The notes below the pieces were generated by a model. It made no database searches. It saw only the letters and a list, made by a program, of their open reading frames with translations, and was not told where the DNA came from. This document shows positions 1-64,000 of a DNA stretch of 64,000 nt, piece after piece. Position numbers and translations under genes: made by a program. Each line of letters starts with the position of its first letter. Positions within the stretch are counted from its first letter, which is position 1. Origin of the DNA: Streptomyces actinomycinicus (GTDB lineage: Bacteria; Actinomycetota; Actinomycetes; Streptomycetales; Streptomycetaceae); the NCBI RefSeq assembly GCF_016741775.1, contig NZ_JAERRK010000028.1:1-64000 (forward strand). The letters are read 5' to 3'.

Positions 1-38
1 CCTTGTCAAAAGCTCGGCGGGGCGGGGGGACGCCCGAA

Positions 39-1348
39 TCAGAGTCGTCCCGCCGCCTTGAGAGCGAGGTAGGCATCCGCCAGAGCCGGCGCCAGGTTCG
101 CCGACGTCGCGTCCACCACCGTCACCCCGTGCCGACGCAACTGCTCCGCCGTACGACTGCGCTCGCTCTGCGCCTGAGCGGCAGCCGCCGCCTCGTACAC
201 CGCTTCCACACTGCCCCGGGCCTGCGCCATCCGGGCGATGTGCGGATCCGCCACCGACGCCACCAGAACGGTGTGGCGCTGGGTGAGCTGCGGAAGCACG
301 GGAAGCAGCCCCTGCTCCACCGGTGCCGCGTCCAGGGTCGTGAAAAGAACGATCAGCGAACGCCGCGGCGCCGTGCGCAGAGCAGTGGCCGTGAGCCCCC
401 GAGCGTCCGTCTCCACGAGTTCCGGTTCCAGCGCGGCCATCGCGTTCACCACGGACGGCAGCACGTCACCGGCCGAGCGGCCCTGGACCAGGGCACGTGC
501 CCGGCGGTCGTAGGCCAGCAGGTCCACGCGGTCGCCCGCACGAGAAGCGAGCGCCGCCAGCAGCAGGGCGGCGTCCATGGATGCGTCCAGGCGCGGGGTG
601 TCACCCACCCGGCCGGCCGACGTGCGGCCCGTGTCCAGGACCAGGAGGATGTGACGGTCGCGCTCCGGGCGCCAGGTTCGGACGGCGACCGCGGACTGGC
701 GGGCGGTGGCTCGCCAGTCGATCGACCGGGTGTCGTCGCCGGGGACGTACTCGCGCAGGCTGTCGAATTCCGTTCCCTCACCGCGGGTCAGGACACTGGT
801 GCGGCCGTCGAGTTCGCGCAGTCGGGCGAGCCGCGACGGAAGATGCTTGCGGCTGGTGAACGGCGGCAGGACTCGTACCGTCCAGGGCACCTGGTGGGCG
901 CCCTGGCGGGAGAACAGGCCGAGGGGGCCGTAGGAGCGGATCGTCACGCGGTCGGCCCGGCGGTCCCCGCGACGGGTGGGGCGCAGCCGGGTCGTCACGC
1001 GCCGGCGTTCGCCCGGAGGCACGGTCAGCCGGTGCCTGGAGGCTTCGACCTCCGTGCCCGGCTGCCAGCTGCTCGGCGGCCAGGCGTCCCGCAGCCGGGC
1101 CCGCAGCGGTCGGCGGGACGGATTGGTGATCGTGAGGGTGACGTCGGCGGTCTCGCCGAGCCGGGTGGCGGTGTCGCCGGAGCGGGTCAGCACGAGACGT
1201 CGTACCGGCGCGGCCAGCGCGTAGTCGCAGGCGCAGGCCAGGGCCAGGGGGCCGTTGACCGCGAGGATGCCGGTCCAGCCGGGTTCCAGGATGCCGACGG
1301 GGACCGAGCCGAGGGCCGCGATGAGGGCGGCGCGTCCGGTGAGGGCCA

Positions 1349-1349
<1 letters not shown>
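39..1349 (-). CDS. DUF58 domain protein
   Basis: Last gene of a five-gene envelope operon. Two hydrophobic stretches near the N-terminus (about residues 5-45) should anchor it in the membrane. A beta-rich middle is followed by the DUF58 signature around residues 195-215 (REYVPGDDTRSIDWRATAR), and then a von Willebrand A-like segment with LVLDTGRTS. In this family such proteins work with a MoxR ATPase, and that gene lies immediately upstream. The ATG start overlaps the MoxR stop as ATGA, which implies translational coupling. At 436 residues it has normal family length. The exact substrate is unknown; a chaperone or envelope-maturation role is inferred from the family pairing. Confidence 0.9.
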
Positions 1350-2337
<988 letters not shown>

Positions 2338-2341
<4 letters not shown>

Positions 2342-3564
2342 GAACGGCGTACCTCTCTTTCGAGGGCGTCGAGTTGGTCGGTCAGTCTGATGAGGGCCGC
2401 GTCGTCGCCGGGCGGCGGTCCGAAGAGCAGGTGGTGCAGGGCCTGTCCGTCGCCGGAGAGGTGGGCGGACAGGGCGGGAAGCAGGGCCTCGGGCGTGTGC
2501 GCCCGGGCGAGGGGGACGCCGACGAGGGGGGCGAGCCGGGTGCGGGTGGTGGCACGGAGAGCGGTGGCCGCGCGGTCGCGGGCGTTGGCGTTGCGGTAGA
2601 GGCGGGCCCGGCCTTCGGCGGTCTCCGAGGCGCGGATCGCGACGGGGAGCCTCTCGGTCACGAGGGGGCCGAAGCGGCGGGCCCGCCAGAAGGCGGCGAG
2701 GACCGCTGCGACGAACAGCTGCAGGGTGGCCCAGAGCCAGCCCGAAGGGAGCAGGTCGAGGAAGTTCTTCCGCTCGCCGGTGCCGGTGGCGGAGGCGTCG
2801 GACAGCGAGGGGAGGTACCAGACCAGATGGGGGCGGGAGCCGAGGAGTTGGAGGGCGAGCGAGGCGTTGCCCTGCTCGTCGAGGCGGTCGTTGTAGAGGA
2901 TGTCGGGCGCGCCGAGGACGACGGTGTCGCCGTCCCCGGAGGCCGCGGGGATGCGCAGCAGGGTGGCGAGGCGCTCGCTGGGATAGCAGGAGTCGGCGTC
3001 GAGGTGGGTGGTGGTGTAGCGGATGCCGCCGGTGTCGGCGGTTCCTGCGCGCCGGGCTTCGGGCAGGGTGCAGTGCGGGGCGAGCGTGGGGTCGCCGCTG
3101 GTGGCGGGGTCCGCGGTGACCCCGGGGGCGAGCCGCTCGACGGACCAGCTGCCGGCTGCGAGGAGCACGGTGCGGCCGCCGGAGGTTGCGGTGGTCCCGT
3201 GCAACCGGTCCTGCTGACGGTGGGTCAGCCGGTCGGGTACGGCGACCAGGAGGGTGGTGTCGGGGCCGGCGGCGGCGCGTGCCTCGTCGAGTGTGGTGAC
3301 CACGCGCGTGGAGACGCCGCGCTCGGCGAGGAGTTGGGCGACGGCGCGGCTGCCGTAGGGGTCGGGGGAGCGCGGGTCCAGGTCGCCGTGGCGAGTGGTG
3401 GAGCGTACGGCGGCCATGGCGACGGCCGCTGCCAGGATGAGTACGACGGCGAGCGCGATGCCTCGGGAGCGGGTCCACAGCTGACGGCGGGGCGGCGTGG
3501 AAGTGGCCGTCCCGGCCGCCGTGGGCGCGGCGGAGGTGGTCGTGGGCGTGGCCTCGGTGGTCAC
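2338..3564 (-). CDS. DUF4350 membrane protein
   Basis: A 408-residue protein with an N-terminal transmembrane helix (about residues 34-53) and a second around residues 270-290. The segment between them, expected outside the cell, has the DUF4350 pattern: DPYGSRAVAQLLAERGV, then a ThuA/GATase-like Rossmann-type fold with LLVAVPDRLT. Start is GTG, overlapping the DUF4129 stop as GTGA. DUF4350 genes in actinomycetes normally sit between DUF4129 and moxR, as here. No catalytic function is established. Confidence 0.9.
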
Positions 3565-4337
3565 CGGGTGACCCCCTGGCGGCTGCTGTGGGCCGTGCTG
3601 GTGGCGTCGGCGGCGAGGCTGGGACTGGTGCGTTCCAGGTCGCGGTCGAGTGCGGCCATGCGCTGGTACGACTGTTCGCTCGCCCTGCGCCCGCCGTACG
3701 TGACGCCGTCGAACTCCTGGGCGGCGGCGCGCAGTCGGTCGGTGTGCGCGGGAAGTACGCGGCCGGCCTCGGCGGCTGCTTCGTCGGCGGTGCGGCCGGG
3801 GCGTGAGTCGAGCAGGGCCCGTTCCTCCAGGGAGCGGACGAGGGCTCGCATGCGTTCCTGGACCGCCTGGTTCCAGTGGCCCTGGGCGGCATGGGCCTCA
3901 CTGGCCGCTCGGTGTTCGGCGGCGCTGCGGGGGCGGTCGCCGAACAGAACGGCGGCGGAGGCGGGCAGGCGGCGCGGGGTGCCGAGACGCCACCACAGGG
4001 CGGCCAGGACGGCGACGACGAAGAGGATCACGACGACCAGGCCCGCCGCGCCGCCGGGCGTCGCCGACGCGGCCGAGCTGAACAGCCGGTCGACCCAGTC
4101 CCAGAACGCGTTCAGAGCGCGTTGGAGCAGGCTCGGGTCGTTCTCGTGGTACATCCGCTTGGACAGTTCGCGCCGGGCCGCCTCCCGGGCGGCATCGCGC
4201 CCGATGGTGACCGGCGGTTCGTCGCCCGAGCCGGCGGCCGGCAGGGCCCCGTGTGCCGCTCGCAGCAGGGTCGGTACGACCCTGCCGGTGGCGCCGGGCG
4301 GGGCCGCTGCCATGAGAACTCCCCCCGTGAGGCTCAC
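3561..4337 (-). CDS. DUF4129 domain membrane protein
   Basis: A DUF4129 protein: a conserved segment (AREAARRELSKRMYHENDPS), one transmembrane helix (GLVVVILFVVAVLAALWW, about residues 95-115), then a cytoplasmic part with HWNQAVQERMRALVRSLEE. Two starts are plausible. GTG at 4337 follows GGGAG and gives 258 residues, lying 4 nt after the upstream stop. ATG at 4313 follows GGGGGGAG and gives 250 residues. I report the longer form but cannot decide. The stop overlaps the DUF4350 start. The role is unknown beyond co-occurrence with MoxR/DUF58; some DUF4129 domains are fused to transglutaminases, suggesting envelope work. Confidence 0.85.
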   Translation of the reverse strand: MSLTGGVLMAAAPPGATGRVVPTLLRAAHGALPAAGSGDEPPVTIGRDAAREAARRELSKRMYHENDPSLLQRALNAFWDWVDRLFSSAASATPGGAAGLVVVILFVVAVLAALWWRLGTPRRLPASAAVLFGDRPRSAAEHRAASEAHAAQGHWNQAVQERMRALVRSLEERALLDSRPGRTADEAAAEAGRVLPAHTDRLRAAAQEFDGVTYGGRRASEQSYQRMAALDRDLERTSPSLAADATSTAHSSRQGVTR

Positions 4338-4341
4338 CGCA

Positions 4342-5769
4342 TCAGCTCCCGGGGACCGGGCCGGTGCCGTAGCCCTGCACACCGGCGGCGCGGGCCAGTT
4401 CGAGGTCGAGGGCCTCGCGGCGGATGCGCTGGTCGATGTAGAGGAGCACGGTGACGCCGGCGCTGATCGGGAGGGTGAGCGTGGTGCCGATCAGGGAGCC
4501 GATCCCGCGGATGATCAGGAACGCCCAGCCGACGTGTCCGCCGCTCGTGGCGAGGAAGTTGTCCATTCCGTCGTCGCTCACGGCGGCGCCGATGAGGGCG
4601 AAGGGGATGGTGACGAGCGCCGAGACGATGTTGGCGATCAGTCCGGCCAGCAACTGGATGCCGAGGATGCGCCACCAGGAGCCGCGCACCAGCTTGGCGG
4701 AGCGGCTCATGGACTTCAGGACGCCCTGTCGTTCGAGCATCAGGGCGGGCGCGGCCAGGGAGAAGCGGATGGCCAGCCACACCGCGACGACGATGGCGGC
4801 CAGGATGCCCAGGGCGAACAGGGCGGCTCCGCCGGAGTCGCTGCCTCCGCCGGCCAGGACGAGGATGCCGGGCAGTGTCCCGGCCACGATCACGCCGACG
4901 GTGATCAGGCCGAGCAGTATGAGCAGCCCGGCCAGCTTGGGGAGTTGCGGGCGGGACTCACGCCAGGCCTCGCCAGTGCTGACCGGCTTGCCGAGCACGG
5001 CCCGGCTGGTGACGGTCGTGAGCAGCGCCGTTGCGACGATCATGGCGGCCACCGTGATGACCGTCATGATGCCGGTGCCGATCATCGTCTCGCGCAGGGC
5101 GCGGAACACCTCGTCGGGGGTGGCCGTCCGGCTGTCCAGGGAGGACTGGCTGAGGGCGTCGTTGAGGACGAAACCCTGCAGCAGGACCAGGCTGGTGTCC
5201 ACGAACAGGGCGACGGCCAGCGAGATACCGAGGACCGTGCGCCAGTAGGTGCGCATGGTGGAGACGGCGCCGTCGAGGATCTCGCCGACGCCGAGCGGGC
5301 GCAGCGGGATGACACCGGGCTTGGCGGCGGGCGGGGGTCCGCCCCAGCCGCCGCCCCAGGCGGGGTAGCCGCCCGGGGTGCCGTAGCCGCCGGGCGCCGC
5401 GGGAGGTCCTCCGTGACCACCGCCTCCGTAGCCGCCGGGGCCGTAGCCGCCCGGGCCGGGACCGTAGCCGCCGGGGCCGGGACCGTAGCCGCCGGGGCCG
5501 GGAGCGCCGGGCGGCCGGCCGCCCCAGCCCGGGCCGGGGGGTGGGGGCGGCGGGGCCTGGTTGGGGTCGGGGGCACCCGTGGGCGCGGACCACTGGCCCG
5601 GTGGCGGCTGCTCCTTCGACCACTTCCCGCCCGGGCCCTGCGATTCGCTGCCCGGCTGCGGCTCGGGCTCGGCGGGGCCGGGTCGGTCGGAGGGGTGGGA
5701 CGCACCGGGTTCCCGCCCCTCGGACGACGGGGCGGATCCGGGCGAGGCCCAGCCCGGAGTGTCTGTCAT
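4342..5769 (-). CDS. Pro/Gly-rich multi-pass membrane protein (GPDPase membrane-domain-like)
   Basis: First gene of the operon, 475 residues. Residues 1-150 are disordered and rich in Pro, Gly and Tyr, with repeats of the type GGYGPGP. From about residue 155 (PLRPLGVGEILDGAVSTMR) to the end it resembles the membrane domain found with glycerophosphodiester phosphodiesterases, with six or more hydrophobic helices and no visible catalytic domain. Start is ATG with AAGGAG five bases upstream, so the longer open frame is not used. It is divergent from mtnA across a 140-bp gap that probably holds both promoters. Function unknown. Confidence 0.85.
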   Translation of the reverse strand: MTDTPGWASPGSAPSSEGREPGASHPSDRPGPAEPEPQPGSESQGPGGKWSKEQPPPGQWSAPTGAPDPNQAPPPPPPGPGWGGRPPGAPGPGGYGPGPGGYGPGPGGYGPGGYGGGGHGGPPAAPGGYGTPGGYPAWGGGWGGPPPAAKPGVIPLRPLGVGEILDGAVSTMRTYWRTVLGISLAVALFVDTSLVLLQGFVLNDALSQSSLDSRTATPDEVFRALRETMIGTGIMTVITVAAMIVATALLTTVTSRAVLGKPVSTGEAWRESRPQLPKLAGLLILLGLITVGVIVAGTLPGILVLAGGGSDSGGAALFALGILAAIVVAVWLAIRFSLAAPALMLERQGVLKSMSRSAKLVRGSWWRILGIQLLAGLIANIVSALVTIPFALIGAAVSDDGMDNFLATSGGHVGWAFLIIRGIGSLIGTTLTLPISAGVTVLLYIDQRIRREALDLELARAAGVQGYGTGPVPGS

Positions 5770-5909
5770 CGAAACTCCTTCTCGGTGCCCGTCCGCGGTC
5801 GCGGCGGCAGGTTGGCAGCCATCGTGCCATGGGCTGGTCACCGGGGTACCGGCCGCGGTATGGGCTGGACACCTTCAATTGTCCGCCGGATCCGGGGCAG
5901 ACTGACGGC

Positions 5910-7049
5910 ATGGCTGATCAGCAGGCGCGAACCGGCGAGGACAGGCGGCCGACCCAGATACCGGTGATCCGTTGGGAGGAACCACCAGAAGGTCCCGTGC
6001 TGGTCCTCCTCGACCAGACGAGGCTCCCGGCCGAAGAAGTCGAGTTGGTGTGCACGGACGCGCCGGCGCTGGTGGAGGCGATCCGTTCGCTCGCCGTGCG
6101 CGGGGCCCCGCTGCTCGGCATCGCGGGGGCGTACGGCGTCGCGCTCGCCGCCGCGCGCGGCTTCGACGTGGCCGAGGCGGCGCGGGCGCTCGAAGAAGCC
6201 AGGCCCACCGCGGTGAACCTGTCCGTCGGTGTGCGCCGGGCTCAGGCCGCGCACCAGGAGGCGCTGGCCGCCACCGGCGACCCGACCGCCGGTGCCGTGG
6301 CGGCGCTGGCCGCGGCGCGGGCGCTGCACCAGGAGGACGCCGTCGCCAGCACCCGGATGGCCGCCCATGGTCTGGCGCTGCTGGACGAGTTGCTGCCCGG
6401 TGGCGGGCACCGGATCCTCACCCACTGCAACAGCGGGTCGCTGGTGTCGGGTGGGGAGGGCACGGCCTTCGCGGTGACGCTGGCGGCGCACCGGGCGGGG
6501 CGGCTGCGGCGGCTGTGGGTGGACGAGACGCGTCCGTTGCTGCAGGGCGCGCGCCTGACGGCGTACGAGGCGGCCCGCAGTGGCATGGCGTACACCCTGC
6601 TCACCGACAACGCGGCGGGTTCCCTGTTCGCGGCGGGTGAGGTGGACGCGGTGCTGATCGGGGCGGACCGGATCGCGGCCGACGGCTCGGTGGCGAACAA
6701 GGTGGGGAGCTATCCGCTCGCCGTGCTCGCCCGGTACCACCACGTGCCGTTCATCGTGGTGGCGCCGGTGACCACGGTCGATCCGGCCACTGCGGACGGG
6801 GCGTCCATCGAGGTCGAGCAGCGGCCGGGCTTCGAGGTGACCGAGCTTTCAGCGCCGCAGGTGCCGGTGGCGGGAGCGGGCGGCGGAATTCCGGTGGCGC
6901 CCCTGGGGACGCAGGCGTACAACCCGGCGTTCGACGTGACGCCGCCGGAGCTGATCACGGCCGTCGTCACCGAGGAAGGGGTCGTTTCACCCGTGACGGC
7001 CGAGGCTCTTGCGGAGCTGTGCGCCGGGCAGGGACGGACCGCCGCCTGA
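5910..7049 (+). CDS. mtnA: S-methyl-5-thioribose-1-phosphate isomerase
   Basis: MtnA isomerises methylthioribose-1-phosphate to methylthioribulose-1-phosphate in the methionine salvage pathway. It is a cytosolic 379-residue protein with the eIF2B-alpha-like fold. The two residues used in catalysis are visible: Cys173 in THCNSGSL and Asp253 in IGADRIAADGS. Other family landmarks are AVRGAPLLGIAGAYG (about 60-75) and NKVGSYPLA. The ATG at MADQQART was chosen because homology starts just after it; the Shine-Dalgarno is weak. No other salvage gene is in the window, so mtnA stands alone here, facing the envelope operon. Confidence 0.95.
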   Translation: MADQQARTGEDRRPTQIPVIRWEEPPEGPVLVLLDQTRLPAEEVELVCTDAPALVEAIRSLAVRGAPLLGIAGAYGVALAAARGFDVAEAARALEEARPTAVNLSVGVRRAQAAHQEALAATGDPTAGAVAALAAARALHQEDAVASTRMAAHGLALLDELLPGGGHRILTHCNSGSLVSGGEGTAFAVTLAAHRAGRLRRLWVDETRPLLQGARLTAYEAARSGMAYTLLTDNAAGSLFAAGEVDAVLIGADRIAADGSVANKVGSYPLAVLARYHHVPFIVVAPVTTVDPATADGASIEVEQRPGFEVTELSAPQVPVAGAGGGIPVAPLGTQAYNPAFDVTPPELITAVVTEEGVVSPVTAEALAELCAGQGRTAA

Positions 7050-7349
7050 CGAAGCGGACGCGGGCGGCCGTTCTCCGCGGTGGCGCTGACATGGCGCTCA
7101 CCGCCGCGCGGCCGCCGCTCCGGCCTGCCCGCGCCCGGTCCGGCGGCCGTGGGAAACGGCCCGTCCGGCCTCCGGCGGCGCGGTCCGGCGGCCGTGGGAA
7201 ACGGCCGGTCCGGGCTCCCGGCGGCGCGGTCCGGGGCGGATCTGCCGGGCAACCGGCGGGCGGGGGCAGACAGTGACGGCTCCGTGCGGCTATGGTCACC
7301 GGCCAGTGACCTCCCTCACCAGGGCGCCTGTCGCTGTTATGAGAATGGG
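7050..7349. other. 300-bp intergenic region between mtnA and mtrA
   Basis: No gene is seen. The left half carries a GC-rich tandem duplication with two small hairpins, listed separately. The right part from about 7270 is less GC-rich and should contain the mtrA promoter, but I cannot assign confident -35 and -10 boxes. Confidence 0.5.
7136..7226. repeat. 45-bp near-perfect tandem duplication with embedded hairpins
   Basis: Two units begin at 7136 and 7181. Their first 26 bases are identical. Each unit contains the hairpin GGCCGT-GGGAA-ACGGCC (7145-7161 and 7190-7206). It may act in termination of mtnA or be a neutral duplication. Seen directly; function inferred. Confidence 0.75.
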
Positions 7350-8039
7350 ATGATGTCGTTTATGAAGGGACGAGTCCTTGTCGTCGACGACGACACCGCA
7401 CTGGCCGAGATGCTCGGCATTGTGCTGCGTGGTGAAGGTTTTGAGCCGTCTTTCGTAGCCGACGGCGACAAGGCGCTGGCCGCTTTCCGTGAGTCCAAGC
7501 CCGACCTGGTGCTCCTCGACCTGATGCTGCCCGGCCGGGACGGCATCGAGGTGTGCCGGCTGATCCGGGCCGAGTCCGGCGTGCCGATCGTGATGCTCAC
7601 GGCGAAGAGCGACACCGTCGACGTTGTCGTGGGCCTGGAGTCGGGCGCCGACGACTACATCGTCAAGCCGTTCAAGCCCAAGGAGCTGGTGGCCCGTATC
7701 CGGGCGCGGCTGCGCAGGTCGGAGGAGCCGGCGCCGGAGCAGCTGACCATAGGTGACCTGGTCATCGACGTGGCCGGCCACTCGGTGAAGCGGGACGGGC
7801 AGTCGATCGCGCTGACCCCGCTCGAGTTCGACCTGCTGGTCGCGCTCGCGCGCAAGCCGTGGCAGGTGTTCACCCGCGAGGTGCTGCTCGAGCAGGTGTG
7901 GGGCTACCGGCACGCGGCCGACACGCGGCTCGTCAACGTGCACGTCCAGCGGCTGCGCTCCAAGGTCGAGAAGGACCCGGAGCGGCCGGAGATCGTGGTG
8001 ACCGTCCGTGGTGTCGGTTACAAGGCCGGACCCAGCTGA
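7350..8039 (+). CDS. mtrA: Response regulator MtrA (OmpR/PhoB family)
   Basis: A 229-residue cytoplasmic transcription factor. The receiver domain (about 6-120) has acidic residues DDD at 13-15, phosphoacceptor Asp57 in LLDLMLPGRDG and the conserved Lys in IVKPFKPKE. The winged-helix output domain (about 135-229) contains LTPLEFDLL and VHVQRLRSKVE. It is followed after one base by mtrB, its cognate kinase. In streptomycetes MtrA links development, antibiotic production and nitrogen control (known for the family). Three in-frame ATGs lie close together (7350, 7353, 7362); the first gives the usual 229-residue length. Confidence 0.97.
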   Translation: MMSFMKGRVLVVDDDTALAEMLGIVLRGEGFEPSFVADGDKALAAFRESKPDLVLLDLMLPGRDGIEVCRLIRAESGVPIVMLTAKSDTVDVVVGLESGADDYIVKPFKPKELVARIRARLRRSEEPAPEQLTIGDLVIDVAGHSVKRDGQSIALTPLEFDLLVALARKPWQVFTREVLLEQVWGYRHAADTRLVNVHVQRLRSKVEKDPERPEIVVTVRGVGYKAGPS

Positions 8040-8040
8040 C

Positions 8041-10254
8041 ATGTCCGGGGACAGTGCCGCTTCGGCTCCCGGCCGGTCCGGGGGCCGCCCGGGGCGGCCT
8101 GTCGGCCGGACGGTGGGTGCGCGTGTGAGGCGTCTGTTCGAGGGCGGGCTGCTGCAGGGCGGAGTCCAGGGCAGCCCGGTCCTCCGGCTGTTCCTGCGCT
8201 GGGTGCGCCGTCCGCTGCTGCCGGTGATGCGGCTGTGGCGGCGCAACATCCAGCTGAGGGTCGTCGCCACGACCCTGCTGATGTCCCTGGGCGTTGTCCT
8301 GCTGCTGGGCTTCGTCGTGATCGGGCAGGTGCGAAACGGCCTGCTGGACGCGAAGGTGAAGGCCTCGCAGAGCCAGGCCACGGGCGGTTTCGCGGTGGCC
8401 AAGCAGAAGGCCGACGAAGCGGCCGGTGGTACCGGCGCGGCTGCCGGGACAGGCACCGCCGACGGCACCGCCACGGCGGACGGCCGGCAGTCGCAGAACG
8501 TCATCCCGTGGATGAGCGACCTCGTGGAGTCGCTGTCCAGCGGCGGTGCGGGCGCCTTCGACGTGGCGACGCTGCCCGTGGGCGACGACGCCGGCGGCGG
8601 CCGCAGCCCGCGTGGCTCCGGGAACGTCAATCCGACCTCCAGCGTGCCCGCGAGCCTGCGTGAGCGGGTCAACGGCGGTACGACGGCCGCCCAGAGCTAC
8701 ACGCGGATCGTCTACTCCAACGGCAAGGAGTCCCAGCCGGCACTGGTCATCGGCAAGCAGGTCAACGACCCCAACGGCCGACCGTACGAGCTGTACTACC
8801 TCTTCCCGCTCACGCAGGAGGAGAAGTCCCTGAGCCTGGTCAAGGGCACCCTGGCGACCGCCGGGCTGTTCGTCGTCGTCCTGCTCGGTGCCATCGCCTG
8901 GCTGGTGGTGCGGCAGGTCGTCACGCCGGTGCGGATGGCGGCCGGGATCGCCGAGCGGCTCTCCGCCGGGCGGCTGCAGGAACGGATGAAGGTCACCGGC
9001 GAGGACGACATCGCCCGCCTGGGCGAGGCCTTCAACAAGATGGCGCAGAACCTCCAGGTCAAGATCCAGCAGCTGGAGGACCTGTCCCGGATGCAGCGGC
9101 GGTTCGTCTCCGACGTCTCGCACGAGCTGAGGACGCCGCTGACGACCGTACGGATGGCCGCCGACGTCATCCACGAGGCGCGCGAGGACTTCGATCCGGT
9201 GACCGCCCGGTCGGCGGAGCTGCTCGCCGACCAGCTGGACCGGTTCGAGTCGCTGCTCGCCGACCTGCTGGAGATCAGCCGGTTCGACGCGGGCGCGGCG
9301 GCGCTGGAGGCCGAGCCGATAGACCTCAGGGAGGTCGTCCGCCGGGTCGTCAGCGGTGCCGAACCGCTCGCCGAGCGCAAGGGCACCCACATACGGGTCG
9401 TCGGCGACCAGCAGCCCGTCGTGGCCGAGGCCGATGCCCGGCGCCTGGAGCGCGTCCTGCGCAACCTCGTGGTCAACGCCGTCGAGCACGGCGAGGGCAA
9501 GGACGTCGTCGTCAAGCTCGCCGCGGCGGGCGGGGCGGTGGCCATCGCCGTACGCGACTACGGCGTCGGGCTGAAGCCGGGCGAGGCGACCCGTGTGTTC
9601 AGCCGGTTCTGGCGGGCCGACCCGGCACGCGCGCGTACCACCGGCGGTACGGGTCTCGGGCTGTCGATCGCCCTGGAGGACGCCCGGCTGCACGGCGGCT
9701 GGCTGCAGGCCTGGGGCGAACCGGGCGGCGGCTCGCAGTTCCGGCTGACGCTGCCGAGGACCGCGGACGAGCCGCTGCGGGGGTCGCCGATACCGCTGGA
9801 GCCCAAGGACTCACGTCGCAACCGCGGTCTCGACGCCGCCGGCCCGGCCCGCGGCGGCGACGAGAAGCGGGCGACCGTTCCGGTGCAGCAGGGCGGTGCC
9901 CAGCCACCGGCGCTGGCGCCCGGGGCGTCGCTCGCGCCGCGGCTGTCCGCCGTCGCCCCGGCCGCAGGCCCGACCGCCCTGCCCGGCAACGGCAACGGCG
10001 CGCGCGTGGTCCCCAGGCCGACGGGTGGCACACCGCGCCCCGGCGACGGGCCCGCCGCACGGCCGGCACCCGACGCGGACAGGGCCCGGCCCGACACGGC
10101 GCGGTCGGACACGGCGCGATCGGACGTGGCTCGGGCGGACGCGGCGCGATCGGATGTGGCTCAGCCCGATGCGACGCGACCGGACACTGCTCCGGCGGAC
10201 GCGGTCGCAACGGAGGATTCGACGGATCCAGGGGAGGAATTTCGTGGCCGCTGA
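8041..10254 (+). CDS. mtrB: Sensor histidine kinase MtrB
   Basis: A 737-residue membrane kinase. A transmembrane helix at about 78-100 and another at about 275-297 flank an extracellular sensor region that contains a low-complexity Gly/Ala/Thr insert. A HAMP segment leads to the HisKA box with His361 (SHELRTPLTTVR), then the ATPase motifs NLVVNAVEHG, DYGVGL and GGTGLGLSI. The kinase ends near residue 580. About 155 further residues form a disordered tail rich in Pro, Ala and Asp, with five-residue units such as DTARS. The gene overlaps lpqB by 11 bases, so MtrA, MtrB and LpqB are probably made from one transcript. LpqB modulates MtrB signalling in mycobacteria. Confidence 0.96.
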   Translation: MSGDSAASAPGRSGGRPGRPVGRTVGARVRRLFEGGLLQGGVQGSPVLRLFLRWVRRPLLPVMRLWRRNIQLRVVATTLLMSLGVVLLLGFVVIGQVRNGLLDAKVKASQSQATGGFAVAKQKADEAAGGTGAAAGTGTADGTATADGRQSQNVIPWMSDLVESLSSGGAGAFDVATLPVGDDAGGGRSPRGSGNVNPTSSVPASLRERVNGGTTAAQSYTRIVYSNGKESQPALVIGKQVNDPNGRPYELYYLFPLTQEEKSLSLVKGTLATAGLFVVVLLGAIAWLVVRQVVTPVRMAAGIAERLSAGRLQERMKVTGEDDIARLGEAFNKMAQNLQVKIQQLEDLSRMQRRFVSDVSHELRTPLTTVRMAADVIHEAREDFDPVTARSAELLADQLDRFESLLADLLEISRFDAGAAALEAEPIDLREVVRRVVSGAEPLAERKGTHIRVVGDQQPVVAEADARRLERVLRNLVVNAVEHGEGKDVVVKLAAAGGAVAIAVRDYGVGLKPGEATRVFSRFWRADPARARTTGGTGLGLSIALEDARLHGGWLQAWGEPGGGSQFRLTLPRTADEPLRGSPIPLEPKDSRRNRGLDAAGPARGGDEKRATVPVQQGGAQPPALAPGASLAPRLSAVAPAAGPTALPGNGNGARVVPRPTGGTPRPGDGPAARPAPDADRARPDTARSDTARSDVARADAARSDVAQPDATRPDTAPADAVATEDSTDPGEEFRGR

Positions 10255-12076
10255 CCGCACGGGGGGCGCACGGCGGCGGCCGGGACGCGGGGCGGCGTGC
10301 ACCGCTCTGGGGGTCGTTCTGCTGGCCGGGTGCGCCTCGATGCCCGACAACGGTGACCTGCGGGACGTGGAGTCCACGCCCCGGCAGGAGACCGGAGTCC
10401 GGGTGTTCGCGATGCCGCCGGCCGACGGTGCCGGTCCCGGCGAAATCATGCAGGGCTTCCTGGAGGCGCTGACCAGCGACGACCCGGAGTACGACACGGC
10501 CCGCAAATACCTGTCGCCCGACGCCGCGAACGCCTGGCGGCCGGAGCGGTCGACCACGGTCCTGGTGAACGGGCCGAGCCTCGAGACCGACTGCCGCCCC
10601 GGCGGCCGCGAGGAGACCAACAGCGTCACCTGCGTGCTGGCCGGCACCAAGGTCGCCACGGTCGACGATCAGCAGGCGTACCAGCCCGCCGCCGGCCCGT
10701 ACCGCAAGAAGCTGCACCTCACGAAGAACCCCAAGAGCGGGCAGTGGCGCATCGACGGACTCCCCGACGGTGTCGTCATGGGCAAGTCGGACTTCCAGCG
10801 GAACTACACGTCCGTCGACAAGTACTACTTCGCCTCCAACACGGCGGTCGGGGCGGGCGGGGAGCCGGTGACGGTCGCCGACCCGGTGGTCGTGCGCAGC
10901 AAGGTCGACGCGATGACGCAGATGGTCCGCTCGCTGCTGACCGGGCCCACCACCTGGCTCGAGCCGGTGGTCAGGTCCAGCTTCCCGACCGGCACGGCGC
11001 TGCAGAAGGACGTGTCGGGCCTGGCGCCGGACGACCAGAACAAGGTGACGGTGCCGCTGAACCTCAAGGCGTCCCGGGTCGCGGCGAGCAAGTGCACCGA
11101 AATGGCCACCCAGGTGCTGTTCACCCTGCGCAACCTGGCGCCGACGCTGCAGTCCGTCGAGCTGCAGGGCGCCGGTGGCGACCGGCTCTGCGAGCTGACC
11201 GGGGAGCGCGCCGAGTCCGCCGCCTGGCACGGGTCGGCCAAGCGCCCCGAGTACCTGTACTTCCTCGACGGCAAGCACCGGGTGGTGCGGATGCCGACCG
11301 GGAGCACCGGCACCGGCGCCGTTCCGGTGCCGGGTCCGCTGGGCGAGACCGGCAAGGTGCTGCAGTCGGTGGCGGTGTCACGGGACGAGCGCACCGCGGC
11401 CGGCGTGGCCGACCAGGGCAGGTCGCTGTACGTGGCGTCGCTGGCGTCGGGTGGCTCGCTCGGCGACGCGGTGGTGACCAGTGCCGGTACGAAGCCCGCC
11501 GACCGGCTGACCACCCCGAGCTGGGACGCCCGCGGCGACCTGTGGGTGGCCGACCGTGATCCGCACCGGGCGCGGGTGTTCGTCCTGGAGCAGGGCGTCG
11601 CCGATCCGGAGCAGGTCGCCGTCCCGGACCTGTCCGGTCAGATCAAGGACGCGAGGGTGGCCGCCGACGGGGCGCGGATCGCCCTGGTCGTGGAGAAGGA
11701 CGGCAAGCAGTCCCTGCTCATCGGACGGATCCAGCGCGACGACGGCACCGGGCAGGGCATCTCCGTGGACGGGCTGCGCCCGGCGGCACCGGACCTGGAG
11801 GAGGTCAGCGCGATCTCCTGGGCCGGGGACAGCCGGCTGCTCGTCGTGGGCCAAGAGCAGGGCGGCGTGCAGCAGATGCGCTACGTCCAGGTCGACGGCT
11901 CCACGCTCGACGCGCCGGCGCCGGGTGCGCTCACCGGGGTGAAGGCGGTCGCCGCGTCCGAGGACGAGCGGGTGCCACTGGTGGCCTACTCCGAGGACGG
12001 GATCGTGCGACTGCCGTCCGGTGCGCAGTGGCAGAAGATCGACAAGGACGGTACGGCGCCGGTCTATCCGGGCTGA
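10244..12076 (+). CDS. lpqB: Lipoprotein LpqB (MtrAB accessory)
   Basis: A 610-residue secreted lipoprotein with a basic N-terminus, a hydrophobic core and lipobox LLAGC (Cys30). It contains a GerMN domain (about 200-320) and a C-terminal beta-propeller-like LpqB domain. The GTG start follows GGGGAGGAA and lies inside the 3' end of mtrB, a frame-shifted overlap of 11 bases. In mycobacteria LpqB binds the extracytoplasmic part of MtrB; the same role is inferred here from synteny and domain order. Confidence 0.95.
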   Translation: MAADRTGGARRRPGRGAACTALGVVLLAGCASMPDNGDLRDVESTPRQETGVRVFAMPPADGAGPGEIMQGFLEALTSDDPEYDTARKYLSPDAANAWRPERSTTVLVNGPSLETDCRPGGREETNSVTCVLAGTKVATVDDQQAYQPAAGPYRKKLHLTKNPKSGQWRIDGLPDGVVMGKSDFQRNYTSVDKYYFASNTAVGAGGEPVTVADPVVVRSKVDAMTQMVRSLLTGPTTWLEPVVRSSFPTGTALQKDVSGLAPDDQNKVTVPLNLKASRVAASKCTEMATQVLFTLRNLAPTLQSVELQGAGGDRLCELTGERAESAAWHGSAKRPEYLYFLDGKHRVVRMPTGSTGTGAVPVPGPLGETGKVLQSVAVSRDERTAAGVADQGRSLYVASLASGGSLGDAVVTSAGTKPADRLTTPSWDARGDLWVADRDPHRARVFVLEQGVADPEQVAVPDLSGQIKDARVAADGARIALVVEKDGKQSLLIGRIQRDDGTGQGISVDGLRPAAPDLEEVSAISWAGDSRLLVVGQEQGGVQQMRYVQVDGSTLDAPAPGALTGVKAVAASEDERVPLVAYSEDGIVRLPSGAQWQKIDKDGTAPVYPG

Positions 12077-12085
12077 GGACGCGGC

Positions 12086-12260
12086 CGGCGCCGCGGCGGC
12101 ACCCTGCGCCTGCTTCCGCGGTGGCATCCCGGACCTGCTTCCGCGGCGGCACCCCGGACCTGCTTCCGCGGCGGCACTCTGTGCCTGCCTTCGCGGTGGC
12201 ATCCCGGACCTGTTTCCGCGGCGGCACCCCGCAGCTGCTTTCGCGGCGGCGCACGGGTGT
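12086..12260. repeat. Six-copy 25-bp tandem repeat downstream of lpqB
   Basis: The core TGCTTCCGCGG recurs at 12111, 12136, 12161, 12186, 12211 and 12236, exactly 25 bp apart, with a partial copy before the first. Copies differ at a few positions, mostly C/T. The period is not a multiple of three, so it is not protein-coding in phase. It fills most of the 294-bp gap between lpqB and the comF-like gene, for which I see no other content except a probable promoter near 12300-12360. Confidence 0.9.
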
Positions 12261-12370
12261 GCCGCCCGTCGGCCGTGTGAGTGACGCGTCGGCTTCGCTG
12301 CCCCGGGTTGTCCACAGGGCGTTGTCCACAGGGGTGGCCGGTCCGTGCCGGCGTCGGCACAGTGGTGGGC

Positions 12371-13324
12371 ATGCGGGGGTGGTGGCACGACCTCACCGAC
12401 CTGGTGCTCCCGGCCGACTGCGCGGGCTGCGGGGCACCTCGTACGGCGCTGTGCCCGCGGTGCCGGGCGGCACTGGACGGTGCGGCGGCGCGGCGGGCGC
12501 GTCCGGCACCGGAGCCTGCCGGGCTGCCGGCGGTGTACGCCGTTGCGCCGTACGCCGACGAGGTCCGTGCGCTGCTCCTGGCGCACAAGGAGCGGGGTGC
12601 GCTGGCGCTCGCGGGCGCGCTGGGTACGGCGCTGGCGGGAGCCGCGCGAGCGGGGCTCGACGGGCAAGGGGCGGCTGTGGGGCCTGCTGGGCGGCCGGGT
12701 GCCGGGCGCGGGGCGGCTGTGGGATCTGCTGGGCGGCCCGGTGCCGGGCGCGGCGCTGGTGTGGGAACGGCCGGGTGGTCTTGGCGCGGGCCTGTGCTGC
12801 TGGTGCCCGTGCCCTCCGCCCGGTGGGCCGTGCGGGCGCGTGGGCACGATCCGGTGCGGCGGATGGCGCTCGCTGCGGCCGGCGAGCTGCGGCGCACCGG
12901 GACACCGGCCCGGGTGGCGGCCGTGCTGCGCCAGCGGCGGGCCGTCGCGGACCAGGCCGGGCTGGACGCCCGGCGGCGCCTGGAGAACGTCGCGGGTGCG
13001 CTGGAGGTGGCTGCCGGCGGCGCCCGGCTGCTCGGTGCGGGTCCCGTCGTGCTGGTCGACGACCTCATGACGACGGGGGCCACCCTCGCGGAGGCGGCGC
13101 GAGCGCTGCGGGAGGCGACGGTATCCCGCCGTGATGGAGGGCCACTCGTGTATGCGGCCGTAACCCGGGAAGGTAGGGAGGAACGACGGATCGGTGCCCG
13201 GACGGAGTGGACGGAGTGGATGCACAGTGCACCGGAAATGGCGGTGCCGAACGCCCTCGGGCAGGTTCTCCACGCCGCCGTGATCGCCGCGCCTCTCGAT
13301 TCCCTCGAAATAACCAGGAACTGA
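12371..13324 (+). CDS. ComF-family phosphoribosyltransferase-like protein
   Basis: 317 residues. The N-terminus carries a zinc-ribbon-like pair CAGCG...CPRC (about 17-35). The C-terminal half has the type I phosphoribosyltransferase signature VVLVDDLMTTGAT, the PRPP-binding loop. Between them, about residues 99-145, a 14-residue Gly/Ala/Arg unit (AAVGxAGRPGAGRG) is repeated two to three times from a 42-bp DNA repeat. This looks like a recent in-frame expansion of a linker. ComF is linked to DNA uptake in naturally competent bacteria, but its role in actinomycetes is unproven. The position between lpqB and hpf is conserved in mycobacteria. Confidence 0.85.
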   Translation: MRGWWHDLTDLVLPADCAGCGAPRTALCPRCRAALDGAAARRARPAPEPAGLPAVYAVAPYADEVRALLLAHKERGALALAGALGTALAGAARAGLDGQGAAVGPAGRPGAGRGAAVGSAGRPGAGRGAGVGTAGWSWRGPVLLVPVPSARWAVRARGHDPVRRMALAAAGELRRTGTPARVAAVLRQRRAVADQAGLDARRRLENVAGALEVAAGGARLLGAGPVVLVDDLMTTGATLAEAARALREATVSRRDGGPLVYAAVTREGREERRIGARTEWTEWMHSAPEMAVPNALGQVLHAAVIAAPLDSLEITRN

Positions 13325-13636
13325 CCGTCTACCTGCATCGTTGCAGGTAGTGAGACGGGTAATTCACCTGAACGGAGGTACGTCGCAGTAGAGGGTGACG
13401 ACATCCGTCCGGGCGAGATATGTTCGGTTGAGAGGAAAGGCGCAGGCCACACCTCTCATATCCGAATGCCGTGCTGCGGGTTTTCCGCAATCACCCGCAC
13501 CGGTGGGGTGCAGATCTCGCCCTTGGGGGAGGAGGAGGTGGAAGTCACCGAGTCCGCGGTCCGGTGATCACCGGACCTGGTGCAAAAGGGAGATGCTCCG
13601 CCGATGCAGCGGAGCGATCCGGGAACGGAGTTCTGC
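13325..13636. other. 312-bp hpf upstream region
   Basis: No gene is seen. It begins with a perfect hairpin (listed separately) and is noticeably less GC-rich than its neighbours. It should hold the hpf promoter and a long 5' leader. I could not identify a convincing sigma-factor site. Confidence 0.5.
13329..13350. terminator. Perfect 9-bp hairpin after the comF-like gene
   Basis: CTACCTGCA pairs with TGCAGGTAG around a TCGT loop, beginning five bases after the comF-like stop. There is no T-run. It may terminate that gene or act as an operator in the hpf leader. The symmetry is seen; the role is inferred. Confidence 0.55.
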
Positions 13637-14329
13637 GTGGACATCGTCGTCAAAGGCCGCAAGACCGAGGTGCCCGAGCGGTTCCGCAAGCACGTGGCCG
13701 AGAAGCTGAAGCTGGAGAAGATCCAGAGGCTCGATGCCAAGGTGATCAGCCTCGACGTCGAGGTGTCCAAGGAGCCCAACCCCCGTCAGGCCGACCGCAG
13801 TGACCGAGTGGAGATCACGCTCCGCTCCCGCGGTCCGGTGATCCGGGCGGAGGCAGCGGCCAGCGACCCGTACGCGGCACTCGACCTGGCGGCCGAGAAG
13901 CTGGATGCCCGCCTGCGCAAGCAGCACGACAAGCGGTTCTCGCGCCGAGGCGCGCGCCGGATCCCCGCGGCAGAGGTCGCCGACCACGTCCCCGGTGTGG
14001 CGACGCTGACCAGCGACGGCGTCCCCGTCCCGGCAGAGGAGACGGAGGGCGTGCCGACGAAGAAGATCGGCTCGCTGGAGGTCACGGGAGAAGGCCCCCT
14101 CATCGTCCGCGAGAAGACACACGTCGCCTCCCCGATGACCCTCGACCAGGCTCTCTACGAGATGGAACTGGTCGGCCACGACTTCTACCTGTTCGTCGAC
14201 TCCGAGACCAAGGAGCCGAGCGTCGTCTACCGGCGCCACGCCTACGACTACGGCGTGATCCACCTCAGCACGGACCCGATGGTCACCGAGGCGCAGCCCC
14301 ACGCGGCAGGGGGCACGCTGGGCGGCTGA
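13637..14329 (+). CDS. hpf: Ribosome hibernation promoting factor, long form
   Basis: A 230-residue long HPF. The N-terminal S30AE domain (about 1-100; VDIVVKGRKTEVPERF) binds the 30S decoding centre. A basic linker follows, then a C-terminal dimerisation domain (about 170-225; MTLDQALYEMELVGHDFYLF). This class dimerises ribosomes into 100S particles in stationary phase. The GTG at 13637, with CGGAG six bases upstream, was chosen over an in-frame ATG 57 bases earlier because homology begins here. Ends 20 bases before a strong terminator. Confidence 0.95.
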   Translation: MDIVVKGRKTEVPERFRKHVAEKLKLEKIQRLDAKVISLDVEVSKEPNPRQADRSDRVEITLRSRGPVIRAEAAASDPYAALDLAAEKLDARLRKQHDKRFSRRGARRIPAAEVADHVPGVATLTSDGVPVPAEETEGVPTKKIGSLEVTGEGPLIVREKTHVASPMTLDQALYEMELVGHDFYLFVDSETKEPSVVYRRHAYDYGVIHLSTDPMVTEAQPHAAGGTLGG

Positions 14330-14349
14330 CCCACCCGGCTGAAGCTGAG

Positions 14350-14394
14350 CCGGTGCCCCTGGAGCGCGCGCGTGTGCGCCCCCAGGGGCACCGG
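14350..14394. terminator. Strong hairpin terminator after hpf
   Basis: A perfect 13-bp stem: CCGGTGCCCCTGG at 14350-14362 pairs with 14382-14394, and the GC-rich loop can extend the pairing. No U-run, as is common for streptomycete terminators. Confidence 0.8.
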
Positions 14395-14536
14395 TGTGCG
14401 ACCACTTCGCGCCCCGCACGTCACCTCTGTGTCGCCCGGGCATGAAATCATGGCCGGACCGGCCCAACCGGTGGGCCGCTGCCTTGGGTTGGCGATGGCA
14501 CAGGACCACAGGCCACAGCCTTCAGGGGGAGGAACG

Positions 14537-15283
14537 ATGGCGGACACCTTCGGACCGATGCGGGACGGGGACGCCGACGACGATGACATCGGCATGAGCA
14601 CGGACGCCGGCTCACTTCGCAGGGAGCCGATCAGAGTCCTGGTCGTGGACGACCACGCCCTCTTCCGGCGCGGCCTGGAGATCGTGCTCGCGGCCGAGGA
14701 GGACATCCAGGTCGTCGGTGAGGCGGGCGACGGCGCCGAGGCCGTCGACAAGGCCGCCGACCTGCTGCCCGACATCGTGCTGATGGACGTCCGCATGCCC
14801 AAGCGCGGCGGGATCGAGGCCTGCACCTCCATCAAGGAGGTCGCCCCCAGCGCCAAGATCATCATGCTGACGATCAGCGACGAGGAGGCCGACCTCTACG
14901 ACGCGATCAAGGCCGGTGCCACGGGATACCTGCTCAAGGAGATCTCGACCGACGAGGTGGCCACCGCCATCCGAGCGGTGGCCGACGGCCAGTCGCAGAT
15001 CAGCCCCTCGATGGCGTCGAAACTCCTCACCGAGTTCAAGTCGATGATCCAGCGCACCGACGAGCGCCGGCTGGTGCCGGCGCCCCGGCTGACCGACCGG
15101 GAGCTGGAGGTCCTCAAGCTCGTCGCCACCGGGATGAACAACCGTGACATCGCCAAGGAACTGTTCATCTCCGAGAACACCGTGAAGAACCACGTCCGCA
15201 ACATCCTGGAGAAGCTGCAGCTGCACTCCAGGATGGAGGCCGTGGTCTACGCCATGCGGGAGAAGATCCTCGAGATCCGCTAG
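14537..15283 (+). CDS. Orphan NarL/LuxR-family response regulator
   Basis: 248 residues. After an acidic 30-residue extension (GDADDDDIG) comes a receiver domain with DDH and phosphoacceptor Asp84 in IVLMDVRMPKRGG, then a LuxR-type helix-turn-helix (LTDRELEVLKLVATGMNNRDIA, SENTVKNHVRNIL). ATG follows GGGGGAGGA. No histidine kinase gene is adjacent, so its partner is elsewhere or it acts unphosphorylated. It sits between the hpf terminator and a convergent gene, so it is probably monocistronic. Confidence 0.92.
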   Translation: MADTFGPMRDGDADDDDIGMSTDAGSLRREPIRVLVVDDHALFRRGLEIVLAAEEDIQVVGEAGDGAEAVDKAADLLPDIVLMDVRMPKRGGIEACTSIKEVAPSAKIIMLTISDEEADLYDAIKAGATGYLLKEISTDEVATAIRAVADGQSQISPSMASKLLTEFKSMIQRTDERRLVPAPRLTDRELEVLKLVATGMNNRDIAKELFISENTVKNHVRNILEKLQLHSRMEAVVYAMREKILEIR

Positions 15284-15291
15284 GGCGGGGG

Positions 15292-16467
15292 CTACCCGAG
15301 CAGACCGGCGAGTTCCCTGTTCAGGGGCTCGCGCAGCTCGGGGGCGTCCACGCGCTCCACGCGGACGTCCGTGCAGTTCACCCACGTCGCGGCCTCGACC
15401 AGAGCCTGGGCGACCCCCGGGACCGCCTTGGGACCCTCCAGGGTCACCTGCCTGGCCACCAGCGTGCGGCCCTCTCGGGCCGGGTCGACACGCCCGACCA
15501 GCCGGCCGCCCGCGAGCACCGGCATCGCGAAGTATCCGTGGACGCGCTTCGGCTTGGGGACGTACGCCTCCAGCCGGTGGCTGAAGCCGAAGATCCGCTC
15601 CGTGCGCGCCCGCTCCCAGATCAGCGAGTCGAACGGCGACAGCAGCGTGGTGCGGTGCCGGCCCCGCGGCGGCGTCGCCAGGGCCTCCGGATCGGCCCAG
15701 GCCGGCTTGGCCCAGCCCTCGACCTCCACCGGCACCAGACCCGAGTCGGCGATCACCGCGTCCACCTGCTCGCCCTTCAGGCGGTGGTAGTCGGCGATGT
15801 CCGCGCGGGTGCCGACACCGAGGGACTCACCGGCCAGCCGGACCAGGCGGCGCAGGCACTCGGCGTCGTCCAGCTCGTCGTGCAGCAGCGCCTGCGGGAC
15901 CGCGCGCTCCGCCAGGTCGTACACCCGCTTCCAGCCGCGCCGCTCCACGCACACCACCTCGCCGTACATCAGCGCGCGCTCCACGGCGACCTTGGTGCCC
16001 GACCAGTCCCACCACTCGTTCGTCTTCTTCGCGCCGCCCAGTTCCGTGGCGGTCAGCGGGCCCTCCGCGCGCAGCTGTTTGACGACCTGCTCGTAGGCGC
16101 CGTCGGGGAGTTCGTGGTTCCAGTGCGGGCGGTTGCGGTAGGCGCGGCGGCGGAAGGCGAAGTGCGGCCACTCCTCGACGGGGAGGATGCAGGCCGCGTG
16201 CGACCAGTACTCGAAGGCGTGGGCGTCCGACCAGTAAGCGGCCTCCACGGTCTTGCGGCCCACCGCGCCCAGGCGCGCGTACGGCACGAGTTCGTGGGAG
16301 CGGGCGAGGACCGAGATCGTGTCGAGCTGCACCGCGCCGAGGTGGCGCAGCACCCCGCGGACACCGGACCGCCGGTCGGGCGCGCCGAGGAAGCCCTGGG
16401 CCCGCAGGGCGATACGGCGGGCGTCGTCCGCGGTGAGGGTGGTGGTCGGGCGCGGAAGGGTCGTCAT
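15292..16467 (-). CDS. YcaQ-like winged-helix DNA glycosylase family protein
   Basis: 391 residues of the HTH_42/YcaQ family, whose E. coli member is a DNA interstrand-crosslink glycosylase. Landmarks include ARRIALRAQGF, LGAVQLDTISVLARSHELV near the N-terminus and LLSPFDSLIWERAR near residue 275, which is highly conserved in the family. ATG at MTTLPRP was preferred over an upstream in-frame start because homologs begin there. It converges on the response-regulator gene with only 8 bases between stops. It probably follows the GNAT gene in one transcript (52-base gap). Whether it excises crosslinks is not shown. Confidence 0.85.
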   Translation of the reverse strand: MTTLPRPTTTLTADDARRIALRAQGFLGAPDRRSGVRGVLRHLGAVQLDTISVLARSHELVPYARLGAVGRKTVEAAYWSDAHAFEYWSHAACILPVEEWPHFAFRRRAYRNRPHWNHELPDGAYEQVVKQLRAEGPLTATELGGAKKTNEWWDWSGTKVAVERALMYGEVVCVERRGWKRVYDLAERAVPQALLHDELDDAECLRRLVRLAGESLGVGTRADIADYHRLKGEQVDAVIADSGLVPVEVEGWAKPAWADPEALATPPRGRHRTTLLSPFDSLIWERARTERIFGFSHRLEAYVPKPKRVHGYFAMPVLAGGRLVGRVDPAREGRTLVARQVTLEGPKAVPGVAQALVEAATWVNCTDVRVERVDAPELREPLNRELAGLLG

Positions 16468-16519
16468 GTGTCGGACGATAGAGGGTGCCACTGACAGCCC
16501 GTCCTGAGCTGCGCGTTCC

Positions 16520-17089
16520 TCAGGAACGCGCGGGCAGGTAGGGGGCCGTGGACGGCAGGCCCAGGTCCGAGGGGAGCAGGGAGCCGACCCAGCAGTCCCG
16601 TCGTACTCCCTTGTTGTTGAGCGCCGAGCGCAGGGTGCCCTCGACGGTGAAGCCCGCGCGTTCGGCCACCGCGCGGGAGGCGAGGTTGCCGACCTCGGCC
16701 CGCCATTCGACCCGGTCGACGCCGGCCGCGGTGAAGATCCAGCGGCAGGCGGCCAGCGTGGCCTCGGTGATGTAGCCGTGGCCGCGGTGCTCCTTGGCCG
16801 CCCAGAAGCCGATCTCGGCGGCGGCCAGCCCGCGCATCGTCAGCTCGAGCATCCCGGCCAGTTCCCCGCCGCCGAGGAACACCCCGAAGGCGAACGCCGA
16901 ACCGTGGGACCAGCCGTCGGGAACCGTCTCCTGCGTGAAGCCGCGCGCGTGCTCGGGCAGGTAGGGCGAGGGGATCGTGGTCCAGCGCTGGATGTCGGGG
17001 TCCTGGGCGGCCGCGTGCACCGCCTCGGTGTCCTCCGGCCCGACGGCGCGCAGGCGGAGACGGTCGGTGGTGAGCGTGACGGGTTCCAT
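16520..17089 (-). CDS. GNAT-family N-acetyltransferase (RimJ/RimL type)
   Basis: 189 residues. It opens with LTTDRLRLRAVGPEDTEAV, typical of RimJ/RimL-like acetyltransferases, and contains the acetyl-CoA-binding segment AAKEHRGHGYITEAT and the later NLASRAVAERAGF. Substrate unknown; small-molecule or protein N-terminal acetylation is possible. The start at MEPVTLT lacks a clear ribosome site; an in-frame ATG 36 bases upstream is an alternative. Divergent from secA. Confidence 0.85.
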   Translation of the reverse strand: MEPVTLTTDRLRLRAVGPEDTEAVHAAAQDPDIQRWTTIPSPYLPEHARGFTQETVPDGWSHGSAFAFGVFLGGGELAGMLELTMRGLAAAEIGFWAAKEHRGHGYITEATLAACRWIFTAAGVDRVEWRAEVGNLASRAVAERAGFTVEGTLRSALNNKGVRRDCWVGSLLPSDLGLPSTAPYLPARS

Positions 17090-17342
17090 CGGCCGATTCT
17101 GATCCGGCCACACCGGGGAGGCCATCGGTTTTCGCTATCCGTGAGCGCGCGATCACATTTCGCACAAATCCCTGCGCCGATGCGGCACTATCCCGGTTCC
17201 CCGTCCGTTGTCCCGGGTGAAGCAGCCGCCAGGCAGCCAGGCCCTCCCGGCGCGGCCGGGTCCTCGCATACGATGGCCGTTGCTCAGTATGTAGAAGGAA
17301 AACCGACCGTCCCAGGCCCGACCGGCAAGGAGACCAGCCCCC

Positions 17343-20153
<2,811 letters not shown>

Positions 20154-20189
20154 GCAACGCCAGCCTGCGGCGCCCCGCCGTTGAAGAAG

Positions 20190-20224
20190 GGCCGGGTCTC
20201 CTTTGCGGGGGCCCGGCCTTTCTG
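20190..20224 (+). terminator. Intrinsic terminator of secA
   Basis: GGCCGGG (20190-20196) pairs with CCCGGCC (20212-20218), and the right arm runs into TTTCTGCT. This is one of the few hairpins in the window with a T-rich tail. Confidence 0.85.
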
Positions 20225-20326
20225 CTGCGTCGGAGCGGAGTTGTGGGCTCTGCCTGCGAGTCGCGTCGGTGCGGGCCCACGTTAGCTCCGCAGGCCCCGT
20301 CGTGCAGGTGCGGGTGCGTGGGGGCT

Positions 20327-20350
20327 GGTCGCGCAGTTCCCCGCGCCCCT
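20327..20350 (+). repeat. Dispersed intergenic element, copy 1
   Basis: A 24-base core containing GCAGTTCCCCGCGCCCCT. The same core with one mismatch occurs inverted at 38704-38727. I recall this sequence as very common between genes in Streptomyces; that is recollection, not a search. Confidence 0.7.
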
Positions 20351-20435
20351 GGGGAGTTGCGGTGGCCGGCGCCGACTCGGTTCCCCGGCCGCCCGCACCC
20401 ACACAGCGGCCGCCCGCACCCACTCAGCGGCCTTC

Positions 20436-20550
20436 CGGACCTGCAGTCCCGCGTGCCCGCATCCACGCGAGGTGCCTGCAGTCCAGCGTGCCCGCATCCA
20501 CGCGAGGTGCCTGCAGTCCCGCCTGCCCTCGTCCACGCGATGCGGGCCCG
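20436..20550. repeat. 35-bp tandem repeat, about three copies
   Basis: CTGCAGTCC recurs at 20441, 20476 and 20511, with the intervening CGCATCCACGCGAGGTGC conserved in the first two units and degenerate in the third. No coding signal. Confidence 0.8.
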
Positions 20551-20595
20551 CAGGGCGACCGCGGGCCCGCATCCACGTCACGCTGCCCCGCAGGG

Positions 20596-21189
20596 CTACC
20601 GCGGGCCCGTCTCTACCGCTGTGCAGCGCCAGCGCAGGTCCTTGCCCAGTTCCAGGCGGAAGGCCATCGCCCGCAGCTGGTCGCCCGCGGCGATGCGGGC
20701 GAAGACCTCCAGGGCGCCTTCGCTGGGGACGTAGTAGCCGATGTCGTGGACGACCGGGCTCGGGCCGAGGGCGCGCAGGGGGCGTCGTTCGGCCAGGCGG
20801 GCCAGCTCGTCGTAGGCGCGGCCCGCGGTGTGGCGGAGCATCCAGTGGACGGGACGGCGGCCGCTCAGGACGGCCAGCAGGCGGTCGGCGAAGAGGTCGG
20901 TGGGGCGGAGCTGCCGGGCGGCGGTCCCGGGCCCGGTGTGGGCCGTCCCGGCGGCGTTGCGGGGGGTTCCGGGCCCGGTACGGGCCGTGGTGGGCGCCGT
21001 ACGGGCCGACGGGGGCGGGTTGAGGGCCGGTTCGGGCGCGGCGCGCGGCGGCTCGGGGCGTGTGGTGGCCGTGGCCGTCGGCCTGCTGGGCACGCGCGGC
21101 GGGGCGCCACCCGGACGGCGGGAGTCGCGACGGGTCGGCGGGCGGTGCCGCGGGCGGGGCTGGGCGGTGCGGCTCATGACCTTGTTCAT
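20596..21189 (-). CDS. Rv3235-family protein (SecA-linked)
   Basis: 197 residues. Residues 1-85 are basic, Pro/Arg/Thr-rich and disordered. The C-terminal ~110 residues form the conserved Rv3235 domain: FADRLLAVLSGRRPVHWMLRHT, then VHDIGYYVPSEGALEVFARI and LGKDLRWRCTAVE. The ATG at MNKVMSRT is preceded by GGGGA; a second ATG 12 bases on is possible. In mycobacteria the family member also lies close to secA. A link to protein export is suggested only by this synteny. Confidence 0.85.
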   Translation of the reverse strand: MNKVMSRTAQPRPRHRPPTRRDSRRPGGAPPRVPSRPTATATTRPEPPRAAPEPALNPPPSARTAPTTARTGPGTPRNAAGTAHTGPGTAARQLRPTDLFADRLLAVLSGRRPVHWMLRHTAGRAYDELARLAERRPLRALGPSPVVHDIGYYVPSEGALEVFARIAAGDQLRAMAFRLELGKDLRWRCTAVETGPR

Positions 21190-21521
21190 TGGGGTCCCCG
21201 TTCGGCGGGCCCGGACGATACCGGGCGGTAACTCGCTGGTGGGGATCTTGTACGGGGCGGGGAAGGGGCTTGCAAGGAAGGCGCGGAGTGCCGGCGAGGG
21301 GGTGGAGAGTTCACCTATCCGAGGGAATCCAGGGGGTGCGGAGCCCGGGAAGAAGCGGCCGGGGAGGGTGAGTTCCGGGCGCGGAGGTGACGCCTGGGAG
21401 GGGGTGGTGAGGGACCCGAAAGGGGACGGGCGCACGTATCCTGAAGGCCCTCCGGGAGATGCGCCAGCCGCTCTCCCCGGAGCCCCCAAGCGGAGCCTCT
21501 GACCAGGAAAGAGCGGCCGGT
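21190..21521. other. 332-bp divergent intergenic region
   Basis: Lies between the Rv3235-family gene and the DUF6912 gene and must contain both promoters. It is purine-rich on the plus strand, with many GGGGA/GGGAG runs. I see no convincing gene, hairpin or consensus promoter in it. Confidence 0.5.
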
Positions 21522-22034
21522 ATGCGCGTCTACGTCCCCCTGACCCTCCCCGCTCTCGCCGAGGCGCACAAGACGGGTGAGCTGGGGAGCGGCCCCTTCG
21601 TCGCGTACGCCGTCACGCCCGCGCTGCGCCAGTGGTACCTCTCGGAGGACATCGAGGAACTGGAGTACGCGGCGCTCGGCCGGGCCGCGCTGGCCTCGCT
21701 GCGGCTCCTCGCGGCGGACGCCGGTGCGGCACGGCGCCGGGTCGTCGTCGCCGTGGACGTGCCCGACGGTGCCGCGAGGGTCGACCCGGACGGTGCCCTC
21801 AAGCCGTCCGCCTTCGGTGAGGTGAGCGTGACCGTGACGGTGCCGCTCGCGAAGGCGGCCTCCGTGCACGTCGACGCCGACGACGCCGAGGCCGAGGTCA
21901 CCGCGGCGGCACAGGCGCTGGCGGCGGCGGACGGCGGGGACGACGACGCCCAGTCCGTCGTGGACGGGGCGGACGAGCACGAGCTGCTCTGGTACGCCAC
22001 CCAGGAGATCCCCAACCTGGTCGGACGGGTCTGA
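21522..22034 (+). CDS. DUF6912 family protein
   Basis: 170 residues, actinomycete-specific. The first ~40 residues (MRVYVPLTLPALAEAHKTGEL, then VAYAVTPALRQWY) are the family hallmark. An acidic Ala/Asp-rich middle and a conserved end (HELLWYATQEIPNLV) follow. No catalytic motif, signal peptide or membrane helix is visible. ATG is preceded by AGGAAAG at a long spacing. It lies 48 bases upstream of the HAD-like gene on the same strand. Function unknown. Confidence 0.85.
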   Translation: MRVYVPLTLPALAEAHKTGELGSGPFVAYAVTPALRQWYLSEDIEELEYAALGRAALASLRLLAADAGAARRRVVVAVDVPDGAARVDPDGALKPSAFGEVSVTVTVPLAKAASVHVDADDAEAEVTAAAQALAAADGGDDDAQSVVDGADEHELLWYATQEIPNLVGRV

Positions 22035-22082
22035 CCAGGGCCGGAGCCGTGATTGTCAGTGGCGGCGGGTACGGTCTTGGAC

Positions 22083-22751
22083 ATGGGGATGCACGGAAGC
22101 GCGCACATCGTCTGGGACTGGAACGGGACGCTGTTCCACGACAATGACGCGATCATCGGGGCGACGAACGCGGCCTTCGCCGAGCTGGGGCTCGCACCGA
22201 TCACGCTGGAGCAGTACCGCTCGCTGTACTGCGTACCGGTGCCGAAGTTCTACGAGCGGCTGCTCGGGCGACTGCCGACCGACACCGAGTGGGAACTGAT
22301 GGACGGGGTCTTCCACCGGCACTACGCCGAGCACCGGGTGCGGTGCCGGCTCACCGAGGGTGCGGAGGAACTGCTCGCGGGGTGGAGGTCGGCAGGACAC
22401 AGCCAGTCGCTGCTGAGCATGTACGGGCACGAGGAGCTGGTACCGCTGGTGCGGGGCTTCGGGATCGAGGCGCACTTCATACGGGTCGACGGGCGCACGG
22501 GGCCGTCCGGGGGCAGCAAGGCCGAGCACATGGTGCGACACCTGGAGGCGCTGGCGGGCACGGTGGCTCTGGAGCGGACCGTGGTGATCGGGGACGCGGC
22601 GGACGACGCGGTCGCCGCGCGGTACGTGGGGGCGCGGGCCGTGTTGTACACCGGCGGGTCGCACAGCCGGGCCAGCCTGGAGGAAGTGGGCGTTCCGGTG
22701 GTGGACACGCTGGCCGACGCGGTGGCGGAGGCACGGAGGGCGGCCGCGTAG
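22083..22751 (+). CDS. HAD-like hydrolase with atypical DxN motif
   Basis: 222 residues of the haloacid dehalogenase superfamily, with a helical cap domain at about 20-90. Motif I reads DWNGTLFHD: nucleophile Asp12 is present, but the second Asp of the usual DxD, the general acid/base of phosphatases, is Asn14. Motif II is LLSMYG, motif III the Lys in GSKAEH, and motif IV VVIGDAADD with GDxxxD. Possibly a phosphatase with altered chemistry. ATG at 22083, with another two codons later. Probably co-transcribed with DUF6912. Confidence 0.85.
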   Translation: MGMHGSAHIVWDWNGTLFHDNDAIIGATNAAFAELGLAPITLEQYRSLYCVPVPKFYERLLGRLPTDTEWELMDGVFHRHYAEHRVRCRLTEGAEELLAGWRSAGHSQSLLSMYGHEELVPLVRGFGIEAHFIRVDGRTGPSGGSKAEHMVRHLEALAGTVALERTVVIGDAADDAVAARYVGARAVLYTGGSHSRASLEEVGVPVVDTLADAVAEARRAAA

Positions 22752-22952
22752 CGGAGACGACGCCCCCGGCCCCGGCGCCCGGCGCCCCCGGCGCCCGGCG
22801 CCCCCGGCCCCGGTGCCCGGCCCCGGCGCCCGGCCGCCCCGGCTCCCGGCGCCCCCTGCTCCTCCTCAGCCGGCCGGGCGCTCCTCGTCAGCCGGCTGGG
22901 CGCTCCTCCTGAGCCGGCCGGCGCTCCCCCTCCGCTCACCCGGTGTTCCTCC
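22752..22952. repeat. Low-complexity C/G-rich spacer
   Basis: Short units such as CCCCGGCGCCCGG and, further on, CAGCCGGCCGGGCGCTCCTC recur imperfectly. It lies between the convergent HAD-like and DJ-1 genes and may form terminating structures. Confidence 0.6.
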
Positions 22953-23519
22953 TCAGCTCACCGGCGCCTTGGACCGCAGGACACCCAGGAACTCCCGCAT
23001 CCATGCCGGGTGGTCCGGCCAGGCGCGAGCGGAGATCAGGGTGCCGTCGACCACCGCCTCGGCGTCCTGGAAGCTCGCTCCGGCGGCCTGCATGTCCGGC
23101 TCCAGCGCGGGGTACGCCGTGACCCGGCGGCCCCGGAGGGAGTCGATCGCGGCGGTGAGCAGCGGGCCGTGGCAGATCTGGGCGACCGGCTTGTCCGCGT
23201 CGAAGAAGGCCTTGAGGATCTTGCGCAGTTCGCCGTCGTTGCGCAGGTACTCGGGGGCCCGGCCGCCCGGGATGACGAGGGCCGCGTAGTCCCCGGGGTC
23301 CACCTCCGAGAAGGCCAGGTCGGCGGGCCAGGTGTAGCCGGGTTTCTCGGTGTACGTGTCGTAGCCGGGTTCGAAGTCGTGGACGACGAAGCGGAGGGTC
23401 TTGCGGCTGGGGGCGGCGATGTGGACGTCGTAGCCTTCCTCGCGGAGCCGCTGGTAGGGGTAGAGGACCTCCAGGGACTCCGCCGCGTCGCCGGTGACGA
23501 TCAGGATCTTCGTGGGCAT
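22953..23519 (-). CDS. DJ-1/PfpI family protein
   Basis: 188 residues with the class I glutamine amidotransferase-like fold of DJ-1/PfpI proteins. Cys116 lies in the nucleophile elbow (AQICHGPLL). LVIPGGRAPEYLR and the opening KILIVTGDAAESLEV are typical. Members include proteases, glyoxalases and deglycases, so the reaction cannot be assigned. The start is fixed by GAGGAG upstream of the ATG. Transcribed alone, converging on the HAD-like gene. Confidence 0.88.
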   Translation of the reverse strand: MPTKILIVTGDAAESLEVLYPYQRLREEGYDVHIAAPSRKTLRFVVHDFEPGYDTYTEKPGYTWPADLAFSEVDPGDYAALVIPGGRAPEYLRNDGELRKILKAFFDADKPVAQICHGPLLTAAIDSLRGRRVTAYPALEPDMQAAGASFQDAEAVVDGTLISARAWPDHPAWMREFLGVLRSKAPVS

Positions 23520-24293
23520 GGTCGGCTCCTCAGGGGCAGACACCGGGCTCTGTGAGACTCTGCGGGCAGAACTCCGGGGCGGGGGCACACTGCCCGTCCG
23601 GGGCACCGCGCCTCCGCCGTCCTGGGCACCGTGCCCCTCGCAGGGCGCGCTTGCCAAGAGGGCCCGGCGCTTTCAGGGTGCGACCGCAGCGCCGGAGGCG
23701 CGACCGGATGCGCCACGTGCCGGAACGCACCACCGCAGCGCGAACGCACCACCGCAGCCGGAACGCACGCCCCCGAACGCACCGCCGCATGCACCACCCA
23801 CCGGCCGGCACCCTCGACCGGGTGCGCCGTCCGGGCGCCGGATACGTCACCCGGCCCCGCCACGCCGCTGTGCAGAACGTCAAACTTCACCCCTCGGTTT
23901 TGTACACATACGGCTCATGACGGGCCCGGGGTAAGTGGCGATAGCCTGGTGGCGTGATCAGCGCGATATCTCGCGGGAGCGATGCTGCTCCTGCCCTGCG
24001 CCCGGGTTGCACGGAACACCTCCGTGACCGGGCGGCGGTCGCTGGTCTTCGCGGGCGGGACGGGGGCGCGGACGCCCCCGAGGCGCCGAGGACGATCCCG
24101 GACACGGCGGCGCCGAGAGCAGCGTCACAGCTGTCTGACGTGTCGACAATGGCCGAATACCCCCCGCTCATCTCACCTCGAGGCATAGCGTCGGAACCGA
24201 CCGGACACCCCGGGACGTGGCGTTGTGTCGCAGGGACAGGGACCGTACTTCCTTCTACGTCACGCAACGGCGCGCGACAGGAGCCAGAGGACA
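23520..24293. other. 774-bp intergenic region upstream of glutamate dehydrogenase
   Basis: The longest gene-free stretch in the window. Around 23720-23800 GAACGCACC recurs at 23723, 23742, 23761 and 23774. The part from 23880 to 23960 is relatively AT-rich and promoter-like. Several reading frames cross it, but none has convincing composition or a ribosome site. It should contain the dehydrogenase promoter and leader, and the divergent DJ-1 promoter at its left end. Confidence 0.6.
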
Positions 24294-27200
24294 ATGCAGA
24301 CCAAGCTGGACGAAGCAAAGGCCGAGCTGCTCGAGAGGGCCGCCCGGGTAGCTGAGAACAGCCCGGTCGGGGGGCACCTACCGACCGGGTCGACGAGCGA
24401 GGGCACTCCCGGCACCCCGGACGCGGAATCCGTGCTCGCGTTCCTCCAGCGCTACTACCTGCACACCGCCCCGGAAGACCTCGCCGACCGCGACCCGGTC
24501 GACGTCTTCGGTGCCGCGGTCTCGCACTACCGTCTCGCCGAGAACCGCCCCCAGGGCACCGCGAACGTCCGGGTGCACACCCCGACCGTGGAGGAGAACG
24601 GCTGGACCTGCAGCCACACGGTCGTGGAGGTCGTCACCGACGACATGCCCTTCCTCGTCGACTCGGTCACCAACGAGCTGACCCGGCAGGGACGCGGCAT
24701 CCACGTCGTCATCCACCCGCAGTTCGTCGTCCGGCGTGACCTGACCGGCCAGCTGATCGAGGTGCTGCCGACCCCGCCCACCGGCGACTTCCCGCACGAC
24801 GCGCACGTCGAGTCCTGGATCCACGTCGAGATCGACCGGGAGACCGACCGCGCCGACCTGAAGCAGATCACCGCCGACCTGCTGCGCGTCCTGTCCGACG
24901 TCCGTGAGGCCGTCGAGGACTGGGAGAAGATGCGGGACACGGCGACCCGGATCGCCGACGACCTGCGGAGCGAGCCCGCCCCCGGCGACCTGCCCCGGCC
25001 CGAGGTCGACGAGGCCCGCGAGCTGCTGCACTGGCTCGCCGCCGACCACTTCACCTTCCTCGGCTTCCGTGAGTACGAGCTGCGCGCCGACGACACGCTC
25101 GCCGCCGTGCCCGGCACCGGTCTCGGCATACTGCGCTCGGACCCGCACCACGCGGAGGACGACCAGCACCCGGTCAGCCCCTCCTTCGAGCGGCTCCCGG
25201 CGGACGCCCGCGCCAAGGCCCGCGAGCACAAGCTGCTCGTGCTGACCAAGGCCAACAGCCGGGCCACCGTGCACCGGCCGTCGTACCTGGACTACATCGG
25301 CGTCAAGAAGTTCGACGCGGACGGCAACGTCATCGGTGAGCGCCGCTTCCTGGGCCTCTTCTCGTCCGCCGCCTACACCGACTCGGTGCGCCGGGTCCCG
25401 GTGGTCCGCCGCAAGGTCGACGAGGTGCTCGAGCGCGCCGGGTTCTCGCCCAACAGCCACGACGGCCGCGACCTGCTCCAGATCATGGAGACCTACCCGC
25501 GCGACGAGCTGTTCCAGACGCCGGTCGCCGAGCTGCAGTCCATCGTCACGAGCGTCCTGTACCTGCAGGAGCGCCGCAGGCTGCGGCTGTACCTGCGCCA
25601 GGACGAGTACGGCCGCTACTACTCGGCCCTCGTCTACCTCCCGCGCGACCGCTACACCACCGGCGTCCGCCTCCGGATCATCGACATCCTCAAGGAGGAA
25701 CTGGGCGGCATCAGCGTCGACTTCACCGCCTGGAACACCGAGTCGATCCTGTCCCGGCTGCACTTCGTCGTCCGGGTCCCGCAGGGCACCGAGCTGCCCG
25801 AGCTGTCGGACGCCGACAAGGAGCGCATCGAGGCCCGCCTGGTGGAGGCCGCCCGTTCCTGGGCCGACGCGTTCGCCGAGGCGCTGACCGCCGAGTGCGG
25901 TGAGGAGCACGCGGCCGAGGTGCTGCGCCGCTACAACCACTCCTTCCCGGAGGGCTACAAGGCCGACCACTCGCCGCGTGCCGCGGTCGCCGACCTCGTC
26001 CACCTGGAGCAGCTGAGCGAGGACAAGACCTTCTCGCTCAGCCTGTACGAGCCGGTGGGTGCCGCGCCCGACGAGCGCCGCTTCAAGATCTACCAGAAGG
26101 GCGGCACCGTCTCCCTCTCCAAGGTCCTGCCGGTGCTCAGCCGTCTGGGCGTCGAGGTCACCGACGAGCGCCCGTACGAGCTGCGCTGCGCGGACCGCAC
26201 CACCGCCTGGATCTACGACTTCGGTCTGCGCATGCCCAAGTCGGTGGGCGGTCACAGTGGCGACCGGCTGGCGGACGACGCCCGTGAGCGGTTCCAGGAC
26301 GCGTTCGCCGCCACCTGGACCGGCAAGGCCGAGAACGACGGCTTCAACGCCCTCGTGCTGAGCGCCGGGCTCTCCTGGCGGCAGGCGATGGTGCTGCGCG
26401 CCTACGCCAAGTACCTGCGGCAGGCCGGCTCGACCTTCTCGCAGGACTACATGGAGGACACCCTCCGCAACAACGTCCACACCACCCGGTTGCTCGTCTC
26501 CCTGTTCGAGGCGCGGATGTCCCCGGAACGGCAGCAGGCCGGCCTGGAGATCACCGACGCGCTGCTGGAGGAGCTGGACGCGGCCCTGGAGCAGGTCGCC
26601 AGCCTGGACGAGGACCGCATCCTGCGGTCCTTCCTGACCGTCATCAAGGCGACCCTGCGCACCAACTTCTTCCAGGAGGCGCTCGGCGGCAAGCCGCACG
26701 ACTACGTCTCCATGAAGTTCGACCCGCAGGCCATCCCGGACCTGCCCGCGCCGCGCCCGGCGTACGAGATCTGGGTGTACTCGCCCCGCGTCGAGGGCGT
26801 GCACCTGCGCTTCGGCAAGGTCGCCCGCGGCGGTCTGCGCTGGTCCGACCGGCGTGAGGACTTCCGCACCGAGATCCTCGGCCTGGTCAAGGCGCAGATG
26901 GTGAAGAACACCGTCATCGTGCCGGTCGGCGCCAAGGGCGGCTTCGTCGCCAAGCAGCTGCCGGACCCGGGCGTGGACCGCGACGCCTGGCTGGCCGAGG
27001 GCATCGCCAGCTACAAGACGTTCATCTCGGCGCTGCTGGACATCACCGACAACATGGTGGCCGGCGAGGTCGTGCCGCCGCAGGACGTGGTCCGGCACGA
27101 CGGCGACGACACCTACCTGGTCGTCGCCGCCGACAAGGGCACCGCGACCTTCTCGGACATCGCCAACGGCGTCGCCGAGAAGTACAACTTCTGGCTCGGC

Positions 27201-29237
27201 GACGCCTTCGCCTCCGGCGGCTCGGCCGGTTACGACCACAAGGGCATGGGCATCACCGCGCGCGGTGCCTGGGAGTCCGTGAAGCGGCACTTCCGCGAGC
27301 TGGGCGTGGACACGCAGAGCGAGGACTTCACGGTCGTCGGCATCGGCGACATGTCCGGTGACGTCTTCGGCAACGGCATGCTGCTCTCGGAGCACATCCG
27401 GCTGGTCGCCGCCTTCGACCACCGGCACATCTTCATCGACCCCACCCCGGACGCGGCCACCTCCTACGCCGAGCGCCGCCGCCTGTTCGAGCTGCCCCGC
27501 TCCAGCTGGGCCGACTACGACACCGGGCTGCTGTCGGCCGGCGGCGGGATCTTCCCGCGCAGCGCCAAGTCGATCACGCTCAACAGTCACATCCGCGAGG
27601 CCCTCGGTATCGAGGACAAGGTCGCCAAGATGACCCCGGCCGACCTGATGAAGACGATCCTGAAGTCGCCGGTGGACCTGCTGTGGAACGGCGGCATCGG
27701 CACGTACGTGAAGTCCTCGGCGGAGTCGAACGCGGACGTCGGTGACAAGGCCAACGACGCCATCCGCGTGGACGGCGCCGACCTGCGGGTCAAGGTCGTC
27801 GGCGAGGGCGGCAACCTGGGTCTGACGCAGCTCGGCCGGATCGAGTTCGCCACGCACGGCGGCAAGATCAACACGGACGCGATCGACAACAGCGCCGGTG
27901 TGGACACCTCCGACCACGAGGTGAACATCAAGATCCTGCTGAACGGCCTGGTCGCGGACGGCGACATGACCGTCAAGCAGCGCAACAAGCTGCTCGCCGA
28001 GATGACCGACGAGGTCGGCGCGCTGGTCCTGCGCAACAACTACGCGCAGAACACCGCCCTGGCCAACGCCCTGTCCCAGGCCAACGCCATGCTCCACGCC
28101 CAGCAGCGGTTCCTCCGCCACCTGGTGCGCGAGGGCCACCTGGACCGGGCGCTGGAGTTCCTGCCGACCGACCGGCAGATCCGGGACCGTATCGCCCAGG
28201 GCCACGGCCTGACCAGCCCGGAGACGGCCGTCGTGCTGGCGTACACGAAGATCACGGTCTCCGAGGAACTGCTGGGGACCTCGCTGCCGGACGACCCGTA
28301 TCTGCGCGGCCTGCTGCACGCGTACTTCCCGTCGGCCCTGCGCGAGCGCTTCGCCGAGGCCATCGACAACCACCCGCTGCGTCGTGAGATCACCACGACC
28401 GTGCTGGTCAACGACACGGTCAACACGGGCGGTACGACGTATCTGCACCGCCTGCGCGAGGAGACCGGCGCCTCCCTGGAGGAGATCGTCCGCGCCCAGA
28501 CCGCGGCCCGCGCGATCTTCTGCTCGGCGCCGGTGTGGGACGCGGTCGAGTCGCTGGACAACCAGGTCGACGCCGCCGTCCAGACCCGCATCCGGCTGCA
28601 CTCGCGCCGGCTGGTCGAGCGCGGCACCCGCTGGCTGCTGAACAACCGTCCGCAGCCGCTGGAACTCGCCGAGACGGTCGAGTTCTTCGGTGAGCGAGTC
28701 GAGCAGGTCTGGCAGCAGCTGCCGAAGCTGCTGCGCGGCGCGGACCTGGAGTGGTACCAGCACGTGTACGACGAGCTGTCCGCAGCCGGCGTCCCGGACG
28801 AGCTGGCCGGCCGTGTGGCCGGGTTCTCCTCGGCCTTCCCGGCGCTGGACATCGTCTCGGTGGCCGACCGCATGGGCAAGGAGCCGCTGGACGTCGCCGA
28901 GATCTACTACGACCTCGCCGACCGGCTCGACATCACCCAGCTGATGGACCGCATCATCGAGCTGCCCCGCGAGGACCGCTGGCAGTCCATGGCCCGCGCC
29001 TCCATCCGCGAGGACCTCTACGCGGCGCACGCGGCGCTCACCGCGGACGTCTTCGCGGCGGGCAACGGCACCTCGACGCCGGAGCAGCGGTTCACGGCCT
29101 GGGAGCGGAAGAACCAGGCGATCCTGGGCCGCGCCCGCAGCACGCTGGACGAGATCCGCGGCTCGGACTCGTTCGACCTCGCCAACCTGTCGGTGGCGAT
29201 GCGCACGATGCGGACGCTGCTGCGCACGCACTCGTAG
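24294..29237 (+). CDS. gdh: NAD-dependent glutamate dehydrogenase (large type)
   Basis: A 1647-residue enzyme, matching the ~1650-residue Streptomyces class. It deaminates glutamate to 2-oxoglutarate with NAD. The long N-terminal part (about 1-700) carries ACT-like regulatory segments (TDDMPFLVDSVTNEL). The catalytic core is central: GKVARGGLRWSDRREDFR, VPVGAKGGFV with the catalytic-type Lys, and GDMSGDVFGNGMLLS for nucleotide binding. The C-terminal ~450 residues are helical. ATG at MQTKLDEAKAELL follows AGAGGA; an upstream in-frame start was rejected because the sequence before it lacks family similarity. Monocistronic, closed by a strong terminator. Confidence 0.96.
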   Translation: MQTKLDEAKAELLERAARVAENSPVGGHLPTGSTSEGTPGTPDAESVLAFLQRYYLHTAPEDLADRDPVDVFGAAVSHYRLAENRPQGTANVRVHTPTVEENGWTCSHTVVEVVTDDMPFLVDSVTNELTRQGRGIHVVIHPQFVVRRDLTGQLIEVLPTPPTGDFPHDAHVESWIHVEIDRETDRADLKQITADLLRVLSDVREAVEDWEKMRDTATRIADDLRSEPAPGDLPRPEVDEARELLHWLAADHFTFLGFREYELRADDTLAAVPGTGLGILRSDPHHAEDDQHPVSPSFERLPADARAKAREHKLLVLTKANSRATVHRPSYLDYIGVKKFDADGNVIGERRFLGLFSSAAYTDSVRRVPVVRRKVDEVLERAGFSPNSHDGRDLLQIMETYPRDELFQTPVAELQSIVTSVLYLQERRRLRLYLRQDEYGRYYSALVYLPRDRYTTGVRLRIIDILKEELGGISVDFTAWNTESILSRLHFVVRVPQGTELPELSDADKERIEARLVEAARSWADAFAEALTAECGEEHAAEVLRRYNHSFPEGYKADHSPRAAVADLVHLEQLSEDKTFSLSLYEPVGAAPDERRFKIYQKGGTVSLSKVLPVLSRLGVEVTDERPYELRCADRTTAWIYDFGLRMPKSVGGHSGDRLADDARERFQDAFAATWTGKAENDGFNALVLSAGLSWRQAMVLRAYAKYLRQAGSTFSQDYMEDTLRNNVHTTRLLVSLFEARMSPERQQAGLEITDALLEELDAALEQVASLDEDRILRSFLTVIKATLRTNFFQEALGGKPHDYVSMKFDPQAIPDLPAPRPAYEIWVYSPRVEGVHLRFGKVARGGLRWSDRREDFRTEILGLVKAQMVKNTVIVPVGAKGGFVAKQLPDPGVDRDAWLAEGIASYKTFISALLDITDNMVAGEVVPPQDVVRHDGDDTYLVVAADKGTATFSDIANGVAEKYNFWLGDAFASGGSAGYDHKGMGITARGAWESVKRHFRELGVDTQSEDFTVVGIGDMSGDVFGNGMLLSEHIRLVAAFDHRHIFIDPTPDAATSYAERRRLFELPRSSWADYDTGLLSAGGGIFPRSAKSITLNSHIREALGIEDKVAKMTPADLMKTILKSPVDLLWNGGIGTYVKSSAESNADVGDKANDAIRVDGADLRVKVVGEGGNLGLTQLGRIEFATHGGKINTDAIDNSAGVDTSDHEVNIKILLNGLVADGDMTVKQRNKLLAEMTDEVGALVLRNNYAQNTALANALSQANAMLHAQQRFLRHLVREGHLDRALEFLPTDRQIRDRIAQGHGLTSPETAVVLAYTKITVSEELLGTSLPDDPYLRGLLHAYFPSALRERFAEAIDNHPLRREITTTVLVNDTVNTGGTTYLHRLREETGASLEEIVRAQTAARAIFCSAPVWDAVESLDNQVDAAVQTRIRLHSRRLVERGTRWLLNNRPQPLELAETVEFFGERVEQVWQQLPKLLRGADLEWYQHVYDELSAAGVPDELAGRVAGFSSAFPALDIVSVADRMGKEPLDVAEIYYDLADRLDITQLMDRIIELPREDRWQSMARASIREDLYAAHAALTADVFAAGNGTSTPEQRFTAWERKNQAILGRARSTLDEIRGSDSFDLANLSVAMRTMRTLLRTHS

Positions 29238-29249
29238 CCGTACGGCGAT

Positions 29250-29287
29250 GAAGGCGCCCCGGACCGGTGACGGTCCGGGGCGCCTTC
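29250..29287. terminator. Bidirectional 16-bp hairpin terminator
   Basis: A perfect 16-bp stem (29250-29265 with 29272-29287; left arm starts GAAGGCGCCCCGG) with a six-base loop. It lies between convergent genes and can serve both the dehydrogenase and the glycopolymer operon. Confidence 0.9.
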
Positions 29288-29303
29288 CATGTGGCGGGAC
29301 GGA

Positions 29304-30575
29304 TCAGCGCACGCAGCGGGTGGGCCCGGCCGGTTCCCCGGCGGTGCCGGCGTCGCCGGGGGCGGCCGGTGCCGGGGCCGCGCGCCGCCAGAGCTGTTCG
29401 AGGGCGAGGGGCAGGCCGATCACGGGGATGAGCCAGACCTGGACGTAGAGCCGGTCCTGTTCCACGGCCAGCGGGTGCGCGGCCATGGTCGCGAATCCGG
29501 TCAGGCCCGTCGCCAGGACGCACAGGGCCACCGGTACCGAGCGCTTCCACAGGCCCCACGTGCCGCACGCGAGCAGGGTGAGCAGCAGCGGGGCGAGGGC
29601 CTCCTTCTGCAGCCACTGCCACCAGTAGTTGGCGTCGAGGCGGACGAGCGAGCGCCAGGGGTCGGCGACCTCGGGGCGGGTCCAGTGCAGGGTGAACACG
29701 TCCTGCAGCGAGTCGGTCATGCCGGGCAGCCGCAGCACCCTGCTGACCACGGCCGCGGCGAGCGTGCCGGCCGTGGAGAGCCCGGCGAGCACCCAGGTGC
29801 CGCGGTGCCGCGTACGCCGGACGAAGAGCAGGGCCGCGTACGCGGCTGCCGCCAGGAACGGCGCCACGATCAGGAAACTCGAGTACTTGACGGCGAACCC
29901 CAGGGCGAGAGCCCCGGTGAGGAGCAGGGCGCCCCGGGTGAGGCGGTTCTGCAGCAGCCAGACCGAGGCCAGCAGCAGGGCCGTCATCAGGGCGACCACC
30001 GGCCCCTCGGACAGGGGGCGGCCGCCCCACAGCGCGAGCGGTGTGACGTAGTACAGGACCTGGCCGAGCACGGCGGCCGGCGGCGGGGCGCGCAGGGCCC
30101 GCAGCAGCAGGTACACGAGGAATCCGGCGGCCGCCGTGAAGGCGAGCGCCACCGCGGTCAGGCCCGCCTTGGCGCCGAGGAGCGCCACCAACGGCGCGGC
30201 CATCAGCGGGTAGGCGGGCCGGGTGCGGAAGATGCGGTCGTACTCCGGGCCGCTCGGGGCGAGCCCGTCGCGGTACTTGGCCGCACAGCTGCGGCGGTAC
30301 TCCGCCTCCCGGCCCGGCGCGCGGAACTTCGTCTGGTCCAGCAGCCGGTTGCGGTGCACGAGCCTCGCGGTGTCGGCGCAGTAGGCGGCCAGGGCCTTCT
30401 GCTGGGCCCGCCCGGGCGGGTCGCCGAGGAACTCGTAGGCCTCGCGGGCGTAGCGGTAGGAGTCGTTGGAGAACCGGGTCGCCGGGTAGGCGAAGACGTG
30501 CAGGACGAGGAAGATCACGGCGGCGAGCACGGGCAGCGCGCGCAGCCGGGCCGGGGCAGCCGTTCCGCCGTCCAA
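29304..30575 (-). CDS. Multi-pass membrane glycosyltransferase-like protein
   Basis: 423 residues with about ten hydrophobic helices. The first extracytoplasmic loop contains FSNDSYRYAREAYEFLG, resembling the acidic catalytic loop of GT-C enzymes. RPLSEGPVVALMTALLL and WTRPEVADPWRSL are other landmarks. GT-C proteins use polyprenyl-phosphate sugars on the outer face. The start is TTG with GGGAGAGG three bases away; no better ATG/GTG was found. It is last in the minus-strand series beginning at the exporter and ends at the terminator at 29250. Donor and acceptor are unknown. Confidence 0.75.
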   Translation of the reverse strand: MDGGTAAPARLRALPVLAAVIFLVLHVFAYPATRFSNDSYRYAREAYEFLGDPPGRAQQKALAAYCADTARLVHRNRLLDQTKFRAPGREAEYRRSCAAKYRDGLAPSGPEYDRIFRTRPAYPLMAAPLVALLGAKAGLTAVALAFTAAAGFLVYLLLRALRAPPPAAVLGQVLYYVTPLALWGGRPLSEGPVVALMTALLLASVWLLQNRLTRGALLLTGALALGFAVKYSSFLIVAPFLAAAAYAALLFVRRTRHRGTWVLAGLSTAGTLAAAVVSRVLRLPGMTDSLQDVFTLHWTRPEVADPWRSLVRLDANYWWQWLQKEALAPLLLTLLACGTWGLWKRSVPVALCVLATGLTGFATMAAHPLAVEQDRLYVQVWLIPVIGLPLALEQLWRRAAPAPAAPGDAGTAGEPAGPTRCVR

Positions 30576-30668
30576 TGACCTCTCCCGTCCGGTCGTCCGA
30601 GAACATGGGGTATCCGGGCAGTTCGTGACAACCCAGCATATAGATGGCGCTGTCCGGCGAACCGGGTG

Positions 30669-31898
30669 TCAGGGTGCCTGCCGGAAGAGGACGAGCAGGC
30701 CGGCGCCGTACCAGCCGGTGAACGCCGCGCCGCTCACGTACATCAGCCGGCGCACCGGCCGGCGGAGCCTGGCCAGGGACGGTGCGAGCAGCAGGAACAG
30801 GACCGGCAGGAACGGCAGCATGAAGCGCGGCTTGGAGAACGGCGCTCCGGAGACGCCCACCAGCAGCACCCAGGCGACCGCCACGAGCAGCACCAGGGGC
30901 CAGGGCACGCGCCGGTTCATGGCCAGGGCGACGACTCCGATGGCGACGGCGGCCATCGTCACGAGCACGGTCACGTACCGCATGTCGGGCGAGTGCGCCC
31001 CGATGGCATGGTCCAGGAAGTCGAGGGTGCCGACGCCGAAGTCGAAGGACTGCCCCCAGGCCTTCTGGGCCTCGAACCAGCCCGTGACGGAGCCGATCCT
31101 GCTGCCGAGGTAGAGCCAGCTGCCGATCAGGCCCAGCGGGGCGAGCACGGCCGCGGCCAGCGGACGCAGGCCGTCGCCGCGGGTGGCCAGCGCTGCGAGC
31201 CCCGTCAGGGCGACGACCGCGACGAGCACGCATGCGGTGGGGCGCACCGTCCCGGCCACCGCGCAGAGCAGCCCCGCCGTCACCCAGCTCCGGGCGAGCA
31301 GCGCCACCAGCGCCCACATCAGGACAGCGGTGAAGACGGCCTCGGAGTACGGGATCCAGAGCACGAACGCGTACGGCGAACAGGACCACAGGGCCACGCA
31401 CACGTAGGCGGCGGGAGAACCGACGACGGCCCGCGCCAGCGTGTGCACCCCGCTCGCCGCGACGGCCCCGGCCATCCAGGAGATCAGCACTCCGGCGTAG
31501 GCGAAGGACAGACCCGTGATCAGGTGCAGTACGCGGATCAGCCCGGGGACGAAGGGGAAGAACGCGAGGGTGCTGTAGGCGGGCAGCCCGTCGGAACGGC
31601 GGGGGAGCCGGTCGGGGTAGCCGTGCTCGGCGACGGAGAGGTAGTTCGCCGAGTCCCAGCGGTGCAGCAGGTCCGTCACGGTGTGGCCGAGGTGCCGGTT
31701 GAGCAGCAGGAGGACGACGAACCCGACGACGGACAGCGTCAGGTGGAGCGCCACGGCCACGTACGTCTCACGCGGTACGAACGTGACGCGTACGGGGTGC
31801 CGGCGCGTCGCCGAGCGGAGCCGGGTCCGCCAGCCGCCCGGTGCACCTGAGGACGGCGTGGGACTGGTTGCGGCGGACGGAGGGACCAGTTGAGCCAC
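30669..31898 (-). CDS. PIG-V-like mannosyltransferase family membrane protein
   Basis: 409 residues. After a basic cytoplasmic N-terminus come about ten membrane helices. The first outer loop has HRWDSANYLSVAEHGYP, the PIG-V/GT-C pattern in which the Asp is catalytic in eukaryotic relatives. LAFFPFVPGLIRVLH and WIPYSEAVFT fit the same family. GTG start with GGGGAG five bases upstream. It probably adds a mannose-like sugar from a polyprenyl carrier to a surface glycan; the substrate is inferred only from context. Confidence 0.8.
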   Translation of the reverse strand: MAQLVPPSAATSPTPSSGAPGGWRTRLRSATRRHPVRVTFVPRETYVAVALHLTLSVVGFVVLLLLNRHLGHTVTDLLHRWDSANYLSVAEHGYPDRLPRRSDGLPAYSTLAFFPFVPGLIRVLHLITGLSFAYAGVLISWMAGAVAASGVHTLARAVVGSPAAYVCVALWSCSPYAFVLWIPYSEAVFTAVLMWALVALLARSWVTAGLLCAVAGTVRPTACVLVAVVALTGLAALATRGDGLRPLAAAVLAPLGLIGSWLYLGSRIGSVTGWFEAQKAWGQSFDFGVGTLDFLDHAIGAHSPDMRYVTVLVTMAAVAIGVVALAMNRRVPWPLVLLVAVAWVLLVGVSGAPFSKPRFMLPFLPVLFLLLAPSLARLRRPVRRLMYVSGAAFTGWYGAGLLVLFRQAP

Positions 31899-31957
31899 GG
31901 GAACTCCCCGGTGGTGCTGTGCGGTACGACTGGCGGAAAAGTGCCCTGCGCCTGCTT

Positions 31958-33622
31958 TTACCTCAACAGGCTCGCCACCAGCCGCGCGGCGCTCCGTACC
32001 CGCGGCCGGGCCACCCTTCGGACCACCGGACGGGTCACCCGGGCGGTCACCCCCACCGGCTGCCAGCGGAGCTGGAGCCGGCCGGGGTTGCGGCCTTCCG
32101 GTTCGATGGTCAGCCGGTGGGGAGCGGCGCCGGAGCGGTAGTCGATGCGGGCCGTGCAGGTGGGGAAGGTCAGGGGTGCCAGCAGCAGCCCCGTGTGGGA
32201 CAGGCCCTGCTGGTCCAGGCGGACCAGGGGGTGCCGTACGCCCTCGAAGCCCTGGAGGGGCAGCGGCGCGGTGGCCAGGTCGAGGCGGACGGTGCCCTCG
32301 AAGACGCCGGGGCGGACCGGGTCCAGGCGGAAGGGGACCGTCATCCGGCGCCGGCCGGGGGTCAGCAGCAGGCAGGCGCGCTGCGGGCCGACCGGCAGGC
32401 GCAGACCGGGGTCGTAGGTGCGGATCGCGAGGGTCAGGGACGCCCCTGGACCGGGTGTGAGTCCGGTGATCTCGTGGCGGAACTGGGCCGCGGGGAACGG
32501 CCGGGTGTCCAGCTCCAGCTCGGACAGGTCCAGTTCGCGGCGGGAGCGGTCCGTGGCCGGGACGCTGCCGCCCCAGTACGGGACGCCCGTCCCGTCGGTG
32601 GTCACCTGCCGTGGCGCCACCCCGTGCCCCAGGCCGCGTGCCGCCAGCTGCGCCTCGGCCGGGCGGCCGTCCCGCAGCAGCTCCAGCACCACCCGCTCGA
32701 GCCGCGGCAGCCGCTCGAACGCGCCGGGGGAGAGCGTGTCCAGGTACGGGTTCATGATGCCGGCGAAGGACGCCAGCCACTGCGGGTCCCGGTAGGGCAG
32801 GTCGCCGGCGTACATCCGGAAGTCGTGCTTGAGGAACTTGTAGTCCTTGTCCTCACGAAGTCCCGCGTGGCCGCTGCTCACCAGGAAGTCGTCGATCAGC
32901 CGCTGGACGTGCACCCGGTCGCGGACGTTGGCGATCTTGTGCCGCTGGTTGGAGATGGAGGCGGCGGCCGCCGCCGCGAACGGCTCGATGTACCAGACGT
33001 ACACCGGGTCCGGGATGATCGTGAACGCCGTGGCCAGGCAGTACGCCTGGGCCGAGAACAGCTGGTCCTCGTAGTGGATGCCCTCGGGGAAGCGGAGCCG
33101 GTGGCGGTCCAGGAAGGCGCGGGCGTACATCTTGCTCGTCGACAGGTGCTCGAAGAGCAGCCGGGGGTCCGCCTCGATGCCCTCGACCGTGCGGCGCCGG
33201 GTGACCAGGTGCGGCATCCAGGTCGAGCGGCGCCCGTTGTCCACCCGGACCCGGCGCACCGCGCCCATGGTGAAGTCCACCTCCCGTTCCCGGTGGGCCG
33301 CGAGCAGCAGCTCGACCGCCCGCGGCGGGAGTTCGTCGTCGCTGTCCAGGAACATCAGGTAGGGCGCCCGGGCGATCTCGATGGCCCGGTTGCGCGGGGC
33401 GCTGCACCCGCCGCTGTTCTGCGGCAGGCGTACGCAGCGGATGCGGTGGTCCCGCGCCGCCAACGCCCGGGCCACGGCCGGGGTGTCGTCGGTCGAGTGG
33501 TCGTCGCTGATGACGATCTCGATGTTCGCGTGCGTCTGCGCGCGCAGCGAATCGACGGCGCGGGGGAGACGCTCCGCGTCGTTGTAGACGATGACCGTGA
33601 CCGTGACGTCGGGACGCGTCAT
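31958..33622 (-). CDS. Glycosyltransferase family 2 with C-terminal beta domain
   Basis: 554 residues. The GT-A domain (1-240) has VTVIVYNDAERL, SDDHSTDDT and the metal-binding FLDSDDELP. A helical middle follows, then from about residue 370 a beta-rich domain that may bind glycan, as in some wall-teichoic-acid glycosyltransferases. ATG overlaps the stop of the upstream TagF-like gene as ATGA, with GAGGAGG upstream, so the two are translationally coupled. Probably decorates the polymer made by the neighbouring enzyme. Confidence 0.88.
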   Translation of the reverse strand: MTRPDVTVTVIVYNDAERLPRAVDSLRAQTHANIEIVISDDHSTDDTPAVARALAARDHRIRCVRLPQNSGGCSAPRNRAIEIARAPYLMFLDSDDELPPRAVELLLAAHREREVDFTMGAVRRVRVDNGRRSTWMPHLVTRRRTVEGIEADPRLLFEHLSTSKMYARAFLDRHRLRFPEGIHYEDQLFSAQAYCLATAFTIIPDPVYVWYIEPFAAAAAASISNQRHKIANVRDRVHVQRLIDDFLVSSGHAGLREDKDYKFLKHDFRMYAGDLPYRDPQWLASFAGIMNPYLDTLSPGAFERLPRLERVVLELLRDGRPAEAQLAARGLGHGVAPRQVTTDGTGVPYWGGSVPATDRSRRELDLSELELDTRPFPAAQFRHEITGLTPGPGASLTLAIRTYDPGLRLPVGPQRACLLLTPGRRRMTVPFRLDPVRPGVFEGTVRLDLATAPLPLQGFEGVRHPLVRLDQQGLSHTGLLLAPLTFPTCTARIDYRSGAAPHRLTIEPEGRNPGRLQLRWQPVGVTARVTRPVVRRVARPRVRSAARLVASLLR

Positions 33623-35829
33623 GCAGCGGCCTCCTCGGGGGTCGGGGCGGGGGTGCGGTCCTCGACGGGGAGGACCGGCGGCAGCGACTCCTCCGGTTCG
33701 CCCAGGAACACCCGCCGTACCACCCGTTCGGCGGCACGCCCGTCGTCGTACTCGCAGAACCGGCGCCGGAACGCGGCCCGCGCCTTGGCCGCGTTCTCGT
33801 CGCGCCAGGCCCCGGAGAGGAAGATCTCGGCGAGTTCCTCCTGGGTGCGGGCGACCTGGCCGGGGTGTTCGGCCATCAGGTCGAAGTAGACGCCCCGGGT
33901 GGTGCGGTAGGTCTCCCAGTCGTCGGCGTAGACGACGATCGGGCGGTCCAGGTTGGCGTAGTCGAACATGATCGACGAGTAGTCCGTGACCAGCGCGTCC
34001 GCGGCCAGGCACAGCTCCTCGACGGGGTCGTACGAGGAGACGTCGATGATCCGGCCCGAGCGGCGCAGTCCGGTCAGCGGGGAGGCGGCCCCACCGTAGA
34101 AGTAGTGGGCGCGGACCAGGAGGACCGTGTCCTCGCCGAGGCGGTCGGCGAGGGCGGCGAGGTCGAGGCGGGGGGTGAAGCCGGCCTCGTAGTCGCGGTG
34201 GGTGGGGGCGTACAGGACGGCCGTTCGGCCGGGGGCGATGCCGAGGCGTTCGCGGGCCGCGCGCACCCCCTGGGCATCGCAGGCGTAGAAGACGTCGTTG
34301 CGCGGATAGCCGTGGTCGAGCGAGGTGTAGCGGGCCGGGTAGGCGCGCTCCCACATCCGGGTGGAGTGGCTGTTGGCGCTGACGCTGTAGTCCCACCTGT
34401 CGATGCGGGCCAGCAGGGCGGCGAAGTCCAGGCCCTTGGCGGCGGCCGGATGGTCCATCTGGTCCATGCCCATGCGCTTGAGCGGGGTGCCGTGATGGGT
34501 CTGGAGGTGGATCTGGCCGGGGCGTTTGACCACCGCGTTGGGGAAGTTGACGTTGTTCGTCAGGTAGGTGGCGGTGGCCAGCGTCTCCCAGTAGCGGCGG
34601 GTGCCGGGGACGACGTGGTCGGTGCCGGGCGGGAGCAGGGCCGCGTTCGCCTTGTTCACCACCCATACCTGACGGATGTGCGGGGCGAGTTCGGCGAGCT
34701 TCGCGGCGATCGCGGCGGGGTTGCAGGCCACGCCGCGGTCCCAGTAGGCGGCGAACACGGCGAGGTCCGGGTCCAGCGGGCGGTTCAGGGCGCGCCGGTA
34801 CTGGTGGTCGCGGACCTTCGCGCTCAGCCGCCGCTTGCGGGTGCGTACGGCCTTGCGGGCGGTGCGGCGGGCCCGGTTGGCGGCCTGGAACGCCCGGTAC
34901 TTCGTGTACGCGCCCTCCTCCAGCAGCCCCTGCCGTACGCCCTCCAGGCCGGCCGGCCGCCGGTGGCCCGCGGGGCGCCAGCGGACCGTGGCCAGTGAGG
35001 CGCGGCGGAAGAACTCCCGGGCCACCGGGTCGGGCAGGTCCTCGCGGGCGAAGGTGCGCAGCAGGTCACGCACCATCAGGTCGTACAGCACCACGCGGGC
35101 GGCCCGGCGGCCCCGGGTGAGCGGCAGCAGGGACTCGTAGCGGTCGATGAGGGCGAGCCGGTCCTCGGGCGCGCGGGGCGGCAGACTCTCCGGGCGCAGT
35201 ACGCGGTCCTCGTAGGCCACCTGGTTCAGGCAGGCGACGCGGCCGGCGTGCAGCAGGGCCGCGTGGGCGGCGCGCGGTTCGTCGTCGGTGGTGAGCTGCT
35301 CCTCGTGCGCCCGCCAGAACTCGGCGCGCAGGACGCGGTTGCCGAGCAGCGGGGCGAGCCGCAGCAGGTCGGCGGCCCCGTCCAGGGCACGGCCGGCGCG
35401 GCCGACGGCGGCGAGCCGGCGGCCGTCCCGGGAGGGGGCGGCGGCGGTCTGCCAGGTGGTGGTGACGTGGTCGAACAGGAGTACGTCGACCGGGTGCGGG
35501 GTGTCCGTGGCGTCCAGTTCGGCGGTCCGCTCGGCGATCAGGCGGGGCGCGCCGGCCGGCAGGCCGTCCTTGGCGTGCACGAAGTGCAGCCAGCGGCCGG
35601 ACGCGCGGGCGGCACCGGCCGCGCGGGCCACGGGGTCCCGGGTGCCGTCCGGAAGGGGGACGACGACGAACTCCGGGGCGTGCCGCCCTGCCGCCTCCCG
35701 CGCCCAGTCGCCGACCGCGGCGACGATCACCTCGGCGTCGGTGAGGGGATGCGCCGCCAGGGAGTCCAGCAGCTCGGTCAGACGCCCCTGTGCGTTCGGC
35801 CCGTAGACGATCACGCTCAGCTGGGGCAT
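33619..35829 (-). CDS. CDP-glycerol glycerophosphotransferase-like protein with degenerate GT2 N-terminus
   Basis: 736 residues. The C-terminal ~370 residues match TagF-type polymerases: QTHHGTPLK with His446, NDVFYACD, LYAPTHRDY, LVRAHYFY with His575, and DYSSIMFDYANLDRPIV. Both catalytic-type histidines are present. The N-terminus starts like a GT2 (LSVIVYGPNAQGRL) but lacks the DD and DxD motifs (VHAKDG at that position), so it is probably inactive. The start was chosen by AAGGAG and by its paralogs. Predicted to polymerise or transfer polyol phosphate at the inner membrane face. Confidence 0.88.
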   Translation of the reverse strand: MPQLSVIVYGPNAQGRLTELLDSLAAHPLTDAEVIVAAVGDWAREAAGRHAPEFVVVPLPDGTRDPVARAAGAARASGRWLHFVHAKDGLPAGAPRLIAERTAELDATDTPHPVDVLLFDHVTTTWQTAAAPSRDGRRLAAVGRAGRALDGAADLLRLAPLLGNRVLRAEFWRAHEEQLTTDDEPRAAHAALLHAGRVACLNQVAYEDRVLRPESLPPRAPEDRLALIDRYESLLPLTRGRRAARVVLYDLMVRDLLRTFAREDLPDPVAREFFRRASLATVRWRPAGHRRPAGLEGVRQGLLEEGAYTKYRAFQAANRARRTARKAVRTRKRRLSAKVRDHQYRRALNRPLDPDLAVFAAYWDRGVACNPAAIAAKLAELAPHIRQVWVVNKANAALLPPGTDHVVPGTRRYWETLATATYLTNNVNFPNAVVKRPGQIHLQTHHGTPLKRMGMDQMDHPAAAKGLDFAALLARIDRWDYSVSANSHSTRMWERAYPARYTSLDHGYPRNDVFYACDAQGVRAARERLGIAPGRTAVLYAPTHRDYEAGFTPRLDLAALADRLGEDTVLLVRAHYFYGGAASPLTGLRRSGRIIDVSSYDPVEELCLAADALVTDYSSIMFDYANLDRPIVVYADDWETYRTTRGVYFDLMAEHPGQVARTQEELAEIFLSGAWRDENAAKARAAFRRRFCEYDDGRAAERVVRRVFLGEPEESLPPVLPVEDRTPAPTPEEAAA

Positions 35830-35870
35830 CGCGGCGGACTCCTTCGGCTCGTCGTCTCCGGGCAATCCTT

Positions 35871-35899
35871 TCATAACATACTGTGACTAACAGGGTGAA
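35871..35899 (-). promoter_or_regulatory. Candidate promoter of the TagF-like gene at 35829
   Basis: On the minus strand TTCACC (35894-35899) is separated by 17 bases from TTATGA (35871-35876) in an unusually AT-rich patch. A housekeeping-type promoter is plausible, which would give the downstream genes a start separate from the exporter genes. Confidence 0.35.
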
Positions 35900-35932
35900 A
35901 GGGATGGATGCGTTCGGAGTACGACGCCCCGG

Positions 35933-36820
35933 TCAGGAGGGAAGAGGTACTTTCGCCCCGCCCTGGTTGCCCGCGGCCGGTGCCTCCGCCGCAGGGGCCG
36001 GCTTCTTCGCGGCGGGCTTCTTCGGGGCCGGCTTCTTGTCGCCGGTGAAGGCCTCGTACTCCTTCATGACCTCATCCGTCGGCCCGTCCATGCGCAGCTC
36101 GCCGCGCTCCAGCCACAGCACCCGCTCACAGGTGTCGCGGATCGACTTGTTGTTGTGGCTGACCAGGAAGACCGTGCCCGCGTGCTGACGCAGTTCGCGG
36201 ATCCGCGCCTCGGAACGCTTCTGGAAGGAACGGTCACCGGTGGCCAGCGCCTCGTCGATCAGCAGGACGTCGTGGTCCTTGGCCGCGGCGATGGAGAACC
36301 GCAGCCGGGCGGCCATGCCGGAGGAGTACGTGCGCATCGGCAGCGTGATGAAGTCGCCCTTCTCGTTGATCCCCGAGAAGTCGACGATGTCCTGGTAGCG
36401 CTCCTTGATCTGCTCCCGGGACATGCCCATGGCGAGGCCGCCGAGGAACACGTTGCGCTCACCCGTGAGGTCGTTCATCAGGGCCGCGTTGACGCCCAGC
36501 AGGGACGGCTGGCCGTCGGTGTAGATGTGCCCGCTCTCCACCGGGAGCAGCCCGGCGACCGCCTTGAGCAGCGTCGACTTGCCGGAGCCGTTGGTGCCGA
36601 TGAGCCCGATCGCCTCGCCCTTGTAGGCGACGAACGAAACCTTCTTCACCGCGTGCACCGTGCGCACGCCGGCCGCCTTCTCGGCCTGCTTGCGGCGCAG
36701 GATGCGGTTGAGGGCCGCGGTGGCCGTGCCGCGGCCCGCGCCGGTGCCGTTGACCCGGTAGACGATGTCGACGTCGTCGGCGACGACGGTGGGGACCTTC
36801 TCTTGGGTGTGCTCAGCCAC
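35933..36820 (-). CDS. ABC exporter ATPase, TagH/Wzt type
   Basis: 295 residues. Walker A GTNGSGKST (75-83), signature YSSGMAARLRFS, Walker B VLLIDEAL and the switch His in VSHNNKS. The N-terminal VVADDVDIVYRV and the VNAALMNDLTGERNVFLGG block are typical of polysaccharide/teichoic-acid exporters. The C-terminus is a Lys/Pro/Ala-rich tail (KKPAPKKPAAKKPAPA) instead of a Wzt carbohydrate-binding domain. GTG start, overlapping the permease stop by 8 bases, preceded by GAGGAG. Confidence 0.93.
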   Translation of the reverse strand: MAEHTQEKVPTVVADDVDIVYRVNGTGAGRGTATAALNRILRRKQAEKAAGVRTVHAVKKVSFVAYKGEAIGLIGTNGSGKSTLLKAVAGLLPVESGHIYTDGQPSLLGVNAALMNDLTGERNVFLGGLAMGMSREQIKERYQDIVDFSGINEKGDFITLPMRTYSSGMAARLRFSIAAAKDHDVLLIDEALATGDRSFQKRSEARIRELRQHAGTVFLVSHNNKSIRDTCERVLWLERGELRMDGPTDEVMKEYEAFTGDKKPAPKKPAAKKPAPAAEAPAAGNQGGAKVPLPS

Positions 36821-37727
36821 GGCCGTACGTCTCCTCAGCCTTCCAGAAGTAGATGAAGCCGCCGACACCGGCGAGCAGGGCCCAGCCGGTGGCCACCGCC
36901 CACACGTGCGGGGGCAGCGACCCGGCGTGGAAGCTGTCGATCAGCGCGAACCGCATCAGGTCGATGTAGACGGCGGCCGGGTTGAGCTGGAGCGCGACGG
37001 TCACCACGTGCGGCAGCTTGTCGTGCCCGGCGATCTTGTCGATGCTCCACATCACACCGGACGTGTACATCCAGGTGCGCAGCACGAAGGGCATCAGCTG
37101 GGCGATGTCCGGGGTCTTGGCGCCCATCCGCGCCATGACCATGGACACCCCGGCGTTGAAGGTGAACTGGAGCACCAGGGCCGGGACGGCCAGCACCCAG
37201 GAGAGGGAGACCGGCACGCCGAAGACGAGCAGGATGACGACCAGCGCGGCCATCGAGAACAGCAGCTGCTGGAGCTGCTGGAGCGCGAACGAGATCGGCA
37301 GGGCGGCGCGCGGGAAGTGCAGGGCGCGGACCAGGCCGAGGTTGCCGGAGATCGCGCGCGTGCCGGCCATGATCGAACTCTGCGTGAACGTCCAGATGAA
37401 CACGCCCGTCACCAGGAAGGGCACGTAGTCCGGCACGTTGTGCTTGGTGTTGAGCAGCACACCGAAGATGAAGTAGTACACCGCGGCGTTCAGCAGCGGG
37501 GTCATGACCTGCCAGACCTGACCGAGCTTCGCCTGGCTGTACTGCGCGGTGAGCTTGGCGGTGGAGAAGGCGGCGATGAAGTGGCGCCTGGCCCACAACT
37601 GGCGGACGTACTCCGGCAGGGTGGGGCGGGCGCCGCTGACCGACAGCCCGTGCCGTGCGGCCAGCGCCGCGAGGTCGTCGTCGGCCGGGGCCCGCGTCGG
37701 GGGCGGTGTGTGGAGGACCTGGCTCAC
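36813..37727 (-). CDS. ABC-2 exporter permease, TagG type
   Basis: 304 residues with six hydrophobic helices of the ABC-2 exporter family. The segment SQAKLGQVWQVMTPLLNAAVYYFIFG, starting near residue 65, is typical of TagG/Wzm permeases. With the ATPase it should flip the lipid-linked polymer across the membrane. GTG start, weak ribosome site. It is divergent from tetR, with twin 30-bp boxes in the shared upstream region. First gene of the minus-strand series that may run to 29304. Confidence 0.92.
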   Translation of the reverse strand: MSQVLHTPPPTRAPADDDLAALAARHGLSVSGARPTLPEYVRQLWARRHFIAAFSTAKLTAQYSQAKLGQVWQVMTPLLNAAVYYFIFGVLLNTKHNVPDYVPFLVTGVFIWTFTQSSIMAGTRAISGNLGLVRALHFPRAALPISFALQQLQQLLFSMAALVVILLVFGVPVSLSWVLAVPALVLQFTFNAGVSMVMARMGAKTPDIAQLMPFVLRTWMYTSGVMWSIDKIAGHDKLPHVVTVALQLNPAAVYIDLMRFALIDSFHAGSLPPHVWAVATGWALLAGVGGFIYFWKAEETYGRG

Positions 37728-37838
37728 ATCCGCTGCTTTCGCTCGGGGGGAGGGGGGTGCTGCGTCCGGCTGTCGCCGGGACCGCCGTGTCCGTGCCCGT
37801 CGCCCGGCGTTTCCTTACGCTTCTCTTCACGTTCTCTT

Positions 37839-37916
37839 ACGTCGGGACGGGACCGTATCGTCGCAACGTGAGGTTAGGCCCAACCGACGTCGGAACGCAA
37901 CCGTTTCGTCGTAACG
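37839..37916. promoter_or_regulatory. Twin 30-bp direct boxes in the tagG-tetR divergent region
   Basis: Two boxes, 37839-37868 and 37887-37916, start 48 bp apart and share ACGTCGG-ACG--ACCGT-TCGTCG-AACG, with five differing bases. Each core has CGT...AACG partial symmetry. They lie between the exporter permease and TetR genes and are good candidates for TetR operators. The downstream box abuts a possible -10 (TATGCT, 37920-37925) only seven bases before the tetR ATG, so that mRNA could be leaderless. Confidence 0.6.
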
Positions 37917-37932
37917 CCCTATGCTGTGCGGT

Positions 37933-38571
37933 ATGACGACGAACGCCGCCGGGTCCGCCGACGAGCCGCCGGCGCGCCCACGCCGCCGGGCCCCCGCCGG
38001 GGCCGCCGTGCTCCGGGAGGACGTGACCGAGGCCATCCGGGCGGCCGTCTTCGGGGAACTGGCGGCCGTCGGGTACGCACGCATGTCCATCGAGGGGATC
38101 GCGCGGCGGGCCGGGGTCGGCAAGACGGCGGTGTACCGGCGCTGGCGTTCGAAACTCCACCTGGTCCTGGACGTCGTCTCAGCGATGGCCGTGACGGGCT
38201 TCCCGGTCCCCGACACCGGCTCCCTCGAGGGCGACCTGCGCCTCCTCTACGAGGTGACGTCCCGCGCCCTGCGCCACCCCGTCGCGTCCCAGATCATCCC
38301 CGACCTCCAGGCCGAGGCCGCGCGCAACCCGGAGATCGCCGAGGCCTTCCAGAAGGCGCTGCGGGACGGGCAGGAAGGGGTGGCCAGCAAGGTCGTGGCG
38401 GCGGCGGAGAAGCGGGGGGAACTGCGGCCGGGGGTGGATCCCGACCTCGCCCTGGACCTGATCTCGGGTCCCCTGTACTGGCGCTCGGTGGTCACCCGCT
38501 CACCGAAGCTCCCGAAGTCCTACCTGGAAAACCTGGCACGAGCCACGGCGGCAGCACTCAGAGCCCTCTGA
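37933..38571 (+). CDS. TetR-family transcriptional regulator
   Basis: 212 residues. The N-terminal helix-turn-helix (about 33-80) contains GYARMSIEGIARRAGVGKTAVYRRW. The C-terminal ligand/dimer domain is of the TetR_C type (DLRLLYEVTSRALRHP, DLISGPLYWRSVV). It diverges from the TagG/TagH exporter genes and probably represses itself and perhaps them; the effector is unknown. The ATG at MTTNAAG lacks a Shine-Dalgarno; an in-frame ATG lies 12 bases upstream. Confidence 0.9.
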   Translation: MTTNAAGSADEPPARPRRRAPAGAAVLREDVTEAIRAAVFGELAAVGYARMSIEGIARRAGVGKTAVYRRWRSKLHLVLDVVSAMAVTGFPVPDTGSLEGDLRLLYEVTSRALRHPVASQIIPDLQAEAARNPEIAEAFQKALRDGQEGVASKVVAAAEKRGELRPGVDPDLALDLISGPLYWRSVVTRSPKLPKSYLENLARATAAALRAL

Positions 38572-38589
38572 GCGGCGCCGACCCCCAAC

Positions 38590-38790
38590 TCCCCAGCGGC
38601 CCGGGGAACTCCGCGAGCCCCGGAGCCGCCCGAGCCCCAACCCTCCCGTGGGCGCGGGGAACTCCGCCAGCCCTGTGAGCTGCCCTGAGCCCCAACCGGC
38701 CTGAGGGGCGCGGGGAACAGCGCGACCAGCGCGCAGCGCACCCGCAGCCGCACCCGGCCACGCACCCCAGCACGACGGCGAGCCCCCACG
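38590..38790. repeat. Dispersed intergenic element, inverted, about three copies
   Basis: CGGGGAAC occurs in related contexts near 38602, 38655 and 38711. The best copy, 38704-38727, is the reverse complement of the 20327-20350 core with one mismatch. The array fills the gap between convergent tetR and galE. Confidence 0.7.
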
Positions 38791-38810
38791 GCCCCGCTCC
38801 AACGGCGGCC

Positions 38811-39791
38811 CTACGACCGCGCGGCCTCCGGATGCATCCGCACCCACCCCTCCCACGCCGACGTGATCATGTCCTGGACGTCATGCTTGGCGTGCCAGCC
38901 CAGTTCCGTCGTGATGCGGTCGGCCGCGGCGACGACGCGGGCCGGGTCGCCGGGACGGCGCGGGGTGACGGTCGGCGGACGGTCGTACCCGGTGACCGCG
39001 TTGATGCGGTCGATCATCTCGCGCACGGACACGCCCTCCCCGCGCCCGATGTTCAGGGTGAGGTCCGTGCCGGGGGAGGACTGGAGCGCGCGGGCGACGG
39101 TGACGTGGGCCTCGGCCAGGTCGACCACGTGGATGTAGTCGCGGACGCAGGTGCCGTCGGGGGTCGGGTAGTCGTCGCCGAAGATGCGCGGCGCGGCGCC
39201 CTCGGTGAGCCGTTCGAAGACCATCGGGATCAGGTTGGACACGCCGGTGTCGGCGAGTTCCGGGGTTGCCGCGCCCGCCACGTTGAAGTAGCGCAGGGAC
39301 GCCGTGGCGAGGCCGGTCGCCCGCCTGACCGCGCGGACCAGCCACTCCCCGGCCAGCTTGGTCTCGCCGTACGGGGACAGCGGCAGACAGGGCGTCTCCT
39401 CCGTCACGAGGTCGACGTCCGGCATGCCGTAGACGGCGGCGGACGAGGAGAACAGGAACGACGGGACCTCCGCCGAGACCACCGCCTCCAGGAGGATCCG
39501 CAGGCCCTCCACGTTCTCCTGGTAGTAGCGCAGCGGGCTGTCCACCGACTCGCCCACCTGCTTCTTCGCCGCCAGATGGACGACCCCGGTGACCTCGTGC
39601 TCGGCGAGGGCCCGGGCCAGCCGGTCCGCGTCCAGGATCGAGCCGCGCACCAGCGGCACCTCGGCCGGTACCCGCTCGGCGATGCCGGTGGACAGGTCGT
39701 CGTAGACGACCGCGCGCTCACCCGCCTCCGTCATCGCGCGGACGACGTGTGCCCCGATGTATCCGGCACCGCCGGTGATCAGCCAGGTCAT
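38811..39791 (-). CDS. galE: UDP-glucose 4-epimerase
   Basis: 326 residues of the extended short-chain dehydrogenase family. NAD-binding ITGGAGYIGAHVV at the N-terminus, the Ser motif FSSSAAVYG, catalytic PYGETK, then RYFNVAGA and VRDYIHVVDLA. Interconverts UDP-glucose and UDP-galactose in the cytosol. It follows a GT2 gene after 17 bases and so probably supplies UDP-galactose for the surface polymer rather than for galactose catabolism. ATG at MTWLITGG is fixed by homology. Confidence 0.95.
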   Translation of the reverse strand: MTWLITGGAGYIGAHVVRAMTEAGERAVVYDDLSTGIAERVPAEVPLVRGSILDADRLARALAEHEVTGVVHLAAKKQVGESVDSPLRYYQENVEGLRILLEAVVSAEVPSFLFSSSAAVYGMPDVDLVTEETPCLPLSPYGETKLAGEWLVRAVRRATGLATASLRYFNVAGAATPELADTGVSNLIPMVFERLTEGAAPRIFGDDYPTPDGTCVRDYIHVVDLAEAHVTVARALQSSPGTDLTLNIGRGEGVSVREMIDRINAVTGYDRPPTVTPRRPGDPARVVAAADRITTELGWHAKHDVQDMITSAWEGWVRMHPEAARS

Positions 39792-39808
39792 GTGCGGCCG
39801 TCCCCTCG

Positions 39809-41491
39809 TCAGCTCGTCGGTTGGCCCGTGTCCCAGTGAAGCAAGCGGCGGAACCGGCCACGGGCCACCCCCAGCACTCCGCGCGCACCGGTCGCCACGC
39901 GCACCGCCAGTGCGCCGGAGTGAGTGGCGTGCGGATGCGCCAGGAGTACGCCGTACCGGGCGCTCGGGACGGCGCACCGGCGCAGCCGGCCGGCGCCCGT
40001 CAGGGCGTGCGCCGTGACCTCGCGCTCCGCACCGTTCGCGAACCGCAAGGTCAGCCGCAGGTCCCAGGTCTCGTCGCCGAGCGCGCCGAGGTCGACGGGC
40101 AGCTCGGCCGACCAGGTGCCCGCGCCGGAGGGCGTGAGGGGCGTCGTCGAGCGCCCGCGCGTGCAGCCGTCCGCCCGCGCCTGCCAGACCACGTCCACCT
40201 CGCGCGGGCCCGCCTCGGCCGCCCTCCCGTACAGCTCGTGCAGCCGAAGACGCAGCAGCGAGGCACGTGCGCGTGGGCGCAGTTCCGCGTCCACCGTGAG
40301 GGGGAGCGCGGAGACGGGCCGGGTCAGGAGCGCGGCCAGGGAGACCTGGGGGAGGTCGGGGGCCCAGACGGGGACGCCCTCGGCGGTGCGGGCGTAGGGC
40401 GGCAGCAGCCGGGCCGGGCGGGCGGCGAGTTCGCGCAGGCGGAGCAGGTCACGGGGTTCGGGGGAGGCCAGGACGACCCGGGCGAGCAGGCGGCCCGGGG
40501 CGGCGGGGTTCCGCTCCCAGTCGGCCGCGTCGTAGCGGCCGAGGTACTCCTGGGTGCGCGTCCACCAGGCGCGCCGGTAGTGGGCGTCGCGCAACTCCAG
40601 CTCGCGCGCGTACATGCGCACCTCGTGGTCGAGGAACTTGGCGCGTGCCGCCCGCGCCAGCTCCTTCTGCCCCGCGCCCAGCAGGATGTCGTACGCCAGC
40701 CCGCTCGCCTCGACACGCGCCGTCCAGTTGTCGATGTGCGCCCGGTCCAGCGAGAGCGACAGTTCCCCGGCCGTCCGGCGCACCTGCCACACGTACACCC
40801 GGTCCGGTACGAGCGCGATGCGCGGGCTCGCGGCCAGTACCCGCGCGGTGAACACGAAGTCCTCGTAGAGGAAGCGGCCCTCGGGGAAGCGGATGCGGTG
40901 CTCGCGCAGGAAGTCGGTGCGGTACAGCTTGTTGACGCACAGCGTGTCGTGGACCAGCCGGGGACGGCGGGAGGGGTGCGCGAGCACGGCCGGCGCCGCG
41001 TAGAGGGCCCCCTGCCAGGGCTGTTCCCGGCCCGCGGGCAGCTCACGGCGCACGCACAGCCCGCTCGCGACCTCGGCGTGCGCCTCCCGGGCCGCCGCCA
41101 GGAGCGCGTCCACCGCGCCGGGCGGCAGCACGTCGTCGCTGTCCAGGAACATCACGTACGCGGCCGTCGTCGCATCCGTCCCGGCGTTGCGCGGGCTGCC
41201 GCAGCCGCCGCTGTTCACGTCCCGGCGCACCACTCGCAGCCGCGGCTCGCGACCGGCCAGCCGGGCCAGCAGCTCGGCGCTGCCGTCGGTGGAGCAGTCG
41301 TCCACGGCGATCACCTCGCCGACGGCGGGCCCCTGCGCCAGCGCCGAGCGCACGGCCTCGCCCACGTGGGCGCGGTCGTTGTAGCCGATGACGACGACGG
41401 CGACCTCACCGGCCGCAGCCGGAGCCGAAGCCGGAGCCGAAGCGGGAGCCGGTGTCGGTGCGGGGTGCGGGTCTCGCGGTTCAGGGTGCAT
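39809..41491 (-). CDS. Glycosyltransferase family 2 with C-terminal extension
   Basis: 560 residues. A Pro/Ala-rich start (PASAPASAPAAAG) precedes a GT-A domain with VVVIGYNDRAHV, DDCSTDGS and FLDSDDVLPPG. The middle is helical. The C-terminal ~200 residues are beta-rich, as in the 31958 gene, to which it looks paralogous. ATG at MHPEP is preceded by GGA; an in-frame GTG three codons earlier is possible. Between a GT87-like gene and galE, probably one operon. Confidence 0.87.
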   Translation of the reverse strand: MHPEPRDPHPAPTPAPASAPASAPAAAGEVAVVVIGYNDRAHVGEAVRSALAQGPAVGEVIAVDDCSTDGSAELLARLAGREPRLRVVRRDVNSGGCGSPRNAGTDATTAAYVMFLDSDDVLPPGAVDALLAAAREAHAEVASGLCVRRELPAGREQPWQGALYAAPAVLAHPSRRPRLVHDTLCVNKLYRTDFLREHRIRFPEGRFLYEDFVFTARVLAASPRIALVPDRVYVWQVRRTAGELSLSLDRAHIDNWTARVEASGLAYDILLGAGQKELARAARAKFLDHEVRMYARELELRDAHYRRAWWTRTQEYLGRYDAADWERNPAAPGRLLARVVLASPEPRDLLRLRELAARPARLLPPYARTAEGVPVWAPDLPQVSLAALLTRPVSALPLTVDAELRPRARASLLRLRLHELYGRAAEAGPREVDVVWQARADGCTRGRSTTPLTPSGAGTWSAELPVDLGALGDETWDLRLTLRFANGAEREVTAHALTGAGRLRRCAVPSARYGVLLAHPHATHSGALAVRVATGARGVLGVARGRFRRLLHWDTGQPTS

Positions 41492-41534
41492 GGATTCCAC
41501 GGGCCGGAGGCATTGAAATGTGCGGTATACCCCG

Positions 41535-42806
41535 TTAAGGGACGCTTAGTACTCGATCCGGAAGACGGTCCGCACCGGGACGGGGTTCCGTCACCGCCGC
41601 GGTCTTCCCGGCCGGCGGCCGCGCGGCCCGCCACAGCCGCAGGAAGGACAGCACCGCGGCGGCCGTCAGCAGCCCGTTGCGGGCCAGCATCAGCAGGCAG
41701 CCGGCCCAGGTGCCGTCGACGACCTCGCGGTAGCACATCGGGAACGCCACCGTGCTCAGTGCGGACGCCGTCAGGACGAGCACCGCCACGGGCCGCTGGC
41801 TGGTGTGCCGCGAGGTCAGGCACACGGCGGCGAGCCCGATCAGCCAGATCATGTACTGCGGGCTGATGACCCGGCTGGTGACCGTGAACAGCAGCACCGC
41901 GCTCAGGGCCGCGTCGTACGGCGTGGCCTCGCTCCAGTGCCGCGCGCGCAGCCGCCACAGCAGCAGCAGTCCGAGGGCGAGCGCGGTGAGCCCGAGGAAG
42001 ACGCCGGCGACGGCCTGCACGTGCGGGCCTACGAGTTCGATCGCGCCGTACTGGTAGCGCGTGCGCCCGGACCAGCCGGCGTGCCGGGCCAGGCTGAGTG
42101 CCGTACCGCCGAGCGATTCGATCTGCACGCCCCGGCCGCCCTGTTCCCGCAGGAAGGACAGCGGGTGGGTGAAGAAGGCCGCGAGCAGCGCGAGACCCGC
42201 GGCCCCAGCGCCCGCCGCCCAGGCCCACGCCGTGCGGGTCGTCCGCCCCCGGGGCGTGCCCAGCAGGACCAGGGCCGGCCACACCTTCACCAGGCCGCCC
42301 AGCGCACCGAGCACACCGCCCGCGCGCGGGAACCGTCCCGACGCGAGCAGGGACAGCACGGCCAGGGCGGTGACCTGGACGTCGTAGCGGGCGAGCGGCA
42401 GTTGCAGCAGCAGCGGCAGACCGCCGGTCCACACGGCCGCGCCGAGCAGGCTCCGCCCGCTCCGGGTGCCCGCACGGACCAGCGCCGCCGCGGTCAGCGC
42501 GTCCACGGCCAGCGTGAGCAGCACGAACGCCTCGAAGTACGTCAGTCCCGGCAGCAGCCCCGGCGCCAGCAGCACCGCGCCCGCGCCCGGCGGGTACTGC
42601 CACAGCGTGTCGTGCACCGGGAAGGAGCCGTGGGCGAGGACGCCGTACCAGTGGAAGTAGAGCCGCCACACCTCCCGGGTCACCGAGCCGCTGCCCAGCA
42701 GCCGGGCGCTGTTGTGTTCGAGCAGCCACAGCATCACGGCCCGGGTGACGAGCCACAGGGAGGTGACGGCGAGGACCGGGCCGGAGGTGACACGGAGACG
42801 GTTCAT
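41535..42806 (-). CDS. GT87-like polyprenol-sugar glycosyltransferase (membrane)
   Basis: 423 residues with about ten membrane helices. The outer loop contains HDTLWQYPPGAGAVL, the YPP-containing pattern of GT87/DUF2029 mannosyltransferases. GALGGLVKVWPALVL and SRVISPQYMIWL also fit. ATG at 42806 (with GTG just before it) is used without an obvious ribosome site. Divergent from the GT39-like gene. Likely extends a surface glycan with sugar from a polyprenyl carrier. Confidence 0.82.
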   Translation of the reverse strand: MNRLRVTSGPVLAVTSLWLVTRAVMLWLLEHNSARLLGSGSVTREVWRLYFHWYGVLAHGSFPVHDTLWQYPPGAGAVLLAPGLLPGLTYFEAFVLLTLAVDALTAAALVRAGTRSGRSLLGAAVWTGGLPLLLQLPLARYDVQVTALAVLSLLASGRFPRAGGVLGALGGLVKVWPALVLLGTPRGRTTRTAWAWAAGAGAAGLALLAAFFTHPLSFLREQGGRGVQIESLGGTALSLARHAGWSGRTRYQYGAIELVGPHVQAVAGVFLGLTALALGLLLLWRLRARHWSEATPYDAALSAVLLFTVTSRVISPQYMIWLIGLAAVCLTSRHTSQRPVAVLVLTASALSTVAFPMCYREVVDGTWAGCLLMLARNGLLTAAAVLSFLRLWRAARPPAGKTAAVTEPRPGADRLPDRVLSVP

Positions 42807-42896
42807 CACATGGGAGCCTAAGCGGTGCGGATGGTGTATCCATGCTGATACGCCGTCAACGGCCGCAAATATTGGCTAATCGCAAGAGATCGGGCC
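42807..42896. promoter_or_regulatory. Compact divergent promoter region of two membrane glycosyltransferase genes
   Basis: Only 90 bases separate the two starts. It contains GTATC-N6-GATAC (42836-42851) and an AT-rich stretch AAATATTGGCTAATC that likely holds a -10. No consensus could be fixed. Confidence 0.35.
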
Positions 42897-44531
42897 ATGG
42901 TGAACGTCGGGCTTCCTGCGAAACCGCAGCCGCGTCGGGCGGCTGGAGCGACCACTGCCGTGCCGACCGGTGCAACGAGCCGGGCACCGCAACGGGTACC
43001 GGAATGCACCCCGGTGCGGCTGGGCCGGGCCGTCGCCGTGGGCGTGCCCGCGCTGGTGATGCTGCTGCTCGGGCTCTGGGGGCTCGACCGGGGCGGCATG
43101 TGGCGTGACGAGGCGGTCAGTTATCAGGTCGGGCGGCGTACGGTGCCGCAGATCTGGCGGCTGCTGCACGAGGTCGACGCGGTGCACGGCGTGTACTACC
43201 TCTTCCTGCACGCCGTCCTGGCCGTCCACCCCGGCGAGGTCGTCCTGCGGCTGCCGTCGGTGTGCGCGGCGGCCGTCACGGCGGGTCTGGTGGCCGCACT
43301 CGGCACGCGGCTGGCCCGGCCGCGGGTCGGGCTGTGGGCGGGTCTGCTGTACGCCGTGACGCCGATGGCCGGTCACTACGCCCAGGAGGGCCGCTCGTAC
43401 GCACTCGTCGCGGCCGGCGCCACGGGTGCGACCCTGCTGTTCGTGCGGGCCGTCGAAGGGGGCTCCTGGTGGCCCTACGGCGCGCTCCTCGGCGCCACCT
43501 GCTGGCTGCACGAGTTCGCGGTCCTGCTGCTCCTCGCCCACGCGGCGTCGCTGGCGCTCGCCCGGGCCGGGGCGCGGGTGTGGCGGGGGTGGGGGTGTGC
43601 GGCGGGGGCGGTCGTCGTCGGGCTGCTTCCGATGGCGCTGGTGTCGCGGGGGCAGTCGGCGCAGGTGGCCTGGCTGAAGCCGCCGACCACGGACACCGCG
43701 GAACACCTGCTGCGGGTGTTCCTCGGCCCGACGGACGGGGTGTACCGGGTGTGTCTCGGGCTGGCTCTGCTGGGCCTGTTGGGGCTCGTGGGGCGGCGGG
43801 GGGAGGTCACGTGCGCGGGGGTGGGACTGCCGTTGGCGGTGCTGCCGCCGGTGGCACTGATGCTGGCCTCGCAGGTGTCGCCGCTGTACGTCGACCGGTA
43901 CGTGCTGTACGCGCTGTCGGGGGCACCGCTGGTGGTGGCGGCCGGGGCCGAGCGGGCGGCCGGGCTGATGGGGCGGGTGGCGGTGCGGCCCCGTGCGCGA
44001 GCCCCCTACCTCACCCTCACCGGCGTACTCGCCCTCGCCCTCTCGCTCCTCCACCAGTTCCCCGTTCTGCACAAGGACCGGGACCCCGGGCGGCGGGCCG
44101 ATGATCTCGCCGCCGTCTCCCGGGTGGCCGGGCGGGAGCTGCGGCCCGGGGACGCCGTGGTGTTCCTGCCGGTGCAGTTGCGGAACGTGGCGCTGACGTA
44201 TCCCCGCGCCTTCCGCGGTGTGCGGGACGTGGCCCTGGTGGCCGGGGCGGCCGGGTCCGGGACGCTGTACGGGCGCGAGGCCGGACCGGGCGAGGTGCGC
44301 CGGAGGCTGGCGCGGCTGGACCGGGTCTGGGTCGTGGCGGACCGCAAGCTCCTGGCCGGCCGCCGGGCCCCGCGCAACCCCGTCGAGCGGGCGAAGTACG
44401 CCGTCCTGCAGCAGGAGTTCACCGGCCGTGAGCAAAAGGTGCGGCACGGGGTGACCGTACGGCTCTACGTCCGCCCGGTCAGCGCCCGCCCCGCGCCTCC
44501 GCCCGCGCCGCCGCGTCCAGAGCGGTGGTGA
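42897..44531 (+). CDS. GT39-like membrane glycosyltransferase
   Basis: 544 residues. After a basic 45-residue tail come about ten helices. The first outer loop has DRGGMWRDEAVSYQVGRR, the acidic DE motif of the PMT/ArnT (GT39, GT-C) group. HYAQEGRSYALVA follows the family pattern. The C-terminal ~150 residues, outside the helices, have an alpha/beta appearance. The 3' end overlaps the ohrR gene on the other strand by 53 bases. Probably adds a sugar or other group to an envelope polymer. Confidence 0.82.
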   Translation: MVNVGLPAKPQPRRAAGATTAVPTGATSRAPQRVPECTPVRLGRAVAVGVPALVMLLLGLWGLDRGGMWRDEAVSYQVGRRTVPQIWRLLHEVDAVHGVYYLFLHAVLAVHPGEVVLRLPSVCAAAVTAGLVAALGTRLARPRVGLWAGLLYAVTPMAGHYAQEGRSYALVAAGATGATLLFVRAVEGGSWWPYGALLGATCWLHEFAVLLLLAHAASLALARAGARVWRGWGCAAGAVVVGLLPMALVSRGQSAQVAWLKPPTTDTAEHLLRVFLGPTDGVYRVCLGLALLGLLGLVGRRGEVTCAGVGLPLAVLPPVALMLASQVSPLYVDRYVLYALSGAPLVVAAGAERAAGLMGRVAVRPRARAPYLTLTGVLALALSLLHQFPVLHKDRDPGRRADDLAAVSRVAGRELRPGDAVVFLPVQLRNVALTYPRAFRGVRDVALVAGAAGSGTLYGREAGPGEVRRRLARLDRVWVVADRKLLAGRRAPRNPVERAKYAVLQQEFTGREQKVRHGVTVRLYVRPVSARPAPPPAPPRPERW

Positions 44532-44979
44532 GCTGGTCGAGCCGGGCGCGCAGCTCGACGATCTCGTCCAGGGCGAAGCCGGTCGCCGTCATGATCCGGC
44601 GCGGCACCTCCAGGGCCCGCTCGCGCAGCGCCACGCCCTCCCCGGTGAGGTGGACCCGCACCGACCGCTCGTCCTCGGCGCTCCGCTCGCGCCGTACGAG
44701 GCCGGCCCCTTCCAGCCGCTTGACCAGCGGGGACAGCGTGCCGGAGTCGAGTCGCAGCTCCTCGCCGAGCCGCTTGACGGGCAGGTCGCCCTGCTCCCAG
44801 AGCACGAGCATCACCAGGTACTGCGGGTAGGTGAGCCCGAGGTCCTTGAGGATCACGCGGTAGACGCCGTTGAAGGCGCGGGACGCGGCGTGCAGCGAGA
44901 AGCAGATCTGGCGGTCCAGGCGGAGCCAGTCCGCGTCGGGGGCGTCGGCGGCGTCGGAGGTGGTGGGCGTGGCGGTCAT
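44479..44979 (-). CDS. ohrR: MarR-family organic-peroxide sensor OhrR
   Basis: 166 residues. The reactive cysteine of OhrR proteins is Cys26 in DRQICFSLHAASRAF, followed by YPQYLVMLVLWE, the winged helix (RLDSGTLSPLVKRLEGAGLV) and RRERSAEDERSV. Oxidation of this Cys by organic hydroperoxides releases the repressor from DNA. It is divergent from ohr with a perfect palindrome between. ATG chosen because TGGAG precedes it. The 3' end lies inside the GT39-like gene on the other strand. Confidence 0.95.
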   Translation of the reverse strand: MTATPTTSDAADAPDADWLRLDRQICFSLHAASRAFNGVYRVILKDLGLTYPQYLVMLVLWEQGDLPVKRLGEELRLDSGTLSPLVKRLEGAGLVRRERSAEDERSVRVHLTGEGVALRERALEVPRRIMTATGFALDEIVELRARLDQLTTALDAAARAEARGGR

Positions 44980-45004
44980 GGCTCCAGCGTAGCTCTTGCA
45001 AGCC

Positions 45005-45026
45005 ATTTAGTTGTGCACAACTAAAT
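45005..45026. promoter_or_regulatory. OhrR operator: perfect 22-bp palindrome
   Basis: ATTTAGTTGTG followed by its exact reverse complement. It lies 25 bases from the ohrR start and 77 from the ohr start, in an AT-rich island. TTGTGC within it (45011-45016) can serve as a -35 for ohr with TTTACT at 45034-45039, so bound OhrR would block the promoter. Confidence 0.85.
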
Positions 45027-45103
45027 TGTGTGCTTTACTTGTGGTCGTACGGCGGCCGGGACAGGCGCCGCCGGAACACCGACTTCGTCAAGGGATGGTC
45101 TTC

Positions 45104-45517
45104 ATGGACGCGCTCTACACCGCCGTCGCCACCGCCACCCACGGCCGCGAGGGCCGTGCCGTCTCCTCCGACGGCAAGATCGACCTCAAGCTGGCCCCGC
45201 CGGTGGAGATGGGCGGCAACGGGGAGGGCACCAACCCGGAGCAGCTCTTCGCCGCCGGATACGCCGCCTGCTTCGGCAGCGCCCTCGGCCTCGTCGGCCG
45301 GCAGGCCAAGGTGGACGTCAGCCAGGCGGCCGTGACCGCCGAGGTCGGCATCGGCAGGCAGGGCGAGGGCTTCGGTCTCCAGGTGGTCCTGCGGATCGAG
45401 CTGCCCGACACCGTGGACGAGGAGACCGGCCGCAAGCTGGTCGAGACCGCCCACCAGGTCTGCCCGTACTCCAACGCCACCCGCGGCAACATCGAGGTCG
45501 ACCTCGTCATCGAGTAG
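45104..45517 (+). CDS. ohr: Organic hydroperoxide resistance protein Ohr
   Basis: 137 residues of the Ohr/OsmC family. The two redox cysteines are Cys56 (GYAACFGSAL) and Cys120 (HQVCPYSNAT). It reduces organic hydroperoxides to alcohols, using lipoylated partners in studied species. ATG at MDALYTAV is preceded by AAGGGATGG; an in-frame ATG three codons upstream is less likely. Regulated by the divergent ohrR. Confidence 0.96.
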   Translation: MDALYTAVATATHGREGRAVSSDGKIDLKLAPPVEMGGNGEGTNPEQLFAAGYAACFGSALGLVGRQAKVDVSQAAVTAEVGIGRQGEGFGLQVVLRIELPDTVDEETGRKLVETAHQVCPYSNATRGNIEVDLVIE

Positions 45518-45563
45518 TCGGCCCACCGCCCGCCGGTGGGCGTGCGACCGCCGCGTGCGGTAC

Positions 45564-45593
45564 GGGGGCCGGTCCCGGACGGGGCCGGCCCCC
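45564..45593. terminator. GC-rich hairpin after ohr
   Basis: GGGGGCCGG (45564-45572) pairs with 45585-45593; the loop can add CCC-GGAC-GGG. Between convergent genes, so probably bidirectional. Confidence 0.75.
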
Positions 45594-45598
45594 GCGGC

Positions 45599-45626
45599 CG
45601 CGCCGGGCCGGCGCCGGCCCGGCGCG
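45599..45626. repeat. Perfect 28-bp palindrome abutting a stop codon
   Basis: CGCGCCGGGCCGGC is followed directly by its reverse complement. It ends at the base before the stop codon of the gene at 45627-47834. It may be a second terminator element or a protein-binding site. Confidence 0.8.
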
Positions 45627-47834
45627 CTAGGCGGACGTCAGCGCGTTCCGGGTCGCCGGCTGGCCCGGGATCCGCGGCGGTTCCGCGTCCGGCAGCCGCT
45701 CACCCAGCAGCAGCGTCCGTACGACCCGTTCGGCGGCCCGCCCGTCGTCGTACTCGCAGAACCGGGTACGGAAGTCAGCCCGCAGCCGGGTCGACTCCTC
45801 GTCCCGCCAGGCGCCCGAGGCGAACAGCCGGGCCAGCTCCCGGTACGTCCGGGAGACATGCCCCGGCGGCTCGGCCGTGATGTCGAAGTAGGCGCCCCGG
45901 CTCGCCGTGAACGCGGGCCAGTCGTCGGCGTGCACGACGACCGGCCGGTCCAGGTTGGCGTAGTCGAACATGATCGACGAATAGTCGGTGACCAGGGCGT
46001 CCGCCGCGAGCAGCACGTCCGCCACGTGCGCCTCGTCGGTCGCGTCGATCACGATCCCGCGCCGGGCCAGCTCCGCGAGACCCATGCCCCGGGCGGGGCC
46101 GCTCGCCAGTGACGGGTGCAGCCGGACCACCAGGGTGTGCCCCTCGCCGAGGTCGGCCGCGAACCGGGCCAGGTCGATCCGGTCGACGTGCCCGCTCCGG
46201 CGGTAGTCACGGCGGGTCGGCGCGTACAGCACGACCGTGTGGTCCGCCGGAATGCCGTGCCGCTCCCGGAAGTCACTGCTGCCGCCCGCCACCAGCACGT
46301 CGTTGCGGGGGCTGCCGCTGCGCACCGAGCCGAAGTGGCACGGGTAGGCCCGCTCCCACACCAGCTCGGAATGACGGTTGGCGACCAGGCTGTGGTCCCA
46401 GCGGTCGGCCCGCCGCAGCATCTGCGGCACGTCGAAGCCGAGCCGGGCGCCGGGCTTGTCCCGCAGGTCGGCGCCCGCGTACTTCAGCGGAGTGCCCTGG
46501 TGGGTGTGGATGTGCACGCTGCCGGGCCGCTTGGCCAGGGTGCCGGGCCAGTTGACGTCGTTGACGAAGAACTTCGCCCGTGCCGTGACCTCGAGGTAGC
46601 GGCGCGAGCCGACGACCACGTGCTCCACGCCGGCCGGCAGCTGCGCGGCCGTCTCCGCGTCCCGCACCACCCACACCCCGCGCAGCTGCGGGGCGATCTC
46701 GCGGGCCATGGCGTACACGGCCGCCGGGTCGCCGAGCAGACCGCGGTGCGAGGACGCCGAGTACACCACCAGGTTCTCGTCCAGCGGACGGTGGGTGTGC
46801 AGGGACGCCCAGCCGGTGCGGGCCCGCCCGGCGGCCGCCCGGCGCGCCTGGACCGCACGCCGAGCCGTCTCCCGCCCGGCGCCCACCAACTGCCGCCGCA
46901 GCCGGTACCCGGTCCAGGAGCCCTCAAGCACCGCCGCCTCACCGTCCACCGCGGCGCCCTCGGGCCTGTGCCGGCGGAACATCTCCGCCGTACGCCGGAA
47001 GAACTCCGCCTTGTCACCGGGCGGCAGCCGGTCCGGCTTGGCGAGGATGTCCAGGCAGTGCTCGCCCATCTTGCGGTGCAGGTACGGCCGCCAGTGCGCC
47101 AGCTCCGGCCGTTCGGCCACGAAGGCGAAGACCCGCTCGTACTGGTCGTGGATGTCGAAGTGCTTGCGGCTGGTGGTGGACAGGATGTTGCCCTGCCGGC
47201 GCTGCCGGTAGTTCAGGCAGATCCGGTCCAGGGTGGCGATCCGGCGGGCGCTGAGCATCACCGGGAAGGTCCAGGGCGTGTCCTCGTAGTAGCCGGGCGG
47301 GAACTCGAAGCCGCCCTCCGCGACGAACTCCCGCCGGTAGACCTTGTTCCAGACCACCATCAGCAGGTCCAGGATCTCCGGGTGCTCGGCGGCGGTGAAG
47401 GTGTCCGCCCCGGCCTCGGCCAGGACATGGGCCAGGACGTTGCGCCGGGTGCCGCCCCACCAGTAGGTGCGCGCGTAGTCGAAGACGAGCACGTCCGGGT
47501 CGGCGGACTCGGCGAGCCGGTCGGCGACGGCCCGCAGCGCGCCCGGGGTGAAGGTGTCGTCGCTGTCCAGGAAGAAGAGGTAGTCGCCGGTGGCGTGCGG
47601 CACGCCGGCGTTGCGGGCTCGGCCGAGGCCCACGTTCTCCGGCAGGTGCAACACCGTCACCCGCGGGTCACGTTCGGCGTACTCGTCCAGGATCGCGCCG
47701 CAGCCGTCCGGGGAGCAGTCGTCCACGGCGATCAGCTCGAAGTCGCCGAAGGACTGCCCGAGCACCGAGTCCAGGCACTCGCGCAGAAAGCCCTGCACCT
47801 TGAAACAGGGCACGATCAGACTGAAGCGGGGCAC
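45627..47834 (-). CDS. GT2 - TagF-like bifunctional protein, HGT motif changed to QGT
   Basis: 735 residues. The N-terminal GT2 is complete: FSLIVPCFKVQGFL, DDCSPDGCG, FLDSDDTFTPGA, and YEDTPWTFP. The C-terminal TagF-like domain (about 360-720) retains NDVLVAG, LYAPTRRDYR, VVRLHPSL with His573 and DYSSIMFDYANLDRPVV. The first catalytic-type His is Gln446 (THQGTPLK). GTG start with GAGGAG 10 bases upstream. It lies 6 bases after the next TagF-like gene, as last gene of a three-gene set. Whether the polymerase domain still works is doubtful. Confidence 0.88.
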   Translation of the reverse strand: MPRFSLIVPCFKVQGFLRECLDSVLGQSFGDFELIAVDDCSPDGCGAILDEYAERDPRVTVLHLPENVGLGRARNAGVPHATGDYLFFLDSDDTFTPGALRAVADRLAESADPDVLVFDYARTYWWGGTRRNVLAHVLAEAGADTFTAAEHPEILDLLMVVWNKVYRREFVAEGGFEFPPGYYEDTPWTFPVMLSARRIATLDRICLNYRQRRQGNILSTTSRKHFDIHDQYERVFAFVAERPELAHWRPYLHRKMGEHCLDILAKPDRLPPGDKAEFFRRTAEMFRRHRPEGAAVDGEAAVLEGSWTGYRLRRQLVGAGRETARRAVQARRAAAGRARTGWASLHTHRPLDENLVVYSASSHRGLLGDPAAVYAMAREIAPQLRGVWVVRDAETAAQLPAGVEHVVVGSRRYLEVTARAKFFVNDVNWPGTLAKRPGSVHIHTHQGTPLKYAGADLRDKPGARLGFDVPQMLRRADRWDHSLVANRHSELVWERAYPCHFGSVRSGSPRNDVLVAGGSSDFRERHGIPADHTVVLYAPTRRDYRRSGHVDRIDLARFAADLGEGHTLVVRLHPSLASGPARGMGLAELARRGIVIDATDEAHVADVLLAADALVTDYSSIMFDYANLDRPVVVHADDWPAFTASRGAYFDITAEPPGHVSRTYRELARLFASGAWRDEESTRLRADFRTRFCEYDDGRAAERVVRTLLLGERLPDAEPPRIPGQPATRNALTSA

Positions 47835-47840
47835 GGCGGG

Positions 47841-50042
47841 TCAGCTCCTCACGAGGGTGGCGGCGGCGGGGGCGGGGATGCGTTCCGCGAGCGGGACAAC
47901 CGGCGGCACCGCCTCCGGAGGCTCGCCGAGCAGCACCCGCCGCACCACCCGCTCGGCGGCCCGCCCGTCGTCGAACTGGCAGAACCGCTCCCGGAACGCG
48001 GCCCGGCGCTCCCGGGCCCCGGGCCCCGCGTACGAGCCGTCGCGGAACACGGCGGCCAGCTCCTGCGGGGTCCGGGCGACCAGCCCCGGCGGCTCGGCCG
48101 GCAGGTCGAAGTAGACGCCCCGGGTCTCCTGGTAGACCTCCCAGTCGTCGGCGTACACGACGATCGGCCGGTCCAGGTTGGCGTAGTCGAACATGATGGA
48201 CGAGTAGTCGGTCACCAGCGCGTCCGCGGCCAGGCACACGTCCTCGGAGGAGCGGTGGGCGGTGACGTCGATGATCCGGTCCGAGTTCCGTGAGCCGCCC
48301 CGGTCGTAGAAGTAGTGGGCGCGCAGCAGCACGACGACGTCCTCGCCGGCCGCGGCGCAGAACGCCTCCAGGTCCAGGCCGGGCTCGAAGCCGGTGTGGT
48401 GGTCGCGGTGGGTCGGCGCGTACAGCACGGCCGTCCTGCCCTCGGGGACACCCAGCGCACGCCGGATCCGGGCCACGTCGTCCGCGGTCGCCGTGTAGTA
48501 GACGTCGTTGCGCGGGTAGCCGTACTCCAGGTGCTCGTACGAGCCGGGGAAGGCGCGCTCCCACATCTGGGTGGAGTGGCGGTTGGCGGACAGGTTGAAG
48601 TCCCAGCGGTCGACGCGGCCCAGCAGCCGGGTGAAGCTGCCGGACTGCGCGGCCACCACCGGGTACGTCGACTGGTCCACGCCCATCGTCTTCAGCGGGG
48701 TGCCGTGCTGGGTCTGCAGGTGGACGCTGCCGGGCCGCTTGACGATCCCCTCGGCGAAGTTCGCGTTGTTGATGAGGTACTTGGCGCGTCCCAGCACCTC
48801 CCAGTAGCGGCGCGAGCCGATCACCGCGTAGTCGACGTCCTTCGGCACGGCGTGCTCCTGGCCGGCCTCCACCAGGAACACCGAGCGGATGTGCGGGGCG
48901 AGTTCGCGGGCCTTGGCGTGGATCGCGGCCGGGTTGCAGGCGTAGCCGCGGCCCCAGTAGGCGCAGTAGACCGCCAGCTCGGGGTCGAGCGGGCGGCGCA
49001 GGTCACGGGCGTAACGCAGCCGGGTGCGCAGCATGCGCGGGCGGGGCAGCCGTTCGGCGGCGCCGCCCGCCGCCTGGTTGGCGCCGCGCAGGGCCCGGAA
49101 GGCGGTGTACGCGCCCGCCGCCAGCAGCCGGTGCTGCACGCCCAGGCTGCCGCCCGGCAACCGGTGGCCGGCCGGCCGGTAGCGCCGGTAGAGGCGGCCC
49201 GCGCGGCGGAAGAAGGCCCGATGCCCGCCGGACAGCCGCCGCGGCCTGGACGCCGTCTTCAGTACCACCGCGAACAGCTGGTCGAACAGCGGCCCGGTCC
49301 GCTCGGCCGGCAGGCCGCGCTCGGCCGCCAGGGCCAGCACCCGCTCCACCTCGTCCAGCAGGGTGTGCTGGTGCGGCCCGGGGAGATTGAGCCGGCTGCC
49401 CTGGCGGCGCAGCCGGTGCCGTACGACGGTCCGCCGCAGCACCGCGACCCGCGTGGCGGCGACCCAGGTCGCCCCGCCCCAGCCGAGGTCGGTGAAGTGG
49501 CTGTCGGGGAAGGCGAGCCCGTGCGCGGTGAGGAAGGTGCGGCGGTAGACGGCGCTCCACGCGGGCAGCTGCACACCGGTCAGTTCCGGCAGGTCGGCGG
49601 GGGCGAAGGCGCCGGCCGGCGCCTTGGCGAGCAGGGGCGCGACCGGGTTCGTCGGCTCGCCCTCCCACCAGGGGACGCGCTCGTGCTCGGCGTAGAGCAC
49701 GTCCACGCCGGCGGTCTCGGTCAGCCGGGCGTCCAGCGCCGCGAGCGCACCCGGCAGCAGCAGGTCGTCGCCGTCCAGGAACAGCAGGTACGTGCCGGTC
49801 GCCGCTCGCATCCCGGCGTTGCGCGCCCCGCTCAGACCGGCGGACGGCGGCGAGTGCACGGGGGTCACCCGGGTGTCCCGCCCGGCGTACCCGGCGGCTA
49901 GCTCCGCGGCGGGGGCGTCGGGGGCGTCGCAGACCGGGATCAGCTGCAGGTCGCCGAAGGACTGGCCGAGGACGGAGTCCAGCGCCTGGGACAGGCGGCC
50001 GGCGACCCCGTGGGATGGGACGATGATGCTGAAGCGGGGCAT
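47841..50042 (-). CDS. GT2 - TagF-like bifunctional protein with both histidines
   Basis: 733 residues. The GT2 part has FSIIVPSHGVAGRL and FLDGDDLLLPG, but the DDCS motif is replaced by VCDAPDAP and the acceptor region is altered (HFTDLGWGG). The TagF-like part is intact: QTQHGTPLK with His446, NDVYYTAT, LYAPTHRDHH, LLRAHYFY with His576, DYSSIMFDYANLDRPIVV. Closest in its second half to the 33619 gene. ATG with weak AGAAAG upstream; the open frame runs far beyond, but homology starts here. Likely an active polyol-phosphate transferase. Confidence 0.88.
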   Translation of the reverse strand: MPRFSIIVPSHGVAGRLSQALDSVLGQSFGDLQLIPVCDAPDAPAAELAAGYAGRDTRVTPVHSPPSAGLSGARNAGMRAATGTYLLFLDGDDLLLPGALAALDARLTETAGVDVLYAEHERVPWWEGEPTNPVAPLLAKAPAGAFAPADLPELTGVQLPAWSAVYRRTFLTAHGLAFPDSHFTDLGWGGATWVAATRVAVLRRTVVRHRLRRQGSRLNLPGPHQHTLLDEVERVLALAAERGLPAERTGPLFDQLFAVVLKTASRPRRLSGGHRAFFRRAGRLYRRYRPAGHRLPGGSLGVQHRLLAAGAYTAFRALRGANQAAGGAAERLPRPRMLRTRLRYARDLRRPLDPELAVYCAYWGRGYACNPAAIHAKARELAPHIRSVFLVEAGQEHAVPKDVDYAVIGSRRYWEVLGRAKYLINNANFAEGIVKRPGSVHLQTQHGTPLKTMGVDQSTYPVVAAQSGSFTRLLGRVDRWDFNLSANRHSTQMWERAFPGSYEHLEYGYPRNDVYYTATADDVARIRRALGVPEGRTAVLYAPTHRDHHTGFEPGLDLEAFCAAAGEDVVVLLRAHYFYDRGGSRNSDRIIDVTAHRSSEDVCLAADALVTDYSSIMFDYANLDRPIVVYADDWEVYQETRGVYFDLPAEPPGLVARTPQELAAVFRDGSYAGPGARERRAAFRERFCQFDDGRAAERVVRRVLLGEPPEAVPPVVPLAERIPAPAAATLVRS

Positions 50043-50167
50043 TCTGTTCTTTCTGTCGTCTTGCGGACGCGGCCGGGCCGCCCCGCCGGACGCCAGGTGG
50101 ACGGCCGGCTCGGGGTGGGCCGCGTCGAGCCGAGGGGCATGGGAACTCCCGGAAGGACCAACGGTGT

Positions 50168-52381
50168 TCAGAGGCTCTCGGTGACGGGGAGGGGACCGGA
50201 AGGTTGCGGCACGGTGGCCAGCGGGGAGCGTGCGCACGCCGACGGCGCCGGGAACCGGTCCGCGAGCGGCACCACCGGCGGCAGCTCCGTCTCGCCCAGC
50301 ACCACCCGCCGTACCACCCGCTCGGCGGCGCGCCCGTCGTCCCACGGGCAGAAACGCTCCCGGAACGCCGCCCGCAGCTGCGCCGAGCGGGAACCGCGCC
50401 AGTGCCCCGTGGCGAAGATGTCGATCAGCTCGTCCTCGTTGCGCGCCACCGCACCCGGCGGGAAGGCCCGCAGGTCGAAGTAGACGCCCCGGGCCGCCGC
50501 GTACGCCGCCCAGTCCTCGGTGTGCACCACGATCGGCCGGTCCAGGCCCGCGTAGTCGAACATGACGGACGCGTAGTCGGTGAGCAGCACGTCCGAGGCG
50601 AGGCACAGCGCGGACAGGTCCGGGCGGCCGGAGACGTCGATGATCCGGGTGCCCCCGACCGGAACCGGGGTCCGGGCCAGCACCACGAAACGCGGGCCGA
50701 GACGGCGCAGGACCCGCTCCAGGTCGAGCAGCGGGTGCTGGGTGCGCCGGTGGTCGCGGTGCGCGGGCGCGTACAGGATCGCGACCGCGCCCTCCGGGAC
50801 GCCCAGCGACGCCCGCAGCCCGGCCACGTCCGCCGCGGTCGCCCGCTGGAAGACGTCGTTGCGGGGCAGCCCGTACTCCAGCGTGGTGTAGCGGCCCGGG
50901 TGCACCCGCTCCCAGGTCAGGGTGGCGTGCCGGTTGCCCGACAGCACGTAGTCCCACTGGTCGACGCCCCGCAGCAGCTCCGCGAAGTCGGTGTCCCGGG
51001 CCGCCGCCGGGCGCTCCTGGAGGTCGAGGCCCGCGTGCCCGAGCGGGGTGCCCTGCTGGGTCTGCACGAACACCTGCCCGGGCCGCTTCCGCAGCCGCCG
51101 ATCCAGCCCGGCGTCGCTGACCAGGTAGCGGGAGCGGGCCAGCGCCGTCCAGTACGCGGCCGTACCCGGGCGCAGCCGGCGGGGGCCCGGCGGCACCACG
51201 TCCTCCTGCCCGCGGCGGGCGATCCACGCCGTGCTCAGCCGCGGGGCGTACGTCCGGAACGCCTCCTCCAGCGCGGCCGGATCGCCGTGCCCCTCGTGGG
51301 CGGCGAACACCGCCCGGTCGGACCGCAGCGGCAGGCGCAGCTGGACGCGGTAGTGCAACTGGAGCGCGGCCGTGCGCAGCGCCCGGGCCAGCTTCACCGC
51401 CGTCTTCACCGTGCGCCGGCGGACGGCGGCGGCCAGCTGGAGGGCCCGGAAGGAGCGGTGCAGCCCGAAGCGGACCAGGGCGTGCCGCAGCCGGATCCGC
51501 ACCCCCGGCACATGGTGGCGGCGGCAGTGGACGCGGGCCCGGCGCAGGAAGTCGCCCCGGCTGCCGCGCGGCAGCCTGCCCCGCCTGGTGAACACCACGG
51601 CGTAGTGGTCGACCATCCGCCGGAACAACTCCGGCCGCCACCGCCCGAGTTCGGGCCGCTCGTCGACGTACGCGAACACCCGGTCGTACTGCTCGAACAG
51701 GTCGAAGTGCTTGCGGCTGGTGGTGCCCAGGATGCTGCCCTGCCGGCGCTGCCGGTAGTGCACGCACACCCGGTCCAGGGTGGCGATCGACTCGGCCGTC
51801 ATCAGCACCGGGAAGGTCCACGGGGTGTCCTCGTAGTAGCCCGGCGGGAACGCGAACCCGCGGGCCTGCACGAACTCCCGCTGGTACGCCTTGTTCCAGG
51901 CCACCATCAGCACCCGCAGCAGCCCCGGCCGGTCCTCCAGCCGGAACGGCGCCGGGCCCTGCTCGGTGAGCTGGGCGGCCAGCTGGTTGCGCACCGTCCG
52001 GCCGTCCCAGTAGGTGCGCGCGTAGTCGAAGACCAGGACGTCCGGGTCGCCGGTCTCCTTGAGCCGGTCGGCGACCGCCCGCAGCGCGTCCGGGGTGAGC
52101 GTGTCGTCACTGTCCAGGAAGACCAGGTAGTCACCGGTCGCCTCGGCCATGCCCGCGTTGCGGGCCCGGCCGAGCCCCTGGTTCTCGGCCAGGTGCAGGG
52201 CCTTCACCCGGGCGTCCCGGGCCGCGTACTCGTCGATGATCTCGCCGCAGGCATCCGGTGAGCAGTCGTCCACGGCGATCAGCTCCAGATCGGGATACGA
52301 CTGCGAGAGCACCGAGTCCAGGCACTCGGAGAGGTACGCCTGGACCTGGTGTGCGGGGACGATGACACTGAACCTGGGCAA
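50168..52381 (-). CDS. GT2 - TagF-like protein lacking both catalytic histidines
   Basis: 737 residues. The GT2 domain is complete (FSVIVPAHQVQAYL, DDCSPDACG, FLDSDDTLTPDA, YEDTPWTFP) and very close to that of the 45627 gene. The TagF-like domain keeps the fold landmarks NDVFQRAT, LYAPAHRDHR and DYASVMFDYAGLDRPIVV. However, the HGTPLK motif reads QGTPLG (Gln443) and the second His segment reads LARTPVPV. It is probably catalytically dead as a polymerase. The start is TTG, fixed by alignment to its paralogs (PRFSxIVP); the ribosome site is poor. First of three tandem genes, after a 125-base gap to the next. Confidence 0.86.
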   Translation of the reverse strand: MPRFSVIVPAHQVQAYLSECLDSVLSQSYPDLELIAVDDCSPDACGEIIDEYAARDARVKALHLAENQGLGRARNAGMAEATGDYLVFLDSDDTLTPDALRAVADRLKETGDPDVLVFDYARTYWDGRTVRNQLAAQLTEQGPAPFRLEDRPGLLRVLMVAWNKAYQREFVQARGFAFPPGYYEDTPWTFPVLMTAESIATLDRVCVHYRQRRQGSILGTTSRKHFDLFEQYDRVFAYVDERPELGRWRPELFRRMVDHYAVVFTRRGRLPRGSRGDFLRRARVHCRRHHVPGVRIRLRHALVRFGLHRSFRALQLAAAVRRRTVKTAVKLARALRTAALQLHYRVQLRLPLRSDRAVFAAHEGHGDPAALEEAFRTYAPRLSTAWIARRGQEDVVPPGPRRLRPGTAAYWTALARSRYLVSDAGLDRRLRKRPGQVFVQTQQGTPLGHAGLDLQERPAAARDTDFAELLRGVDQWDYVLSGNRHATLTWERVHPGRYTTLEYGLPRNDVFQRATAADVAGLRASLGVPEGAVAILYAPAHRDHRRTQHPLLDLERVLRRLGPRFVVLARTPVPVGGTRIIDVSGRPDLSALCLASDVLLTDYASVMFDYAGLDRPIVVHTEDWAAYAAARGVYFDLRAFPPGAVARNEDELIDIFATGHWRGSRSAQLRAAFRERFCPWDDGRAAERVVRRVVLGETELPPVVPLADRFPAPSACARSPLATVPQPSGPLPVTESL

Positions 52382-52483
52382 GGGACATCCATGGGTCGGT
52401 CGGCGCGGGCGTTCTGCCCGGGAACGGCCGATGGAGTGAATTGGTTACGGTTCGTACGGCATCCGGGGGACACCGCGTGAACG

Positions 52484-52517
52484 CCGGGGGGCGGGCCCCT
52501 GAAGGCCCGCCCCCCGG
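52484..52517. terminator. Perfect 14-bp hairpin terminator of the sugar ABC operon
   Basis: CCGGGGGGCGGGCC (52484-52497) pairs perfectly with 52504-52517 around a six-base loop, 20 bases past the permease stop on the minus strand. Confidence 0.9.
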
Positions 52518-52536
52518 AAAACGCCCTGCCGTGCGG

Positions 52537-53445
52537 CTACTTGACCGCGCCCGCCATCACTCCGGACACGAACTGTCGCTGGAACGCGAAGAACACGGCC
52601 AGCGGGATCACCATGGAGATGAACGCACCGGGCGCCAGGACATCGATGTTGTTGCCGAACTGCCGTACCTGGGTCTGCAGGGCGACCGTGATCGGCTGCG
52701 TGCCCGACTTGGTGAACACCAGCGCGACCAGCATGTCGTTCCACACCCACAGGAACTGGAAGATGCCGAGGCTCGCGATCGCCGGGCCGCCGAGCGGCAT
52801 CACCACCCGCGCGAACAGCCGGAGTTCGCCCGCACCGTCCAGCCGGGCCGCCTCCAGCAGCTCCCGCGGGATCTCCGCGAAGAAGTTCCGCAGCAGGAAC
52901 ACCGCGAACGGCAGCCCGAAGCCGGTGTGGAACAGGATCACGCCGAGGATCGTCCCGAACAGGCCGATCTTCCCGAAGAGTTCGGCGATCGGGATCAGCG
53001 CCACCTGCACCGGGACCACCAACAGGCTGACCACGCCGAGGAACCACCAGTCCCGGCCCGGGAACTCCATCCACGCGAAGGCGTACCCCGCCAGCGCGCC
53101 GATCACGACGACCAGGACGGTCGCCGGGACCGTGATCAGCACCGTGTTCACCAGGGAGCCGGTGATGTCACCGTTCTCCAGCAGCTTCTGGTAGCTGTCC
53201 ACGGTGAGCTGGGACGGCTTGCTCAGCACCGTCCACCAGCCGCTCGCGCTCATGTCCTCCGGCGTGCGCAGCGAGGAGATGAGCAGGCCGATGGTCGGAA
53301 CCAGCCAGAACAGGCCCACGACGATCAGCACCACCCGGACCAGCCCGCCGCTCAGCTTCCCGGCGACACGGGAGCCGACCGACTCCCTGGCCCCGGCCGT
53401 CCGGACCGGGTCGGTCTTGCCGATGCTTCCGGCGGTCGCCGTCAT
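52537..53445 (-). CDS. Sugar ABC transporter permease, MalG type
   Basis: 302 residues with six helices and the EAA loop ELLEAARLDGAGELRLFARVVMPL that contacts the ATPase. FLWVWNDMLVALVF and the C-terminal FQRQFVSGVMAGAVK are typical of MalG-type CUT1 permeases. ATG overlaps the stop of the other permease as ATGA. With the partner permease it forms the membrane channel. Confidence 0.95.
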   Translation of the reverse strand: MTATAGSIGKTDPVRTAGARESVGSRVAGKLSGGLVRVVLIVVGLFWLVPTIGLLISSLRTPEDMSASGWWTVLSKPSQLTVDSYQKLLENGDITGSLVNTVLITVPATVLVVVIGALAGYAFAWMEFPGRDWWFLGVVSLLVVPVQVALIPIAELFGKIGLFGTILGVILFHTGFGLPFAVFLLRNFFAEIPRELLEAARLDGAGELRLFARVVMPLGGPAIASLGIFQFLWVWNDMLVALVFTKSGTQPITVALQTQVRQFGNNIDVLAPGAFISMVIPLAVFFAFQRQFVSGVMAGAVK

Positions 53446-54785
53446 CGCCGCACCTCCCGCCTGAGCCTACGGACGTTGAACAGCATCACCGGGATCACCA
53501 GCAGCAGCAGGAACACCGCGATCGCGCTCGCGACGCCCGGCCGGCCCTCCGCGAAGCCCTTGCGGTACAGCTCCAGTGCCAGCACGTTGGCGTCGTCCTG
53601 GGAGGACCCCGGCGCGATGATGAACACCAGGTCGAACACCTTCAGCACGTTGATCATCAACGTGACGGTGACCACCGCCAGGACCGGCGCGAGCAACGGC
53701 ACGGTGATCCTGCGGAACACCTGCCACTCGCCGGCGCCGTCCACCCGTGCCGCCTCCAGCAGCTCCCGGGGCACACTCGCGAGCCCAGCCGCGATCAGCA
53801 CCATCGCGAAGCCCGCCCACATCCACACGTACGCCCCGATGATCGACGGGGTGACCAGCGCCGGACCGAGCCACTCGACCCCGTTGTACGGCTCCCGGAA
53901 GTTGCTCGCCGGCAGCCGCAGCCGGGCCCCGTCGGCGGACGCGGGCAGCGTGAAGGTGCCGTCGCCGGCCGCCTCGGTGGAGGCCACCACCTTGCCGTCC
54001 TTCACCGCCTCGATCCGCATCCCCGCGTAACCCACCTCGGACGGGTCGGGGGCGCCCAGCCGGCCCACGCCCTTGCCCCGGGTGAAGTCCTGCCAGGTGG
54101 TGCCGGTGACCCTCCCCGGCTCCGCCCCGGCCGCGGTGGCCTTCTTCACCCCGTCCGGCAACTGGTCCGGGGCGACACCGACGAGGGGCAGGGAGACCGG
54201 CCGCCCGGCGTGGACGGCGTCCTTGGTGAGGAAACCGCCGTCCTCCGCGACGAGCGGCGACTCGCGGCCCGGATGGGCCTTCGGGAACGCCGACGCCTGC
54301 GCGAACGTGTCGTGCACACCGACCCACACGGCGTTCGCGACGCCCTTGTCCGGGTCCTGGTCGTACACCAGCCGGAAGATGATCCCCGCGGCCAGCATCG
54401 AGATCGCCATCGGCATGAAGACGACCAGCTTGAACGCCGTTCCCCAGCGCACCCGTTCGGTCAGGACCGCGAAGACCAGACCGAGCGCGGTGGAGACCGT
54501 CGGCGCGAACACCACCCAGATGACGTTGTTCTTCAGGGCGGTCCGGATGCCGTCGTCGGTGAAGAGCGTCTTGTAGTTGTCGACCCCGGCGAAACCGTCA
54601 CCGGAGGCGTTGTAGAAGCTGCGGACGATCGAGTACCCGATCGGGTAGACCACGAGCGCGCCGAGCAGCACCAGCGCGGGCAGCAGGAACAGCGCTGCCA
54701 CGGCCTTGCGGGTGCCGGTCACGCTCTTGCGACTGCGGGGCGCGGCGGGGCCCGGTGGGGCCCCGGCCGCCGCTGCCGGCGCCAT
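53442..54785 (-). CDS. Sugar ABC transporter permease, MalF type, with large external insertion
   Basis: 447 residues, about 150 longer than usual streptomycete permeases. Helices 1-3 lie before residue ~150 and the later helices after ~300. Between them is a hydrophilic beta-rich domain (e.g. RIEAVKDGKVVASTEAAGDG). E. coli MalF has a comparable P2 loop at the same place that contacts the binding protein. EAA loop: ELLEAARVDGAGEWQVFRRITVPLL. It starts 7 bases after the binding-protein gene stop. Confidence 0.93.
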   Translation of the reverse strand: MAPAAAAGAPPGPAAPRSRKSVTGTRKAVAALFLLPALVLLGALVVYPIGYSIVRSFYNASGDGFAGVDNYKTLFTDDGIRTALKNNVIWVVFAPTVSTALGLVFAVLTERVRWGTAFKLVVFMPMAISMLAAGIIFRLVYDQDPDKGVANAVWVGVHDTFAQASAFPKAHPGRESPLVAEDGGFLTKDAVHAGRPVSLPLVGVAPDQLPDGVKKATAAGAEPGRVTGTTWQDFTRGKGVGRLGAPDPSEVGYAGMRIEAVKDGKVVASTEAAGDGTFTLPASADGARLRLPASNFREPYNGVEWLGPALVTPSIIGAYVWMWAGFAMVLIAAGLASVPRELLEAARVDGAGEWQVFRRITVPLLAPVLAVVTVTLMINVLKVFDLVFIIAPGSSQDDANVLALELYRKGFAEGRPGVASAIAVFLLLLVIPVMLFNVRRLRREVRR

Positions 54786-54792
54786 CGCCGGC

Positions 54793-56172
54793 TCAGCTCC
54801 CGCTTCCGTACGCGGCCGCCGCGTCCTTCTCCAGCCGGGCCTGGGCGCCCGCGACGTCCTTCGGGTTCTTCAGGAAGTCCTGCAGGTCCTTCCACTCACC
54901 CTTGCCGGGGGTGCCGCCGAAGGCCTGCGGGGTCTGGTCGGACATGTCGAAGCGGAAGTCGTCGCCGGACGCGATCAGCGCCTTGGCGATCTTCCGCTGG
55001 ACCTCGTTCGGGTACGCCGACACCGGCACGTTCTTGTTCGGCGAGAGGTAGCCGCCGAGCTTCGCCTGGATCGTCGCCGCGTCCGGCGAGGCGAGGAAGG
55101 TGGCCAGGGCCTGCGCCGCCTTGGAGTCCTTCAGGATCACCGCCGCGTCACCGCCGGATACCACCGGCGCGGCCGAGCCGACCGCCGGGAACGGGAACAC
55201 CTTCGCGTCCGTGCCCACCTTCGCCTTGGTCTCACCGATGTTGACCTGCACGAAGTCGCCCTCGTAGACCATCGCGGACTTCGGCTGGTCCCCGCCGGTG
55301 AAGGTCTGGGTGACCGACTGCGGGAACTCCGTCTGCAGCGCGCCGCTCTGGCCGCCGGCCAGGTAGTCCTTCTTGCCCCACAGCTGGGCCAGCGTGGTCA
55401 GCGCCTGCTTGACCGACGGATCCGTCCACTTGATCTTGTGCTGGGCCAGCTGGTCGTACTTCTCCGGGCCCGCCTGGGAGAGATAGACGTTCTCGAACCA
55501 GTCGGTCAGCGGCCAGCCGTCCGCGCCGGCCACGGAGAAGGGCGTGACCCCCGAGTCGTACACCGCCTGCGAGGCGGTCAGCAGGTCCTGCCAGGTCTTG
55601 GGCTCCTTGGCACCCGCGTTCTCGAAGACCTTCGTGTTGTACCAGATCAGCGACTTGTTGGCCGCCTTGTAGTAGACGCCGTACTGCTTGCCGTCGACCT
55701 TGCCGATGTCCTGCCAGCCCTGCGAGTAGTTCTCCGCCAGTTCCTTCTGGGCCTCCGGCCCGAGGGGCTTGGCCCAGCCCTTCTGCACGGCCTGCTTGAT
55801 GGCGCCGGGCTGCGGCAGCAGCGCGACGTCCGGTGGCTGCCCGCCCGCGATCTTCGAACCGAGGAAGTTGATGATCGGGTCCTGCGCGGGCACGAACGTG
55901 ACCGTGGCGCCCGTGCGCTTCTCGAACTCGGCGAGGACCTTCTTGAAGTTGGCCTGTTCGGCACCGGTCCAGACGGCGGCCACCTCCAGATGGGCGCCGT
56001 TCAGTTTCGGCAGGGTGACGGTGGAGGCGCTGGGCTCGCCGCTCCCGCCCCCGTCGCCCTTCTTGCCGTCGTCACCGCTGGAGCACGCGGAGAGCGCGAG
56101 GGCTCCCGTGAGCAGTGCGGCGAGTGTGGTGACGGCCCTGTGTGTCCGGAACGTGCTGCTCTTGCTGCGCAT
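54793..56172 (-). CDS. Extracellular sugar-binding lipoprotein
   Basis: 459 residues. Lipoprotein signal with lipobox ALSAC (Cys30), a Gly/Asp/Ser linker, then a family 1 solute-binding fold: VLAEFEKRTGATVTFVPA, PPDVALLPQPG, YYKAANKSLIWYN and WPLTDWFENVYL. It captures a sugar outside the membrane for the two downstream permeases. No ATPase gene is in the operon; in streptomycetes MsiK commonly serves several such importers. ATG at 56172 is preceded by GGGGAAG. Confidence 0.94.
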   Translation of the reverse strand: MRSKSSTFRTHRAVTTLAALLTGALALSACSSGDDGKKGDGGGSGEPSASTVTLPKLNGAHLEVAAVWTGAEQANFKKVLAEFEKRTGATVTFVPAQDPIINFLGSKIAGGQPPDVALLPQPGAIKQAVQKGWAKPLGPEAQKELAENYSQGWQDIGKVDGKQYGVYYKAANKSLIWYNTKVFENAGAKEPKTWQDLLTASQAVYDSGVTPFSVAGADGWPLTDWFENVYLSQAGPEKYDQLAQHKIKWTDPSVKQALTTLAQLWGKKDYLAGGQSGALQTEFPQSVTQTFTGGDQPKSAMVYEGDFVQVNIGETKAKVGTDAKVFPFPAVGSAAPVVSGGDAAVILKDSKAAQALATFLASPDAATIQAKLGGYLSPNKNVPVSAYPNEVQRKIAKALIASGDDFRFDMSDQTPQAFGGTPGKGEWKDLQDFLKNPKDVAGAQARLEKDAAAAYGSGS

Positions 56173-56496
56173 CACTTCCCCGTTCGTCGTTCTCCGTTGA
56201 ACGTCGTTGAACGTCAGAACTCTGTCCCGTGCGCTCCGGTCTACGCCGGGCCGCTCGGGAGGGGCAAGAGCGCCTGCGGTGTCGACCGGCTCATCGTGAC
56301 CGGCTCGTGACCAGGTGTGTATGCGTACGGGTTTCCGGCGGCCGCGGGGACGACGGATTCACCGAGGCCCCAGAGGTTCACCTGGAGGGGGGACGGGCCC
56401 GCGGGAGCCACCCGGCGTGCGGGCCCGGCTCCGCCCGATCGCCCGGTGTGCGGGCACCCCCCACCTGCCTTCCCGGCGTACGGTGCCCGGCCGCGG
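56173..56496. other. 324-bp intergenic region before the sugar ABC operon
   Basis: No gene is seen. CGTTGAACGT is repeated in tandem at 56195-56214, just upstream of the binding-protein gene, and could be a regulator site. Further left, CGGGCCCGC (56394-56402) pairs with 56419-56427 and may terminate the FHA-ATPase gene. Confidence 0.5.
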
Positions 56497-59400
56497 TCAG
56501 AGCAGGGACGGTATCTCCGCCGCCGCGACCTCCCGGGCCGCCCGCTCCACCGCGCTCGCGAGCAGCGCCAGGTCGGTCGGGCCGTTGCCCAGCTCCCGCA
56601 CCGGCCGGCGGGCCGGCGGGTCTCCCATCCGCTGCCAGTCCAGCGGGACCACCGTCGGCCGCTGGGTCGCGGTCCGCGGGATACGGCCCGTCACCCGGCC
56701 GCCCTGGAAGCCGACGGCACGCCCGTCCGGGTACACGAGCCGCCCACGACCGGGTGCCGGTTCGTCAGGCCCCGGCTGCGGCGCGTCCAGCGTCACCCGC
56801 AGGGCCGCCCGGCGCGCCGGCTCCGACTCCGCGGTACGGCCGCCGGCCCCGGCCGCGGCCACCAGATGCACACCCAGCCGGGCACCCTCCCGGGCCACCG
56901 CCTCCAGCGCCCGCATCACCGAGCCCGCGGCGGGCCGGCCGGGAGAGCCGAGCGCGGGGGAGACCAGCGCGTCCAGGTCGTCCACGACCACCACGAGCCG
57001 GGGCAACGGCGGCGGCGCGTCGGCACGTTGCCGGGCCCGGGCCGGCCGCAGGCGCAGGGTGGAACTTGGCGGCGCCTCTATGTCGCCGGAAGCGGAGGCG
57101 CGGTGCGCGGGCGCGTCGGCGGGGGCGGACGTGTCCCCGGCGGCCGGCGTCCGCTGGGCCACCATCCGGCCGGACACCTCCCGGCCCGCATGCCACTGGG
57201 CGAAGTCCGTCCGGCCCAGCAGTTCCGCCCGCCGCTTCAGTTCGGCGGTCAGCGACTGCGCGAACTCCCGCATGCGCACCGGGTCGTTGGCGATGAGGTG
57301 CGTGGTGGCGTGCGGTATGTCGGTGCAGACCCGCAGGCCCTCCCCACGTCCGGCGCCCGCGCCGACCCCGTCCCGGCCGTCGAGCAGCACCACGGCCAGC
57401 CGGTCCGGCCGCTCGGCCGCGGCCAGCGAGGCGACCACGGCCCGCAGCAGCTCGGTACGACCGCTGCCGGGCGGCCCCTCGATCAGCAGGTGCGGCCCCT
57501 CGGCAACGAGATCGGCGGTGACCGGCCCGCGCGGTCCGGCACCCAGTACCGCCCGTGCCCGGCCGCCCAGCGACTCCGTGTCGTCGGCCGCGTCGGCCCA
57601 GCGGGCCATCAGCGACGCCGGGGTGGCCCGGGCCAGGCCCAACTCGTCCAGCAACCGCGCCGACTGGGGCAGCGGCACGGACACGCGCGTGTGCCGCTCA
57701 CCGGCCGGGCCGTCCGGGCGCAGCGGCGCCATCGCCCGCGCGAACCGCTCCGCCCAGGCGGCGGAGACGGCGTCGACGGCGGCGGGCACGCCGGGGCCGA
57801 CGGGACCGCCCCGCGCGACCCGCAGCAGTTGCAGCGCGGCGGCGACGTCCCCGCTGAGCAGGGCCACGGCACCGCAGTGCCGGAACGTCGGCGTCACTTC
57901 GCACGCGGCCTCGTACGTCCGCGCGACGGGCGACGCCGGCGAAGCGGGCTCGGTCTCCGCCAGACACACGACGTGGACCCCGGCCCGCGGCCCGGCCACG
58001 GCCAGCCGCGCGAGGGCCTCCTGCAGTCCGGCGCCCCCCGGGTCCCCGTCCACCACGACGACGGTGAACGGCCCGGCGAACCCACCGCCCCCGTCCGGCC
58101 CGGCCCCGTCCCTGGCCCAGGACGGACGACGGACGGGAGCGGCCGGGGTGGCGGGGCTGCCGGGGGAGCCGAGGGTTCCCGGGCCGGTACGGGTTATGGG
58201 GCTGCCGGGGGCTCGGAGGGTTTCGGGGTCTATGGCGGCCGTGGGACCGCCGACGGATCGGGGGCCGGTGGAGACGGTGGGGTTGCTGCGGGAGCCGGAG
58301 GTTCCGGGGTCGCTGGGGACGGAGCCGGGGGTTCGGGGGCCGGTCGGGGTCCCGCGGGTTCCGGGATCCGCGGGGGTTGTGGGGCCGCCGGAAGCTCGGA
58401 GGGCTCCGGGGCCGGCGTGGGAGGCGGGGCTGCCGAGGATGCCCGTGCCCGTGTCCGTGTCCGTGTCCGTGTCGGTGGGGGCTGTGGGCCCGCCGGGGGA
58501 TCCCAGGGTTCCGGGGCCGGCGTCGGGGGCGGGGCGGCCGTAGGAGGGATCGGGCGTGCCGGGGGCGGGCAGGTCGGCCGGGGACGAGGCGGTGCCCCTG
58601 GCCGGCGTGCCGGAGCCGGGAGTGCCGGCGCCGGATGTGCCGGAGCCTGGCGTGCCAGGGCCGGGTGTGCTGGAGCCTGGCGTGCCAGGGCCGGGTGTGC
58701 CGGAGCCCGGCGTACCTGGGCCGGGTGTACTGGAGCCCGGCGTGCCAGGGCTGGGTGTGCTGGAGCCTGGCGTGCCAGGGCTGGGTGTGCTGGAGCCTGG
58801 CGTGCCAGGGCCGGGTGTGCCGGACGGCGTGGGCGTCCCCGGGGCCCCCGTCGGCGCCGTGCCGTCCGCGATGCGGGCCGGGGACGGATGGGCCGCGGTC
58901 CGGCCCGTCGCCGCGTGGTCCTCGACCCGGCGCAGCAGTTCCTCCGTGCGGGCCGCCGCCTGCTCGCGGTCGTAGGCCAGCAGCAGACGGCAGTCCTGGC
59001 CGTGGCCCGGCCGGACGTGCGGGAGCCAGCCCAGCCAGGCCCACTCGGCCGTGCGCTCGGCCACCGGCCTCGAGCGGTCCGCGCTGATCAGCACGATCTC
59101 CAGCAGGTCGGGCGAGTGCAGCGCGGCGAGCTGGGCCAGCACCGCGCGGGCCAGCCCGGACAGCCGGGGCCGTGGACCGGCCAGGCCCAGCGCGCCCGCC
59201 TCCCGCAGCGCGGCGGTCACCGGCACGGCGGGCAGCAGCCCCGAGCCGTCCGGTGCGCTCCGGTCGGCCGTGCCGAGCCGGACGGTCAGCGCCTCGGGGT
59301 GCCCCGGTCCGCGTTCCCAGAGGCGGGGGCCGGGGCCGAGCGCGGTCAGCAGCAGGGCCGCCGGGTCGGGCCAGGTCTCGGGCTGCCGGAACGCTCGGGG

Positions 59401-60912
59401 GACGGGGGCGCCGGCGGTGGCGGCGGCCGTACCGTCGTGGGTCTGCCGGCTGCTCGGCTGCTCCCCGCGGGCACCCGTCAGCCGGCGGGCCCAGGCGCCG
59501 AACCCGCGCCGCCGGGTCCCCTGCGGGGCGTCCGTACCCCGGAGCGGAGTGTCCTTGCGCCCGCCCCCGTGCGCGTTCTCACCGGCGTGCGCGGCACCCG
59601 CCCCGCCGACACCGAAGCGCCCCGCGTGGGTGTCCCCACCGGAACCGGCGCCAGGTCCGGCGCCAGGTCCGGCGCCGGAAGCGTCGGCACCGAAGGCCCC
59701 GGCACCGTAGGCATCAGCGGCCGAAGCGTCGGCCCCGGAGGCCCCGGCACCGTAGGCATCAGCGGCCGAAGCGTCGGCCCCGGAGGCCCCGGCACCGTAG
59801 GCATCAGCGGCCGAAGCGTCGACCCCGGAGGCCCCGGCACCGTAGGCATCAGCAGTCGAAGCGTCGGCACCGGAGGCACCGACCCCGAACGCACCGGCAC
59901 CGGCAACGGCACCGTAGGCACCGGCGTCCCTCTCCCGGCTCTCGGCGTGCGGCGCTCCGGCCTGGCCCGGTACCACCGGCGTCTGCCCACGCCGGTGCTC
60001 CTGGGCCCCCGCGCCACCGCCGGAGGCACCCCAGCCGGCGGAACCGGAGGAGTCGTAGTCGTGATGCGCGCCCCCGGCACGCCCCGAGCCCCCGCGCACC
60101 GGCTCACCGGCCGCGCCGGTCCCGGTGACCGCGCCGCCGGGCGCGCCGGAACCATCGACACCGCCCGCCACCGGCGACGCTCCCCGCGCGGCCGGTGCGG
60201 CAGGGGGGCCGGTGTCGGCCGCGGGCCGGGCGCCGCCCGGGACGACCCGCACGCACCCCTCCCCGTCGGGTACCGCCCGGACCCTGGCCCCGGGGCCCCC
60301 GGACGGGGTGACCCGCAGGGCCGACTCCCCGATCCGCAGCAAGCCCCCGGCAGGGAACCGCACGGGCCGTTCCGTCAGCCGCACGCCGTCGAGCGACGTG
60401 CCGTTCGTGGAGCCGAGGTCGGCGACCGAGACGCGGCCGTCCGCGCCGACGGTGACCACGCAGTGCAGTCGGGAGACGTCGAGGTCGTCCAGCGGGACGT
60501 CCGCCTCGGCGGAGCGGCCGACGGTGATCCGGCCGCCGTGCAGCAGGTGGACCCCGCCCGCGTCGGGGCCGGCGATCACATGGAGCTGGGCCGGGGCGTC
60601 GTCCAGCTCGGGGTGCGGTTCGGCGGCGGCGGGGGCGCCGAGGGACAGCACGGCTCCGTCGACCAGCGGCGGCTCGCCGAGCGTGGCGCGGCGCGGGTCC
60701 AGCCGGTCCGTGCCCGCGTAGAGGACGACGGTCGCGCCGCCGGTGTCCCGGCCGCCCTGCCCGCCCTCTCCGGTGACCGCGCCGGCCAGCGCCGACGCCA
60801 CCGCGGCCAGCTCCGTGCCCGCGGGCGCCGTGACCAGTACGTCGCGGCTCGCGGCGCGGCCCCGCTGCGGGGACGGGCCGAGCGGGTCTACGACGGTCAG
60901 CCGGATCTGCAT
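56497..60912 (-). CDS. Giant FHA - EssC/FtsK-like ATPase protein with tandem repeats
   Basis: 1471 residues. FHA domain at about 115-195 (ITVGRSAEADVPL, SRLHCVV, DLGSTNGTSLDG). A disordered region holds a 15-residue repeat (about 340-410). Then comes an EssC/EccC-like module (about 500-670; QLAALHSPDLLEIVL, WAWLGWLPHVRPG) and a 10-residue repeat, TPGSSTPGPG-like (about 690-775). The C-terminal single FtsK/SpoIIIE-type ATPase has Walker A GPPGSGRTE (about 1145), where Lys is Arg, and Walker B VVVVDDLD (about 1305). ATG at MQIRLTVVD; the longer frame was rejected. Divergent from pkaA. No WXG100 gene is nearby. Confidence 0.88.
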   Translation of the reverse strand: MQIRLTVVDPLGPSPQRGRAASRDVLVTAPAGTELAAVASALAGAVTGEGGQGGRDTGGATVVLYAGTDRLDPRRATLGEPPLVDGAVLSLGAPAAAEPHPELDDAPAQLHVIAGPDAGGVHLLHGGRITVGRSAEADVPLDDLDVSRLHCVVTVGADGRVSVADLGSTNGTSLDGVRLTERPVRFPAGGLLRIGESALRVTPSGGPGARVRAVPDGEGCVRVVPGGARPAADTGPPAAPAARGASPVAGGVDGSGAPGGAVTGTGAAGEPVRGGSGRAGGAHHDYDSSGSAGWGASGGGAGAQEHRRGQTPVVPGQAGAPHAESRERDAGAYGAVAGAGAFGVGASGADASTADAYGAGASGVDASAADAYGAGASGADASAADAYGAGASGADASAADAYGAGAFGADASGAGPGAGPGAGSGGDTHAGRFGVGGAGAAHAGENAHGGGRKDTPLRGTDAPQGTRRRGFGAWARRLTGARGEQPSSRQTHDGTAAATAGAPVPRAFRQPETWPDPAALLLTALGPGPRLWERGPGHPEALTVRLGTADRSAPDGSGLLPAVPVTAALREAGALGLAGPRPRLSGLARAVLAQLAALHSPDLLEIVLISADRSRPVAERTAEWAWLGWLPHVRPGHGQDCRLLLAYDREQAAARTEELLRRVEDHAATGRTAAHPSPARIADGTAPTGAPGTPTPSGTPGPGTPGSSTPSPGTPGSSTPSPGTPGSSTPGPGTPGSGTPGPGTPGSSTPGPGTPGSGTSGAGTPGSGTPARGTASSPADLPAPGTPDPSYGRPAPDAGPGTLGSPGGPTAPTDTDTDTDTGTGILGSPASHAGPGALRASGGPTTPADPGTRGTPTGPRTPGSVPSDPGTSGSRSNPTVSTGPRSVGGPTAAIDPETLRAPGSPITRTGPGTLGSPGSPATPAAPVRRPSWARDGAGPDGGGGFAGPFTVVVVDGDPGGAGLQEALARLAVAGPRAGVHVVCLAETEPASPASPVARTYEAACEVTPTFRHCGAVALLSGDVAAALQLLRVARGGPVGPGVPAAVDAVSAAWAERFARAMAPLRPDGPAGERHTRVSVPLPQSARLLDELGLARATPASLMARWADAADDTESLGGRARAVLGAGPRGPVTADLVAEGPHLLIEGPPGSGRTELLRAVVASLAAAERPDRLAVVLLDGRDGVGAGAGRGEGLRVCTDIPHATTHLIANDPVRMREFAQSLTAELKRRAELLGRTDFAQWHAGREVSGRMVAQRTPAAGDTSAPADAPAHRASASGDIEAPPSSTLRLRPARARQRADAPPPLPRLVVVVDDLDALVSPALGSPGRPAAGSVMRALEAVAREGARLGVHLVAAAGAGGRTAESEPARRAALRVTLDAPQPGPDEPAPGRGRLVYPDGRAVGFQGGRVTGRIPRTATQRPTVVPLDWQRMGDPPARRPVRELGNGPTDLALLASAVERAAREVAAAEIPSLL
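58590..58850. repeat. In-frame 30-bp tandem repeat in the FHA-ATPase gene
   Basis: About eight units of the CTGGCGTGCCAGGGCCGGGT type, 30 bp each, encode Thr/Pro/Gly/Ser decapeptides. The units are close enough in sequence to suggest recent slippage or recombination. Confidence 0.85.
59690..59900. repeat. In-frame 45-bp tandem repeat in the FHA-ATPase gene
   Basis: GCATCAGCGGCCGAAGCGTC recurs at 59711, 59756 and 59801, with a diverged copy after, encoding the 15-residue unit DAYGAGASGADASAA. The three best copies are nearly identical at DNA level. Confidence 0.85.
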
Positions 60913-61306
60913 CGGCGTCAGCGGTCCCTTCTGCGCGGGTCTGCGCGGGCGCGGACTTCCCCCCACCCCCACGAGCACGTCGGCCAGCAGCCGCCGGCAC
61001 GTCCCAGCGGGCTGCTGGAGGCATCCTCGCACCTGCCACTGACAACGCGCCCGGGACCCGGGCACAAGTGATCTTGATTGGTCGGCTCTGCCCCCAAAAG
61101 TGCCTGACCAGTACCCCACTGGCGATCAGTTGAGATCGGTCACGTCCGGCTCCGGCAACCACGGGACCGGTGCGGGCGTCTTTCCGTCGAACACCTCGAA
61201 CATGCTCGGGAACGCATACGTAGTGCCCCGAAGAGCCCCACTACAGTGGGTCGGAGCACCGGAATGCAGGCAAGCAAGCAACAGCAAGCAGCAGGGAGCG
61301 CGTGAC
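60913..61306. promoter_or_regulatory. 394-bp divergent region between the FHA-ATPase gene and pkaA
   Basis: No gene is supported. The middle (about 61065-61260) is AT-richer, with CAAGTGATCTTGATTGG and several GATC-containing stretches, and should hold promoters for both directions. I could not assign -10/-35 boxes. Confidence 0.45.
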
Positions 61307-63022
61307 GTGCGGCCAGTCGGCAGCAAGTACCTGCTTGAGGAGCCGCTCGGACGCGGCGCCACAGGCACCGTCTGGCGTGCCCGCCAGCGAGAGACCGCGG
61401 GCGCCGAGGCGGCCGTGCCCGGTCAGCCGGGAGAGACGGTCGCGATCAAGGTCCTCAAGGAGGAGCTGGCCGGCGACCCCGACATCGTGATGCGCTTCCT
61501 GCGGGAGCGCTCCGTCCTGCTCCGGCTCACGCACCCCAACATCGTCCGGGTCCGCGACCTGGTCGTCGAGGGCGATCTGCTGGCGCTGGTCATGGACCTC
61601 GTCGACGGCCCCGACCTGCACCGCTACCTGCGCGAGAACGGCCCGCTCACCCCGGTCGCCGCCGCACTGATGACGGCCCAGATCGCCGACGCGCTCGCCG
61701 CGAGCCACGCCGACGGCGTCGTCCACCGCGACCTGAAGCCCGCGAACGTGCTGCTCATGCAGCACGAGGGCCAGATGCACCCGATGCTCACCGACTTCGG
61801 CATCGCCCGCCTCGCCGACTCCCCGGGGCTGACCCGCACCCACGAGTTCGTCGGCACGCCCGCGTACGTGGCGCCGGAGTCCGCCGAGGGCCGCCCGCAG
61901 ACCTCCGCGGTCGACATCTACGGCGCCGGCATCCTGCTGTACGAGCTGGTCACCGGGCGGCCGCCGTTCTCCGGCGGCAGCGCCCTGGAGGTCCTGCACC
62001 AGCATCTGAGCGCTGAGCCGCGCCGCCCCTCCACCGTCCCCGAGCCGCTGTGGACGGTCATAGAGCGCTGCCTGCGTAAGAACCCGGACGAGCGGCCGAG
62101 CGCCGAGAACCTCGCGCGTGGCCTGCGGGTCGTCGCCGAGGGGGTCGGCGTGCACGCGAACGCCGCGCAGATCGCCGCCGCCGAGGGCGTCGGGGCGCTG
62201 CTCGCCCCCGACCCGGACCCGACGGCCGTCCCGGGCGTGCCCGGCGCCGCCGACCCCACCCAGGTGCTGCCCACGAACGCGCCGCAGGGTGCGTACGACC
62301 CGAACGCCGCGACCAGCGTGCTGCCGCACACGGGCGGCCCGGCCGGCGCCGCCGACCCCACCGCGGTCCTGCCGAACACCGGCGCGGCGGACCCGACGGC
62401 CGTGATGCCGCCCGTCCCGCCGGGGCAGTACGGCCAGCAGGGGCAGCAGCCCGAGCAGCCGCACCCCTGGCAGACGCAGCTGCGCGCCGCCCGTGACCGC
62501 AACGATCAGACGCAGGTCCAGTACCTCGACCCCGACGAGGACCCGCTGCGCCGCCGCCCCCAGCGGCAGGTGGCCCGGCCACAGCAGCAGCCGCGCCAGG
62601 CCCCGCAGGCCCGCCCGCAGCAGCCGCAGCCGCGCGGCCGGCAGCCCCAGCAGGCCCCCGGGTACGGCTATCCGCAGCAGCAGCCCCAGCAGTACGCCCC
62701 GCCGCAGCAGCCGCAGCAGCCGCAGCAGCCGCAGCGGTACGCGCCGCCCGCCCGGCCCGAGCCGCAGCGGCCCGCGCGGGAGCCCCGGGCCCCACGGCAG
62801 CGCAACGCCAACCCGATGAAGATCCCCGGCCTGGGCTGTCTGAAGGGCTGCCTGTTCACGATCGTCATCCTGGTCGTGGCGAGCTGGCTGATCTGGGAGC
62901 TGACCCCGCTGCACACCTGGGTCGGCCAGGGCAAGGGCTACTGGGACCAGATGACCGACTGGATCGGCAAGGTCGGCGACTGGGTCGAGAAGGTGGGCGG
63001 CTCCTCCGGCAGCGGAAACTGA
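61307..63022 (+). CDS. pkaA: Ser/Thr protein kinase (PkaA-like)
   Basis: 571 residues, Hanks-type. Gly loop GRGATGTVW, VAIK catalytic Lys, HRDLKPAN (HRD 140-142), DFGIAR, and APE in YVAPESAEG. After the kinase (about 15-275) comes a disordered region with ADPTxVLP units and a long Pro/Gln/Arg tract. One membrane helix (CLFTIVILVVASWLIWEL, about 513-531) follows, then a short outer tail, so the kinase is tail-anchored with its catalytic part inside. GTG start with GGGAG eight bases upstream. Followed by a second kinase, as for pkaA-pkaB of S. coelicolor; the names rest on this arrangement and similarity. Confidence 0.88.
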   Translation: MRPVGSKYLLEEPLGRGATGTVWRARQRETAGAEAAVPGQPGETVAIKVLKEELAGDPDIVMRFLRERSVLLRLTHPNIVRVRDLVVEGDLLALVMDLVDGPDLHRYLRENGPLTPVAAALMTAQIADALAASHADGVVHRDLKPANVLLMQHEGQMHPMLTDFGIARLADSPGLTRTHEFVGTPAYVAPESAEGRPQTSAVDIYGAGILLYELVTGRPPFSGGSALEVLHQHLSAEPRRPSTVPEPLWTVIERCLRKNPDERPSAENLARGLRVVAEGVGVHANAAQIAAAEGVGALLAPDPDPTAVPGVPGAADPTQVLPTNAPQGAYDPNAATSVLPHTGGPAGAADPTAVLPNTGAADPTAVMPPVPPGQYGQQGQQPEQPHPWQTQLRAARDRNDQTQVQYLDPDEDPLRRRPQRQVARPQQQPRQAPQARPQQPQPRGRQPQQAPGYGYPQQQPQQYAPPQQPQQPQQPQRYAPPARPEPQRPAREPRAPRQRNANPMKIPGLGCLKGCLFTIVILVVASWLIWELTPLHTWVGQGKGYWDQMTDWIGKVGDWVEKVGGSSGSGN

Positions 63023-63335
63023 TCACGGGAACCGGCCGCCGCCGGGCACCGGCCCCTGGGGACCGGTGAACCGGCCGCCGGGCACCGGCCCCTGGGGACC
63101 GGTCTCCCGGACCGGCCGCCGGGAACCGGTCTCGCACGACCGGATATTCCGAACCGGTCCTGTGAGCGGCTCGGGGGCCAGGCCTTCGGAGCCGGGCGGC
63201 CGGTGACCGCGCCCCGGAATTCCACCGCTGGTTTGGGGATTTGTCGACATCTGGCGGGTGATTTCCGTCTCCGCGGTGAAGGTTGGCTCGTCGGACGCGT
63301 AGTTTTGTCGGCAACACGCGTCTGTAGGAGCAGTC
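63023..63335. other. 313-bp intergenic region between the two kinase genes
   Basis: The first 100 bases hold two to three copies of a ~36-bp unit (ACCGGCCGCCGGGCACCGG; starts near 63029 and 63068). The part from about 63225 is AT-richer and is a likely promoter for the second kinase. No gene. Confidence 0.6.
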
Positions 63336-64000
63336 TTGGCACGGAAGATCGGCAGCCGGTACACCGCGAACCAGATCCTGGGGCGGGGCAGCGCCGGCAC
63401 GGTGTGGCTGGGCGAGGGGCCGGACGGTCCCGTCGCCGTCAAGCTCCTGCGCGAGGACCTCGCCTCCGACCAGGAGCTGGTCGGACGCTTCGTCCAGGAG
63501 CGCACCGCGCTGCTCGGCCTGGAGCACCCGCACATCGTCACCGTGCGCGACCTGGTCGTCGACGGCAACGACCTGGCCCTGGTGATGGACCTCGTGCGCG
63601 GTACCGACCTGCGCACCCGGCTGGAACGGGAGCGGAGGCTCGCCCCCGAGGCGGCCGTGGCGATCGTCGCCGACGTCGCCGACGCGCTGGCCGCGGCGCA
63701 CGCGGCCGGGGTGGTCCACCGGGACGTCAAGCCCGAGAACGTCCTGCTCGACATGCAGGGCCCGCTCGGGCCGGGCGGATCACACCCCGCCCTGCTCACC
63801 GACTTCGGCGTCGCCAAGCTGATCGACTCGCCGAAGCGGACCCGGGCCACGAAGATCATCGGGACGCCCGACTACCTGGCCCCGGAGATCGTGGAGGGCC
63901 TGCCGCCCCGGGCCGCCGTGGACATCTACGCCCTGGCCACGGTCCTGTACGAGCTGCTGGCCGGCTTCACCCCCTTCGGCGGGGGACACCCCGGCGCGGT
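63336..64000 (+). CDS. pkaB: Ser/Thr protein kinase (PkaB-like), cut by the window edge
   Basis: The first 221 codons are visible; no stop before the right edge. Hanks-type kinase: GRGSAGTVW, VAVKLL, HRDVKPEN (HRD 128-130), DFGVAK, and APE in YLAPEIVEG. Closely similar in this domain to the upstream kinase, so probably an old tandem duplication. TTG start (IGSRYTANQ follows) with AGGAG five bases upstream. The C-terminal domain is not visible. The separate AT-rich upstream region suggests its own promoter. Confidence 0.9.
   Translation, partial: MARKIGSRYTANQILGRGSAGTVWLGEGPDGPVAVKLLREDLASDQELVGRFVQERTALLGLEHPHIVTVRDLVVDGNDLALVMDLVRGTDLRTRLERERRLAPEAAVAIVADVADALAAAHAAGVVHRDVKPENVLLDMQGPLGPGGSHPALLTDFGVAKLIDSPKRTRATKIIGTPDYLAPEIVEGLPPRAAVDIYALATVLYELLAGFTPFGGGHPGA

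Follow-up and report, generated by a model that had tools for sequence, protein, structure and literature searches.

An FHA/EccC-like ATPase encoded beside the kinase PkaA in Streptomyces: a proposed phosphothreonine-recruited adaptor apparently derived from type VII secretion motors

What is the function of a protein that combines an FHA domain with a secretion-type ATPase, and whose gene lies next to Ser/Thr kinase genes? The gene is found in a stretch of 64,000 nucleotides from Streptomyces actinomycinicus, the whole of which is called the window here. The original prediction, made from the sequence, described the order FHA, EccC/EssC-like module, FtsK/SpoIIIE domain and suggested a phosphothreonine-gated, ATP-binding regulator rather than a secretion motor. 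We put the probability at roughly 0.55 that this SCO2975-type protein is a soluble descendant of a type VII secretion (T7SS) ATPase of the FHA-EssC kind, which is recruited by phosphothreonine, binds ATP, and acts as a non-secretory adaptor in envelope-stress signalling by PkaA. The direct basis for this reading is the anatomy of the protein, its conservation, synteny, enrichment of a motif in the kinase linker, and a promoter motif of pkaA.

The open reading frame of 1,471 residues starts with an ATG and runs on the minus strand from 60912 to 56497; its features are collected in Table 1. The predicted domain order holds. A Pfam search places FHA (PF00498, E 1.6e-14) at residues 129-195 and FtsK_SpoIIIE (PF01580, E 8.4e-15) at residues 1129-1354, the single such stretch in the protein, and the best NCBIfam model is that of T7SS EccCa (TIGR03924), with 138.9 bits against a cut-off of 509.15. 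There is one P-loop ATPase domain, but a DUF region of EccC type and an N-terminal ubiquitin-like domain had been missed. In the first part of the DUF region, residues 558-634 match the EccC of T. curvata (4nh0), 575-673 match EccC5 (7np7), and 513-677 match 8rin, the title of which is the EccC5 DUF domain. Judged by these sequence matches, the protein has, besides its P-loop ATPase, a DUF region that is of EccC type and lacks a P-loop.

Residues 1-97 align with residues 8-102 of chain 6sgx_B of the ESX-3 core complex (VIA; Z 9.5, rmsd 2.4, 80 residues aligned). The Z scores to ESX-3 chains are 8.5-9.5, compared with 7.8-8.2 to unrelated ubiquitin-like proteins. We take the matched chains, including 6sgx_B, to be EccD, which has a ubiquitin-like N-terminus. 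Because of these matches, this segment is probably a ubiquitin-like domain of the EccD/YukD type, in a predicted N-terminal model that is itself weak (mean pLDDT 59.4). Residues 106-205 align structurally with FHA domains, including that of GarA. For the ATPase, a structure predicted for an orthologue of shorter length (L166) was used. Its top Foldseek match is EccC 4nh0 (E 8.3e-17, with low TM-scores of 0.28 and 0.23), and its ATPase part aligns with EccCb1-D2 (VIA; Z 22.6, rmsd 2.7, 235 residues aligned) and with FtsK (also Z 22.6). This model has a mean pLDDT of 58.4, and the structural comparison concerns mainly the ATPase part, with the DUF barely covered. On the orthologue model, then, an EccC-type ATPase fold is present.

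Table 1. Features of the locus, in window coordinates.
Feature	Position	Strand	Basis or remark
FHA/EccC-like protein gene, 1,471 aa	56497..60912	-	SCO2975 orthologue by synteny
Ubiquitin-like domain at the N-terminus (residues 1-97; probable EccD/YukD type)	60622..60912	-	VIA structural match
FHA domain, residues 107-202, motifs GRS, SRLH, STNG	60307..60594	-	Pfam, structure match, alignment
Gly/Ala/Asp-rich low-complexity segment with 15/45-bp tandem repeats	59398..60300	-	
EccC-type DUF region part 1, residues 513-677, without P-loop	58882..59376	-	Sequence matches to 4nh0, EccC5, 8rin
Pro/Thr/Gly-rich insert with 30-bp tandem repeat, dividing the DUF	58138..58875	-	
DUF region part 2, residues 925-1020, approximate edges	57853..58140	-	
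FtsK/SpoIIIE-type ATPase domain	56638..57675	-	By order, EccC ATPase1 equivalent
Walker A GPPGSGRT, residues 1146-1153	57454..57477	-	Arg for Lys
Walker B VVVVDDLD, residues 1307-1314	56971..56994	-	DD for DE
C-terminal helix ELGNGPTDLALLASAVERAAREV	56527..56595	-	Counterpart of the pre-ATPase2 segment in EssC-like motors
FHA-gene-side sequence CGTGACCGATCTCAA	61105..61144	-	Matches first half of the sco2975 site (excerpt of PMC6767563); -10 half not conserved
pkaA sigma-E-type promoter GCAAC-N17-CGTCTT	61155..61182	+	Resembles the sco2974 site (excerpt of PMC6767563)
PkaA-type Ser/Thr kinase, long juxtamembrane linker, hydrophobic C-terminal segment (by eye)	61307..63022	+	PF00069 E 1.2e-53; start uncertain, GTG 61307 or ATG 61202
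PkaA-linker sites T-x-V-[LM]-P, four in number	62258-62272, 62312-62326, 62360-62374, 62396-62410	+	Candidate sites for FHA docking
PkaB-type kinase frame, first part	63336..64000	+	Begins at about 63336; continues beyond the window to 64562

The gene is indeed divergent from two Ser/Thr kinase genes, and the order is FHA protein, kinase, kinase, prfB (named from its translation, and presumably SCO2972 in S. coelicolor). This order, together with the kinase and sigma-E data in the excerpts of PMC3087755 and PMC6767563, identifies the three genes as SCO2975, PkaA (SCO2974) and PkaB (SCO2973). PkaA here denotes the kinase adjacent to the FHA gene, following the naming in S. coelicolor. In the open-access literature on SCO2973 to SCO2976, as far as its text was accessible, SCO2975 is named once, in the target list of PMC6767563, where it is termed a hypothetical protein, and no paper title in the literature searched concerns a protein of this type.

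By profile search, 98 of the 101 genus genomes have an orthologue, which is more than chance. The class sample gave matches in 23 of 246 genomes: 22 belong to the same genus, and in the other, G309 of family f17, the matched protein is an EssC-like ATPase of greater length, with two stretches of FtsK type. Within the family sample, 114 of 121 genomes were matched, and all seven misses fall in the genera g104 and g107. We rejected absence from these genera, as the neighbourhood of prfB shows an orthologue in five of the seven (G340, G356, G343, G358, G368), which the profile search had missed at E 1e-40; for G366 the sequence starts within the kinase, and G374 gave no prfB. Since the prfB loci of the five are added to the 114, at least 119 of the 121 family genomes have the orthologue.

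An opposite-strand PkaA-type kinase (at least 45% identity) adjoins the FHA gene in 151 of 179 loci examined, a set apart from the 30 loci L009-L038. The rest comprise 27 loci that are too short and the locus of the G309 ATPase (L232), which has room and no such kinase. Thus, no locus of the SCO2975 family with enough room was without a PkaA-type kinase. The distance from the start of the kinase domain to the FHA start codon is 302-683 bp, with a median of 431, in the 127 loci with a mapped start.

How is the protein related to secretion motors? The best sequence match of those compared is to the FHA-EssC-like ATPases, proteins of 1,500-1,700 residues found in genomes G087, G319, G436, G346, G340, G343 and, from the other family, G309. 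In a set of nine sequences, full-sequence phmmer E-values to these ATPases are 4.9e-61 to 7.3e-39, and that to the EccC of the same genome is 2.9e-18. They have in common the order ubiquitin-like domain, FHA, DUF, ATPase1, TDL-helix, and most of them align collinearly with the window protein from its N-terminus to the helix before ATPase2. For G309, G319 and G343, phmmer matches the N-terminal part weakly or not at all; a profile finds this part in all seven, at E 3.9e-17 to 9.4e-5. The EccC of T7SSa, as in T. curvata (4nh0) and on contig C12 of the same genome, also has the DUF and ATPase1, but the latter EccC has three FtsK matches, and the sequence score is much weaker than for the EssC-like proteins. 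Furthermore, EccC has transmembrane helices and is not known to have an FHA domain.

There are also differences from the FHA-EssC-like ATPases. Those proteins have Lys and DE in ATPase1, further FtsK domains, and an FHA domain without SRxH or STNG, and the window protein differs on each point. It has no ATPases 2-3, having one PF01580 stretch and stopping short of the ATPase2 position. No 19-residue window reaches a mean hydropathy of 1.6, in a crude scan that, at a threshold of 1.9, finds nothing in two of the seven EssC-like motors. Other profiles also score below their cut-offs: TIGR03928 (67 of 778.4 bits), TIGR03925 (35.7 of 346.55), and that of FhaB/FipA, NF049868 (59.3 of 125). Where the window protein stops, most EssC-like ATPases continue with SPWLPALP or a similar sequence; the proteins of g104 and g107, the first to branch in the SCO2975 family, still have a few residues there, LW or LWP, before they end. 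The simplest reading is that the SCO2975-type protein arose by truncation of a motor, although the tree gives no direction. By the features tested, it is outside the T7SS motor families and is a variant apparently derived from them.

Could the protein nevertheless act on secretion, as an accessory subunit or brake? It would then join or poison EccC/EssC hexamers, or compete for the ubiquitin-like partner, and so tune secretion after phosphorylation. The retained ubiquitin-like, DUF and ATPase1 regions would fit such a role, as would the EccD match in 118 of 121 family genomes, the other three of which (G087, G319, G436) each have an EssC-like motor. A WXG100 match lies beside the EssC-like ATPase in G087, G319, G346, G340 and G343, and the sole WXG100 match of G436 lies away from it; the WXG100 search covered these six genomes, and the reading frames beside the motors were read by eye. 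As the available part of PMC11217815 describes, T7SSd/e also link a kinase to a motor FHA domain that is phosphothreonine competent, and TsdC/TsdD of T7SSd resemble the present case in that an EssC-type ATPase carries such an FHA domain and is linked to a membrane kinase; here, the kinase gene is linked in 151 loci. But TsdC, in the same excerpt, is a membrane motor with a WXG100 protein in its cluster, and the window protein is without both. The claim that neither a WXG100 nor an EccD gene is near was borne out for contig C28, that of the window, which has no match to either; the sole EccD match of the genome is on C12, and the four WXG100 matches are on C12 and C29. The lack of a hydrophobic segment likewise speaks against this role, as does the occurrence of the protein with the EccC type alone, as in its own genome, and also with the EssC-like type minus an EccD match. 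Hence, we regard a brake or subunit role as unlikely. We do not claim independence of T7SS, for the three EccD-less genomes all keep an EssC-like motor; no genome was found without both EccD-type and EssC-like systems, and so some link to T7SS may exist.

The P-loop was read correctly in the original prediction, which gave weight to its Arg and called for a check in orthologues. The Arg is not universal there: among the 98 matched genomes of the genus, 90 loci were read, with 72 R and 18 K. All of the 80 named Streptomyces with the best scores, a biased set, have R. In other genera, K is found at 25 and R at 10 of 35 loci, to which g104 and g107 add 2 K and 3 R. The Walker A Arg is thus no fixed hallmark of the SCO2975 family. 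Walker B, on the other hand, has DD in all 189 of 189 loci of the family and in five more from g104 and g107, whereas the eight motor paralogues (the seven EssC-like proteins and the EccC of the same genome) have Lys in ATPase1 and IDEF, i.e., DE. The window protein therefore departs from the canonical Walker A Lys, and the whole family from the canonical catalytic Glu.

On a 93-row tree built without the K/R column, the K/R distribution needs five changes, forced by the starred branches. Two of these changes each depend on one row with a long branch (L222 and L233). Omitting either row leaves four changes, and omitting five long rows leaves three, which correspond on the full tree to whole clades, namely g107, g105 and the main clade of the genus. 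In an earlier quick tree of 100 rows, the count was four. An initial count of five independent K-to-R changes was accordingly weakened to three to five. The plain direction is K to R, because every outgroup row has Lys.

A site of this kind has a precedent. The accessible text of PMC6954902 gives the consensus GXXXXG[K/R][T/S] with hhhhDD for EccC ATPase3, with ATP bound, and GPPGSGRT and VVVVDD fit it, although the position of the domain differs. That ATPase3 belongs to a working secretion motor and recognises WXG100 signals (same excerpt). An Arg alone is therefore neither new nor inactivating, and by analogy the predicted state would be bound ATP with weak hydrolysis, not lost binding.

The same precedent, in which [K/R] and DD are tolerated, could be taken to mean that the protein is another active P-loop motor, a hexamer remodelling DNA or protein in which the Arg/DD sites still hydrolyse ATP. 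The FtsK-type fold, for which the orthologue model gives VIA Z scores near 22 against domains of FtsK and EccC, and the retention of the first and sixth Gly and of the Ser/Thr of the P-loop in the loci read are consistent with this, but the family-wide DD in place of DE, the repeated replacement of the Lys and the absence of a second P-loop ATPase make it improbable. That the protein is a decaying relic, with K-to-R and E-to-D changes due to relaxed constraint in genomes of high GC content and a role left only for the FHA or ubiquitin-like domain, is more doubtful still: the several K-to-R changes and the long low-complexity linkers of variable size would fit, but invariant blocks extend across the ATPase and the C-terminal helix, and 98 of the 101 genus genomes have the gene.

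Our preferred reading, an adaptor recruited by phosphothreonine, depends on the FHA domain. All 145 rows of the alignment have its contact residues S147, R148, H150, S168, N170 and G171, and 144 have R133, the remaining row showing a gap there. None of the seven EssC-like ATPases has an SRxH or STNG motif in the aligned FHA stretch; the FHA regions of G343 and G309 align only part-way, and G436 retains the GR pair. As far as the alignment can tell, the phosphothreonine site is intact in the SCO2975 family.

What might this domain bind? Mycobacterial FhaA is an FHA protein that is not known to have an ATPase. In M. tuberculosis, it binds PknB at the juxtamembrane domain when this is phosphorylated (excerpt of PMC12077195), and docking on the juxtamembrane region of a kinase is proposed here by analogy. 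The PkaA linkers are rich in threonine sites of one kind. The motif T-x-V-[LMIV]-P occurs 269 times in 89 distinct PkaA linkers, one of which (L254) is a fragment of 53 residues, compared with 1.3 expected from shuffles, and 85 of the 89 have at least one; it occurs 0 times in 66 PkaB linkers, with 0.9 expected. A relaxed motif is found 286 times in 88 PkaA linkers (L254 dropped; 6.1 expected) and 2 times in the 66 PkaB linkers (7.4 expected), and 3 of the 88 lack even this form. In g104 and g107, each of the five PkaA linkers has only two relaxed sites, with the altered forms TRALP, TRVMS, TRVVP and TRVLD. The kinases of the genome itself gave 42 matches, 30 of them as loci; among the 24 that could be read for linker sites (six lie outside this reading), PkaA has four sites, two others have three together, and 21 have none. 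Leu is a pT+3 residue of FHA ligands. It is the commonest +3 residue in the PkaA linker sites, and it stands outside the pT+3 residues S, D, M and V named in the excerpt of PMC5549992.

Both sco2974 and sco2975 are listed as sigma-E targets in S. coelicolor in the accessible part of PMC6767563. Upstream of pkaA, a strict sigma-E consensus is present at 98 of 136 loci (0.05 expected from mononucleotide shuffles) and a loose one at 132 (13.9 expected). Of the genus loci, 41 of 53 have the strict site, as do 55 of 67 named Streptomyces loci, the window, and 1 of 15 loci from other genera. On the FHA-gene strand, the strict consensus occurs at 0 of 136 loci and the loose one at 10 of 136, which is chance level (13.9 in the pkaA-strand shuffles); despite the listing of sco2975 in that excerpt, the consensus lends no support to sigma-E control of the FHA gene. 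The half-site GTGACCRATC is kept on the FHA-gene side at 56 of the 136 loci.

For the PkaA adaptor we propose the following mechanism, in which phosphorylation, docking, ATP binding without turnover and the envelope effect are what we infer. On envelope stress, sigma-E would raise the level of PkaA, which would then phosphorylate threonines of its own juxtamembrane linker. The FHA domain may dock on the phosphorylated linker and bring the SCO2975-type protein to the membrane. The ATPase domain, with its DD Walker B and often an Arg in Walker A, would hold ATP with slow or no turnover, and the nucleotide could act as a conformational or oligomerisation switch that offers a partner the surfaces of the ubiquitin-like domain and the DUF. 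The earlier idea of a regulator in place of a secretion motor agrees with the missing motor anatomy, the conserved FHA contacts and the fixed PkaA neighbour, but not with the Arg as its hallmark. More tentatively, and with somewhat less than even confidence, we suggest that a T7SS motor became a soluble signalling ATPase, which kept FHA motifs that the seven sampled motor paralogues lack, lost the catalytic Glu family-wide and exchanged Lys for Arg three to five times, to give an ATP-locked scaffold that would dock on the phosphothreonine array of the PkaA linker.

For PkaA, a Ser/Thr kinase of Streptomyces under sigma-E control, for which PkaI is the only interactor named in the literature text available, these results provide a candidate partner and a candidate recruitment site. 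A secretion ATPase has apparently been reused for signalling throughout one bacterial family. The orthologues with K and with R, and the repeated K-to-R change in Walker A, lend themselves as a natural experiment on how ATP may be bound without being hydrolysed.

Tandem repeats with units of 45 and 30 bp, both multiples of three, make up a large share of the low-complexity linkers of the 1,471-aa FHA/EccC-like protein, and its orthologues vary greatly in length. The long antisense frame over the gene is a common by-product of high-GC coding sequence.

Coordinates of repeats and open frames
Feature	Position	Strand	Remark
45-bp tandem repeats, 1,471-aa protein gene	window 59678-59925		
30-bp tandem repeats, 1,471-aa protein gene	window 58600-58824		
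Antisense open frame over the same gene	window 56317..61071	plus	1,584 aa
Large ORF adjoining Ubl-FHA-EssC-type ATPase	L263:15793-18999		DPxPGD close to start
Large ORF adjoining Ubl-FHA-EssC-type ATPase	L264:3019-5937		DPxPGD close to start

A second T7SS-like module was seen in some genomes of the family (G087, G436, G346, G343, G340 and G319; loci L260-L265) and also in G309 (L232), from another family. Its ATPase, of the Ubl-FHA-EssC type and 1,500-1,700 aa long, has two or more FtsK domains and carries the K and DE motifs; a WXG100 gene lies near such an ATPase in five genomes (G087, G319, G346, G340 and G343). Judged by eye, the large ORFs of L263 and L264 look like candidate toxins that are secreted for competition between bacteria. 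PMC11217815, a classification of T7SS variants, does not mention 'Streptomyces' anywhere in its main text.

At the organism's own EccC/EccD locus (L255, on contig G000:C12), EccC has as its neighbours a tandem pair of Ser/Thr kinases with frames of 722 and 730 aa. This locus is a second kinase-T7SS neighbourhood.
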